Shown here one piece after another: positions 1 to 39,758 of a stretch of DNA of 39,758 bases. Where the stretch lies: positions 1 through 39,758 of IMG/VR virus record IMGVR_UViG_3300025141_000260; one strand, written 5' to 3'. The position numbers were made by a program, and so were the translations under genes. Each line of letters starts with the position of its first letter. Position 1 is the first letter of the stretch. The notes beneath the pieces were generated by a model, which saw only the letters and a list, made by a program, of their open reading frames with translations, did not search any database and had not been told where the DNA came from. The DNA comes from a virus.

Positions 1-169
1 CGGGATTGATGCACTCGCTATCTCCTATAAGGTTGCACACCAGCCCGGCTAAATCGCGTTCCGAGCCTGGTTTGCCTTTTACACCCGTGGCCCAATAGTG
101 GGCGAGTTCTCCGGTCTCGTTGTTGCGGAACCAACAAGCTCCACATCGCGGGCATGTTTTACCGAACAT
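1..169 (-). CDS. Partial small Cys-cluster (zinc-ribbon-like) protein, C-terminus outside window
   Basis: An open frame starts at ATG 169 on the minus strand and runs off the window edge, giving at least 56 residues. The N-terminus carries CPRCGAC at residues 6-12 and later single cysteines (near residues 45 and 53), which suggests metal binding. It follows the preceding minus-strand ORF by only a few bases, so it probably belongs to the same late transcript as the portal and MuF genes. I do not recognise the family. The reading frame and start are plausible, but the protein is incomplete here. Confidence 0.5.
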   Translation of the reverse strand, partial: MFGKTCPRCGACWFRNNETGELAHYWATGVKGKPGSERDLAGLVCNLIGDSECINP

Positions 170-173
170 TGGG

Positions 174-446
174 TCAATCCTTCTTGGCCTTATTTCCAAA
201 ACCAGAAGCATTTACTGATCTAGGCGTTAGATTTCCGTTGCGGTGCTCCATCTGCTCCTTGGTTGAAGCCTCACCGCTATCAGCATTACTTCCAGACACC
301 GAAGCTTGCCTCGTACTCAGAGCAGCTTTGATCTCAGCAACCGTAAGCATTGGATTAACTATGAAAGAAACAAGAGAGTCGCTTTTGATGCAGCTGTGGA
401 TCCTCTCCAAAGAACATGAGAGGAAATCCTGTTGCCAGGAGCCCAC
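174..446 (-). CDS. Small hypothetical protein in the late module
   Basis: The open frame runs from a GTG at 446 and codes for 90 residues. An internal ATG at 350 (MLTVAEIKAAL...) gives 58 residues and may be the real start. The tail is Ser/Asn/Lys-rich and looks disordered. It sits between the 295-residue Ala/Gly-rich protein and the truncated Cys-cluster ORF, all on the minus strand. The opposite strand also has an open frame here, so the assignment rests mainly on strand consistency. No function is recognised. Confidence 0.35.
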   Translation of the reverse strand: MGSWQQDFLSCSLERIHSCIKSDSLVSFIVNPMLTVAEIKAALSTRQASVSGSNADSGEASTKEQMEHRNGNLTPRSVNASGFGNKAKKD

Positions 447-480
447 CAGTAAACATCAATGGCCTCCCGAAGATAAAGCA

Positions 481-1368
481 TCAGAGGAGTTCCCCCGTAG
501 TCGGGGATGAAAAACCATCTGCCCAAATTGCTAAGGAAGAAGACTTACGACTAGGTCTGCGCTTCACCTTTTTGAAACCCCGCGTACTCTGCTCGACGTT
601 GAATGCTGCTGACTTCGCACCCCTATAAACATTGCCGGAAGCAATACCAGCTCCTCTGGCAGCAGATTTTGCGCCGCCGTATGCAGCCTTACCAAGACCG
701 GGAGTTACTGCACCAAGAGCAAGTGCAGTAAAAGATGCCCTGGCCCCCCGCATTCGATACACTTCAGCCAATTCTGTTTCGCCTGCCCTAGACGCTCTAG
801 AAGCTGCAGCGCCACTAATAGCCGCATTACCCGCATTCGCAAGAGCGTATCCACTAGCAAATTTGTTGAAATTGCCTGTCACTAAGCCGAGTCCCCCAAC
901 AAGGATCCCAGCAGCTCTTGTTGCTTTCCCAGCTCCCTGTGCAATCTTCTCCCCTCTAGTGTCATTAGGTCCAGCTTTAAGCCCCTCATTGATGTTTTTA
1001 TATGTCGCACGCTTGGTAGATTTACGGGGTGGTTTGCCGTTGTGACAGGTAGCACTCGCTGCAATATGGCTACCGCCACACTTCTTGCCTGGGAGGCCTG
1101 TTTTAGTTGATACGTCTAACCGAGCTCGGATATAGCTTCTGCTGCGCCCCTGGACTCCTAAATCACATGCCGCCAAATACTCCTGAGGGGTTAGAGCGTC
1201 GTTCTTATCAGCCACACCTAGTCGTTTGACGCCTCTGGACCGTTTGGTCTTGCATTTCTTGCAGCCGCATTTACCTGTTTTGCAGCTGGCGCAACCATCT
1301 TCGACGATCTCTGCATCCTGGACCTTGCCAGGAGCCTGCTCCACCTCTTTTGTTTTGGTGACTGGCAT
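481..1368 (-). CDS. Ala/Gly-rich late protein with N-terminal Cys cluster and KKCG motif
   Basis: This 295-residue protein starts at ATG 1368, just downstream of the MuF-type gene. Residues about 25-40 hold a dense cysteine cluster (CASC...CGCKKC). Near residues 93-107 is KKCGGSHIA followed by a Cys, the same signature that occurs three times in the neighbouring 1423-residue protein. The segment before it (RSYIRARLD) matches the linker before those motifs. From about 130 onward it is rich in Ala, Gly and Lys/Arg with amphipathic or weakly hydrophobic stretches, and the C-terminus is strongly basic. The context argues for a minor virion component or an injected protein. The family is not known to me. 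Confidence in coding is high and in function low. Confidence 0.75.
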   Translation of the reverse strand: MPVTKTKEVEQAPGKVQDAEIVEDGCASCKTGKCGCKKCKTKRSRGVKRLGVADKNDALTPQEYLAACDLGVQGRSRSYIRARLDVSTKTGLPGKKCGGSHIAASATCHNGKPPRKSTKRATYKNINEGLKAGPNDTRGEKIAQGAGKATRAAGILVGGLGLVTGNFNKFASGYALANAGNAAISGAAASRASRAGETELAEVYRMRGARASFTALALGAVTPGLGKAAYGGAKSAARGAGIASGNVYRGAKSAAFNVEQSTRGFKKVKRRPSRKSSSLAIWADGFSSPTTGELL

Positions 1369-1395
1369 GACCTGATCTGTACTGGATGGATCAGT

Positions 1396-2283
1396 CTAGG
1401 CCGGTATTGGGGTGGGCACTATCTGCTCAAACGCTCCAGGTCTATTCAGGTTGAACGGCTCGATCGTTACTGCCTTCTCCATCTCCCTACGGTGACGCTC
1501 CCCCGTAGCGCGGTAGACAGGATCGATACGAGCAACATCGACATCCCAAGGAGCCAGATAGCAACGGCACCGAGGATGAATAGGCACTGTAATAGAACTG
1601 CGCTCATAAATCTTGCCGCCCCGTGGAGCGCAAGTCGGACACGCACGATCATCGGCAGTTGCGTAGTACAGAACCTTGTTGATCCCTTGATTGGCGTAGT
1701 AGTTATTGCTGGCACTGTTATATGCACGGAGACTCTCTGTCCTCACGATGCACGCACTTCTTGACTTAACCACGCCTAACCGCTTACGCATATCGCTCAC
1801 CATCGAATCAATAGAACGGCCCTCCGCAATCCCTTGCGCTATCAGGTTGGAGCTAGTTTCCGCGAATTTCTCTCCGTGTTTTCGTAGGTAACCGTGTGAC
1901 TGTTTCACCGCCGCAGTTACGGCCTCTAAAGGGATCGATACGTCAATACGGGGCCACTTGGGTGCCATTTCATGCATTAAGGCATCCGCGACGTACTGCC
2001 CCGAGCTCGTTGAACTGGTGATTAAACGCTCCAGCAGTCGGTCATAAAGATCTGCCTTATTGGGGTTGACCGCTGGGATCAACTTGCGTAACTCCTGCAA
2101 CAACAACATGTTGCGCTCAATCGAGGATGCATTGCCGCTTATGCGCAGCTCCGCCCTGATGCGTCGTACCAGACCAGTGAACGAAGTATCAAGAATGCGG
2201 TTCAGGCGTTTGATGATCACGTCCTCCTCTGTGCGGAGGAGCTTGTTGTATTCCTCGACGATCCCGAATTCAGCCTGTGGCAT
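1396..2283 (-). CDS. MuF-type phage head morphogenesis protein (SPP1 gp7-like)
   Basis: This 295-residue protein belongs to the Mu F/SPP1 gp7 minor head protein group, which sits with the portal and may enter the cell with DNA. The C-terminal half has the family hallmark: an arginine-rich RTESLRAYN segment, then D(D)RACPTCAPRGG and about 20 residues later HPRCRCYL, a Cys/His array near residues 212-240. It starts at ATG 2283, overlapping the end of the giant protein gene by 14 nt, so the two are likely translationally coupled. It lies downstream of portal in the canonical terS-terL-portal-MuF order. In other phages MuF domains are often tied to toxin or effector domains. Here such domains are in the adjacent gene. 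Confidence 0.88.
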   Translation of the reverse strand: MPQAEFGIVEEYNKLLRTEEDVIIKRLNRILDTSFTGLVRRIRAELRISGNASSIERNMLLLQELRKLIPAVNPNKADLYDRLLERLITSSTSSGQYVADALMHEMAPKWPRIDVSIPLEAVTAAVKQSHGYLRKHGEKFAETSSNLIAQGIAEGRSIDSMVSDMRKRLGVVKSRSACIVRTESLRAYNSASNNYYANQGINKVLYYATADDRACPTCAPRGGKIYERSSITVPIHPRCRCYLAPWDVDVARIDPVYRATGERHRREMEKAVTIEPFNLNRPGAFEQIVPTPIPA

Positions 2284-5200
2284 CTGCTTCCTTCAGTTCT
2301 GCTTGCTTAGCCTTCGCCATCATTCCATTCAATACCATCAGATAACGCTTGACACGAGATACCGCCTCAATACCACTGTTAGCTCCTTCGATGACTTCCT
2401 TGGGTGAAATCAAACCGATCTCGGGGATGTCTATCGCGTCGGATCTCCCTTTGGATGAAAGGAGCCAGTCCCATGAACTGGCAGAACTAGAAGAGGGGTC
2501 ACCCTTGGCAAACTCACGAGCAACGTCCCGTGCGCTTGCTTCGCCTGGGAAATAGACCTCTCTCGCACGAGGTCTCATGATTTTCACATACGTTTTAGTA
2601 ACAGCGGTCAGTCTGTCTGTTGCGCGTGATCGTGGAACATCACCCACAAGCGCCCTAGCCCAATGTTCGCAGTTATTAGTGAATACGTTGTACTTAATAG
2701 GTCTTCCCCACAGGGCTTCAGTACGGTTCAATAACTCATCTTGATTGTATTTAATAGGAGATCTATAAGCCTTTGGAACCCTGCGGAAGGCGGATGCAGC
2801 ACTCAAATCTGCGCCAGGGCCATACTCCTCAGCCCACATTGAACCAGATCTAGTTTTGGACACCGCCCTGCCAAAACTGATGAACGTATGCGCAGTTACA
2901 TCACTATCGGGTGAACGCTTAGTTTTGCCCGCATACACCGCAAAGTGCCCACCTTGACTTCTAGGACTCCTCTCATACACTATCTCTCCGACTTTCCATC
3001 CTTCTTTTTGGACAAGATCATCGTAATAACGACCATACACTTCCTGATTAGGTACTCCTGATAGACCGTTCTCTCGTCTATAACGAGTCATTACTTGCTT
3101 AAAGGATCGTGTTGCTGGTAGGCCCATTCCAGTTTTTAGCTGATGGGCATCCCACGCAACTGCTATTGCCCCACTGGCCGCACCTAAAGCCAATGCTGCA
3201 GCGGCAATCTTGATGTACTTACGCTTTGATGATGGTGGGGCTTCATCGGAAGCGTTAGCTGTTTGCCCTCCCTTAGAGCAGGTGTATGTCTTCGTGATAT
3301 AACTACCGCCGCACTTTTTTCCTTTGCTGCGCTTTTCTAGATCCTCCCGCACTTGCTTATATGACCGTGCTCGGGGGGTTAATTCTTCGGCATCACCTCT
3401 TGGTTTCTTGGGCTTTTCTTCCTTAGGTTCAGACTCCAACGCTTTAGCAGTAACCCTGGATGCCTCGATCCATTGCAGCGCTATGGCTAGCTGCGGTTCG
3501 GACATGCGAGCACCGTTCTCGGTGAACGTGCTCATTGCGGCCTTCATATTACCTGTAGAAGCTGCCTTCTGAAGGTCAGCAAACACTGCTGCTAATGCAG
3601 TCTCAGCATCTCTACGCTTCTCGTAGGGATCAAAAGTGCCAAAACCTGCGTAACCCTGCTTCTGAATCATATCTTTCATAGGTATAGGGTTTTTCTTGAC
3701 TGGTTTAGCCAAAGAATCTTCAAAGGTCTGCTTCGTCCATTCGTAAGCAACAGGGAAGTCCTTCTTCATCTGCTTCCCACTTAGGGAATACATGGCGAAG
3801 TTTTCAGCAAACGTCTCTAGGCGATTACCTTGACTGTAATAATCGGTTTTCGTAACCTTCTTTGGGTCTCGGCGTATATCGGTTTGACCGTAGATACCTA
3901 CAGACTTACGAAGCTCACGTTCCAGTGCGTCACCCTGATAGCTTTTACCTCCAACGACCACACGCGATGGTGTCTTAAAATCTCCTCTGTAATGAATCGC
4001 ATGTCCTAATTCATGCACCTTGATATAGGTTCCATAGCTGTTGTTTAGTTCCTCTTTCCCAGCGAAAGAAGCAACTGGACCCCAATTATCTTGTAGTGCT
4101 TTCATATTTGTCTTGGAAATATTACGTGCATCTTGCTGTTCAGGTGTTTTGGCTTTCCTATCAGACATGTAGCCACGCATCGCACCACCCATTGCTTGGT
4201 AGTCCTTATCCGTCATGCCTTGTTTCGTGAGGTCTGTCGCTTGTAAGCGGTTTGGCTTACCTGTATCGAAATAGCCCTTTACTCCTCCTAAGGAGACCTT
4301 TATGCCCACTCGCTGTTGATCTATCCCTGCTTCTTCCACGAATTCAGCAAATTTCTTGACCGTCTCAGGTTCGGCATCAGGCATCTTCTCCAATTTGCGT
4401 ATCTCAGCGGCAAACTGCTTAGGTGACTTCGTTGAATTACGCTCATTCTTTAAAGATAAAACCGACAGTCCTGATATTGCACTGCCATACAACGCTAATG
4501 ACATCCGTGTACTAACGTCCATCCCACCTTTCTTAGAAGTAAGACCGTAAGCCGCTAACGCTGCACCACCTCCTACAGCGGCTGTCCTTAAGGCAATACT
4601 GCTAACCTGCCGAGCTCGGTAAGCAGCACTCCTTTCTCCCTTCTTAGTCTTACCAATAGTGCATTCGTGAGATTTGGCAATGTGGCTCTCACCGCACTTT
4701 TTCCCTTTTCCCTCCTTCTCTAAATCCTCCCGTGTCTGGACATACGCCGCAACCCGAGGTGGATGCGCTGCTGAGTCGCCTCTCTCGGATTTGGCGATCC
4801 GCATGGCTTGCTCCATCGTCATATTCTCATTACCTTTTCTGCCCATGATCGAGCGGGCAAGATTGCTGAGGTTGGATTGCGCACCAGCTCCCTTACTACT
4901 CCTTTTACCTGTACGACTGAAGCTCGGTGTTGCACTAGATGACGTTGGACTAAAGCGTGCGCGGATCCCGCCTTGGGTTTCCAATGTTTTCAGTGTTTCT
5001 TCCGGGCTCGTTGGGGCTTTGCCTGCATTCAGCTGTGTTGCCACACGCGCTGCCATTCCACGAGTCACCTCAATGGGTTTGGTGTCCTGCGCCACCTTCC
5101 TTGCGTGGGTAGCCCTCGTATAAAGCTCCGCATGTTCAGGGCTGATGATTCGTCCTGCACCGACCTTTGTACCAGTGCCGCGATTCTGTTTCATCAGGAA

Positions 5201-6541
5201 GGTCGCAAAACCTACCTGGCTCTCATCTCTTGGTGAATCCCCGAAGTTTGACTTGCGACGTAACCCTGTGTTCAGCGTGGATATGTGATCATTCACTTGA
5301 TACTCGGTCTGCGCGATCAGACCTTTAGCCAAGTTGTTGGTCGTTCCTATGTTCCCGTCCGATTTAAGAAGTTGAATGGAGAATTGACGCGCTGCGCTGC
5401 GTTCTCTCTTCGAGGCTCCCTTCATACTCTTATCCAGAGTCGTGTCTATCACTGCTTTTGTATAGGCAGCAGCATCCATGCCGCGTTGCGCCATGTCTTT
5501 CTTCATTGCACCTGCAACGTCCTGTAACTTCGTGGAAAGGTGCCCAGTCACTGCTTGACGACGTTGGAAAGGCGATGTTCCAACAGCCGATAATCCCTCG
5601 GGACTCAAACGCCACTGTTTTGTTATCAGCGCGTTAGTCGCATCTGGGGCGAAAACACTGTTGCCCGTCTTTTTGTCCTTCGCACTGAAGATAATGGCGG
5701 CTCCTTCATTCCTGAAGTCCGTCAGGCTTGACGGTGCCTTGTTTGATTTTCCAGCCACAAACTCGTCGTACTCCACTAACGCACCTGATCCCGTAAATGG
5801 GTTACTTCGTAAACCACCTACCAGTCGTGAGACTCTGCCAGGAGTTGTGGGGTTGGCAATTGTTAATGCCCTTGCTTGCTGTTGCAGCTTTGTCCCGCGT
5901 ATTTGCTGAATCCCGAGACCACTGATCGCACTGAAGCCAGCCGCTCTGACCCTCTCCCTGTTGGCACCGACAAATGGCACACGATCCATAACAGAGCCGT
6001 AAGCGCCCTTGACCGCCATATCAGCGCTACGACCCCAGCCGCTCCTGTAGCCAGGGAAAATCTTCTTTGCTGTGAAGTGTGCCCCAACAGTCAATAAACC
6101 GACCGAGACAACTCCAGCAACTGCTGAACTACGACTTTCTAACTTGCGGCGCAATTTCTTCTTCTCCTCCAGATTGTCACCTGGAGAAAGCTTGACCACA
6201 CCTCGTATGACAGAGCTCCGTCCTCGCTCAAACTTCGCCGGGTCGGCCTGAACCACACCTCCAGCAATGTCCTTCGCTCCTCGTTGAATACTGGCAATAC
6301 CAGCAGACGGATCTTGCCTGTGGGTACGCAATTCACTGTTTGTGCCCTGGCCTGTTAGGCGGCAATCCCAGCTCGGGGGGATGCAACGACCGCCGCACTT
6401 CTTATTGGGCGGAGTACAAGTTACTTTCCGCTTCGTCTTGCCAGTACGTGTTGAAAGCTTGCGGCCTGTAGGAGCATCAATACGATCTTTCTCAGCCAGG
6501 TAAGTCGCCGCTCTAATGGTGTCTGAAGTTGGCTGTGTCAT
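2270..6541 (-). CDS. Giant 1423-aa multi-module virion-region protein: three KKCG modules, zincin and LRAT-like domains
   Basis: The start is ATG 6541, overlapping the portal stop as TAATG; an upstream TTG is less likely. Three modules each begin with a KKCG...C motif (about residues 44, 612 and 1072). Motifs 2 and 3 are preceded by a REDLEK/KGKKCG linker. A hydrophobic, membrane-like stretch follows each motif. Module 2 has HELGH at about residue 842 with a downstream ETFAENF Glu near 910, typical of a zinc metallopeptidase. Module 3 has GGHFAVYAG near 1197 and NNCEHWA near 1289, the His and NCEHW signature of LRAT/NlpC-P60-type enzymes. Module 1 (about 200-560) is unrecognised. Its place between portal and MuF suggests a virion-borne, possibly injected or processed, multi-effector protein. 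The domain calls are from motifs, and virion location is inference. Confidence 0.85.
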   Translation of the reverse strand: MTQPTSDTIRAATYLAEKDRIDAPTGRKLSTRTGKTKRKVTCTPPNKKCGGRCIPPSWDCRLTGQGTNSELRTHRQDPSAGIASIQRGAKDIAGGVVQADPAKFERGRSSVIRGVVKLSPGDNLEEKKKLRRKLESRSSAVAGVVSVGLLTVGAHFTAKKIFPGYRSGWGRSADMAVKGAYGSVMDRVPFVGANRERVRAAGFSAISGLGIQQIRGTKLQQQARALTIANPTTPGRVSRLVGGLRSNPFTGSGALVEYDEFVAGKSNKAPSSLTDFRNEGAAIIFSAKDKKTGNSVFAPDATNALITKQWRLSPEGLSAVGTSPFQRRQAVTGHLSTKLQDVAGAMKKDMAQRGMDAAAYTKAVIDTTLDKSMKGASKRERSAARQFSIQLLKSDGNIGTTNNLAKGLIAQTEYQVNDHISTLNTGLRRKSNFGDSPRDESQVGFATFLMKQNRGTGTKVGAGRIISPEHAELYTRATHARKVAQDTKPIEVTRGMAARVATQLNAGKAPTSPEETLKTLETQGGIRARFSPTSSSATPSFSRTGKRSSKGAGAQSNLSNLARSIMGRKGNENMTMEQAMRIAKSERGDSAAHPPRVAAYVQTREDLEKEGKGKKCGESHIAKSHECTIGKTKKGERSAAYRARQVSSIALRTAAVGGGAALAAYGLTSKKGGMDVSTRMSLALYGSAISGLSVLSLKNERNSTKSPKQFAAEIRKLEKMPDAEPETVKKFAEFVEEAGIDQQRVGIKVSLGGVKGYFDTGKPNRLQATDLTKQGMTDKDYQAMGGAMRGYMSDRKAKTPEQQDARNISKTNMKALQDNWGPVASFAGKEELNNSYGTYIKVHELGHAIHYRGDFKTPSRVVVGGKSYQGDALERELRKSVGIYGQTDIRRDPKKVTKTDYYSQGNRLETFAENFAMYSLSGKQMKKDFPVAYEWTKQTFEDSLAKPVKKNPIPMKDMIQKQGYAGFGTFDPYEKRRDAETALAAVFADLQKAASTGNMKAAMSTFTENGARMSEPQLAIALQWIEASRVTAKALESEPKEEKPKKPRGDAEELTPRARSYKQVREDLEKRSKGKKCGGSYITKTYTCSKGGQTANASDEAPPSSKRKYIKIAAAALALGAASGAIAVAWDAHQLKTGMGLPATRSFKQVMTRYRRENGLSGVPNQEVYGRYYDDLVQKEGWKVGEIVYERSPRSQGGHFAVYAGKTKRSPDSDVTAHTFISFGRAVSKTRSGSMWAEEYGPGADLSAASAFRRVPKAYRSPIKYNQDELLNRTEALWGRPIKYNVFTNNCEHWARALVGDVPRSRATDRLTAVTKTYVKIMRPRAREVYFPGEASARDVAREFAKGDPSSSSASSWDWLLSSKGRSDAIDIPEIGLISPKEVIEGANSGIEAVSRVKRYLMVLNGMMAKAKQAELKEADATG

Positions 6542-8436
6542 TAGTAAGCGTCCCAACCTGCGCGAAGTGCTTCAGTCTCACCGCTCGAAATAGGTGAGAG
6601 TCCTGCCACATTCTGCCTTGGATAAGCCACCGATAAGCCCTGTTTCGCTGCCCGTAGTGAGGCAAAGCCAGCTACGAACGGGCCATCTATGAGTTCACCA
6701 TCGAGATCGAACCGGGCTCGGTACAGCTTTCGGGCTTTCGTCCTATGAGGGCCGAAGATCATCAGTGGTGCTGCAGCTGATGTATCGGTGCGTTGCCCGT
6801 CAGGCCCAACAAGATATCCAATGCTGATTCCGTCGTCAAACTTGTGTGAAACACGGATGCGTAGGCCCTGTGCCTCGTATAACTCAAATGAATCGGTCTT
6901 CTGAGCGTCATCAGGCTTCTGTTTTACAGCGCCGTCGTCAGAGGGCAATTCGCCCTGTGGCTCAGCTTCTTCCTTCGGGGCAGGAGATTGTTCCTGGGAA
7001 TATGCCTGATTCTGAGCCTCATAACCCATTATCTGAGACTGGAACTGCGCATCAGCAGACAACTCCAGCTGCCGGGTGACGGTCTCATTCAATTCGGTCT
7101 CGATGCTGTATTCGGTTGTGCCGAACCGCGCTGTCCTCACTTCGATCGGATTGAGGACGCCGAGCTGAATGTATTGAGCGTCGGTCTGCGCCATCTGCAG
7201 ACGTAAGGCGGCCTTCTCCTGGTCCGTTTGGGTGAATACCGAGGGGAATTCGACTGTCCACGCCTCGGGATTCCTGCCACCCGTGGGGCCGTACTTGCTT
7301 AGTAAGAGGTATTGGAATATTTCAGTAATTGGGGTGCGCAGGTAATTCTCCTGCCACTCCTCAACGATGGATGCCCATACACGCTCCTCATAGCGGCCTT
7401 CCTTACCTAATCCGCCTGGGGACTCACCCATCAAAATCGTGCTAGGCCAGCCAGTTACAGCCTGGAGGTTCTTCACAAAGGGATCCAGCGCACCAGCCAG
7501 GTTGGCGAGATTGCGGTTCAGGAATTCAACCTCCTCCTCGGTATCAATCACCAGACCGCCATACATACTGCGGCTCAGGTTGTTGGCTTCAAGCCGTTTT
7601 TTCAGATCGGCCTCGTTGCCCGCAGCAATTCGCTGGAAAAGGCCAGGAATCTTATGGGTAAAGATGTCTGAGTCCTTAGTAAGGTGCTCTAAACCGCCAA
7701 GTGCAGACTCATAGCGCTTATATGCCTCCCAGAAGGACGCCAGCACCGATTGCCCCCACCCCTTGTTGTTAGAGCGTGAATTCCACGGCAAATACAAGCC
7801 ATCAAAACGTGCCACGCGGCTGTGGTGGATCTTCAGGTTGACGTAGCTTTCCTGCTGATCGGCAGTCAGCCGCTGACTTGTGGTTATTAAGTAATACTCA
7901 GGTTTGGAGTAGTCGGTGAACGTCACATCCATAGGCACCAACTCATAACGAGAAAGCGGGATGTAGTCGTTCACTGCCCTGATCCGACTCACATCGACAG
8001 GCTCCTCAGGTGGTAAACCGTCGTCAATCAGCAGAACTAGCGCTGCTCCGCCATAAAGGCGCTGCAGCTTGACTACCTCAGTCAGTTTGAAGAAAAATTG
8101 GCTGTCCTGGAGATACCGATTGAAACTGTTGATCAGCTCTGCGCTTCTCTGCGGCTCAACATCGCCAGCCAACTTGATTGTGGTCTTGTGTCTCAAGACT
8201 TCGTTGGCCACTGCATCCACATAGCGGCGCGGTAGGCCGTATGAATACAAGCGTTCGAGCGATGTCTGATCCAGTAATGAAGGATTGCCAACTCGGGTAT
8301 AGGCAGATTGATCCTTCGATGTACCCAGCCCAGTTATTACATTGACAAGAGAACCGTCAGAACGGGCCTCAGGAGCATCACTACGCAGCCCAGTCTGGAC
8401 TCCTTCGGAAATTTTTGACACGATCTCTCGAAACAT
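6541..8436 (-). CDS. Phage portal protein (DUF1073-like)
   Basis: This 631-residue protein starts at ATG 8436. The first about 470 residues fit the DUF1073/HI1409-like portal family, which forms the ring at the capsid vertex through which DNA passes. Visible features are the YLQDSQFFFKLTEVVKLQRLYGG segment (split here by family wording, about residues 110-135), LVIDTEEEVEFLNRNLANL near 300, and TGWPSTILMGESPGGLG near 335, the typical portal wing/stem junction. The last about 115 residues form an extra, probably beta-rich domain after a Pro/Glu/Gln-rich linker. It is coupled to the giant gene through TAATG. A 430-bp interval separates it from terL, longer than other spacings in this module. 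Confidence 0.9.
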   Translation of the reverse strand: MFREIVSKISEGVQTGLRSDAPEARSDGSLVNVITGLGTSKDQSAYTRVGNPSLLDQTSLERLYSYGLPRRYVDAVANEVLRHKTTIKLAGDVEPQRSAELINSFNRYLQDSQFFFKLTEVVKLQRLYGGAALVLLIDDGLPPEEPVDVSRIRAVNDYIPLSRYELVPMDVTFTDYSKPEYYLITTSQRLTADQQESYVNLKIHHSRVARFDGLYLPWNSRSNNKGWGQSVLASFWEAYKRYESALGGLEHLTKDSDIFTHKIPGLFQRIAAGNEADLKKRLEANNLSRSMYGGLVIDTEEEVEFLNRNLANLAGALDPFVKNLQAVTGWPSTILMGESPGGLGKEGRYEERVWASIVEEWQENYLRTPITEIFQYLLLSKYGPTGGRNPEAWTVEFPSVFTQTDQEKAALRLQMAQTDAQYIQLGVLNPIEVRTARFGTTEYSIETELNETVTRQLELSADAQFQSQIMGYEAQNQAYSQEQSPAPKEEAEPQGELPSDDGAVKQKPDDAQKTDSFELYEAQGLRIRVSHKFDDGISIGYLVGPDGQRTDTSAAAPLMIFGPHRTKARKLYRARFDLDGELIDGPFVAGFASLRAAKQGLSVAYPRQNVAGLSPISSGETEALRAGWDAY

Positions 8437-8473
8437 CTACACCAATCTAGTGAACATTTGCATGTATGTAGAT

Positions 8474-8578
8474 GTTTTGAGTAATCGTATAGGAGTTTTG
8501 AGTAATCGTGGAGGAGTTTTAAAGGATCGTGGAGAAGTTTTGAGGGTATGGAAGGGAGTTTTAAAGAGTTAGATATAT
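8474..8578. repeat. Five tandem 21-bp degenerate repeats
   Basis: Units start at 8474, 8495, 8516, 8537 and 8558, each beginning GTTTT. The first two differ at three of 21 positions, and later units diverge in the second half. The array sits directly upstream of the portal start and 150 bp ahead of a small plus-strand ORF. Such phased iterons often bind a protein (operator, pac or replication site). A 21-bp period also reads as a heptad in one plus-strand frame, which is probably incidental. Confidence 0.8.
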
Positions 8579-8724
8579 GTTTTTAAATATTATGTAGAAA
8601 CGTCGCCTATCCCGTTCATGAATGGCCTCCGCTCTATCCTGTTTAGGAGGGCTGAGCGGGGTTCAGACGGAGAGAGGGCTGACTGCTCCTCCTCACCCTC
8701 CCAGACTTTTAAACAACTTGCTCG
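8579..8724. other. Gene-free spacer with AT-rich block and GC-rich inverted segment
   Basis: Right after the 21-bp array comes an AT-rich block (8573-8598) containing TATTATG, a possible plus-strand -10. A GC-rich stretch follows, with GGAGGG near 8646 able to pair with CCCTCC near 8696-8702, followed by CAGACTTTTA. That resembles a plus-strand terminator. I see no convincing gene on either strand in this interval. Confidence 0.4.
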
Positions 8725-8880
8725 ATGAAACGACCGTCCTCGATGTCACCCTCGGCATTCGTAGAGCTCCTGCAAGAACAGCCCAATTGGCGCTCCGCTC
8801 TGCTGGCCAGCGCTAAGTGGTACAAGGATTACACCGAACAAGAGCTGCTCTGGATTGAATGCCAGCTCAGATGTTATTAA
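8725..8880 (+). CDS. Small plus-strand protein (51 aa) inside the late module
   Basis: ATG 8725 opens a 51-residue frame with normal-looking composition: SPSAFVELLQEQPNWRS, then WYKDYTEQELLWIE and a Cys-containing tail. It ends at TAA 8880, overlapping the 3' end of terL by 14 nt tail to tail. It is the only plausible plus-strand gene among the packaging genes. The 21-bp array and an AT-rich, promoter-like block lie upstream. I do not recognise it. It could be a moron gene with its own control. The coding call rests on composition and context only. Confidence 0.5.
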   Translation: MKRPSSMSPSAFVELLQEQPNWRSALLASAKWYKDYTEQELLWIECQLRCY

Positions 8881-10279
8881 AAAATCCGCCGAGGTTCGGA
8901 GCCTCGGGGATCAAGCTGCAAGCAAACGCCAATGCCATCACGCAATCGTCGTGGTGACCTGGGGCAGCTTCCCGTGAGCCGTTGTCTAATTGGCGGAATG
9001 CCTTCAGCTCGTCGCCGATGATCCCTGGCGGGAAGCTCAGTTGGCCGTTCTCGGAGAGGAACAACACTCGGTCTGTGGCTGTGACCTTTGAGAGGCGCGA
9101 CGTGTTGAACGTCTCGATGCTGTACTTCGGCACGATCTTCTGGAGTGCCTCGGCCACCACCTGGCCCATAGCTTGCTTCTCGACGATGATCCGGCGCGGG
9201 CAAAAACCCTCGATCACTTCTTTGATGTGCTTCAGGCTGTATTCCGTGCTCTTGTAGCTCTCCCGGTACATGTGGACGACCTTGGTGTCCTCTGGGTCAG
9301 TGATGTCCATCACCATCGCCACGAAATAGTCGCTGCCACCTGCGTTGGGGTCAATGCCGATCACATAGTCGCGACCGATCTCACCACACTCCATCCACTT
9401 GCTGGTGGAACACCTATTGACCAATTCAATTGGGTAGATCTGAGCGTCGGTTGCGCCAAACTGCAGCTCATACTCGCAATTCCACGCCTGGTGGCTCATC
9501 TTGCGTGATTCGCGGGTGCGCCTGGCCCAATCAGGGTCTGCGCCATAGACCGGGTGCGCTGAATAGTGGATCTGACGCTTGTTCCACTCACCTGCAGTGC
9601 TATTCCACAAACGGCCATACCAATCGGCCTGGGTGTTAGGCGTCGAAACCACGATAACTTTGGCGTCATCTCCCACCATCGACAATGTGGGCATCGCTGC
9701 GCTGTAAATTTCCTCCGCTCCATCCAGAAATGCCGCCTCGTCCATCAGCAACGCTGAACAACTGGGGATGCCTCGGGCTGCTCGGGCTGTAGCAGGTAGG
9801 AAATACAACGTGCCTCGACCTACAAAGCTCAGCTGTGTGTTGCTATCAGTCAGGAATTTGACCGTCTCTCCCTTGAGGCTGTTCACCATGGCTCGTACAC
9901 GGCGACCTAGCTCCGCTGAGTCAACCTGCGTCTTGCTGAAAATTACGGCGGCGAATCCGCGCTCGGTGAGTGCTCGGCATAACAGGTAGGAGCAGATCGT
10001 CTCGCTGATTCCCGTCTGGCGTGACTTCAGAACAATCGTGTTCGGGTGATCGTTGATTGACTTGATCAGCTCTTTTTGATATTCATACGGCTCAAATGGC
10101 ATCACAGTGCCAGAGGTGCGGATAAACGTCTGCCGTGCAAACGCTGGCCAGTCCTCCACACCCGGCAATTTGGTGAATTTCTTGCCGGTGTCGTAGACGT
10201 TGGCCCGTGATTTGCGCTTGTCCAGCAGCTCCTGCAGCTTGTCTGCCCTGCGTCGAAGCGAAGCAATGCTGGCTGTCAT
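8867..10279 (-). CDS. terL: Terminase large subunit
   Basis: This 470-residue packaging motor ATPase/nuclease cuts phage DNA and pumps it through the portal. The N-terminal ATPase has an adenine-binding/Q region (PFEPYEYQKELI near 62), a deviant Walker A KSRQTGIS near 84 and Walker B LLMDEAAF near 174. A coupling motif VVSTPN lies near 210. The C-terminal RNase H-like nuclease starts at GIDPNAGGSD near 305, with further acidic residues at IIVEKQAMG and in HDDCVMALA near the end. It starts at ATG 10279, four bases inside the terS stop (ATGA). The length is normal for the family. Confidence 0.95.
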   Translation of the reverse strand: MTASIASLRRRADKLQELLDKRKSRANVYDTGKKFTKLPGVEDWPAFARQTFIRTSGTVMPFEPYEYQKELIKSINDHPNTIVLKSRQTGISETICSYLLCRALTERGFAAVIFSKTQVDSAELGRRVRAMVNSLKGETVKFLTDSNTQLSFVGRGTLYFLPATARAARGIPSCSALLMDEAAFLDGAEEIYSAAMPTLSMVGDDAKVIVVSTPNTQADWYGRLWNSTAGEWNKRQIHYSAHPVYGADPDWARRTRESRKMSHQAWNCEYELQFGATDAQIYPIELVNRCSTSKWMECGEIGRDYVIGIDPNAGGSDYFVAMVMDITDPEDTKVVHMYRESYKSTEYSLKHIKEVIEGFCPRRIIVEKQAMGQVVAEALQKIVPKYSIETFNTSRLSKVTATDRVLFLSENGQLSFPPGIIGDELKAFRQLDNGSREAAPGHHDDCVMALAFACSLIPEAPNLGGFFNNI

Positions 10280-10749
10280 CCGGCCTCTTCATCCTCAGAA
10301 GAACCCGCATAAGTCAGCAGCAGTGCATCGTCGATCAGGTCTGGATCGCTCCCGTCTGGGACGCCAGCCACAACTTTTAGCTGCGTCTCTAGGCCGCTGA
10401 TCTGACGTTCCAACACCTTCCGCTCCTGATATGCAGTCGTGGAGCTCATCAGTGTGCGGCAAGCTTGTATCCGGTCGGCGGCACGGGCGTCGGGGTCGGC
10501 CATGATCGTGGTGAGCACAGTCAAAGCGTCAGGCAGGAACGTCGTCGTCTGCGCTGCTACCTCGTCCATACGCTCACTCTGCATTCGTGTGATCTCGGCC
10601 TGCACCTGGGGCCGCTGACGCCAGCGATAAAGAGTGCGTTCAGTAATACCGAGCTCGCGTGAGACCGCAGCACAGGATTTGCCGCGACTTAATAAGAACG
10701 CCGCAAGACGATGCTTTTCCTGTACTGCGTGATTAACGGTCTTCGCCAT
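10276..10749 (-). CDS. terS: Terminase small subunit (HTH)
   Basis: This 157-residue protein has an N-terminal helix-turn-helix (SCAAVSRELGITERTLYRWRQ, around residues 27-46) followed by helical, Ala/Arg/Glu-rich sequence suited to oligomerisation. Small terminases bind the packaging site and recruit TerL. It starts at ATG 10749 and overlaps terL through ATGA. It is the first gene of the minus-strand late cluster. The 200 bp upstream hold no gene, so the late promoter probably lies there; TATATT at about 10780 on the minus strand is a possible -10. Confidence 0.88.
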   Translation of the reverse strand: MAKTVNHAVQEKHRLAAFLLSRGKSCAAVSRELGITERTLYRWRQRPQVQAEITRMQSERMDEVAAQTTTFLPDALTVLTTIMADPDARAADRIQACRTLMSSTTAYQERKVLERQISGLETQLKVVAGVPDGSDPDLIDDALLLTYAGSSEDEEAG

Positions 10750-10798
10750 AACCAGTAAAAGTTTGGGCCTTTACAGAGAATATAACTGCGTTTGACCG

Positions 10799-10822
10799 AA
10801 AAAAGTCTGGACACAGCACTCA
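10799..10822 (-). terminator. Possible minus-strand terminator before terS
   Basis: On the minus strand, CTGG...CCAGA is followed by CTTTTTT. The last 12 bases, CCAGACTTTTTT, recur exactly after the candidate repressor gene at 26607-26618, again just past a minus-strand gene. The stem is short, so the call is weak. The recurrence is the main support. Confidence 0.35.
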
Positions 10823-10948
10823 CCAGTTCAGAAATATGGGACAGAATCGTTAGTCAGTCTCCTGTGTTGGTGAGTCTTCGATCTCCTTGAGAAGAGTCAG
10901 AAAGACAGATCCTTGGCCACCACCTGCATAGGTCCATTGTTTTTCTAG

Positions 10949-11269
10949 TCAGTCTTCGCCCCCCATCATGCGCCTTAGCAACGACTCTGCTTTGTCTTCA
11001 TCCAGCACATTGTCACCGGCATTCTTGCGCACATTTTCAGCGCCTAGGACTATGCAGATATTGCCGATTAGTCGGCTCAACGCCTTAGCGTGTTCATCAT
11101 CTCCAATGACACCTAGGTTGGCAGGTACTGCGGCGGCCGGTTCTGAATTTATGAGGCTCAGGATTACATCGATAGCTTCAGAATCTGTTTTGATGTTTGA
11201 GGCGAGAACGTAGAGCCAGTTTGGCTCCTTCTGATCAACGCCATCGAATAAATGCTTGATACTGTTCAT
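10949..11269 (-). CDS. Hypothetical acidic protein (106 aa)
   Basis: ATG 11269 starts a 106-residue acidic protein that is mostly helical (SEAIDVILSLINSEPAA, HAKALSRLIGNICIVLG) and ends RRMMGGED. It has no membrane segment or Cys cluster. It is the last gene before terS on the same strand and is separated from the next upstream gene by a short AT-rich spacer. No family is recognised. Confidence 0.6.
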   Translation of the reverse strand: MNSIKHLFDGVDQKEPNWLYVLASNIKTDSEAIDVILSLINSEPAAAVPANLGVIGDDEHAKALSRLIGNICIVLGAENVRKNAGDNVLDEDKAESLLRRMMGGED

Positions 11270-11296
11270 CGGATTGATTGTGATTGGATTGAATAG

Positions 11297-11620
11297 TTAG
11301 GAAAATGATCCAGAGTCTTTGAGTTGCCGGAATAATTCGGCTGCAAGAGCCTGTTCATTTTGCTCTTTCAACTTACGTGCATTGACTTGATCTTTCATGT
11401 TTTTCTTATATTCAACCAGTCTAGATTGCTCAAGAATTAACCACTCCGGCGGATCTTTCAGGAGTTGACTGGCTTCCTCAAATGTCAGGTTTTCAACTCC
11501 ATGTCTCCCTAAAGCTGTTCTGCTGACTCTTAACAATTTAGCTACCTTTTTACGGACAGTTTCTTTTACTTTATTCAGCCTGCGGAGCAAGTCGCGGTGA
11601 CGCCTTTCAGAATTAGTCAT
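11297..11620 (-). CDS. Small basic protein with possible HTH
   Basis: The protein has 107 residues and is rich in Arg/Lys at the N-terminus (SERRHRDLLRRLNK). VRKKVAKLLRVSRTALGRHG at residues 22-41 resembles a DNA-binding helix-turn-helix. The rest is charged and probably coiled (EYKKNMKDQVNARKLKEQNEQA). The start at ATG 11620 is preceded by AAGGAAAAG-type purine-rich sequence on the other strand only, so the RBS is unclear. A regulatory role is plausible but unproven. Confidence 0.6.
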   Translation of the reverse strand: MTNSERRHRDLLRRLNKVKETVRKKVAKLLRVSRTALGRHGVENLTFEEASQLLKDPPEWLILEQSRLVEYKKNMKDQVNARKLKEQNEQALAAELFRQLKDSGSFS

Positions 11621-11644
11621 AGTCTTGGAGAAAAGGAAAACACC

Positions 11645-11896
11645 TTACGAAGGTGCTGTGGGCTGGTCTTCTTCACGCATCAAACGCTTCAAACGGCGCT
11701 TGAATTGCTTCAAATAGGTCTTGCCGCCACTCGTTAGGTGCCAGTACCCGCAGAACGGGCACAAATAAGCACTTAAGCCGTTGCGGTACTTCCTGCCATT
11801 ACGGTCGGCCTCTTTTCGATTCAGATACTGCCCCTTGGTGGGGCACATGGACCGCGCTCGGGCTAGAAACTCCTCGTCAGTGTCCTCATAGTCCAT
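11645..11896 (-). CDS. Small zinc-ribbon-like phage protein (83 aa)
   Basis: The sequence shows CPTKGQYLNRKEADRN followed by GLSAYLCPFCGYWHLT. A Cys, then CPFCGYWH, is the pattern of a family of tiny phage proteins in which an extended helix precedes a Cys-x2-Cys...His knuckle. A basic tail (KQFKRRLKRLMREED) follows, suited to nucleic-acid binding. It starts at ATG 11896, overlapping the upstream gene's stop by 11 nt. The exact role of this family is not known to me. Confidence 0.7.
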   Translation of the reverse strand: MDYEDTDEEFLARARSMCPTKGQYLNRKEADRNGRKYRNGLSAYLCPFCGYWHLTSGGKTYLKQFKRRLKRLMREEDQPTAPS

Positions 11897-12311
11897 GTGA
11901 GGCAGGCAGCAAATGGTGCTTGCGTAGGTAGTCGCGCAGCTCCGGCACTGTGTACGGCGCTGTGCGGCGTGACCTACAAGAAAAAACCGTGTGCCGAACC
12001 TTACCGTCTACAGGGCAGCGCTTGCCAATCGTTGATACGCGGATATGAGTGTTATGCCGGAAGACACGGGCCAACACTGAGATCTCGCTGCCTGGTTTCA
12101 CCGAGCTCGGAGTGGGCGGTTCATCCGTCAAATACATGTTGGCCCAGTCCATCAGGGCCTCGGTGGAATCGTCCGTTGTGATCGGGAAATTCGGGATCTT
12201 GTAGCTGACGCCAGACGGGGCAACCACCGTGTAACGCCCGGCTCCGTAAAACTCCCACTCGTTGTGGTCTGCCCACTCACGGACAGCACGAACCGTCTTG
12301 AAGTCATTCAT
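11886..12311 (-). CDS. Hypothetical protein (141 aa)
   Basis: ATG 12311 starts a 141-residue protein. The N-terminal half (TVRAVREWADHNEWEFYG, then GRYTVVAPSGVSYKIP) looks like a small alpha/beta fold. The C-terminal part holds KRCPVDGKVRHTVFSC, a possible single-knuckle metal site. It overlaps its upstream neighbour's stop by 8 nt and its downstream neighbour's start by 11 nt, so the three are probably coupled. I do not recognise it. Confidence 0.65.
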   Translation of the reverse strand: MNDFKTVRAVREWADHNEWEFYGAGRYTVVAPSGVSYKIPNFPITTDDSTEALMDWANMYLTDEPPTPSSVKPGSEISVLARVFRHNTHIRVSTIGKRCPVDGKVRHTVFSCRSRRTAPYTVPELRDYLRKHHLLPASHGL

Positions 12312-12489
12312 GGGAGACCTCAGCCACGTTCTTGGGGGTGGCGTCGATTAGATGGCTCTTGTCACCGGCTGACAGCACGGCATCGACAACATTCTTGAAG
12401 CTGAGCAGAAAAGGCTCGACCGTGGGGGCAAGCTCCTCTGCGTAGTAGGACAACGTCCTACCTAATTTGTGTAGCTCTTGTGAGTTCAT
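12304..12489 (-). CDS. Hypothetical helical protein (61 aa)
   Basis: The start chosen is ATG 12489 (MNSQELHKLG), because the longer frame begins with sequence belonging to the upstream gene. The protein is helical and acidic, with SYYAEELAPTVEPFLLSFKNVVDAVLSAG. It overlaps both neighbours on the minus strand. No function is recognised. Confidence 0.6.
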   Translation of the reverse strand: MNSQELHKLGRTLSYYAEELAPTVEPFLLSFKNVVDAVLSAGDKSHLIDATPKNVAEVSHE

Positions 12490-12838
12490 TGATTTTGGTG
12501 AGGTTGGATGTTCTGGTCGCCTCAATCAGGTCGTTGAGGTATTCGTAGGCCGCAATGTGGCGCTCGGCAGATCGCGCCTTGACCCACTCCCAATTAGGAG
12601 AGGTAAAGGACAAGCGTGTGCCCACCATCTCGGCCTTCAATGCCGTGCGGGTGGTCTTCCATCGGTCCATCTCCTCCTGGGAGAAATAACCTCGTCTGAG
12701 GTAGTAGGCGACCTTCTGGGTGACTGCCTGGCGGCTGATTGCTAAATCACGCGCTACCTCGCTCCAGTTGATGTAACCGCGCTCGGTGAGAACTTCGTTT
12801 AAGTGGCGGCGGAGTGATTCGGAATCGTTGGTCTTCAT
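12458..12838 (-). CDS. HTH DNA-binding protein (126 aa)
   Basis: This 126-residue protein has a clear helix-turn-helix around residues 24-46 (WSEVARDLAISRQAVTQKVAYYLRRG), with Ser/Gln/Thr at the recognition-helix positions. The remainder is mixed helical with aromatic residues (WEWVKARSAERH). It starts at ATG 12838, overlapping the upstream stop as ATGA. It is probably a phage transcriptional regulator or a primosome-type helper; its target is unknown. Confidence 0.7.
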   Translation of the reverse strand: MKTNDSESLRRHLNEVLTERGYINWSEVARDLAISRQAVTQKVAYYLRRGYFSQEEMDRWKTTRTALKAEMVGTRLSFTSPNWEWVKARSAERHIAAYEYLNDLIEATRTSNLTKINELTRATQIR

Positions 12839-13047
12839 TGCGGTTCAGCGGCACTGGGCGCAATGTATCCGATCTCGATGTTTCTGGCACCACTGAGCTC
12901 TAGGGCAGCAGCGTTGCGGCGAGCGATGTCTGGGCAGCTATAGGTGCCCCACCGGACGCCATAGGAGCTAACCGTGTAGCGATGGCGAGGCGAACGTCCC
13001 GTGGGGGTAGTACCGGAAGGCGTTCTCGGCGTTTCTAAGGTTGGCAT
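12835..13047 (-). CDS. Hypothetical protein (70 aa)
   Basis: ATG 13047 starts this short protein. A Pro/Thr/Ser-rich N-terminus precedes RHRYTVSSYGVRWGTYSCPDIARRNAAALE, which reads as a small beta-strand/helix unit. It overlaps the preceding gene by 80 nt, which is unusual in this cluster, so one of the two may be mis-started. It is coupled to the HTH gene by ATGA. No family is recognised. Confidence 0.5.
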   Translation of the reverse strand: MPTLETPRTPSGTTPTGRSPRHRYTVSSYGVRWGTYSCPDIARRNAAALELSGARNIEIGYIAPSAAEPQ

Positions 13048-13228
13048 TGGCTTGTTGGATCTCCTCGGGAGATGCGTGAGTCATGTACATGGCCTGTTGC
13101 GTGTGGACATTGATGCAGTCATAAGGAGCAAAGTCCATTGGGGTCGTCCAAATAGAACCGGGGAATGGGGTGACCCATTCGGAAATCAGACAACCGCTCT
13201 TACGACGGCTCTCGTCTGGTCCTCTCAA
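12968..13228 (-). CDS. Hypothetical protein (start uncertain)
   Basis: The longest frame opens at TTG 13228 (86 aa). A more natural start is ATG 13138 (MDFAPYDCINVH), giving 56 residues with a helical segment SPEEIQQANANLRNAENAF. The region overlapping the next gene is open in both frames. No function is recognised. Confidence 0.45.
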   Translation of the reverse strand: MRGPDESRRKSGCLISEWVTPFPGSIWTTPMDFAPYDCINVHTQQAMYMTHASPEEIQQANANLRNAENAFRYYPHGTFASPSLHG

Positions 13229-13319
13229 CGTAAGGTGGCAAACCCCTGAAACTGTGGGAAACTTGCGAAGGCTTCATGAATAGAAGCCAGCACGGTCGCA
13301 AGAGCGTGTGGATGTTTTG

Positions 13320-13350
13320 AGCGACGGGGTTGAGAGCCTGTCGCTTTTTT
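13320..13350 (+). terminator. Strong plus-strand intrinsic terminator
   Basis: A nine-pair stem (AGCGACGGG with CCTGTCGCT, one G-U) with loop GTTGAGAG is followed directly by six Ts on the plus strand. All recognised genes here are on the minus strand, so the plus-strand transcript it would end is unknown. Confidence 0.65.
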
Positions 13351-13372
13351 GTTGGTGCTCATTGATCACTGC

Positions 13373-13522
13373 TCACGATGCGTGTGCCTCCTTCAGGCGA
13401 TTGGTGAGTTCGTTCCATTTTTTGGCGCTGCCTGCAGCGCAGATTTGTGCAGTGTTCAACGGGGTTCCCTTGGACACCATCTCCTGGACTTTCTCCAAGA
13501 CGGCTTGATCAGCTGGGGTCAT
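13373..13522 (-). CDS. Very small hypothetical protein (49 aa)
   Basis: ATG 13522 overlaps the upstream gene's stop as ATGA, which supports the start. The 49 residues (TPADQAVLEKVQEMVSKG, then ICAAGSAKKWNELTNRLKEAH) look helical and soluble. The plus-strand terminator hairpin lies just beyond its stop. No family is recognised. Confidence 0.65.
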   Translation of the reverse strand: MTPADQAVLEKVQEMVSKGTPLNTAQICAAGSAKKWNELTNRLKEAHAS

Positions 13523-13752
13523 GCTGCCTCTTGGTTGGCTCGTTTTTTGGCGCGGCGACTCTCCACCGCTTTGAACTTGTCCTCCACCTTGTTGATCTCG
13601 TCACGGAGCCAGAAAATAACCTTGGCGCTCATCTCTGGACTCCACTCGTAGTTAGGCGTGGCAAGGTTCCCAATAATCCGAATGGCGGATTGGGCCTTGG
13701 GGAGACGTGCCTCCATCAGCCGCCCCCACTTCTCCCGCTTGGTCTCTGTCAT
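13519..13752 (-). CDS. Hypothetical helical protein (77 aa)
   Basis: ATG 13752 overlaps the upstream stop as ATGA. The sequence is basic and helical, ending in a charged Lys/Arg/Glu segment (DEINKVEDKFKAVESRRAKKRANQ). It is part of the coupled chain 14180 to 13373 downstream of the DUF932 gene. No function is recognised. Confidence 0.65.
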   Translation of the reverse strand: MTETKREKWGRLMEARLPKAQSAIRIIGNLATPNYEWSPEMSAKVIFWLRDEINKVEDKFKAVESRRAKKRANQEAA

Positions 13753-14180
13753 GCCTTCTTCCTCGTGCGAATGACGAATGCACAGGAGACCGTCGGGTCA
13801 TTTGTCGCGATGCCCTGCTTCTGTTCCCATTTCTGGGTCACCTTCAACGCCTGCTGCTCTCGTTCCGTAGCAGTTGAATACGTCCATTTGGATGTAGTGC
13901 GGCGCTCAATCTGGAAGTCACCGAGCTCTAAAACTGAAAGGTCGCGGCTGAGCAGGTGCTCAATGAACCACTGCCGCTCCTCCTCGACCTGGACCTTGAG
14001 ACGATCCATTTGGATCTTCAGCTCTTGTGCCCGTGCCATGTGCTGGCCTACGACGCCTGTCGGCACATAAGCCCGCCTCTTGCGTTGTGATGGCCGCTCC
14101 TTATCGGAGACAAGCGTGAACTTGACGGCAGGTGACACCGCCGCTGATGCAGGTGTTACCTGCAAGGGAATAACAGTCAT
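13749..14180 (-). CDS. Hypothetical coiled-coil protein (143 aa)
   Basis: This 143-residue protein starts at ATG 14180. A basic N-terminal region (RPSQRKRRAYVP) precedes a helical coil (HMARAQELKIQMDRLKVQVEEERQ, split about residues 47-70) and then a beta-rich segment (LELGDFQIERRTTSKWTYS). Its layout resembles phage proteins that carry a coil followed by a small strand domain, as in Gam-like or Gp157-like helpers. I cannot assign it. A CATCCACAT/CTCTCTCTC leader element lies immediately upstream. Confidence 0.65.
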   Translation of the reverse strand: MTVIPLQVTPASAAVSPAVKFTLVSDKERPSQRKRRAYVPTGVVGQHMARAQELKIQMDRLKVQVEEERQWFIEHLLSRDLSVLELGDFQIERRTTSKWTYSTATEREQQALKVTQKWEQKQGIATNDPTVSCAFVIRTRKKA

Positions 14181-14183
14181 TTT

Positions 14184-14204
14184 GAGAGAGAGAAAATGTG
14201 GATG
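14184..14204 (-). promoter_or_regulatory. CATCCACA-CTCTCTC leader element
   Basis: On the minus strand, CATCCACAT is followed by a CT run ending 3 nt before ATG 14180. The same arrangement occurs before the DUF932 gene (15412-15433) and the gene starting at 19934 (19947-19963). A shorter form precedes the gene at 15764. Confidence 0.5.
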
Positions 14205-14229
14205 TTGTGGTGGTCGCGCCTTTGCCTCT

Positions 14230-14261
14230 GCGCATAACAGAAGTGAGCCTCTGTTATGCGC
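14230..14261. repeat. Perfect 12-bp inverted repeat
   Basis: GCGCATAACAGA at 14230-14241 and its exact complement at 14250-14261 flank an 8-nt loop. It lies in the 144-bp spacer between the DUF932 stop and the next gene. No T-run follows on either strand, so it is more likely an operator or a transcript-end stabiliser than a standard intrinsic terminator. Confidence 0.75.
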
Positions 14262-14324
14262 CTTCTGTAGCTTTCCAGTGGGGAACAGTCTTGTATGGCT
14301 ACAGGAGACGCGACCGGGCTCGGA

Positions 14325-15404
14325 TCAAACAGCTGCAAGGCACGCAGTCTTGGCTGCCTCAATGTTGCGACCTGCTTCGCCACCCCAGAGTCGCTCAAGG
14401 TTGGCTCTTGCTCGGTCTGCCTCATTGCCAGTGCGACGGCGACCTCTGTCGTGTGTCTCGTATTGGGTAATGGCGTTGTATAAGCCAAAAACGCTGCCCT
14501 TCAGATGCTCGGTGCCTATCCCGGTGCCACCGCCGTAGTGGCTCTTGATCAGGGCGTGCTCTGCCAGATCGGTGATCACTCGCTGGCGTTTCTCGCCACT
14601 AGAACGATCTTTTACAGGTACAGAAAGCTTGTTGGCATACGTCCTTTCCAGAATTGCCTTGGCGTTCTCCTCGGTGAGCGGGGTCTGCACCATTGCTCGG
14701 AAACTCTGAATGTCTGCGTCGAACGTCCGGCGGAACACGTCGATCCGTCCTGGCAGCTCATGGGCAAAATCCCTGACGCCACTGGTGTGGCGCATCGTTA
14801 GGCCACGGCCATCTCGGCAGGCTTTACGTGCCGCGCTCGAAAGTGAACTCAACTGGTTGGCACACGTCAACCGCACATCTGTAAAGAATGCGCCATAGGC
14901 GGCGCTGCCGTCATGACTGTTGAAAATGTGCAGGTAACGCCTGATGCGGTCGCCGGGTAATACCTCCTGCTCGGTGTCGATTGAGCAGGTGACGTATGTT
15001 TTTGCGCCGCCACGGATGCTCAGCACGTTCTCGATCGTGACGGTGCTCCCTAGGGAGTCCACCACGTTAATAAGATCCTGCTGTTGGATTGGCTCATACG
15101 CTGAGCCGTGGATACCAAGCGGGTGGTCGGTATCTGATCGGACGATGACGGTCTTGTCAGGGAGGATCACGGGGCCGTCTAAACCCTCGTAAAACGCATT
15201 GCGCTTCTCGGCTGTCCAATCCAAGCCAGCAATGGCAAATGCCTCGCTAGCTGAGACACGACGGTCGAATGATTCGCCGAGAGATTGGTAGACCGGCTGG
15301 GTTTCGTAGCCGACCTCCTTGTATTTGCCATAAACCTGCACGTTCTGGGTGTTGGCGAATTGGGCTGACACTGAATTTGTCAGCGTCGGAAAAAGGGAAG
15401 TCAT
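14325..15404 (-). CDS. DUF932 phage/plasmid-like protein
   Basis: This 359-residue protein starts at ATG 15404. It shows the DUF932 layout: a short N-terminal region, the AGLDWTAEKRNAFYE segment near 58, DHPLGIHGSAYEPIQQQDLINVVD near 90-115 (family core), an IRGGAKTYVTCSI beta unit, then HDGSAAYGAFFTDVRLTCANQL near 170-190 and a long helical C-terminus. DUF932 proteins are common in phages and plasmids. Their biochemical role is unsettled, and a nucleic-acid-processing role is often guessed. It is the longest gene in the accessory block and has a CATCCACAC/CTCTCTCT leader element before its start. Confidence 0.85.
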   Translation of the reverse strand: MTSLFPTLTNSVSAQFANTQNVQVYGKYKEVGYETQPVYQSLGESFDRRVSASEAFAIAGLDWTAEKRNAFYEGLDGPVILPDKTVIVRSDTDHPLGIHGSAYEPIQQQDLINVVDSLGSTVTIENVLSIRGGAKTYVTCSIDTEQEVLPGDRIRRYLHIFNSHDGSAAYGAFFTDVRLTCANQLSSLSSAARKACRDGRGLTMRHTSGVRDFAHELPGRIDVFRRTFDADIQSFRAMVQTPLTEENAKAILERTYANKLSVPVKDRSSGEKRQRVITDLAEHALIKSHYGGGTGIGTEHLKGSVFGLYNAITQYETHDRGRRRTGNEADRARANLERLWGGEAGRNIEAAKTACLAAV

Positions 15405-15411
15405 AAATAGG

Positions 15412-15433
15412 CAGAGAGAGAGTGTGTGGATGG
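15412..15433 (-). promoter_or_regulatory. CATCCACAC-CTCTCTCTC leader element before DUF932 gene
   Basis: On the minus strand, CATCCACAC (15432 down to 15424) is followed by a CT run, 7 nt before ATG 15404. It is one of three close copies of this arrangement in the minus-strand accessory block. Confidence 0.5.
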
Positions 15434-15527
15434 CCGGGAAAGCGGGGGAGCTCTCCCGACGTTGAACAACGTAACCCGGACATTTGCAGGAGTCAACCTG
15501 TTCATGAATGGGTGTTACAAACGCAGA

Positions 15528-15764
15528 TCAAGCCCTGAAATACAGGGACTGGTCTGACTTCTCGACAAGGCCCTGGTCAACTAGGTGTTGCAGAACCCCA
15601 TAGGAGAACCACTGCTTTTCATCGTTCACGCCGATGGCGCGACCGACTTCGCTGCTCTTGACGCCAGTGGGATTGTCTTTGATGAACTGCAGCACAAAGC
15701 GTTGCAGTGCCTCATTAGTGAGTAACGGCTGTGGGTATTCCACAGGCCGGGTGAGAGTCGCCAT
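15528..15764 (-). CDS. Winged-helix-like small protein (78 aa)
   Basis: The start chosen is ATG 15764 (MATLTRPVEYPQ). A longer frame would absorb a leader element. LQRFVLQFIKDNPTGVKSSEVGRAIG, then FSYGVLQHLVDQGLVEK, followed by a strand (SLYFRA), is a classic small winged-helix layout. It is therefore probably a DNA-binding regulator. It stands alone in its spacing between DUF932 and the next coupled pair. Confidence 0.65.
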   Translation of the reverse strand: MATLTRPVEYPQPLLTNEALQRFVLQFIKDNPTGVKSSEVGRAIGVNDEKQWFSYGVLQHLVDQGLVEKSDQSLYFRA

Positions 15765-15816
15765 TTGGAAATGTGCGGTGGATGTTTGCGTTGTTAAGGG
15801 AGACGCATCCCTCCCA

Positions 15817-15972
15817 TCACATGCGGTCCCGCATGGCCTGCCAGAAGCCCCGTTCAAGAACGGTCAGCTTCGGGTTTTCTTCGTGTAGGACGTTCCGGGC
15901 TCGTTGGCGAGCTATATCGAGCACTTCCTCAATGGAAAGGTGCCACTTGAAGTTGCCGCGAAATCCGCTCAT
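15817..15972 (-). CDS. Tiny hypothetical protein (51 aa)
   Basis: ATG 15972 overlaps the upstream stop as ATGA, supporting both genes. The protein (MSGFRGNFKWHLSIEEVL, then IARQRARNVLHEENPK) is basic and helical. No family is recognised. Confidence 0.6.
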   Translation of the reverse strand: MSGFRGNFKWHLSIEEVLDIARQRARNVLHEENPKLTVLERGFWQAMRDRM

Positions 15973-16148
15973 GCCTCAATTGCCTTAGCCATAAGTTCAA
16001 TAACCTCTCCGGCATACTTCCATGCTTCATCAGGAACATAACGGTCTTGGCCGTAATAGTGCTCTTGAAGCAGATAAAGCTCGTTTGAACGTAGTGCTTC
16101 AATGCAAGCTTTCTTGACTATGGCTTGCTCATAGGAGCTAAGAGACAT
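15969..16148 (-). CDS. Tiny hypothetical protein (59 aa)
   Basis: ATG 16148 starts a helical protein (SSYEQAIVKKACIEALRSN, then QDRYVPDEAWKYAGEVIELM). Its stop overlaps the next start as ATGA. It resembles other tiny cyanophage accessory proteins only in general character. Confidence 0.6.
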   Translation of the reverse strand: MSLSSYEQAIVKKACIEALRSNELYLLQEHYYGQDRYVPDEAWKYAGEVIELMAKAIEA

Positions 16149-16187
16149 AGCGCAGGTGCTTTCATGATAGGCACTGTTTACAGAACT

Positions 16188-16397
16188 TCAACTGATGGCA
16201 GTCGGGTGTGGCGTGGGGAAATTTTCTTCCACGGCGTCACAGAGCTGTTTGATCAAGGCATCTCGATCATCAAGATTGTACGGAGTCTCATAGTTACGAG
16301 GGAAGCTATTTTCCCAGTGACCGTGAATAATTGACTCAATAGTTGTCATCAGTTGCTCTCGTGACATCAACATGCTGATGTGGGGTTTGTGTTCCAT
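16188..16397 (-). CDS. Tiny hypothetical protein (69 aa)
   Basis: ATG 16397 lies in a 16-bp context (CTGATTAACCCATGGA on the minus strand) that recurs exactly at the start of the next gene upstream (16589). The sequence is acidic and helical (REQLMTTIESIIHGHWEN, DDRDALIKQLCDAVEENF). It starts 4 nt after the upstream gene's stop. No function is recognised. Confidence 0.6.
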   Translation of the reverse strand: MEHKPHISMLMSREQLMTTIESIIHGHWENSFPRNYETPYNLDDRDALIKQLCDAVEENFPTPHPTAIS

Positions 16398-16400
16398 GGG

Positions 16401-16589
16401 TTAATCAGTCTTAGAACGTTTGCGAGGACGCCTGTCCTCAGGGTCGCACTCGATTTCAATAACCTCAGAGAGATATTCATGCTCCTCCTGCTCATAAGGG
16501 CTGAGCTCTTCAAGACGTTCACGTAATGCACGCATTTGCGAGAGAGTGGCGTGTGTTTTAAGCATTGAGGGATTGGTTAAGTGGTCCAT
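16401..16589 (-). CDS. Tiny acidic hypothetical protein (62 aa)
   Basis: ATG 16589 shares the 16-bp start context with the downstream gene. The protein is strongly acidic in the middle (LEELSPYEQEEHEYLSEVIE) with a basic tail (RRPRKRSK). Its stop is 4 nt before the next start. No family is recognised. Confidence 0.6.
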   Translation of the reverse strand: MDHLTNPSMLKTHATLSQMRALRERLEELSPYEQEEHEYLSEVIEIECDPEDRRPRKRSKTD

Positions 16590-16629
16590 GGGTTAATCAG
16601 GTGTGGGGGTGGGGAGATCTAAGTGTTGA

Positions 16630-16863
16630 TTAGCGCAGTGTCCAAATTAGTTTAATGAGATTATTGAGAATATAATTCCAATAGATGAAGACTTCTTCTC
16701 TAATCTCATTGTTCTCACAGCGCAAAGACCCAGAACAATTGTCCCAATGATACCAGTCATCTGGTATCTCAAGCCACTCAAGTCGGTCGATCACTTCATC
16801 TACAATGAATTGCTTTTCTTCTTTAGTAAGGGTTTTGATAGCGTTGGATGTTTGTTTGTTCAT
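16630..16863 (-). CDS. Small hypothetical protein (77 aa)
   Basis: ATG 16863 overlaps the upstream stop as ATGA. The sequence has a helical start (IKTLTKEEKQFIVDEVIDRLEW), a Trp/Cys-containing middle (DWYHWDNCSGSLRC) and a hydrophobic end (VFIYWNYILNNLIKLIW) that could associate with a membrane. It is AT-richer than its neighbours. No function is recognised. Confidence 0.6.
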   Translation of the reverse strand: MNKQTSNAIKTLTKEEKQFIVDEVIDRLEWLEIPDDWYHWDNCSGSLRCENNEIREEVFIYWNYILNNLIKLIWTLR

Positions 16864-17240
16864 GCCTGAACCTCTGCTAGTTGCTTATGAAAATCAGCTA
16901 ACTGCTGGATTGATTCTTTAACCCACCAGTCATGACAGACAATCCAGTGATTAGTGTCCGGGTCATTCCATGCCTGCGCAGTGATGCGCCACGGTCCTAA
17001 CTGATCGGATAAGGCTTTCTCGTTTAAGTGCTTGTCGATCAGTTTCTGAACAGCTACTAGGTGGTTCTGATCACCCTCAAGTGCATAATCCTGTGACACA
17101 TAGACACGGTGTATGGTGTCGCCCTGCCACTTGCAGCTGGCGCTGAACCTTGCGCCGGTGTAATTCGTGGGGCCGTGAAATTTGGTTTTGATCAGCACAC
17201 CGCGCAGGGTCGGCGGTGTGATCGGTTGACGTGGTGACAT
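16860..17240 (-). CDS. Hypothetical protein (126 aa)
   Basis: ATG 17240 starts a protein with a beta-rich first half (GVLIKTKFHGPTNYTGARFS, YVSQDYAL) and a helical second half containing HWIVCHDWW. A 52-bp leader that recurs before the upstream gene (17597-17648) precedes it. It is coupled to the next gene by ATGA. The TNYTGARFSA segment is familiar from small phage accessory proteins, but no role is known to me. Confidence 0.65.
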   Translation of the reverse strand: MSPRQPITPPTLRGVLIKTKFHGPTNYTGARFSASCKWQGDTIHRVYVSQDYALEGDQNHLVAVQKLIDKHLNEKALSDQLGPWRITAQAWNDPDTNHWIVCHDWWVKESIQQLADFHKQLAEVQA

Positions 17241-17292
17241 TGATTTGCAGTGCAGGTTGATAGGTTGCCGGTGCTTAGCCGGGTTCAGTTGT
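17241..17292 (-). repeat. 52-bp leader repeat, copy 1
   Basis: This segment matches 17597-17648 at 48 of 52 positions. Each copy runs from a stop codon to the base before the next ATG, so both genes have nearly the same untranslated leader, including CCGG-CTAAGCA-CCGG, which could form a small stem. Confidence 0.8.
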
Positions 17293-17596
17293 TGTGCGCT
17301 GTTATGTAGTGGTTAATCTTATCTAGAAACTGTTCAGCAGACTTGCAAGTCTGTTTCCTAAACTTCCGAGACATTCCAGGTCCGCAGCAAAGCAAAACCA
17401 TGCTGTTATCGCACTGGTGCCAGATAAATATTGCATGCCGACTGTTCTGGAATATGTGGTTTGGCCACGTGTCGGGCTCATCTAGTGAAAAAAGAATTCT
17501 TGTTGACGTGTGGCCACCTAGCTCTGATTCTCGTTTGCGGCTGAAAGGCACCGCTAAGGAGTAGAGGTTGCTGGGGTCGTTGAGATGTTCTTGCAT
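17285..17596 (-). CDS. Hypothetical protein (103 aa)
   Basis: ATG 17596 follows copy 2 of the 52-bp leader. The sequence includes SLAVPFSRKRESELGGHTSTRI, then PNHIFQNSRHAIFIWHQCDNSMVLLCCGPG and a helical tail (SAEQFLDKINHYI). It reads as a small alpha/beta domain with no motif I can name. It is part of the minus-strand accessory chain. Confidence 0.6.
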   Translation of the reverse strand: MQEHLNDPSNLYSLAVPFSRKRESELGGHTSTRILFSLDEPDTWPNHIFQNSRHAIFIWHQCDNSMVLLCCGPGMSRKFRKQTCKSAEQFLDKINHYITAHNN

Positions 17597-17648
17597 TGTT
17601 TTGTAGTGCAGGTTGATGGGTTGCCGGTGCTTAGCCGGGCTCAGTTGT
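17597..17648 (-). repeat. 52-bp leader repeat, copy 2
   Basis: This is the near-identical partner of 17241-17292, with 4 mismatches. It occupies the whole spacer between the upstream stop and ATG 17596. Confidence 0.8.
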
Positions 17649-18043
17649 TAGGTGTGAGTAGATCCTGTCCAGTGCAGAAGGCCATGCAGCCACCCCTTAG
17701 CGCTGACTGGGATGCGCCCTATTAAGTTATGTTGATCATCGGGTGCTTCTTCGTTGAATTCAACCTGCATGGCTCCCAGCATCGTCTCAACTGACAGCCC
17801 AGAATTAAGGGAGAGTCTTGCCAGCTTTGCCCATTGAGCCTCAGAAATAAGCTCAGTGTTATCTAGTGCGCTGCAGCGTTGAGTAGCGGGTGTGGTGGTA
17901 ATGCGGTGGCTTGCGAAAGGCTTGCCGTTGATCAACAGATCGTTGAGCAAGGCCAGTTCCTTTTCAGCAAGTCCCTTGTCCTCAAAGGACTCCATAGCAA
18001 TCCAAGAGCCGTTATAGGCTTGTTTCTCAATGGTGTAGATCAT
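17648..18043 (-). CDS. Hypothetical protein (131 aa)
   Basis: ATG 18043 overlaps the upstream stop as ATGA. The N-terminus (MIYTIEKQAYNGSWIAMESF, then KELALLNDLLINGKPF) looks like a small beta-alpha unit common in phage accessory proteins. The middle (LISEAQWAKLARLSLNSGLS) resembles the segment LLTDSQLATLAGISARYDVS of the protein at 20007-20261, so the two may be distant paralogues. No function is known. Confidence 0.6.
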   Translation of the reverse strand: MIYTIEKQAYNGSWIAMESFEDKGLAEKELALLNDLLINGKPFASHRITTTPATQRCSALDNTELISEAQWAKLARLSLNSGLSVETMLGAMQVEFNEEAPDDQHNLIGRIPVSAKGWLHGLLHWTGSTHT

Positions 18044-18306
18044 GGTGTAGGAAATTCATGGTCGCGGATTACAAGCATCGGGTGATGCTTTGAAATGACA
18101 TAAGTGGTGCCACAGTTGGAGTAACAAATGACATAGACACGGTGCCAATGGTTGTTGAACCAAGCTCGGTAAGCTACGGGGATCTTTTTGCCATAGCCGT
18201 GAGCATCACGGCCACTCCAGGGGTGGCCGGTAAACTCCTTGTGCTCAATGAACGCATCAGGGAACACGTCTAGGAGATATTCCATACTCACTAAGGTCTG
18301 TCCCAT
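18040..18306 (-). CDS. Hypothetical protein (88 aa)
   Basis: The start is ATG 18306, or in-frame ATG 18285 (MEYLLDVF), which lies just after the upstream stop and may be better. The protein is rich in aromatic residues, His and Arg (AYRAWFNNHWHRVYVICY), probably a compact beta-sheet domain. It is coupled to the next gene by ATGA. No family is recognised. Confidence 0.6.
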   Translation of the reverse strand: MGQTLVSMEYLLDVFPDAFIEHKEFTGHPWSGRDAHGYGKKIPVAYRAWFNNHWHRVYVICYSNCGTTYVISKHHPMLVIRDHEFPTP

Positions 18307-18833
18307 AGAGCGCTCAGTGAGATAGCACCGGTTTCGGCAACAGGGCGCTTATAACCACCCCATAGGTTTTCCGGCTCCTGTTCGGGAATGGTCTTCCTGA
18401 GCCTTTTCATTATCTGAGTCTCTATTGACTGGCAAAATTCATAGGAGTCACTAGCCTTCCAATCCGATCCCTCGCAAGACTGATAGGTGTAGCAATCAAC
18501 CAGCATTAGGATATAACCCCATTGCTCATTGATGCACCATTCATTGACTTCACCGATCTCGGAATACTTGATCTCCATCAAGCGGTTGAGGACGTCCGTA
18601 ACACTATCGGAGTTATAACCAATCGGATAACGGCATCTCACACTGGCACAATTCTCTTTGATCAGCATATTGCGGAGATTTTGCAATAAGCCCTTTGAGC
18701 TTTCTTCCGGTGAGAACTTAAAGCTCATAAGCCTGCGAATGCTGAAACCGGGGTCTCCCCCCTTAGGGGTGAGAAAATCCCACGCGGTGACAAGTGCGTC
18801 GAAAGTGTCCGACGACACGATGAAGGCTGACAT
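18291..18833 (-). CDS. Hypothetical protein (180 aa)
   Basis: ATG 18833 starts a 180-residue protein. It begins MSAFIVSSDTFDALVTAWDF and contains NEWCINEQWGYILMLVDCYTYQSCEGSDW, then helices. The beginning (FIVSSDTFDALV, then the Cys-containing CRYPIGYNSDSV) is of a type seen in mobile and phage proteins of unknown function. A 45-codon frame overlaps its first 70 nt. Confidence 0.65.
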   Translation of the reverse strand: MSAFIVSSDTFDALVTAWDFLTPKGGDPGFSIRRLMSFKFSPEESSKGLLQNLRNMLIKENCASVRCRYPIGYNSDSVTDVLNRLMEIKYSEIGEVNEWCINEQWGYILMLVDCYTYQSCEGSDWKASDSYEFCQSIETQIMKRLRKTIPEQEPENLWGGYKRPVAETGAISLSALWDRP

Positions 18834-18900
18834 AATTAGAATCCTTTTGGTTTGGGGGTAAAGGTACGGTTTGCTTTTCGTTGTCGATAGTGACGGTCAT
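18763..18900 (-). CDS. Possible 45-aa ORF overlapping the next gene
   Basis: ATG 18900 opens MTVTIDNEKQTVPLPPNQKDS, continuing into the start of the 18291-18833 gene in another frame. The first half looks protein-like; the overlapping half is Arg/His-rich and may be read-out only. It fills an otherwise empty 60-bp gap. Confidence 0.3.
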   Translation of the reverse strand: MTVTIDNEKQTVPLPPNQKDSNYVSLHRVVGHFRRTCHRVGFSHP

Positions 18901-18918
18901 TGGATGTCCATGAGTTGG

Positions 18919-19155
18919 TTAGTAATTAGGTGTTGCAAATAAGACTTGACACACACCATGCGGACGAATCTCGATGTAAGTCCCCAAATTCATGACTTCA
19001 CACCTGTCACCTGTCCAGCCCGCATGGGCTTTCAACATTCGTACAATCCACGGTTCCGTATATGTGTCTGGGATCTCGATCTTTTCTCGTGATACCCACG
19101 AATAATTGGCCTCACCACCGAACGTGTCGGTGATCTCTATATCCCATGCTGTCAT
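18919..19155 (-). CDS. Conserved-looking small phage protein (78 aa)
   Basis: The start chosen is ATG 19155 (MTAWDIEITDTFGGEANYSW), because it overlaps the upstream stop as ATGA; a longer frame would run into the two tiny membrane genes. The DTFGGEANYSWV segment is a pattern I associate with small phage accessory proteins of unknown role. The rest is a compact alpha/beta sequence ending VCQVLFATPNY. Confidence 0.7.
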   Translation of the reverse strand: MTAWDIEITDTFGGEANYSWVSREKIEIPDTYTEPWIVRMLKAHAGWTGDRCEVMNLGTYIEIRPHGVCQVLFATPNY

Positions 19156-19265
19156 TGGACTCTCTCCATGTATGCAGCATCTGTAGATACTGCGTGAGTA
19201 AAGTCCCCCACATAGGAGACTAAAAGAGCGGCGAAGATCGCCGTAGAGATTAGTGCTGCTTTCAT
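19152..19265 (-). CDS. Tiny single-pass membrane or secreted protein (37 aa)
   Basis: ATG 19265 overlaps the upstream stop (ATGA), and its own stop overlaps the next start (ATGA). The sequence starts MKAALISTAIFAALLVSYVG, a positively charged N-terminus with a hydrophobic stretch like a signal peptide or short TM helix, then a short polar tail. It pairs with another tiny membrane ORF immediately upstream. Confidence 0.65.
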   Translation of the reverse strand: MKAALISTAIFAALLVSYVGDFTHAVSTDAAYMERVQ

Positions 19266-19342
19266 TGGCACCTACGCGCCAAAAACGCGCCAAGCTTGAA
19301 GCCAAGCGCATAGAAGACTGCAAAAATTAGGAGTGGCATCAT
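19262..19342 (-). CDS. Tiny membrane protein (26 aa)
   Basis: ATG 19342 (an adjacent in-frame ATG at 19339 is also possible) opens MMPLLIFAVFYALGFKLGAF and a basic end LARRCQ. It is one short TM helix. ATGA-type overlaps with both neighbours support translation. The function is unknown; small membrane peptides in phages often act in superinfection exclusion or lysis control. Confidence 0.6.
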   Translation of the reverse strand: MMPLLIFAVFYALGFKLGAFLARRCQ

Positions 19343-19560
19343 TGGCACTCCATGCTCTTTAATAGTTGCTCTTTTACTTCGTGGACAGTGCTGGCTGTTG
19401 CTATGAAGTCGCCATGGCTGCCGCAGAATGTTCCGGGCTCGTGGGGATTGTCCGCAATCATTGCGACTTGATCATGTTCAGGGTTCTCCCTGTCGCCAAG
19501 CCACATGAATTCCAGATAACCGGGAACGTCATTAACCCGCTCGGAAGTGCATAGTTGCAT
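19339..19560 (-). CDS. Hypothetical protein (73 aa)
   Basis: The start chosen is ATG 19560 (MQLCTSERVNDVPG), because the upstream stop and this ATG overlap as TGATG. The sequence contains YLEFMWLGDRENPEHDQVAMIAD and CGSHGDFIATASTV. It looks like a small soluble domain. No family is recognised. Confidence 0.6.
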   Translation of the reverse strand: MQLCTSERVNDVPGYLEFMWLGDRENPEHDQVAMIADNPHEPGTFCGSHGDFIATASTVHEVKEQLLKSMECQ

Positions 19561-19934
19561 CACATACCCCACGGGTTGAAGGGAAGGTGAGCAGCACCAT
19601 CCCACGGTTCACCATCTAGGAACCACTTGAAGTCCTTCTGAGAGATTCTGCTATCAGAGAAGGCACAAAGCAGGCTGTTCAGTCTGCTTTTAGTTGTGTT
19701 GGTCTGATGGTCAGCATCCACAACTTTCATCCGGCCATCTGTTGGCCAGATCGTGGCAATTAAATTGCCATGGAGCTTGATTTCTATTGAGCGTTCGTAT
19801 CCCATTGTGTGGGCAACGCCTTCGTGACACTGAATCACTTCAGTGTTTCCGCCTTTCCAGCGGCATCCCTGAAAATCGGCAGCGCCGGTCAGGTCTCGGA
19901 TGGCTTCCACCATCTGAGCTTCACATTTTCGCAT
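19560..19934 (-). CDS. Hypothetical protein (124 aa)
   Basis: The start chosen is ATG 19934, eight bases after an AAGG ribosome-binding sequence; an upstream GTG at 19943 is less likely. The protein begins MRKCEAQMVEAIRDL, has a beta-rich middle (KLHGNLIATIWPTDGRMKVVD) and ends with LLCAFSDSRISQKDFKWFLDG. A CATCCACAC/CTCTCTCTC leader element lies upstream. No function is recognised. Confidence 0.65.
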   Translation of the reverse strand: MRKCEAQMVEAIRDLTGAADFQGCRWKGGNTEVIQCHEGVAHTMGYERSIEIKLHGNLIATIWPTDGRMKVVDADHQTNTTKSRLNSLLCAFSDSRISQKDFKWFLDGEPWDGAAHLPFNPWGM

Positions 19935-19946
19935 TGGTTTCACCTT

Positions 19947-19963
19947 GAGAGAGAGTGTGGATG
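19947..19963 (-). promoter_or_regulatory. CATCCACAC-CTCTCTC leader element
   Basis: On the minus strand, CATCCACAC and a CT run lie just before the AAGG ribosome-binding site of the gene starting at 19934. It is a third copy of the arrangement at 14184-14204 and 15412-15433. Confidence 0.5.
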
Positions 19964-20006
19964 GGTCTGAAGCATGACCGATTAAGGAATCGGTGAGCTG
20001 AGGCTA

Positions 20007-20261
20007 TCAGGTATGCATGCTGCCGTCAGCGCAGATAGCGCCATAAAGCTCGCAGCCACAGTGCTTTCCCAGCATGGTGCAGGCTTCGGAGTCTTCCCTG
20101 TCTTGTTCGATGCTGTAACGCTCGGCCAGTTTCCTGACAGAGACGTCATATCTTGCGCTAATGCCAGCCAAGGTGGCTAATTGGGAGTCGGTCAAGAGCT
20201 CCCATGCATCAGAGATAATGCCTTTGTCGTTCACAAGTAGTGAACGGTATCGAAGTGTCAT
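20007..20261 (-). CDS. Hypothetical protein (84 aa)
   Basis: ATG 20261 starts a protein with SDAWELLTDSQLATLAGISARYDVSVRKLAERYS, partly echoing the 17648-18043 protein, then a Cys-rich end (ACTMLGKHCGCELYGAIC). AGAGG about nine bases upstream can serve as the RBS. It is the last of four small genes (20959 to 20007) separated by repeated leader sequences. Confidence 0.6.
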   Translation of the reverse strand: MTLRYRSLLVNDKGIISDAWELLTDSQLATLAGISARYDVSVRKLAERYSIEQDREDSEACTMLGKHCGCELYGAICADGSMHT

Positions 20262-20294
20262 AGAGAACCTCTATAAGGTTTAAAGGGAAAGAAT

Positions 20295-20337
20295 CCCTAA
20301 GGAAAGCAACACTTAGGATGCTTAAGTTAGAGAATCA
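20295..20337 (-). repeat. 43-bp intergenic repeat, copy 1
   Basis: This segment is identical to 20542-20584; a 25-bp piece recurs at 20761-20785 with one change. It contains CCTAAG and CTTAGG arms 10 nt apart and covers the preceding stop codon. Confidence 0.85.
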
Positions 20338-20499
20338 GTCGCTGTCATCTAGTTTTAGATCAGGTCGATGAGCAACGCACCAATCAAGCGCTGCATCTTG
20401 TAGATCTTCTTGAAAACATTCTTCAAGGATGATCTCAAGCGCCTGCTTACGTGTCTCAGCAGCTGCCAACTGCTCAGTTATACGATCAGGAACGTACAT
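20335..20499 (-). CDS. Tiny acidic protein (54 aa)
   Basis: ATG 20499 opens MYVPDRITEQLAAAETRKQ, then LEIILEECFQEDLQDAALDW and an acidic tail ending DDSD. It is helical and acidic. The 43-bp repeat lies both before its leader and over its stop, as for its neighbours. No function is known; the periodic leaders and normal composition support coding. Confidence 0.6.
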   Translation of the reverse strand: MYVPDRITEQLAAAETRKQALEIILEECFQEDLQDAALDWCVAHRPDLKLDDSD

Positions 20500-20541
20500 A
20501 GGTTTACAGGTTTTTAGTGGTGATCAATAGGGGTTGTGAGC

Positions 20542-20584
20542 CCCTAAGGAAAGCAACACTTAGGATGCTTAAGTTAGAGAATCA
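20542..20584 (-). repeat. 43-bp intergenic repeat, copy 2
   Basis: This is an exact copy of 20295-20337, again covering the stop codon of the upstream gene and the leader of the next gene. Confidence 0.85.
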
Positions 20585-20761
20585 ATAACAGTTGAAATGA
20601 TCTTCAGACTGCGTGTATACAATGTAAAAGGATGAATCAGAATGTTCTTGTTGATAATCACTGAGCATTTGTTCAGCAACATTTAAGTTGACTGATCCAT
20701 CGCCAGTAGGTCCACAACATGAACCATAATCGTCAACTGTTTGACAGTAGATTTCATACAT
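20582..20761 (-). CDS. Tiny Tyr/Cys-containing protein (59 aa)
   Basis: ATG 20761 starts MYEIYCQTVDDYGSCCGP, then SVNLNVAEQMLSDYQQ and ends FNCY. It is acidic with five cysteines. A short form of the 43-bp repeat lies immediately upstream. No family is recognised. Confidence 0.6.
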   Translation of the reverse strand: MYEIYCQTVDDYGSCCGPTGDGSVNLNVAEQMLSDYQQEHSDSSFYIVYTQSEDHFNCY

Positions 20762-20782
20762 AAGGATGCTTAAGTCAGAGAA

Positions 20783-20959
20783 TCAGTCGTTACATAGCTC
20801 AACATAGTCAAGGAAGTAGCTAAACCAAATGTCTGTCACGTTGCCTGCCTGGCAGATAGTGGGAGCCAGATCAGTGCCATTTGTTAGCATCCATTGGGCG
20901 TCATTTAGACCCCCATATTCAACTTCAGTGGCAATAGGGTTGCCCTCAGTTTCAAACAT
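20783..20959 (-). CDS. Tiny acidic protein (58 aa)
   Basis: ATG 20959 starts MFETEGNPIATEVEYGGLND, then WMLTNGTDLAPTICQAG and ends VELCND. It is the first small gene after the candidate ncRNA terminator. Its leader (20960-20996) is nearly identical to that of the gene starting at 20261. No function is known. Confidence 0.6.
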   Translation of the reverse strand: MFETEGNPIATEVEYGGLNDAQWMLTNGTDLAPTICQAGNVTDIWFSYFLDYVELCND

Positions 20960-20996
20960 AGAGAACCTCTATAAGGTTTAAAGGGAGAGAATCCCT
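20960..20996 (-). repeat. 37-bp leader repeat
   Basis: This segment matches 20262-20298 with one mismatch. On the minus strand it holds small stems (GGGA...TCCC; AACCT-TATAG-AGGTT) and an AGAGG that can act as RBS directly before the ATG. Confidence 0.8.
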
Positions 20997-20997
20997 C

Positions 20998-21032
20998 AAA
21001 TAAACAACCCCCACTGGCAGTGCCAATGGGGG
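20998..21032 (-). terminator. Minus-strand intrinsic terminator of the candidate ncRNA
   Basis: CCCCCA at 21008-21013 pairs with TGGGGG at 21027-21032, with an inner TGG/CCA. On the minus strand the hairpin is followed by TTGTTTATTT (21007 down to 20998). It lies just before the leader of the small-gene operon. Confidence 0.7.
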
Positions 21033-21594
21033 AATGTCTGTTAGAGAAAATCATTGCCAGCAGAGCCGTTTGCTGGGCTTAGGTTGCAGAGCCTGGGGTG
21101 ACAGGGTTGCGATATTCAGGGCATACCTGTGATTTACACCGGAGTCAGCTCGTACAAGGGTTAGGACATTACTGTCCGCACACACCTTGCACCGGGATCA
21201 CTGGATCGATCACCCGTGCTGCTGCCGTCACGTCACAAGCAGCTTCCCTCCCACTCCCAGGTCGGTCAGGGCCACGGTGCCGATCCCTCGACACTCCTTC
21301 CTATAACAGGAGGGTGGCTTGTCCCTCTGGTGGTGCTCCCGTAGCACGACATACTCGTCACCCCCTGGTGGAGGCATCCCTAGCTTGACGGTTCAGAAGA
21401 ACCGCGAGGGATCATTGTCCGACCGGAATCTGGAAGATTCCTAGCGCCGCTGCCGGGTGCTGTGCTGAAGCTACTAACGCGCGTTGCGCTTTCACGGCTC
21501 AGCCCGCAGGATTGTTGTTGAGTCGCGCTTTACTGACTGCGCTGTTTTAATAGTTGATCGAGTTTGCTCCTGTTTGAACTTGTGCCAATACTGG

Positions 21595-21623
21595 ATCATA
21601 TCGGCGGGTTTGTCAAGTATCAA
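21595..21623 (-). promoter_or_regulatory. Second minus-strand promoter inside the ncRNA segment
   Basis: TTGATA (21623-21618), a 17-bp spacer and TATGAT (21600-21595) form a good sigma-70-type promoter predicting a start near 21588. The -35 overlaps an AGTATC-ATTT-GATACT inverted repeat. It could be an internal start or a chance match within a structured RNA. Confidence 0.4.
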
Positions 21624-21798
21624 ATGATACTCGGTGTGACTGGCTGCTTGTGGAGCGTTGCTCCTTTCGCCAGTGATTACACTATGATCGGTATCGGCTG
21701 AAAAAGCAATGAGTCAAAATACTCATAAACAGAATCAGCAGCGATAGCAGCGGCGCGCGGTGAGATAATAGAACCGCACGCGCGCGAGTGCATAACCC

Positions 21799-21827
21799 AT
21801 TATACACCCTATCGGCGCAGCTGTCAA
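21799..21827 (-). promoter_or_regulatory. Perfect consensus minus-strand promoter (TTGACA-17-TATAAT)
   Basis: On the minus strand TTGACA (21827-21822), 17 bp and TATAAT (21804-21799) match the primary-sigma consensus exactly, with TSS about 21792. It faces the gene-free segment. An 8-bp inverted repeat lies just upstream at 21837-21861. Confidence 0.75.
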
Positions 21828-21836
21828 CATCAGGGG

Positions 21837-21861
21837 GTTCTGTATCACCACGCTACAGAAC
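21837..21861. repeat. 8-bp inverted repeat upstream of the ncRNA promoter
   Basis: GTTCTGTA at 21837-21844 and TACAGAAC at 21854-21861 are perfect arms with a 9-nt loop. It sits 10 bp upstream of the -35 box and downstream of the sigma gene. It may be an operator or the sigma transcript's 3' hairpin; no T-run follows. Confidence 0.65.
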
Positions 21862-21920
21862 TACGGAGAGGGGCTAAAACACTTTACTGGCCTAGAAAAA
21901 TGTAATATATATGTCTTGGA

Positions 21921-22814
21921 TCAGAGCGACACTGCAGGTGATCTCTGAATCCGCAATCGTAGCTTTCTGAGTATTTTGAGATGTGTCTGATTGATCGCTT
22001 GGCTGCTCCTACCGAGCTCTTTACCTAGTTGGTTGAAAGTCTTGCCATCATCGAAGACTGATGTCACTATATAACGCTCCGCTTCTGTTAAATGACACAT
22101 CGCATGTACTACTTGCTCTGTGTGAAAATGGCGGTCTAGGTATTTGTCCGGGTTGTTGTCTGGTGTTGTATTAGAATCGACAATCAGCTCATACCGTGAA
22201 GTGTCTCCAGCACTAACAGCACCGCCATAATCACCCAACACACGATCCAGTGATGAACAACGTGTAAGGTCATATGCAGCAAGATGTGACGCTACCTTCT
22301 CTTTCTTTATGTCTAGGTGTATTGCGATCTCGGTATGAGTGGGGGTTAGTCCCGTGGCGATCTCGTGCCTCTCGATATAACGGCGGATCTTGCTGATGAT
22401 CTCGTAGGTGTTGCTCGGTATGCGGATCGTCCTCGATTGGCTATAGATGGCGCGGGTTATGCCCTGGCGGATCCACCAATACACATAGGTAGACACCTGA
22501 TAGCCACGGGTTGGGTCGAACAATTCCATCCCCCGCATCAATCCGATGTTCCCCTCTTGTATTAGGTCACAGATGTCCATCCCACGGTTCATGTATTTCT
22601 TCGCGATCGACACCACCAGACGCAGGTTGGTGCGGACCATTACGTCCATTGAGCGGCGGCCACTCTTTTGGACCTTCATTGGGGCTCCCGCCTTACCGTG
22701 CTCGTGGTTCACCCAAGCGTGGATTCGCTGGCAGTGACGGAGCTGAGCTTCCTTCGTTAAGACAGGATGCCGCCCGATTTCGGTCAGATATACATGTAGA
22801 TCAGAACCGGCCAT
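21921..22814 (-). CDS. Phage-encoded primary-type sigma factor (cyanobacterial group 1/2-like)
   Basis: This 297-residue RNA polymerase sigma subunit starts at ATG 22814. Region 1.2 begins at DLHVYLTEIGRHPVLT. Region 2 holds RTNLRLVVSIAKKYMNRGMDICDLIQEGNIGLMRG (core binding, 2.2) and then FDPTRGYQVSTYVYWWIRQGITRAI (-10 recognition, 2.4). Region 3 is present (TRTIRIPSNTYE-like segment and ATGLTPTHTEIAIHL). Region 4 ends in a helix-turn-helix (FNQLGKELGRSSQAINQTHLKILRKLR). Region 1.1 is absent. It should redirect host polymerase. It is followed on the same strand by the consensus promoter and ncRNA. Sigma genes of this host-like type are rare in phages without a T4-type genome. Confidence 0.93.
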   Translation of the reverse strand: MAGSDLHVYLTEIGRHPVLTKEAQLRHCQRIHAWVNHEHGKAGAPMKVQKSGRRSMDVMVRTNLRLVVSIAKKYMNRGMDICDLIQEGNIGLMRGMELFDPTRGYQVSTYVYWWIRQGITRAIYSQSRTIRIPSNTYEIISKIRRYIERHEIATGLTPTHTEIAIHLDIKKEKVASHLAAYDLTRCSSLDRVLGDYGGAVSAGDTSRYELIVDSNTTPDNNPDKYLDRHFHTEQVVHAMCHLTEAERYIVTSVFDDGKTFNQLGKELGRSSQAINQTHLKILRKLRLRIQRSPAVSL

Positions 22815-22916
22815 GCAAGGGGTGGCAACCTATTTCGGTTAGATGACAATAAAAATACACGAGATCACGCTGTGGCACGAGACGGGTGGGATGTACTCCT
22901 TACGTCAGGGGACACC

Positions 22917-23180
22917 TCAATAGGAAGGATTGTCATGGATGGTGCCTCCCTTAAATCGAGGATGCGTGTAGACCGACGCCACGGGGCGAGGCTTCATATC
23001 GAAATCACCACTGAGCGGCAAACAACCGAGCCTGAGTTCGGCGAGCCCCTCGGAAACGTCATGGATGCAGGTCTGGAGATCCTTGGAGTGGCCTGAATAG
23101 GTCAGCACTCCCTCTGGGCCGTCAAATATGACCCAGTGCAGTTCTGAATCTTTTGCGCTGTCCTCAATGATAATTTTCAT
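22917..23180 (-). CDS. Hypothetical protein (87 aa)
   Basis: ATG 23180 starts MKIIIEDSAKDSELHWVIFD, then helical and loop segments with LAELRLGCLPLSGDFDM. It sits immediately upstream of the sigma gene on the same strand, with about 100 bp between. A plus-strand frame overlaps it, but the minus frame is more protein-like. No family is recognised. Confidence 0.55.
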   Translation of the reverse strand: MKIIIEDSAKDSELHWVIFDGPEGVLTYSGHSKDLQTCIHDVSEGLAELRLGCLPLSGDFDMKPRPVASVYTHPRFKGGTIHDNPSY

Positions 23181-23216
23181 GATTCGGTTGGTGTACTTTC
23201 CTAACTTCTAACGGTT

Positions 23217-23459
23217 TTATTTCTCTGCCTCCTCTTCAAGTTTCCATGTCCATTCACATGTAGGGCCGTGGCGCTCCAGTAACGGGCTCGTTTGCATCTC
23301 CATGTCGAGATGACTCCAGGTCTCTCGACGCTTGATCTTTGAAACGCATGTTTGGTTGACGGGATACATGCTGGCGATGATTCGTTGGGAAAGTTGGCTG
23401 TGGTAAATCTCGCGGACCTGGGCTTCAGTCAGCTTGCTGGCGTTGCGGTGTTCATTCAT
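23217..23459 (-). CDS. Small HTH protein (80 aa)
   Basis: ATG 23459 starts a protein with KLTEAQVREIYHSQLSQRIIASMYPVNQTCVSKIKRRETW (about residues 9-48). The pattern is LTE-x-QVREI...S-x-R-x-IA...V-x-x-x-x-V-x-x-I-x-R-x-x-W. This is the helix-turn-helix seen beside or inside HNH homing endonucleases and in small phage regulators. No nuclease domain is present. It overlaps the upstream gene's stop by 8 nt. Confidence 0.7.
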   Translation of the reverse strand: MNEHRNASKLTEAQVREIYHSQLSQRIIASMYPVNQTCVSKIKRRETWSHLDMEMQTSPLLERHGPTCEWTWKLEEEAEK

Positions 23460-23769
23460 GGGGTGGGGTGTCAGGGGTGTAGATAAGGCTCTTCCAGACG
23501 CGCTGAGGGCGTCTGTGGTTGCAACTGCGGGCTGATGACAGGAAATTGCTTGTTAGGGTGATCACCCCGTCCCGCTGGGATTCGCGCATCACTGAACCCA
23601 TGGCCCGGTTGTCAGATGTCGTCACCTCTAACGGCAAGAGCCATAGCCACACGTCGTCGCTCGTTATGTACTGGCGGCGGTGAGCCATCACCCTCACACC
23701 GCGCATCGCACATAAATACCAGTCGCCGTCCGCTCCGCCCTTGGCTGAACTCACATGGCTGCTAGTCAT
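23452..23769 (-). CDS. Winged-helix-like small phage protein (105 aa)
   Basis: ATG 23769 overlaps the upstream stop as ATGA. RRQYITSDDVWLWLLPLE, then DNRAMGSVMRESQRDGVITL, then NHRRPQRVWKSLIY is the layout of a small winged-helix domain. Such domains occur in phage replication and recombination clusters (T/S-S-D-D-V-W, then R-A-x-G-x-V/A-M-R-x-x-x-R-x-G). It is probably DNA-binding and lies in the nucleotide/recombination block. Confidence 0.65.
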   Translation of the reverse strand: MTSSHVSSAKGGADGDWYLCAMRGVRVMAHRRQYITSDDVWLWLLPLEVTTSDNRAMGSVMRESQRDGVITLTSNFLSSARSCNHRRPQRVWKSLIYTPDTPPHE

Positions 23770-24356
23770 GCGCCCACCGCCATTGGATACTCGTAGACCT
23801 GCATGATCTGCAGAATCCGGTCTCGGAGATCGGCGGGGGAGCCGTCGTTCACGATTCGGGCCTTGTATTCGTGGTCCTTCAGGGCACCTTCTGATGAATG
23901 ACCATCAGGCCAGATCCTGCCTGGGCGGGTGATATGCCATAACTCTCCGCCGACTGCCAAAACTGCGGCGGCTTCGTTTGGGAAGCGAACGTCGTCCACC
24001 ACTACATGAAGGTTGCTCGCTAGATGAGGCGTCACGGTCTGGTTCCACATCTTTGCCCATACATCCGGGTGGACACACCCACGACCCCACTCCGTTCCGA
24101 GGGTCTGAAGTAGATGTCGGGTGCTGACACCGAGCTCGGGGATTATCTCCTCCTTGTGGTGCAGCAAACCCGATACCTCCAGGTCACTGTAGCCGAAACA
24201 ACCCAGAAATGACGTGACCATCCGCTTCAGTGGGGTGGCAAATGAAACTGGGATGTAGCCGAGCTCGGAGAGGAAATTCGCCGCAGTGCTCTTGCCGGAG
24301 CCTGGCGATGGGGAATAGATGCCGATGACGCGGGGTGCGTTGCTCATGTACCTCAT
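23766..24356 (-). CDS. Deoxynucleoside monophosphate kinase
   Basis: This 196-residue P-loop kinase resembles phage T4 gp1-type dNMP kinases, which phosphorylate dNMPs released from host DNA. The Walker A is SPSPGSGKST near residues 14-23. A lid/substrate region FATPLKRMVTSFLG is near 39. LLQTLGTEWGRGCVHPDVW near 85 is the characteristic family segment. VVVDDVRFPNEAAAV near 118 is the Walker-B-like DDVRFPNE motif. It starts at ATG 24356, overlapping the upstream stop by one base (TCA/CAT junction). It is linked to the nuclease and SSB-like genes, consistent with DNA precursor supply. Confidence 0.9.
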   Translation of the reverse strand: MRYMSNAPRVIGIYSPSPGSGKSTAANFLSELGYIPVSFATPLKRMVTSFLGCFGYSDLEVSGLLHHKEEIIPELGVSTRHLLQTLGTEWGRGCVHPDVWAKMWNQTVTPHLASNLHVVVDDVRFPNEAAAVLAVGGELWHITRPGRIWPDGHSSEGALKDHEYKARIVNDGSPADLRDRILQIMQVYEYPMAVGA

Positions 24357-25045
24357 CAGGATTTAGTGGCTTTTATGAAGCGCTCTTTGCGCCCTAAAAA
24401 ATGCAGATACAACTGCTTCAGTGCGTCGGCGTCGAACGTCTCGATTTGCGGGTTCTCGTCAGGTAGCGCAATCACTAACTTGGCCTGCTGAATGTTCAGA
24501 CCCTGCTTGGCATATACCCAGTTGGCAGCCTTCGTATAGGCCGCTAACTGCAGGCTGTACTCATAAACCTTGCCCTCGTTGCGGAGCTTGTCGGCAGTCT
24601 TCCAGTCCAACAACGTGGGCTGGTCGCCATCACCGTCCAGGTAGGCGATGCAGTCCAAGGTTCCAGCGAACTTGTCCGGGTGCCATACCGCTCCCTCAAT
24701 CAGTAAGGGCTTGCGGACTGTCTTCAGGAAATCCTTGGTGCTCTCCCAATAAGGAGCCTCTAACCAATTGAAGACTGGTTCGATCCCATCAAGTAGATAA
24801 CGCTCAACATTGGTGTGGTGGCGCTCCCCCCGATTACAGGCACGAGCAACGATCTCGTTGGCTCGCTCCTCGCCCATGTACTCACGCCACAGCTGTAAAC
24901 CTGAATCGTCCCTGGATCCACTCAGAACTGTGGTGACTGAATATTGAAGACCTAAAGGAGTGTCGTAGAACCGTTGGCCGTCCTCGCTATGAGTACGCAT
25001 TGGTTCGTACTTCGGTAGGAATGGAATCTCAACAGACATCGGCAT
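24356..25045 (-). CDS. PD-(D/E)XK family exonuclease
   Basis: This 229-residue protein has the RecB/Cas4-like nuclease core: an N-terminal GERHHTNVERYLL helix near residue 73, AGTLDCIAYL near 127 (catalytic Asp), LLDWKTA near 147 (D-x-K) and YSLQLAAYTKAANWV near 165 (Q-x-x-x-Y). Phages use such enzymes for recombination or host DNA breakdown. It starts at ATG 25045, overlapping the HTH gene stop by 17 nt. With the adjacent SSB-like protein it forms a likely exonuclease/ssDNA-binding recombination pair. Confidence 0.88.
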   Translation of the reverse strand: MPMSVEIPFLPKYEPMRTHSEDGQRFYDTPLGLQYSVTTVLSGSRDDSGLQLWREYMGEERANEIVARACNRGERHHTNVERYLLDGIEPVFNWLEAPYWESTKDFLKTVRKPLLIEGAVWHPDKFAGTLDCIAYLDGDGDQPTLLDWKTADKLRNEGKVYEYSLQLAAYTKAANWVYAKQGLNIQQAKLVIALPDENPQIETFDADALKQLYLHFLGRKERFIKATKS

Positions 25046-25304
25046 AGCGCGACTCGCACTCAGGGATCGGGAGCAATAGCTCGTTGGGTTGCTTGTCGAA
25101 TACCTCCATCGCTGATTGCAACAGCTCAGGATCCAAATACCTCATGCGCTGGAAACGCAGACGGTTCAGGGTGTTCATCGTCACTCCGAGCTCGTGGGCA
25201 AGCTTGGGGTGATCCCAGCCACGGAAAAAGGCATGGAATTCCATGTTTTTCCAGAACACGGTCAACAAGGGAAAGGTGCTAGGCATGGATTGATGATTTT
25301 TCAC
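25029..25304 (-). CDS. Cro/XRE-like small HTH protein (91 aa)
   Basis: ATG 25304 starts a protein with HPKLAHELGVTMNTLNRLRFQRMRYLDPELLQSAMEVF near residues 32-69, the layout of a helix-turn-helix followed by a dimerisation helix. An alternative ATG lies at MEFHAFF (residue 21). It lies between the SSB-like and nuclease genes on the same strand. It is probably a regulator of this cluster. Confidence 0.65.
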   Translation of the reverse strand: MKNHQSMPSTFPLLTVFWKNMEFHAFFRGWDHPKLAHELGVTMNTLNRLRFQRMRYLDPELLQSAMEVFDKQPNELLLPIPECESRYADVC

Positions 25305-25360
25305 ACAATACTAAAAAAGGTGGGTTGGATGCCCACCTGTTTCCTGAATCGGTGAAACTC

Positions 25361-25897
25361 TTACGCAGCAGCCCCGAAAGGATCCTCGTTGTCGTACAGG
25401 GCTTGGAGATTCCAACCAAGAGCTGCATACTCCTTGGCTAGGGGGGCCGGGACGGGCTCTTTGGGTTGAGGAAGCACGGTGTACTTAGTCAACAGATCCT
25501 TGCCCTCCTTTCTCACCATCAGGTCATAAGTGGCTGGATCACCCCATGCCTTATTACCTGCAAGATCCATGATCGCTGTGATCACAGTTGCTTGCGTGGC
25601 GCTGAAAAGTTTGAACTCTTGGTCTGTGTAGTCGTAGCAAACAGCAGCAATGAATTTCTTGAGGGGAGACTTGCCCTTTTCCTGTCTGATGGTCTCAGGA
25701 AGAGTCTCGGGACGCTTGGCCCAACGGACGGGGTGTTTCTTTCCGTCCTCTTCGGCCCATGCTTCCCAGCCATGGATGCCTTCACCAAAGAAGCGGAGGA
25801 TTGTTTCGCCTTCAATCTTTGAGGGACTCAAGTAGGAAGACTTCGTTTTCGTCTCCTCCTTGATCTGAGTCGCTAGCTCGGGGCTGAACAGAGTCAT
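25361..25897 (-). CDS. Probable single-stranded DNA-binding protein
   Basis: This 178-residue protein has an N-terminal SYLSPSKIEGETILRFFGEGIHGWEAW beta-rich part resembling OB-fold ssDNA-binding proteins of phages, then KKFIAAVCYDYTDQEFKLFSATQ. It ends with a short acidic-aromatic tail, DNEDPFGAAA, as SSBs use to contact partner proteins. It starts at ATG 25897, overlapping the RHH gene by 86 nt. Its place beside a nuclease and kinase fits replication or recombination. The call is from layout, not from a recognised signature. Confidence 0.6.
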   Translation of the reverse strand: MTLFSPELATQIKEETKTKSSYLSPSKIEGETILRFFGEGIHGWEAWAEEDGKKHPVRWAKRPETLPETIRQEKGKSPLKKFIAAVCYDYTDQEFKLFSATQATVITAIMDLAGNKAWGDPATYDLMVRKEGKDLLTKYTVLPQPKEPVPAPLAKEYAALGWNLQALYDNEDPFGAAA

Positions 25898-26090
25898 TTG
25901 AATTCGTGGTTGACGTGGTTGGTGGGCAAAGCGCAGATGTCATGTGCCATCGGAGAATCTGCTCGCAGACCTCTGATGACGACAGGTCATTCGCCTTCGC
26001 GAGATCGCCCAGATAGGAGTAAATCGTGTCAGTGAGATACACATGGCGTTTGGCCTTGGTTTCTCCGTAGACGCGGTGCTTGATTCCCAT
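25812..26090 (-). CDS. Ribbon-helix-helix (CopG/Arc-like) regulator
   Basis: ATG 26090 starts a 92-residue protein. KRHVYLTDTIYSYLGDLAKANDLSSSEVCEQILRW near residues 14-48 is a strand followed by two helices, typical of RHH repressors. The C-terminal third is Ser/Asp/Glu-rich and overlaps the SSB-like start by 86 nt. An 8-bp inverted repeat (26122-26144) of TTGACCT half-sites lies 32 bp upstream and is a good candidate operator. Confidence 0.65.
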   Translation of the reverse strand: MGIKHRVYGETKAKRHVYLTDTIYSYLGDLAKANDLSSSEVCEQILRWHMTSALCPPTTSTTNSNDSVQPRASDSDQGGDENEVFLLESLKD

Positions 26091-26115
26091 CCTGCTTGGG
26101 TGACCTGTTCACACA

Positions 26116-26487
26116 CTAATTAGGTTGACCTGAATTGTCAACCTGTACGGGTGAGCCTATGGGGCCTGACCCTCTGAGAATGTCCGCCCGTGCGATGTCT
26201 GCCATGAATTCATTCGTGGCTGCGCAGGTCGGTATGCAAGGAGGGGCATACATCCATGAGTCTGCTTGTGATGCTGCCAATTGAGCACCCCCGTAGTAGC
26301 TCACTAATTCGGCATCTTCGGCAGAAATCCTGACGTAGACAGGGCCATCAGGCTCATTCTCATCACAAACCATCAAGGCGCTGTCATCATCAAAGACCAC
26401 ATAGCGGAAACACTGCCTATAGATACAGCAGGGTCTGTGGTCACAAGCGCACATTTTGATATCACAAGGAGTCGGCACATCGATCAC
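26116..26487 (-). CDS. Cys-rich hypothetical protein (123 aa)
   Basis: The frame opens at GTG 26487; ATG 26454 is an alternative. The first 30 residues hold seven cysteines (CDIKMCACDHRPCCIYRQC), a possible metal site, then VVFDDDSALMVCDENEPDG and VRISAEDAELVSYYGGAQL. The protein is acidic in the middle. It lies at the start of a minus-strand run, just downstream of TTGACC half-sites at 26532-26550. No family is recognised. Confidence 0.55.
   Translation of the reverse strand: MIDVPTPCDIKMCACDHRPCCIYRQCFRYVVFDDDSALMVCDENEPDGPVYVRISAEDAELVSYYGGAQLAASQADSWMYAPPCIPTCAATNEFMADIARADILRGSGPIGSPVQVDNSGQPN
26122..26144. promoter_or_regulatory. Inverted repeat AGGTTGAC-7-GTCAACCT
   Basis: Perfect 8-bp arms flank a 7-nt spacer. 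It is the most symmetric member of a TTGACCTAATT/AATTAGGTCAA half-site family around the divergent genes, just upstream of the RHH gene. Confidence 0.6.
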
Positions 26488-26531
26488 GCATTACAGCAGG
26501 ACCACAGCGCCTCTAGAAGACTAAAACAGGA

Positions 26532-26556
26532 TTGACCAAACGAGTTGACCTAATGG
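26532..26556. promoter_or_regulatory. Tandem TTGACC half-sites
   Basis: TTGACC occurs at 26532-26537 and 26545-26550 (followed by TAAT), 13 bp apart. They lie upstream of the gene starting at 26487 and match the half-site of the 26122-26144 repeat. Confidence 0.45.
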
Positions 26557-26606
26557 GGGCGTTTCTTCCCTCTATTCGGGGAGTGTATAAATCACTACGT
26601 CGTTCA

Positions 26607-26635
26607 AAAAAAGTCTGGCGGGGCCACCTGGGGGG
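26607..26635 (-). terminator. Possible terminator after the candidate repressor
   Basis: On the minus strand TGGC-CCC-GCCA is followed by GA and seven Ts, 16 nt after the repressor stop. The sequence CCAGACTTTTTT also occurs at 10810-10799. The stem is short. Confidence 0.4.
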
Positions 26636-26650
26636 CTTGGATGTATCAGA

Positions 26651-27379
26651 TCAACTGGTATGACTGAGTTCTTCTAGGAGATCTTCTTCGGAGGCTGGAC
26701 CTCCTAGGGCCTTGGAAAAAGATGTTAAGGCTGGTAACTCATTCAGGAATTCTTCGGCAGACCACACAGCATGGCCAAATAAAACCTGCTGGCATTTGCG
26801 CACTCTTTCGGTATCGCCTGATGGATAGGACTGGGAGATCAAACGGGAATGCTCGACTATGAGATCGATTCCGGCCCGCATGAAGAGAGCTCGCATCAGC
26901 GCTCCCCACGCCGCCGAATATTCCTCGGCTTTGCGGCTGCTGATGGCCGGACCTAATAAGGAGGGATCTTTGGGCTGGCGGATCCCGGCGAAGATCTCAA
27001 ACCACCAGCCGAGATCAGGAGCGACACCGTCCTCGGTGATCGCACGAGCATCCTGGTAAAGATTGGAACTGGTCGTTCCTGGAATTAGGATTTTTTTGGA
27101 TTCGTACCGCCAGAGCGCCTCGTTCAGAGCCTGGACGGCAACGAACGTCCTGGGTCCAGGATTCATGAGGCTGCCTTTGCGGAGCCCATTGATGCTGGAG
27201 GAATGCAGCCAGCCCGCCCCTCCTAAGGCCGCTTTCGCCAGAAGAACGGTAGTCGGATGACTGAATCCGTTGCTGTCCATCAGCCGTGTGAAGAGTCGAG
27301 AAAAAAGCGCGACGCCACTTTCGTATTGCGTAACCGCAACGGGTTTTTCATCGAAAACAACATCTCTGATCATTTCCAT
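26651..27379 (-). CDS. Candidate phage repressor or regulator with HTH-like segment (242 aa)
   Basis: The start chosen is ATG 27379 (MEMIRDVVF); the frame opens earlier at TTG 27415. TTVLLAKAALGGAGWLHSSSINGLRKG, then FVAVQALNEALWRYE near residues 40-95 resembles an XRE-type helix-turn-helix (S-I/x-x-G...L-x-x-x-x-A-L). The rest is helical with Trp-rich (LGWWFEIF) and charged parts and no protease motif. It is divergent from the replication operon across a 190-bp region carrying an inverted repeat and half-sites. That is the expected place of a lysogeny repressor. The HTH match is loose and the role is inferred from position. Confidence 0.6.
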   Translation of the reverse strand: MEMIRDVVFDEKPVAVTQYESGVALFSRLFTRLMDSNGFSHPTTVLLAKAALGGAGWLHSSSINGLRKGSLMNPGPRTFVAVQALNEALWRYESKKILIPGTTSSNLYQDARAITEDGVAPDLGWWFEIFAGIRQPKDPSLLGPAISSRKAEEYSAAWGALMRALFMRAGIDLIVEHSRLISQSYPSGDTERVRKCQQVLFGHAVWSAEEFLNELPALTSFSKALGGPASEEDLLEELSHTS

Positions 27380-27505
27380 GAAAAGTTTGGGCTCTTTTTT
27401 ATGCGTGTTTCGCAAAATCTAACGGATAGATGGCAAAACGGTGCACCTTGATACAAAAACGGACAGGTCTTCACCTTGTCTCGTTCGGGTGGTGCCGGTA
27501 GGCTC

Positions 27506-27546
27506 GACCTAATTCGGTTACCCCGTTCTCGGTGTTGGGAACGGGG
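27506..27546. promoter_or_regulatory. Operator-like region before the primase-helicase gene
   Basis: GACCTAATTCGGT at 27506-27518 has its exact reverse complement at 30376-30388. Next to it, CCCCGTTC at 27521-27528 and GAACGGGG at 27539-27546 form a perfect 8-bp inverted repeat with a 10-nt loop, 26 bp before ATG 27572. Both could control the plus-strand operon. Confidence 0.55.
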
Positions 27547-27571
27547 AATTCCGTGTCCTTGGATTCCCTAG

Positions 27572-30376
27572 ATGGAAAATTCGATCGATCTGACCCAAAA
27601 AGCGCTGGACTTGCTCAGACAGGGGGCTTTCCCTCAGGAATGGTCATTCATCCCGGTCGCCGGGAAAGAGACCTATGTGACGGGTTGGACTGAGGAATCA
27701 AAGTTGACAGAATGGGTTATCCAAAAATACAAAGAAAATATATGTTACGCGGGTATTGGAGTCGTTACAGGTTCGTTTTCCGATGGATTGATTGCAGTCG
27801 ATATAGATGGTAGTGATGCAGATAAGCGATATAAGGAGTATGTGGGGGCTGCTTATGAAATTCCTGGTGAAGAAACCACGATGGTTATTACATCAGGTAG
27901 GGAGGGACGCCGACAGCTTCTATACAAAGTCCCCGGATGGCTCACAAGACGGCTAAAAGACTTAAATAAACTAATCTATAGGGTAGATCGCAACTGGCAC
28001 AAAGGGTCTGGTGACCCCATAAACAAGCAGCAAGCTGATAAAGCCAAGAAAGAAAAAGAGGAAGATCCAAATGCTTATCAAGAATTTGTTCTGAGATTTA
28101 ATAAATGTCAATCGGTGTTGCCGGGCTCGTTACATCCCATTACCGGGAAGCGATACACATTCGGGAATTACAACGACGGTAAAATCGCAGACGCGCCTGC
28201 CTGGATCACAGATCTGCTCGTCGTTCATGCTGAACCTGAGTCAATCTTCTCAAAAGAAGAATCACTGGCGATTAAAAAAGACCTCTATTACGAGGAGGGA
28301 CGGCTCCCTGACAAGCAGATCCGTGGATGGTTTTTCAAGGCCGAAGGTGAACTACAGGGTCTTCTCAGCAAAATCGACCTAGTCGAGACCTTCTACAGCG
28401 ATATCAAAGACAGCTTTGGCCCGTGGAACCCCAAAGGGGACGGCAAACAAGAAATCAATTACTGCCCTTTCCATGGCGGCGAATCCGGCACATCGTTTCA
28501 GGTCGTCTCCAACAGCGGTGTCTGGCACTGCTGGGGGTGTGGAGTCGGTGGAGACCTGCTGAGTTACATCCATGCGGTCAATCAGGACGATGTCCTGGCT
28601 GGTGATCCACACGGCGCTGATCTTGACGCTGCCGTCAGCCAGATCTGTCAGGCGGTGGGTCTGAGCTATCCCGAGTGCGTTGCCCCACCGATCAAAACCC
28701 AAACAGAGATTGTCCCCAAAGGCATCAGGATGAGTCCCGAGCAGCTGCTGGCTGAAGCGAGCGCCATCCTCAACCGAACTCGGAACCCGGCAATTCAACA
28801 ACTGGAATTGATGTCCCTGGCGGATCGATCAGGGCTCTATGGATGCAGGGCGTCTGAGCTGAAAAAATTGGCGCTCAACCACGAGGACTTTGTTTCGTCT
28901 GACCGAGATCAGCTCATAAGACGAAAGGAATGGATTGATGAGATCTCTGCCGAGGATTTTGTGATTCCTGGGCTGGTGCGCAAGCCCGCTCAATACATGG
29001 TTCACAGCCGTGGTGGCGTCGGTAAATCTGAAATGCTCCTGGGCCTGGCCAAAAAAGTTGGCCGGGGCGAATCCATCCAGATCAGAGGGATGGAAATTCA
29101 AATCCCCCCACAGCAGGTCGTCTGGATCAACAAAGATCAAAGCGATACTCGGCTGCTGTCGATGTTGGAGATGCAGGATATCGATCTCAGAGGAGACGAT
29201 GCCTCCTGGTTCAATCTGGTGAACGAGTGGAAGCTGGATCGCCCACAAGACCTCGCTGACATCATCAATCAGGTGAAACCCGGAATGGTGGTGATTGACT
29301 CGCTGGGGACGGTCCTGGAGGGCATAGCCAAGGAGAACGAGGGGGAATACGCCGATCTCGTGTATCAGATCGCCCAGTTGAACGGGAATCCCGGCAAAGC
29401 ATGGGGGTTCACCGGCACCAGCATCTTCTGGATCCACCACAACAGAAAAGACGGCACGGATTTCAGAGGCTCTGATCGGCTGCTCAATGCCATGGATGAG
29501 ACCTGGGCGCTGCGGGTGCTCACAGAGGAGGAGGAAGCCGATCGCGGGGTCAACAAGCGGATCATGACTGTCGGTAAGTCACGCTTCGGGCGTGGTGGGG
29601 ATCAGCTGCTGATCAGCCGTGACCTCTCGTTTAACTACGAGCTCGAAGATCTCACGCCACTGGTGCAACGGGAGGGGATCAACCGTGATGGTGATTCCAC
29701 TCCTGAGACCCTTGCGCTGCGGATCATCGCTAGGGCGGAGACGCCAATCACTGAGAAGGCGTTGCTGGAACAACTCCACACAGAGATGCGAGGAGAGGGA
29801 CGTGTGGAGCTGCCAGGTAGGAAGGCAGTCCGCAAATACTGCTCGATCTGGATTGATGCCGGGCTCGTAGAGAAGAAGACTCTTCCATCCAATGGGAGGG
29901 GAAGACCCTCTTATGGATTCCTTACGCGGGGGCAAGAGAAAGGGTGGAACAAAATTCCTTGGGATTCTCTAGATCCTTGGTGTGGACAGGGATCTGATTT
30001 TTGTTCCGGGGTGGAACAAAATTCACCACTGGAACATAAAGGGAACATAAATACGAGCCCGGTGACTCAGGCATCTGATGAGGACGCTGAGGCTCCGCAG
30101 GAAGAGCCAAATGGGGTGACTGAAATCGAGGATCAGCATTTTTGTTCCGGTGATCCAGAAAATGAGGGGCGGAACAAAATTAAATATCCTGAAACGGTTG
30201 ATGCCGCAGAGCTTTCCGAATTAAGTTCCGTATTTTTGTTCCACACTTCTGGCAGGGGAAAGGGCGGTGACGCTGATGCCCTGCACCACAAGGCAAATGG
30301 GGTGACTGAAGAGGGGCCTGATCAGCCAAAAAACGAGGAATTTGACGAGGACGGTTACGACTTTCTCTGGGACTGA
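27572..30376 (+). CDS. Primase-helicase: Prim-Pol, CHC2-like zinc finger and RecA-like ATPase (934 aa)
   Basis: The start is ATG 27572, with the first domain in an archaeo-eukaryotic primase/Prim-Pol arrangement: GIGVVTGSFSDGLIAVDIDG with acidic residues near 75. A zinc-finger follows: CPFHGG near 297 and WHCWGCGVGGDL near 319, the CHC2-type primase motif. The C-terminal half is a RecA-like ATPase with Walker A SRGGVGKS near 480 and Walker B GMVVIDS near 573, then IFWIHHNRK with a sensor-like His pair near 628. The last about 140 residues are low-complexity and are encoded by DNA carrying six GGAACAAAATT-type repeats. The protein can synthesise primers and unwind or load at an origin. DNA polymerase follows in the same operon. 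Confidence 0.9.
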   Translation: MENSIDLTQKALDLLRQGAFPQEWSFIPVAGKETYVTGWTEESKLTEWVIQKYKENICYAGIGVVTGSFSDGLIAVDIDGSDADKRYKEYVGAAYEIPGEETTMVITSGREGRRQLLYKVPGWLTRRLKDLNKLIYRVDRNWHKGSGDPINKQQADKAKKEKEEDPNAYQEFVLRFNKCQSVLPGSLHPITGKRYTFGNYNDGKIADAPAWITDLLVVHAEPESIFSKEESLAIKKDLYYEEGRLPDKQIRGWFFKAEGELQGLLSKIDLVETFYSDIKDSFGPWNPKGDGKQEINYCPFHGGESGTSFQVVSNSGVWHCWGCGVGGDLLSYIHAVNQDDVLAGDPHGADLDAAVSQICQAVGLSYPECVAPPIKTQTEIVPKGIRMSPEQLLAEASAILNRTRNPAIQQLELMSLADRSGLYGCRASELKKLALNHEDFVSSDRDQLIRRKEWIDEISAEDFVIPGLVRKPAQYMVHSRGGVGKSEMLLGLAKKVGRGESIQIRGMEIQIPPQQVVWINKDQSDTRLLSMLEMQDIDLRGDDASWFNLVNEWKLDRPQDLADIINQVKPGMVVIDSLGTVLEGIAKENEGEYADLVYQIAQLNGNPGKAWGFTGTSIFWIHHNRKDGTDFRGSDRLLNAMDETWALRVLTEEEEADRGVNKRIMTVGKSRFGRGGDQLLISRDLSFNYELEDLTPLVQREGINRDGDSTPETLALRIIARAETPITEKALLEQLHTEMRGEGRVELPGRKAVRKYCSIWIDAGLVEKKTLPSNGRGRPSYGFLTRGQEKGWNKIPWDSLDPWCGQGSDFCSGVEQNSPLEHKGNINTSPVTQASDEDAEAPQEEPNGVTEIEDQHFCSGDPENEGRNKIKYPETVDAAELSELSSVFLFHTSGRGKGGDADALHHKANGVTEEGPDQPKNEEFDEDGYDFLWD
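29946..30242. repeat. Six GGAACAAAATT-type iterons inside the primase-helicase 3' end
   Basis: GGAACAAAATT occurs at 29946, 30013 and 30171. The near-inverse ATTTTTGTTCC occurs at about 29997, 30138 and 30232. One pair forms a 9-bp stem with a GGGGT loop (29999-30021). The copies fall in different codon frames, so the protein does not dictate them. GGAACATAAA variants lie between. Confidence 0.75.
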
Positions 30377-30388
30377 CCGAATTAGGTC
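30376..30388. promoter_or_regulatory. ACCGAATTAGGTC site, inverse of 27506-27518
   Basis: This 13-bp sequence overlaps the primase-helicase stop and precedes the DNA polymerase gene. Together with its inverse partner upstream it brackets the primase-helicase gene. Confidence 0.5.
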
Positions 30389-30411
30389 AAAATCACGCAA
30401 ACAACCAAAAC

Positions 30412-32418
30412 ATGAACATCACCGACTACAAAATCGACTTCATCGGCAGTGCGGAGGACATTCCGCTGCTGATTGAACGCTGCGCCGATCTCGTAAAGAT
30501 CACCGAACCTCTAGGGCTCGACACCGAGACCCTCGGCCCCCGAGACCGGAAAGAAGCTCTCCTGCCATCCAGAGGATGGGTGCGCCTCGTTCAGATCGGG
30601 ACAAAACATCACGCCATCGTTGTTGATCTGCACCTGTTCAGACCGGATCCATCGTCACGGTCAATCGATTGGGCATTGCCAGGAGCGCGAGAGCTGAAGG
30701 CACTACTGGAGGGTGCCAATGCCAAGGCCATCGCTAACGCCGCATTCGATATAAATTTCCTGGCTTTTGAGGGGGTTTCCGTGGGAGGAGCGATTTTTGA
30801 CGTGTGCCTGGCGGCGCGGATAATAAATGATGGCTCCGGTGCTCCCTGTGATCTGGAATCGATCACCAAGAGGATTTTAAAAATCGAGCTCGATAAGACA
30901 TACCAGAAATATGACTACAAAACTGCAGAGCTTGCTCCAGCGGCAGTGAATTACGCCGGACTCGATGCGATTGTGCTGCCCCGTCTCTGCGGTGAGTTGA
31001 AGAGCAGGCTTCAGGGTGCGGCGACTGTTGAGGGCTCCCGGTACGGGACGCTCTGGGACATCTTCAAATTGGAGATGGCGATCTGCAAACCTGTGGCGCA
31101 GATGTGTTTCAATGGCTTTCATGTCAATCGAAAAAAGGCGCTGGAGTTGCAGGCTGAGCTGACAGCAGCAGCGGCAACGGCCCAAAAAGGATTTTTGCTC
31201 GTACTGGATGCGGCAATCGAGAGAAGGAACCCAGACGATCCAGAAAAAAGAATCCCCCGCAATCCAGACGGCACCTTCAACACCAGAGCTAAAGATTCTG
31301 GCTCCATTCGATTAGGGACCAAGAAACTGAAAGGGTTCAATCCGAGCTCGGTGCAGCAGATGCTCAAAGCATTGATGGATGCAGGAATTCACCCTCCATT
31401 TAGTCCCAAGACTGGGAAGCCTGTGCTTGATCAGAAGTTGTTGAAATTTATGCAGCTAGAGGCTCCCGATGAATTCCCTTTGGTGGAACATTATTTGGAG
31501 ATGAAAAAAGCAGAGACAGATCGAAAACATATAGAAACTATCGTTGGAGCGATGGATGATGACGATCGTGTCCATGCCTCATACAATCAAATTGGGGCTG
31601 AAACGGGAAGAATGAGCTGTAAAAATATAAACCTGCAGCAAGTGCCTTCCAGAGGGAAAAATGGTAAGAAGTTTCGCTCCATATTCGAGGCACCTGAAGG
31701 GTTTCGGCTAGTTGGTGGGGATGCCTCTCAGGTCGAATTAAGAGTAGGTGCTGAAATATCTGGGGAGGAGGCAATGATTAACGAATACAATCGAACCGAT
31801 GAAGAGCCTGATCTACATGCCAGAACTGCTGAGAACGCGGTTGGTGTTGAAAAATATAGGAATGCCAGCGATGAAGATCGTAAGAGTTATAGAGCCGCAG
31901 CTAAATGTTTGAATTTTGGTTTAATTTACGGTGCAGGTAAAGCCACTATTCAGTTGCAAGCCGTTAGTAATTACAATCTGCTTTGGTCATTAGAAGAAGC
32001 GGCTAATATGCGTGGTGGATTCTTACACAAATACAAGATCTTGGCTGAATGGCAGCGAGAACAAGGGACCGCCACAACCACATCAGTCTGGACATTATTG
32101 GGACGAAGACGCCTGGCCACGTCTAAACGATCCGAGGGGTATAGCTCCCGGATCAACCACCCAATCCAAGGCACCGCTGGAGACATCCTGAAGTTGGGGA
32201 TTAAAAATCTGGATAGAGAACTCAACGCACGCCCTGGAGAGGCGCGGCTCATTGCGGCAGTCCATGACGAGCTGATCCTGGAGGTGGTCGAGGATCATGC
32301 TGAAGAATGGGCAACCAGGCTCAAAAAATGCATGGAAGATGCCGGGAATGACCTGATGCAGCTCGTGCCGATCATCGTTGATAAAAAGACTGGCCAGACT
32401 TGGGCTGACGCCCATTGA
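30412..32418 (+). CDS. Family A DNA polymerase with 3'-5' exonuclease domain
   Basis: This 668-residue replicative polymerase has an exonuclease motif I, GLDTETLG, near 35 and motif II around NAAFDINF near 108. NYAGLDAIVLPRL near 180 is motif III (Y-x-x-x-D). The polymerase domain has motif A, GGDASQVELRVGAE, near 433 (D-x-S-Q-x-E-L-R). Motif B is RAAAKCLNFGLIYGAGK near 492 (K-x-x-x-F-G-x-x-Y-G). Motif C is HDEL near 617. There is no 5' nuclease domain, the normal form in phages. It starts at ATG 30412, 36 nt after the primase-helicase stop, so it is very likely in the same operon. Confidence 0.96.
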   Translation: MNITDYKIDFIGSAEDIPLLIERCADLVKITEPLGLDTETLGPRDRKEALLPSRGWVRLVQIGTKHHAIVVDLHLFRPDPSSRSIDWALPGARELKALLEGANAKAIANAAFDINFLAFEGVSVGGAIFDVCLAARIINDGSGAPCDLESITKRILKIELDKTYQKYDYKTAELAPAAVNYAGLDAIVLPRLCGELKSRLQGAATVEGSRYGTLWDIFKLEMAICKPVAQMCFNGFHVNRKKALELQAELTAAAATAQKGFLLVLDAAIERRNPDDPEKRIPRNPDGTFNTRAKDSGSIRLGTKKLKGFNPSSVQQMLKALMDAGIHPPFSPKTGKPVLDQKLLKFMQLEAPDEFPLVEHYLEMKKAETDRKHIETIVGAMDDDDRVHASYNQIGAETGRMSCKNINLQQVPSRGKNGKKFRSIFEAPEGFRLVGGDASQVELRVGAEISGEEAMINEYNRTDEEPDLHARTAENAVGVEKYRNASDEDRKSYRAAAKCLNFGLIYGAGKATIQLQAVSNYNLLWSLEEAANMRGGFLHKYKILAEWQREQGTATTTSVWTLLGRRRLATSKRSEGYSSRINHPIQGTAGDILKLGIKNLDRELNARPGEARLIAAVHDELILEVVEDHAEEWATRLKKCMEDAGNDLMQLVPIIVDKKTGQTWADAH

Positions 32419-32436
32419 CCAATTTGAGAATAGGAT

Positions 32437-32697
32437 ATGGATGCCACTTCACCACCTATGGATGACCGGGAGATAAGACGCGGATTGATTCGGAAACTGG
32501 ATCGAGAGGTCTCGCGGCTCCCCAATGGCCTGCTTCACCGACTAATCAACGACGCACGCGAATTCAACGTATGGAACATGGACAAAAAGAGCTCTCGTCA
32601 AAAAGCTCGTCTCGATCAATTCCAGCGACAAAAGGCACAAAACGAGGAGGCTTATTGGCGGGAGGTGAAAAAACTGTCCGGTGGGACAGTGAGATAG
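32437..32697 (+). CDS. Small basic protein (86 aa)
   Basis: ATG 32437 follows the polymerase stop by 18 nt. The protein is charged and helical, with EIRRGLIRKLDREVSRLPNG, then KKSSRQKARLDQFQRQKAQNEE and ends GGTVR. It may bind nucleic acid. It overlaps the next gene by 126 nt in another frame; both look protein-like. No family is recognised. Confidence 0.6.
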   Translation: MDATSPPMDDREIRRGLIRKLDREVSRLPNGLLHRLINDAREFNVWNMDKKSSRQKARLDQFQRQKAQNEEAYWREVKKLSGGTVR

Positions 32698-32876
32698 GGC
32701 AATTCAGAACTGCAACGCACCATGCCGAACAGCAGCAACACGAGCTCGGTTGGGATAGAGCGGCCAGGAGCAAACCTGAATTCATGCAGCGGGTTGCGAC
32801 CACCTGGCTTCGCGCACTGAAAGTTTCTAAGCGCCTCAAGGCTGCTAACCGTAGCCGGGGGAGGATGGTCTGGTGA
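32571..32876 (+). CDS. Overlapping basic protein (101 aa)
   Basis: ATG 32571 lies inside the preceding gene. The unique C-terminal half is helical and basic (HAEQQQHELGWDRAARSKPEF, then LRALKVSKRLKAANRSRGR). Its TGA overlaps the following GTG start, arguing that it is translated. The N-terminal half is Ser/Lys/Gly-rich and could be a consequence of overlap. A downstream start is possible. No function is known. Confidence 0.5.
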   Translation: MEHGQKELSSKSSSRSIPATKGTKRGGLLAGGEKTVRWDSEIGQFRTATHHAEQQQHELGWDRAARSKPEFMQRVATTWLRALKVSKRLKAANRSRGRMVW

Positions 32877-33031
32877 ATAAAGATTTGCAATACGATCTCA
32901 ACGCGGTTCATGAAAGGCTATCCCTATTGATTTCTCGCTATTCAAAAGAATTCGATGAGATGCAATTGGGCTCACTTAGACGTGTCGATGATGTGCTGCT
33001 TGAGCATCTTCGAGCCATGAAGCCTAGATGA
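32873..33031 (+). CDS. Tiny helical protein (52 aa)
   Basis: The start is GTG 32873, overlapping the previous stop (GTGA). Its TGA overlaps the next ATG (ATGA at 33028), so coupling supports the frame from both sides. The sequence (DLQYDLNAVHERLSLLISRY, then FDEMQLGSLRRVDDVLLEHL) is a helical hairpin. No family is recognised. Confidence 0.65.
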   Translation: MNKDLQYDLNAVHERLSLLISRYSKEFDEMQLGSLRRVDDVLLEHLRAMKPR

Positions 33032-33438
33032 ATAAATTCAAGTTTTTACATGACATCGCAGAAGCCATAAGGGATGACAATGAGGTGCTCTTTATGACGT
33101 GGAGTGGGTTGGGGGTCGAGGTTTTCGGACTGGAGACCCTCACTGAGATGCTTAATACAGAGCTGCCGATGCTGCTTGAATCGTCGCATATCGTTCGATT
33201 GCATGAATTCACTGCACAAGATTCCTACGAGGATCAAGTATTTAATATATTGACCAACACAACTAGGTTCTTTATCGAGAACGGGTTTGAATTAGGGAAG
33301 GATTTCTCGTTTGCATTAAAAGATGTACCGTGTTTGTGCATGTATTATCCCACTGCAGATCAAATCAAGCTTTTATATCCTCCTGTGGCATGGAAGTCAC
33401 TGCTTCCCTATCTGAGCATTCAAGGAATTTTTGATTAG
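33028..33438 (+). CDS. Hypothetical protein (136 aa)
   Basis: ATG 33028 overlaps the previous stop. The protein is alpha/beta with FKFLHDIAEAIRDDNEVLFMTW, LGVEVFGLETLTEML, then FSFALKDVPCLCMYYPTAD. It is the last gene of the plus-strand operon, and its stop overlaps the excisionase-like gene's stop tail to tail. No family is recognised. Confidence 0.65.
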   Translation: MNKFKFLHDIAEAIRDDNEVLFMTWSGLGVEVFGLETLTEMLNTELPMLLESSHIVRLHEFTAQDSYEDQVFNILTNTTRFFIENGFELGKDFSFALKDVPCLCMYYPTADQIKLLYPPVAWKSLLPYLSIQGIFD

Positions 33439-33755
33439 AGCATTTCAGCGGCTTCCTTGGCGGCTACATCACGGCGGAATTGCCAATCATCTCGCTGACC
33501 GCGCTGTTTGATTCTCACTGCTGCATCAGTGAATCGACCTTCACGAGCCCAGCGCGTCACCGTTCTCGGTTTTAATCCCATCCACTTTGCGAATTCGGCA
33601 GGGCTCAGCCAAATACGGGTTGGTGGAACCATCTGATTCTCAACCGATGCCAATCGGTCAGTTAATAGGCCGACAACGTCCCGAAACATGTTCAAATCGA
33701 CCTGCATCGACTGGATCTGAGTCTCCATCTCGTGCTGGTTAAGAGGCATATACAC
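33435..33755 (-). CDS. Excisionase-like HTH protein (MerR/HTH_17 type)
   Basis: ATG 33755, or downstream ATG 33729 (METQIQSM), starts this protein. After a helical N-terminus, WLSPAEFAKWMGLKPRTVTRWAREGRF near residues 49-75 is the compact winged HTH of excisionases (helix, A-x-x-x-G-V/L...T-V-x-x-W-x-x-x-G). The basic wing IKQRGQRDDWQFRRDV follows. It lies directly downstream of the integrase on the same strand, as recombination directionality factors often do. A coil before the HTH suggests dimers. Confidence 0.72.
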   Translation of the reverse strand: MYMPLNQHEMETQIQSMQVDLNMFRDVVGLLTDRLASVENQMVPPTRIWLSPAEFAKWMGLKPRTVTRWAREGRFTDAAVRIKQRGQRDDWQFRRDVAAKEAAEML

Positions 33756-33920
33756 ACCGTATCTGGATACAGTTTAACAGGTGTTCAATTGTGGTTGGAC
33801 TGATCCGTGCTCGATGCCTTGAGCAAAATGGCGAACATCGTCACGACCAAGAAGAGCTGAATGATGAGCATTGGCCATATATCTCATGTACTCATGAAAG
33901 CCACAATAACGTGATCAACC

Positions 33921-35366
33921 TTAATGTGCGCTGGTTTCCGCACTGGCTCCGAGTTGTCGCGCCATCATGTTGGCGAGCTCGTCCTGCTGGACATAAGCCC
34001 GATAAGTATTCAAATGGACCTGGGCTGAATGACCCATGGCTCTGGCAGTCAAATCAAAATTGCAATTTGCCTCGATTGTGCGGACGGCATATCGGTGCCG
34101 GAATTGAAGGCAGTCGAAATGAGGGAATAATTTATTGACCAAAAGACTCAGCGTTTTGGCAGTAACTGATCTCCTCAGGCTGTCACGATATGTAGCGCAT
34201 ATTTCAGCATCGAATTCGGCGGGCTCAGTCCAGCGGAACTTACGACTAGCGAATCGGTTCGTATTCCCGTGGACCTTCGACTGATCGATGTTTTTCTGTA
34301 GTAAGGCGTGAGCATCTCGAACAGTTCTCTGTGCTGTTCTGCGGCATACCCCATTGGATTCCGCTAGTTGCGATACAACTGCGGCTCGGCTGTAGCCCTC
34401 CAACAGCATGGAATGAGCTTCGTAGAGCCGAACCTCTGATTTATATTCAGCGTCACTTTCAATTACCTCCCATAATTTGTACCGCTCGTACCAGCGCGTG
34501 GGAAATGCAAAAATACTGCGAACAGTCGGCAGTGAATACTTCCGCTTGATTGTCAAAGCTCGGCCAATATAGTTGCGGGGATCTCCGCTCTCGGTGGGTT
34601 GGTTCGGCACAATGCTCGGTACTTCACCTGGGCGGGTGCCATAAGTGGCGAGCGCTGCATAGTGCCATCGATATTTGTGTTTGATTTCGTAGAGGTAATC
34701 GAGAAAAGTCTCGATGGCTTCATCGGTGGGTAGATCTCTGGCTTGGGGGCGGTAGTGGCCTTTGATCTCCTTGAGCGACTCGATGTTCTCTACGTTGAAT
34801 CGCTTGCCCAGCCTGATGTATGCCTCTACCAAATTCTTGCGGCTTCTTGAATCTGGGATGCTCTTCAGCAGCACCGTGGATTTTAAGAGGGAAAGACTAA
34901 GTGCCGCGCTCGGTTCTAAATGACTAAATGCCGCTCGCGTCATGTTGTAGCTGTTCTCTGTGGAGCTCGTGCGTCTCACTCGCTGCCAATGCTCGTCCTC
35001 AAAGATGCATACGGAATCACGTACCCCCAAAGCTTTGGTTTTTACCGGGCTCGGGGGTTTCTGAACTTGGGTGCGGCGTTTCTGAACTGCGGGAAACAGC
35101 ACGTCGTAGTCACCTCCATCCTGGGCAGTCGTCCAGAGTCGGCGTATTAGAGCCTCAACTTCTGCGAGCTCGGTGAGTGATGTCGTTTCTCGATACCCAA
35201 TGGAACGGTTGACCTGTTTGCCGGTCGAGGGGACAACGAACCGAGCATTGATCCAACCCTTCCGAACTGAAAGCGCGACACGGATCCCTTCTGAGCGAAG
35301 TTGAGTAGAAATACCTGATAGGAAGCGGTCCCCCTTCTCCATCACTTGGCTCCAAGTTGGCTCCAT
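33921..35366 (-). CDS. int: Tyrosine-family integrase
   Basis: This site-specific recombinase is about 481 residues; the start chosen is ATG 35366 (MEPTWSQVMEKGD), with an earlier GTG at 35411. An N-terminal arm-binding/core-binding region precedes the catalytic part. YGTRPGEVPSI carries the first catalytic Arg. FRHRYAVRTIE is the His/Arg box, and MGHSAQVHLNTYRAYV contains the nucleophile Tyr. It points away from an attP-like tRNA-Leu fragment 95 bp upstream of its start. The first codons are duplicated beyond att (35564-35584). Confidence 0.92.
   Translation of the reverse strand: MEPTWSQVMEKGDRFLSGISTQLRSEGIRVALSVRKGWINARFVVPSTGKQVNRSIGYRETTSLTELAEVEALIRRLWTTAQDGGDYDVLFPAVQKRRTQVQKPPSPVKTKALGVRDSVCIFEDEHWQRVRRTSSTENSYNMTRAAFSHLEPSAALSLSLLKSTVLLKSIPDSRSRKNLVEAYIRLGKRFNVENIESLKEIKGHYRPQARDLPTDEAIETFLDYLYEIKHKYRWHYAALATYGTRPGEVPSIVPNQPTESGDPRNYIGRALTIKRKYSLPTVRSIFAFPTRWYERYKLWEVIESDAEYKSEVRLYEAHSMLLEGYSRAAVVSQLAESNGVCRRTAQRTVRDAHALLQKNIDQSKVHGNTNRFASRKFRWTEPAEFDAEICATYRDSLRRSVTAKTLSLLVNKLFPHFDCLQFRHRYAVRTIEANCNFDLTARAMGHSAQVHLNTYRAYVQQDELANMMARQLGASAETSAH
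35346..35365. promoter_or_regulatory. Arm-type repeat pair, left side of attP
   Basis: TTGGCTCCA occurs at 35346-35354 and 35357-35365, 11 bp apart, inside the first codons of int. The identical spacing recurs on the other side of the core. Confidence 0.6.
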
Positions 35367-35460
35367 TTTCAACCCGACACTACTGTATTTAGATACGGTG
35401 CGCAGTGTCACCAGAGGTGGGCAGGGCCTTCACAAGCCTTGGTATCGCTTATTTTTTCTA

Positions 35461-35521
35461 GTGCGGATGGGGAGACTTGAACTCCCACGACATTGCTGCC
35501 ACTAGTACCTGAAACTAGCGC
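35461..35521 (-). other. attP core: 3' half of tRNA-Leu(CAG)
   Basis: On the minus strand the segment reads from the anticodon stem (CTAGT-TTCAGGT-ACTAG, anticodon CAG). It continues through a long class II variable arm and the T arm (GGGAG-TTCAAGT-CTCCC) to CCATCCGCAC at the acceptor end. No D arm or 5' acceptor strand precedes it, so it is not a full tRNA. Such a fragment beside int is the usual attP that restores the host tRNA after integration. Confidence 0.85.
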
Positions 35522-35584
35522 TCACCCTTCCAGTGCAAGCGATCTGAGGCAAGACTGTATAAGTTGGCTCCACTTTGGCTCCAT
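35522..35584 (-). pseudogene. Duplicated integrase N-terminus (20-codon remnant)
   Basis: ATG 35584 begins MEPKWSQL, matching the integrase MEPTWSQV, then ends after 20 codons. It lies on the far side of the attP core. It is either a decayed copy of the integrase start or a by-product of arm-site duplication. Confidence 0.5.
35564..35583. promoter_or_regulatory. Arm-type repeat pair, right side of attP
   Basis: TTGGCTCCA occurs at 35564-35572 and 35575-35583, again 11 bp apart, 43 bp beyond the tRNA fragment. With the left pair this frames the attP core. Confidence 0.6.
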
Positions 35585-35614
35585 ACTTAAGATGGATCTA
35601 GTAGTGGCCAGCCC

Positions 35615-36019
35615 ATGACTCGTAAGATCGCAAAAAGCAGTCGTGGCAGCTCTGGTGGCCGACCTAGTCCGCCTACGAAAAAGCAGCCGGAGGCAGCAGT
35701 GGAGGAATGTCCGGTATGTCCTCCCACGGATGGTTGCTCTATCCCTGCTGCACGTATTGCTGGGCTGAGCGCTCATGCTCTTGCCCAAGCGGTCAGAGTC
35801 GAGGAGCTCTGGGGATCGGAGCTCGTCTTCAGCGCAGAATCCTCTGAGTGTTTTCGGCTGAAAGGGATACCGATCTCGGGGGTTGATTTTCTGTCGTTTC
35901 GGTTCAATGGGGATCTGGGTATTGATCGGGCAACTGGATCTTTTCTGTTGGATTGCTCTGATGGGGCTGTCTTTTCACCTACGGGTGGAACTCCCCCACG
36001 GAAAATATGGTCGGTATAG
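35615..36019 (+). CDS. Hypothetical protein with disordered basic N-terminus (134 aa)
   Basis: ATG 35615 starts TRKIAKSSRGSSGGRPSPP, a basic disordered tail. CPVCPPTDGCSIP near residues 33-45 follows, then a beta-rich part (LVFSAESSECFRLKGIPISG, SFRFNGDLGI). It is the first gene beyond attP and overlaps the next by 13 nt. A minus-strand frame exists, but the plus one is more protein-like. No family is recognised. Confidence 0.6.
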   Translation: MTRKIAKSSRGSSGGRPSPPTKKQPEAAVEECPVCPPTDGCSIPAARIAGLSAHALAQAVRVEELWGSELVFSAESSECFRLKGIPISGVDFLSFRFNGDLGIDRATGSFLLDCSDGAVFSPTGGTPPRKIWSV

Positions 36020-36144
36020 CTCGGTTTTATTGCTACAGGCAAGGGGTTTCTAAAGTCGAAGACGTGCCTAAAGAGGAAGCGGGGTTCACTCGTGTTGCCC
36101 TGGAGAAGGATGGATGGTTTATCTATTATTCGGTGGTCGTATAA
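36007..36144 (+). CDS. Tiny hypothetical protein (45 aa)
   Basis: ATG 36007 starts MVGIARFYCYRQGVSKVEDV, then FTRVALEKDGWFIYYSVVV. It is a compact beta-rich peptide overlapping the previous gene's end by 13 nt. No function is known. Confidence 0.55.
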   Translation: MVGIARFYCYRQGVSKVEDVPKEEAGFTRVALEKDGWFIYYSVVV

Positions 36145-36189
36145 ATCCCTGTGTACGCTGCCTAATATGAACTGACTGCAATACAACCT

Positions 36190-36348
36190 TTGAAAATCAC
36201 TCAAATCGTAGAAGCTCTTTTTGCAGCTCACGCAATAGCAAGTATCATCTGTGCTGTTACACCGACCGAAAAAGACGACAAGATGTTGTCCAAAGTGTAT
36301 AAGGCGTTAGAAATTCTGGCCTTGAATATCGGTAAGGCTAAACAGTAA
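36190..36348 (+). CDS. Small conserved-looking phage protein (52 aa, TTG start)
   Basis: TTG 36190 starts a 52-residue protein: KITQIVEALFAAHAIASIIC, then AVTPTEKDDKMLSKVYKALE and ends NIGKAKQ. The AAHAIASIICAVTPTEKDD region resembles short phage proteins with a weakly hydrophobic helix, sometimes considered holin-adjacent. Its stop adjoins the minus-strand TM/coil gene tail to tail. The frame is supported by composition; the start codon is inferred. Confidence 0.6.
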   Translation: MKITQIVEALFAAHAIASIICAVTPTEKDDKMLSKVYKALEILALNIGKAKQ

Positions 36349-36603
36349 TTAGTTCCAACCAACAGAGCGTGCTTCTAATTTCGCTACTCGTTGCTCTATC
36401 TCGTTCAATCGCTTGAAATATTCCGCACGGTCGGCTTTAAAATCTTCATGCATGTCGTCGAACTTTTCGGCTAGATGTTCGACGGCTGTCGTTAGTTTTA
36501 CCACTGCATCACGTCCTGATCTATAACGGTCATTGGCGGCAGACCACGATTGCAAAGTCGCGCCAAATGCCACGCCGACGATACCGGCTACAATTTCGAT
36601 CAT
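36349..36603 (-). CDS. Single-TM coiled-coil protein (84 aa), possible holin or spanin partner
   Basis: ATG 36603 starts MIEIVAGIVGVAFGATLQSW, one N-terminal hydrophobic helix, then a long charged coil (VVKLTTAVEHLAEKFDDMHED to RLNEIEQRVAKLEARS). The topology (TM then soluble coil) fits a membrane-anchored lysis or exclusion protein. It is divergent from the lysis genes and shares their promoter region. No family is recognised with certainty. Confidence 0.65.
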   Translation of the reverse strand: MIEIVAGIVGVAFGATLQSWSAANDRYRSGRDAVVKLTTAVEHLAEKFDDMHEDFKADRAEYFKRLNEIEQRVAKLEARSVGWN

Positions 36604-36660
36604 TTCGTAAGAGAGCTAAGACGTTGACCGTCGTTGTTATGGTCATCATACCTAGCTCTC

Positions 36661-36666
36661 TATAAT
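36661..36666 (+). promoter_or_regulatory. Plus-strand -10 box abutting the lysis gene start
   Basis: TATAAT at 36661-36666 is only 7 bp before ATG 36673. TTATGG lies 18 bp upstream as a weak -35. Transcription would start about at the ATG, implying a leaderless mRNA unless another promoter is used. Confidence 0.45.
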
Positions 36667-36672
36667 TCGAGT

Positions 36673-37365
36673 ATGAAATGGACGAGTATGGGCATTCAAC
36701 TAGAGCCATTTTTTCGCTACTACAAGGGCAACCCAGAAGCACCTCATCAGGTAGAAGCGGTGCGGATGCTGGAGGAACTAATGCCGTCCTCGTTGTTATC
36801 TGTAAATGCTGCTTGGGTTAAGAAATACCGAGAATCAGTCCCTGATAAAGTGCTGGACGTTAAGTATTTCTATCAGACCGATAATGGGCCGACTGGGTGG
36901 CGACAGTGTCAAACCAGCTCGATTGCGATGTGTCTGAATTTTCTTGGGGTGAACGGTATTGACGATGATTTGGATTATCTGAGGGTGGTTCAGAAATACG
37001 GTGATACCACATTGCAATCATCACACCAGCAGGCCCTGAGGGAGTTGCGGGTGGATGGGCGGTTTAGGACCGATCTCGGGAAAGCTGATTTGATTAGTGA
37101 AATCGAGCACGGATGCCCCTGTGCGATTGGGATCTTGCATCACGGCTCGTTAGCGAATGGCCCCCGTGGCGGTGGGCATTACATAACTTTACGGGGCGTG
37201 ACCGATACAGCGGCGCTTGTTCACGACCCGTTTGGATCCCTTGATCTTGAGCGGGGGGTCTGGCTGGGGACTGGTCCCGAGGACGGGAAAGACGAAATCT
37301 ATGCCTGGAATAATCTGTTGCCTCGATTTGATATCGGTGGTGGCTGGGGTTGGGTGTTCAGCTGA
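36673..37365 (+). CDS. C39-like cysteine peptidase, probable lysis or cell-wall enzyme
   Basis: The start is ATG 36673. After a 50-residue N-terminal unit (IQLEPFFRYYKG...WVKKYRE), the peptidase part has GWRQCQTSSIAMCLNFLG near residue 80 (Cys nucleophile). GGGHYITLRGV near 180 gives the His, and VHDPFGS near 195 the Asp/Asn. This is the papain-like C39 layout. Its N-terminal unit resembles that of the following endolysin. Its stop overlaps the endolysin ATG as TGATG. It therefore probably acts on the envelope rather than on a bacteriocin leader. Confidence 0.82.
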   Translation: MKWTSMGIQLEPFFRYYKGNPEAPHQVEAVRMLEELMPSSLLSVNAAWVKKYRESVPDKVLDVKYFYQTDNGPTGWRQCQTSSIAMCLNFLGVNGIDDDLDYLRVVQKYGDTTLQSSHQQALRELRVDGRFRTDLGKADLISEIEHGCPCAIGILHHGSLANGPRGGGHYITLRGVTDTAALVHDPFGSLDLERGVWLGTGPEDGKDEIYAWNNLLPRFDIGGGWGWVFS

Positions 37366-37973
37366 TGTCCACACCAATTCAGCTAAAAGATGCAGCCTTC
37401 TACTACAGGGAACAGGATTGGCAGGCACATGCCTGGGATTGGTTGCAAGGGCAGCTCCATCCTGATCTGGTAGAGGAATTTGCTTGGCGATATCGCAGTG
37501 GGCCAGAGGAGTCACCCGTTTTGGAGCAAGAAATGAGCATGTCCGATTCGGGTATCGCACTTGTCAAGAGATTTGAGGGGCTCAGACTTGACGCATATCC
37601 TGATCCGGGTACTGGTGGCGAGCCCATCACGATAGGAATAGGTCACACTGGCGGAGTGAAAATGGGTGATCGGATCACAGAAGAGCAGGCACTGGCTTAC
37701 CTAAAATCCGATCTCGGTAAATTTGAGGCTGCGATTACTGATTTGATCACGCCAAACCTCACGCAGGGCGAATTCGATGCCCTGGTTAGTTGGTGCTTCA
37801 ATGTGGGCGAAGGAGCCGTTGCTGATTCGACGCTGCGGCGGCGGCTCAATGCCGGGGAAAATAAAAAGATCGTGCTCAAAGAAGAGCTGCCTCGCTGGGT
37901 AAATGGAGGCAGCGGTCGGATGCTCGGCCTAGTTCGTAGGAGGCAAGCTGAAATTGCTCACGCTTATGCCTGA
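37365..37973 (+). CDS. Endolysin: N-terminal unit plus GH24 lysozyme
   Basis: ATG 37365 (STPIQLKDAAFYYREQDW) is chosen from the TGATG overlap. Residues 1-55 form an N-terminal unit similar to that of the C39-like protein. From about 58 the GH24 (phage-type lysozyme) domain has KRFEGLRLDAYPDP (catalytic Glu) and TIGIGHTGG. LISWC-type FNVGEGA and the basic C-terminus follow. It hydrolyses peptidoglycan glycan strands for host lysis. The domain is complete (about 145 residues). Confidence 0.93.
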   Translation: MSTPIQLKDAAFYYREQDWQAHAWDWLQGQLHPDLVEEFAWRYRSGPEESPVLEQEMSMSDSGIALVKRFEGLRLDAYPDPGTGGEPITIGIGHTGGVKMGDRITEEQALAYLKSDLGKFEAAITDLITPNLTQGEFDALVSWCFNVGEGAVADSTLRRRLNAGENKKIVLKEELPRWVNGGSGRMLGLVRRRQAEIAHAYA

Positions 37974-38143
37974 GGTTCTTCGGCAGGTGCTTCGGGCTCG
38001 GAGCTGAATTCCAGAGTATCCATGAGATCGTTCAGCTCTTTAGCTGCAAACTGCATAAGCTTTGGATCCTGAACCTGCATAGCCTTACCAAATGAGTTAA
38101 CGGCTTCGATGAGCTGAGGCTTGGTGCAGGGAGCTGTCGTCAT
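37964..38143 (-). CDS. Tiny acidic protein (59 aa)
   Basis: ATG 38143 starts TTAPCTKPQLIEAVNSFGKA, then MQFAAKELNDLMDTLEFSSE and an acidic Pro/Glu tail. Its end overlaps the endolysin stop by 10 nt tail to tail. It is helical and acidic. No function is known. Confidence 0.6.
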   Translation of the reverse strand: MTTAPCTKPQLIEAVNSFGKAMQVQDPKLMQFAAKELNDLMDTLEFSSEPEAPAEEPQA

Positions 38144-38234
38144 GGGTAATGATGATTCAATCAGAGGGTAGCGCCGAAATATCCGGTGAACGAGTGAGGT
38201 TTCCCCTATTCTGGATAGGCACGATCAACACCTG

Positions 38235-38387
38235 ATGCAGACCGATTATCTCCAGAACTGGGATCCAAAGGCAGAACACAACAAGGCTTTATTCATGGAG
38301 ATGCTGTATCAGAAATCAGGCAGGACCGATGGTTTATACACCGGCCTGTGGCAGGAATTTCTGCGTAGCAGATCACCCATCCTCTGA
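38235..38387 (+). CDS. Small conserved-looking cyanophage protein (50 aa)
   Basis: ATG 38235 starts QTDYLQNWDPKAEHNKALFM, then LYQKSGRTDGLYTGLWQEF. This YL-x-NWDP-x-AEHN...SGRT-x-GLYTGLW pattern is one I associate with tiny cyanophage proteins next to tail or lysis genes. It is convergent with the next minus-strand gene (15-nt overlap). The role is unknown. Confidence 0.65.
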   Translation: MQTDYLQNWDPKAEHNKALFMEMLYQKSGRTDGLYTGLWQEFLRSRSPIL

Positions 38388-38744
38388 TTCAGCTTCCTCC
38401 TCTGGTTCTGATTCGGCTTCCTCCGGTTCAGGCTCAGACCATGGAACTCCATTGGCTTCTACAGGATTCTCCAGTAGGTCCAACTGCTTCACCAGACGTT
38501 CATTCAACAGATCCAGCTGTTCATCACCAATCGATTGCCGGGTCCACTGGATCGCTAGATCCTCAGTCACCTGAGAATAGGGGACGAACTTGGCAGGATC
38601 AGGTTCGGTGAAAACAACATTACCGCCTAGACCAGTAACGAATTCACCTCGCGTGGCAGTGAGATTCCAGTAGGAACGTTCAATAAAGCCATCAGCTAAA
38701 CGCCGATCCAGATTGCTGATGTGCCATGTAAAGGTGTCAGTCAT
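38373..38744 (-). CDS. Small conserved phage protein (DUF7936-like, 123 aa)
   Basis: ATG 38744 starts a protein with TFTWHISNLDRRLADGFIERSYWNLTA near residues 4-30. The family pattern is W-x-I-S-N-L-x-R-x-x-x-D-G-x-x-x-x-x-x-W-x-x-x-A, followed by FVPYSQVTEDLAIQWTRQSIG. The last 30 residues are highly acidic (Glu/Ser). It lies directly downstream of the tail fibre on the same strand, so it is probably a late accessory or assembly protein. The family name is from memory of the pattern. Confidence 0.68.
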   Translation of the reverse strand: MTDTFTWHISNLDRRLADGFIERSYWNLTATRGEFVTGLGGNVVFTEPDPAKFVPYSQVTEDLAIQWTRQSIGDEQLDLLNERLVKQLDLLENPVEANGVPWSEPEPEEAESEPEEEAESEDG

Positions 38745-38782
38745 TGTTAGCAGGGGTGATGGTTACAGTTTAGGGAGGTTGA

Positions 38783-39758
38783 TCAGGCTGCTTCGAGTGC
38801 GGCAACTTTTGCTTCTAGGGTTTCGATCTTTGCGATTGCTTCTTGAAGTGCTACATATGATCTAGCTTGAAGCATTCCATTGTCATAGGTTCTAATAACA
38901 CCTACATCATCTGATCGGTCTGTATTGATAACCATTTCCTCTGGCACTTCATCAGCCATTGGACCGTAACTTTTGATTTCATTTCCGATAAAATTAAAGG
39001 CATAATACGGAGTATCTTTAATCGTATTCCAAGCAGTGTTTGGATCAATGGCTTTGATGTTTTCTTTAATCCGCCTCTCTGAACCTGTTGTTAGGATTGT
39101 CGTCTGAGTAGCATAGATTTGCCCACCATTGCTAACCTTAAACCGTTCAGCGCCGCCTGAAGTGTAAGACTCAAAGAAGTTAGCGGAACCTTGGGTAATC
39201 ACTGCTCCGTTATTCTGCACCGATGAATAGACAGTTGAACTCGTCTGAGACATTATGGTGCTACCCGCAGTGATGGTGCCTGAAAAATTGCCATTATAGA
39301 AAGGTCTTGCTGTGCTCCCTATGTGACAACTTCTGCTGTATGTTGGGCTAGTCGGATTTACTGGAACTAATGAAGGAACACTGTCACCAGACTCAGTGAT
39401 TATGTATAGCCCAACATCTGCGGGACCAGGAGAGATTGCTCCAGCCGCAGTGATGCTGCCCGCGAACTCGGCTGATCCGTCCGCAAAAATCTGACTTGTA
39501 GCTGAACTGGTGCCAGTGGTGTAGCCAGCCCAAAGACCATCAGTTGATCCTGCTCTAGCTGCTTTAACAAGACCAATTGTACGCAGGGATACACCAGTTT
39601 CAGCGTATGGGTTGCCGCCTACCTGGACATCACCAGCCGCAGTGATGCTGCCGTCACCGGTTATGGTTGCTGTGCCTGCTGCTCCAGAGGCGTTATCAAT
39701 TCTAAGAGCAGTGTTGGAAGGTGAAGCTTCAATTGTGATACCAGGTCCAGTGCTATAG
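38783..39758 (-). CDS. Tail fibre C-terminus with S74 intramolecular chaperone (partial)
   Basis: The frame is open from the window end down to 38783, at least 324 residues, so the N-terminus is outside. Repeats of G-S-I-T-A-A-G type (AGSITAAG, DGSITAAG, SGTITAG) mark a trimeric beta-helical shaft. Near the end, GSERRIKENIKAIDPN begins the peptidase S74 domain with the Ser of the autocleavage site. YYAFNFIGNE and SYGPMADEVPEEM follow, then a C-terminal coil (IAKIETLEAKVAALEAA). The domain trims itself off after folding the fibre. An internal ATG at 39253 is not the start. Confidence 0.88.
   Translation of the reverse strand, partial: YSTGPGITIEASPSNTALRIDNASGAAGTATITGDGSITAAGDVQVGGNPYAETGVSLRTIGLVKAARAGSTDGLWAGYTTGTSSATSQIFADGSAEFAGSITAAGAISPGPADVGLYIITESGDSVPSLVPVNPTSPTYSRSCHIGSTARPFYNGNFSGTITAGSTIMSQTSSTVYSSVQNNGAVITQGSANFFESYTSGGAERFKVSNGGQIYATQTTILTTGSERRIKENIKAIDPNTAWNTIKDTPYYAFNFIGNEIKSYGPMADEVPEEMVINTDRSDDVGVIRTYDNGMLQARSYVALQEAIAKIETLEAKVAALEAA

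Follow-up and report, generated by a model that had tools for sequence, protein, structure and literature searches.

A candidate gene for a large, modular non-coding RNA downstream of a sigma-factor gene in uncultured phages

To our knowledge, only a few giant, ornate phage RNAs are known, and their function is open. GOLLD, a large structured RNA that often exceeds 800 nt, occurs in phages and prophages and has also been encountered in aquatic metagenomes; its 3' part is conserved and its 5' part less so (PMC12286853). ROOL is phage-borne, ~600 nt long and elaborately folded with pseudoknots; neither RNA has an assigned function, and many loci of both lie near tRNAs, an association that is frequent and, for GOLLD, not absolute (PMC12286853). 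In Vibrio phage ICP1, a ~800-nt ncRNA is produced from a 1-kb ORF-less gap without tRNAs; it has no assigned role and was likened by its authors to GOLLD and ROOL (PMC7567579).

The present analysis concerns a gene-free segment within a 39,758-base IMG/VR virus record, the whole of which is referred to as the window. A first-pass annotation, made from the sequence alone, had proposed an RNA of the GOLLD/ROOL kind or a new class and had failed to match the segment to any known sequence. The second of these proposals has stood, backed by covariation and by the lack of an Rfam match, while membership in GOLLD or ROOL has not. The failure to find a known counterpart was borne out against Rfam 15, in which GOLLD, ROOL, HEARO and OLE gave no match: cmscan returned nothing for the window, for 10 relatives or, at E<=5, for 8 loci. 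The gathering threshold was not reached by RNase P, tmRNA, group I or II introns, HEARO, OLE, 6S or riboswitch models, and the 20-bit matches to RF01998, a group II intron piece, lie below the cut-off. ARAGORN detected no tmRNA in the window. RNase P had been raised as a candidate by AACCCGGCTTA-like stretches and was ruled out by the lack of an Rfam match.

The locus and its genomic setting

The window encodes a portal protein, a terminase, a PD-(D/E)XK superfamily exonuclease, a dNMP kinase, a primase, a family-A DNA polymerase, an endolysin and a sigma70-family factor. The RNA locus lies directly 3' of the sigma-factor gene on the same strand, and the segment end at 21920 simply extends as far as the stop codon of that gene. 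Several relatives measure 60-76 kb, so the window record is probably incomplete. A picocyanobacterial host is likely, as the annotated relatives of the sigma factor and exonuclease include Synechococcus phages. Three other features of the window were noted. Two overlapping ORFs at 36634-37973 (plus strand) match two halves of phrog_3617 and endolysin families, which suggests either that the endolysin gene is split or frameshifted or that the sequence contains an error. A 1428-aa ORF without a PHROG match lies between the portal and minor head genes (2270-6556, minus strand), and a 359-aa phrog_1221 protein of no assigned function is encoded at 14325-15404 (minus strand); the relative L005 has one downstream of its sigma gene.

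The segment was said at first reading to be bracketed by a perfect minus-strand promoter and a terminator hairpin, and both were recovered (Table 1). The promoter P1 matches the consensus at 12 of 12 positions and is the sole promoter-like site of at least 11/12 on either strand of the whole 39.8-kb window, in which rough arithmetic gives ~0.01 such 12/12 matches by chance. The hairpin of the terminator, CCCCCATTGGCACTGCCAGTGGGGG-TTGTTTATTT, is a strong one with an 11-bp stem. The second promoter-like site is overlapped by TTGATA-17-TATGAT at 21623-21595. A start at P1 predicts a transcript of ~790 nt, while the weaker second promoter predicts one of ~580 nt.

Table 1. Features of the RNA locus and of the adjoining sigma-factor gene, in window coordinates
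Feature	Position	Strand	Remarks
Phage sigma70-family factor (upstream gene)	21921..22814	-	Syntenic anchor of the family; phrog_351 E=3.6e-60; Pfam Sigma70_r2
AT-rich element CATATATATTACATTTTTC	21895..21913	-	Directly after the last gene; conserved form in relatives CATATACATTAAATTTTTT
5' module (promoters and GC-rich hairpins)	21522..21828	-	Homologous to the 5' module of relatives
Promoter P1, TTGACA-17-TATAAT	21799..21827	-	Predicted start ~21792; aligns with promoter and 5' GC hairpin of relatives
Second promoter-like site, TTGACA-17-CAGTAT	21588..21617	-	Sits where the family has its third promoter; start predicted at ~21582
RNA core type A, motifs TCGGACAATGATCC, CACCAGAGGGACAAGCCAC, GTGGCCCTGACCGACCTGG	21162..21422	-	Leave-window-out nhmmer E=1.4e-16
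Hairpin Hb, GTGTCGA-GGGA-TCGGCAC	21277..21294	-	Invariant GNRA (GGGA) loop, covarying stem
Helices H3 and H4	21152..21192	-	Both kept in homologues
3' module: CGCAACCC-GGCTCTGC element, hairpin CCAGCA-AACGGCTC-TGCTGG (21076-21057), terminator	20978..21117	-	Leave-window-out nhmmer E=2.4e-9
Intrinsic terminator	20998..21032	-	Homologous terminators in relatives

A family of loci with a common layout

A direct DNA search with the segment (blastn against isolate phages) gave no match, and the exonuclease as a lone protein query retrieved no relatives. Four closer relatives (43-52% identity) were reached through the sigma factor. Three of them contain weak matches at the syntenic place, and one of these three matches both ends of the segment with their order kept. 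An alignment of four exonucleases, combined with patterns from the conserved RNA pieces, uncovered many further loci. After removal of near-duplicates, ~46 of 59 dereplicated sigma-downstream regions from IMG/VR contain an RNA locus with a similar gene-free layout. No RNA locus follows the sigma gene of more distant relatives, and isolate S-CBS3 is without one, its genes lying directly 3' of the sigma gene. No carrier of the relatives' cores was found among the isolate phages of the collection, and a protein search of bacterial genome contigs gave no match. Six matches of the core pattern in bacterial genomes and MAGs, none backed by a profile search, were taken as chance. The literature on cyanophage structured RNAs and on comparable tandem-promoter phage RNAs yielded no description of the family, which, judged by these searches and those of Rfam, is undescribed so far.

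In the family, the last gene is followed in turn by an AT-rich element resembling CATATACATTAAATTTTTT, the promoters, the core and the 3' module, which includes the terminator. As many as three tandem TTGACA-17/18 promoter-like (sigma70-like) sites occupy conserved places ahead of the core, and 49 loci together hold 82 such sites, versus 6.4 in shuffled sequences. The distance from the AT-rich element to the 3' hairpin loop is 830-1016 nt in relatives and ~845 nt in the window. Type A is the core of 16 dereplicated relatives and of the window, and other loci hold different cores. There are two 3' modules, one well conserved and the other present in some members; type-A cores are paired with either, and the core is sometimes the most conserved part. 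At the 3' end of L139 (~3397-3560, minus strand), the 3' module is apparently part-duplicated, with CACAAACCATCTC occurring twice ahead of the terminator.

Membership of the window was assessed with a type-A profile built without it, whose matches in the window are collinear and on the expected minus strand. The starting profile, comprising nine relatives only, already detected the window at 8.7e-6 and 0.0064. The homology of the 5' module is more weakly supported than that of the core and 3' module: leave-window-out nhmmer gave E=1.4e-4 for 21620-21522 and E=0.0014 for 21828-21753, and seed L235 gave no match. In alignments, the 3' module of the window keeps the hairpin and lacks both strands of the pseudoknot found in the family.

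Some pairs among nine A-type relatives have cores that are 92-98% identical beside sigma genes that share only 52-60% identity; in L150 and L147, for example, the values are 98.2% for the core and 59.4% for the sigma gene. To account for such a gap, the core must be under very strong constraint or be exchanged frequently. L108 and L109 share 96% identity across 407 nt at the 5' end and 98.5% across 134 nt of the 3' part, but have different cores between these stretches. Located downstream of the sigma gene (locus 12481 onward), this pair represents a natural cassette swap between near-identical phages, and it favours core exchange as at least part of the explanation.

Coding potential, fold and covariation

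The claim that the segment is free of genes on both strands withstood closer inspection, as it contains short ORFs only. Stops in the sense frames of the core number 5-7 in the window and 2-9 in homologues; no reading frame is conserved, and every sense frame is broken in each core tested. The weak tblastn matches of six-frame peptides coincide at single places in relatives, where several frames and both strands are hit at once, and this frame-independent similarity indicates conservation of nucleotide rather than protein sequence. Coding on either strand was rejected on the grounds of the broken frames and the frame-independent similarity.

Evidence for an RNA fold comes from hairpin Hb: its GGGA tetraloop is invariant, and each of eight lineages has its own stem sequence. 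Compensatory changes occur in 7 of its 7 pairs, with covariation of 0.974 compared to 0.268 +/- 0.086 after shuffling, and 94.6% of cells are paired, a value that falls to 25-47% when the partner strand is slid. These counts were made on ungapped, loop-anchored 18-mers, as MAFFT whole-core alignments shift some stems. Of the 53 paired cells, nine hold G-U pairs, and these would read A-C on the opposite strand; the minus strand is therefore likely to be the functional RNA.

The 8-pair stem enclosing a GNRA-capped hairpin that had been drawn from the single sequence proved to be conserved: H3, GTGCAAGG (21192-21185) paired with CCTTGTAC (21159-21152), surrounds H4, GGACA-GTAA-TGTCC (21177-21164). 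With arms anchored on conserved flanks as for Hb, helix Ha is paired in 35 of 36 cells and H4 in 32 of 32; for H3, the 49 of 54 paired cells are a biased count, its arms having been picked by best pairing. In 13 relatives, the 3' module combines a stem with a pseudoknot (GCGUGN/NCACGC) and with a hairpin whose loop lies around CGGCUC. Pairing there reaches 99.1%, covariation is 0.311 (0.150 shuffled, pseudoknot included), and 24 cells are doubly changed compared to 8.9 in shuffled alignments. The covariation sample consists of a modest number of independent deep lineages.

The 798-nt minus strand has a folding-energy z-score of -6.67 (20 shuffles), and the core and 3' module alone give MFE z-scores of -1.7 to -4.5 in the sense direction, with antisense values sometimes lower. 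Whole-core MFE z-scores are weak evidence, and since MFE is not strand-specific in relatives, the argument rests on covariation. The first-pass annotation had named conserved translation and a lack of covariation as findings that would count against a structured RNA; both were looked for in the homologues, whose helices display compensatory changes and whose sequences display no conserved translation.

Readings of the locus and comparison with described phage RNAs

We consider it probable, at about 70%, that this segment specifies a large, structured, non-coding RNA belonging to a new family, transcribed from promoter to terminator and acting in trans. Its organization from promoter to terminator, with tandem promoters and a conserved fold, suggests an RNA that stands alone and is abundant. 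In the model we propose, the sigma70 host-type polymerase, or polymerase carrying the phage sigma factor encoded upstream, would start at one to three tandem promoters and would stop at the intrinsic terminator to yield an RNA of 580-795 nt. Separate domains would make up its fold: a promoter-proximal 5' domain; an exchangeable core with many covarying helices and hairpins capped by GNRA loops; and a 3' module that contains a hairpin, joined in relatives by a pseudoknot. Action in trans seems most likely, with a stable, abundant, folded RNA serving as a scaffold or binding a host or phage protein partner during take-over of the cell; by analogy with GOLLD and ROOL, which form homo-oligomeric RNA cages, it might perhaps associate with itself. 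The scaffold, protein-binding and self-assembling roles are suggested by this analogy.

Expression of the RNA is probably regulated, as judged from two features of the relatives. GAGACTC repeats (TGAGACTCA-like) occur 83 times where 1.2 are expected (for example in L231, L135 and L206, within 400 nt after the AT-rich element), mostly just 5' of P1 and with a spacing of ~10, 20 or 29 nt; they form a probable operator or activator array. In addition, proteins of 125-147 aa with weak helix-turn-helix matches are encoded between the sigma gene and the RNA (L004:7115-7522, L002:7413-7790, L099:5095-5538, L090:6701-7078), and such a protein could regulate the RNA promoters. In the window, the repeats are absent and no helix-turn-helix-like gene lies between sigma and RNA. 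A more speculative extension, which we regard as possible and hold tentatively, is a giant-RNA cassette system in which fixed promoter and terminator modules carry interchangeable cores; these would recombine between phages independently of the adjacent genes, in the manner of counter-defence or host-take-over parts, and different cores would be directed at different host targets.

A different reading is that the RNA acts in cis as a leader or antiterminator. HK022 put RNA is a structured phage RNA that modifies polymerase; a nascent transcript here might likewise alter polymerase, or sense a signal, and permit read-through into small downstream genes. Same-strand genes do follow the terminator, conserved sequence (GGCTGAGGTGCTTTGCACCTC) extends beyond it, and in L002 and L108 further ORFs separate the gene-free region from the last terminator. 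Against this, the RNA far exceeds known put-type and riboswitch leaders in size, the downstream genes are poorly conserved between the window and relatives, and different cores and two 3' modules fill the one slot, so that we judge a leader unlikely. Origin transcripts that prime DNA synthesis, such as ColE1 RNA II and the T7 primary origin transcript, offer another model, one suggested by the conserved AT-rich element, the tandem promoters and a genome that encodes a family-A DNA polymerase. The AT-rich element, however, lies upstream of the promoters rather than downstream, the cumulative GC-skew curve does not turn at 21 kb, and exchangeable cores are a poor fit to a fixed primer, all of which makes a priming role quite unlikely.

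That the RNA belongs to GOLLD or ROOL as a highly diverged member would accord with the similar size, the phage origin, the apparently conserved 3' and more variable 5' parts and the lack of an assigned function (PMC12286853). Searches of 20 family records at E<=1 argue against it: RF02032 (GOLLD) gave only a 9.6-bit piece (E=0.1, below the cut-off) and RF03087 (ROOL) gave no match, with the caveat that neither model matched the control genomes, so that these negatives come with no positive control. Together with the absence of tRNA genes from the window and from 24 related loci, these results render such a membership very improbable. Finally, the view that the segment is regulatory DNA only, a promoter and operator array whose folds are by-products, finds some basis in the up to three promoters and the GAGACTC array of relatives and is barely credible given compensatory changes with G-U pairs and a pseudoknot 3' of the promoters and the very strong conservation of the presumably transcribed core.

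A stand-alone RNA of this kind would add to the giant phage RNAs a family unrelated to the known ones by all sequence tests made, with dozens of natural variants. Near-identical phages with different cores, as in L108 and L109, and a core far more conserved than the sigma gene provide ready comparisons, and the variants should be useful for cryo-EM structure determination and for expression and deletion studies of giant-RNA roles. In uncultured viral genomes such putative RNAs have escaped annotation, here recurring at one syntenic position across dozens of related phages.

Among described systems, HK022 put is similar as a structured phage RNA upstream of a terminator; the present RNA is much larger and has its own terminator directly after it. 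The ICP1 RNA is alike in its ~800-nt size, its ORF-less gap and the lack of tRNAs, but it belongs to another phage group and sits by a lysis cluster. ROOL (RF03087) shares phage origin, size and, with relatives of the window, pseudoknots; the family differs in having no covariance-model match and no tRNA island, and in adjoining a sigma-factor gene. GOLLD (RF02032) is of the same size class, is likewise a structured RNA and comes from phages, whereas the present loci give no covariance-model match, lack tRNA neighbours and are characterized by tandem promoters, exchangeable cores and two alternative 3' modules. On the best reading of these comparisons, the family would represent large, modular, stand-alone phage RNAs that are kin to GOLLD and ROOL in kind rather than in sequence.
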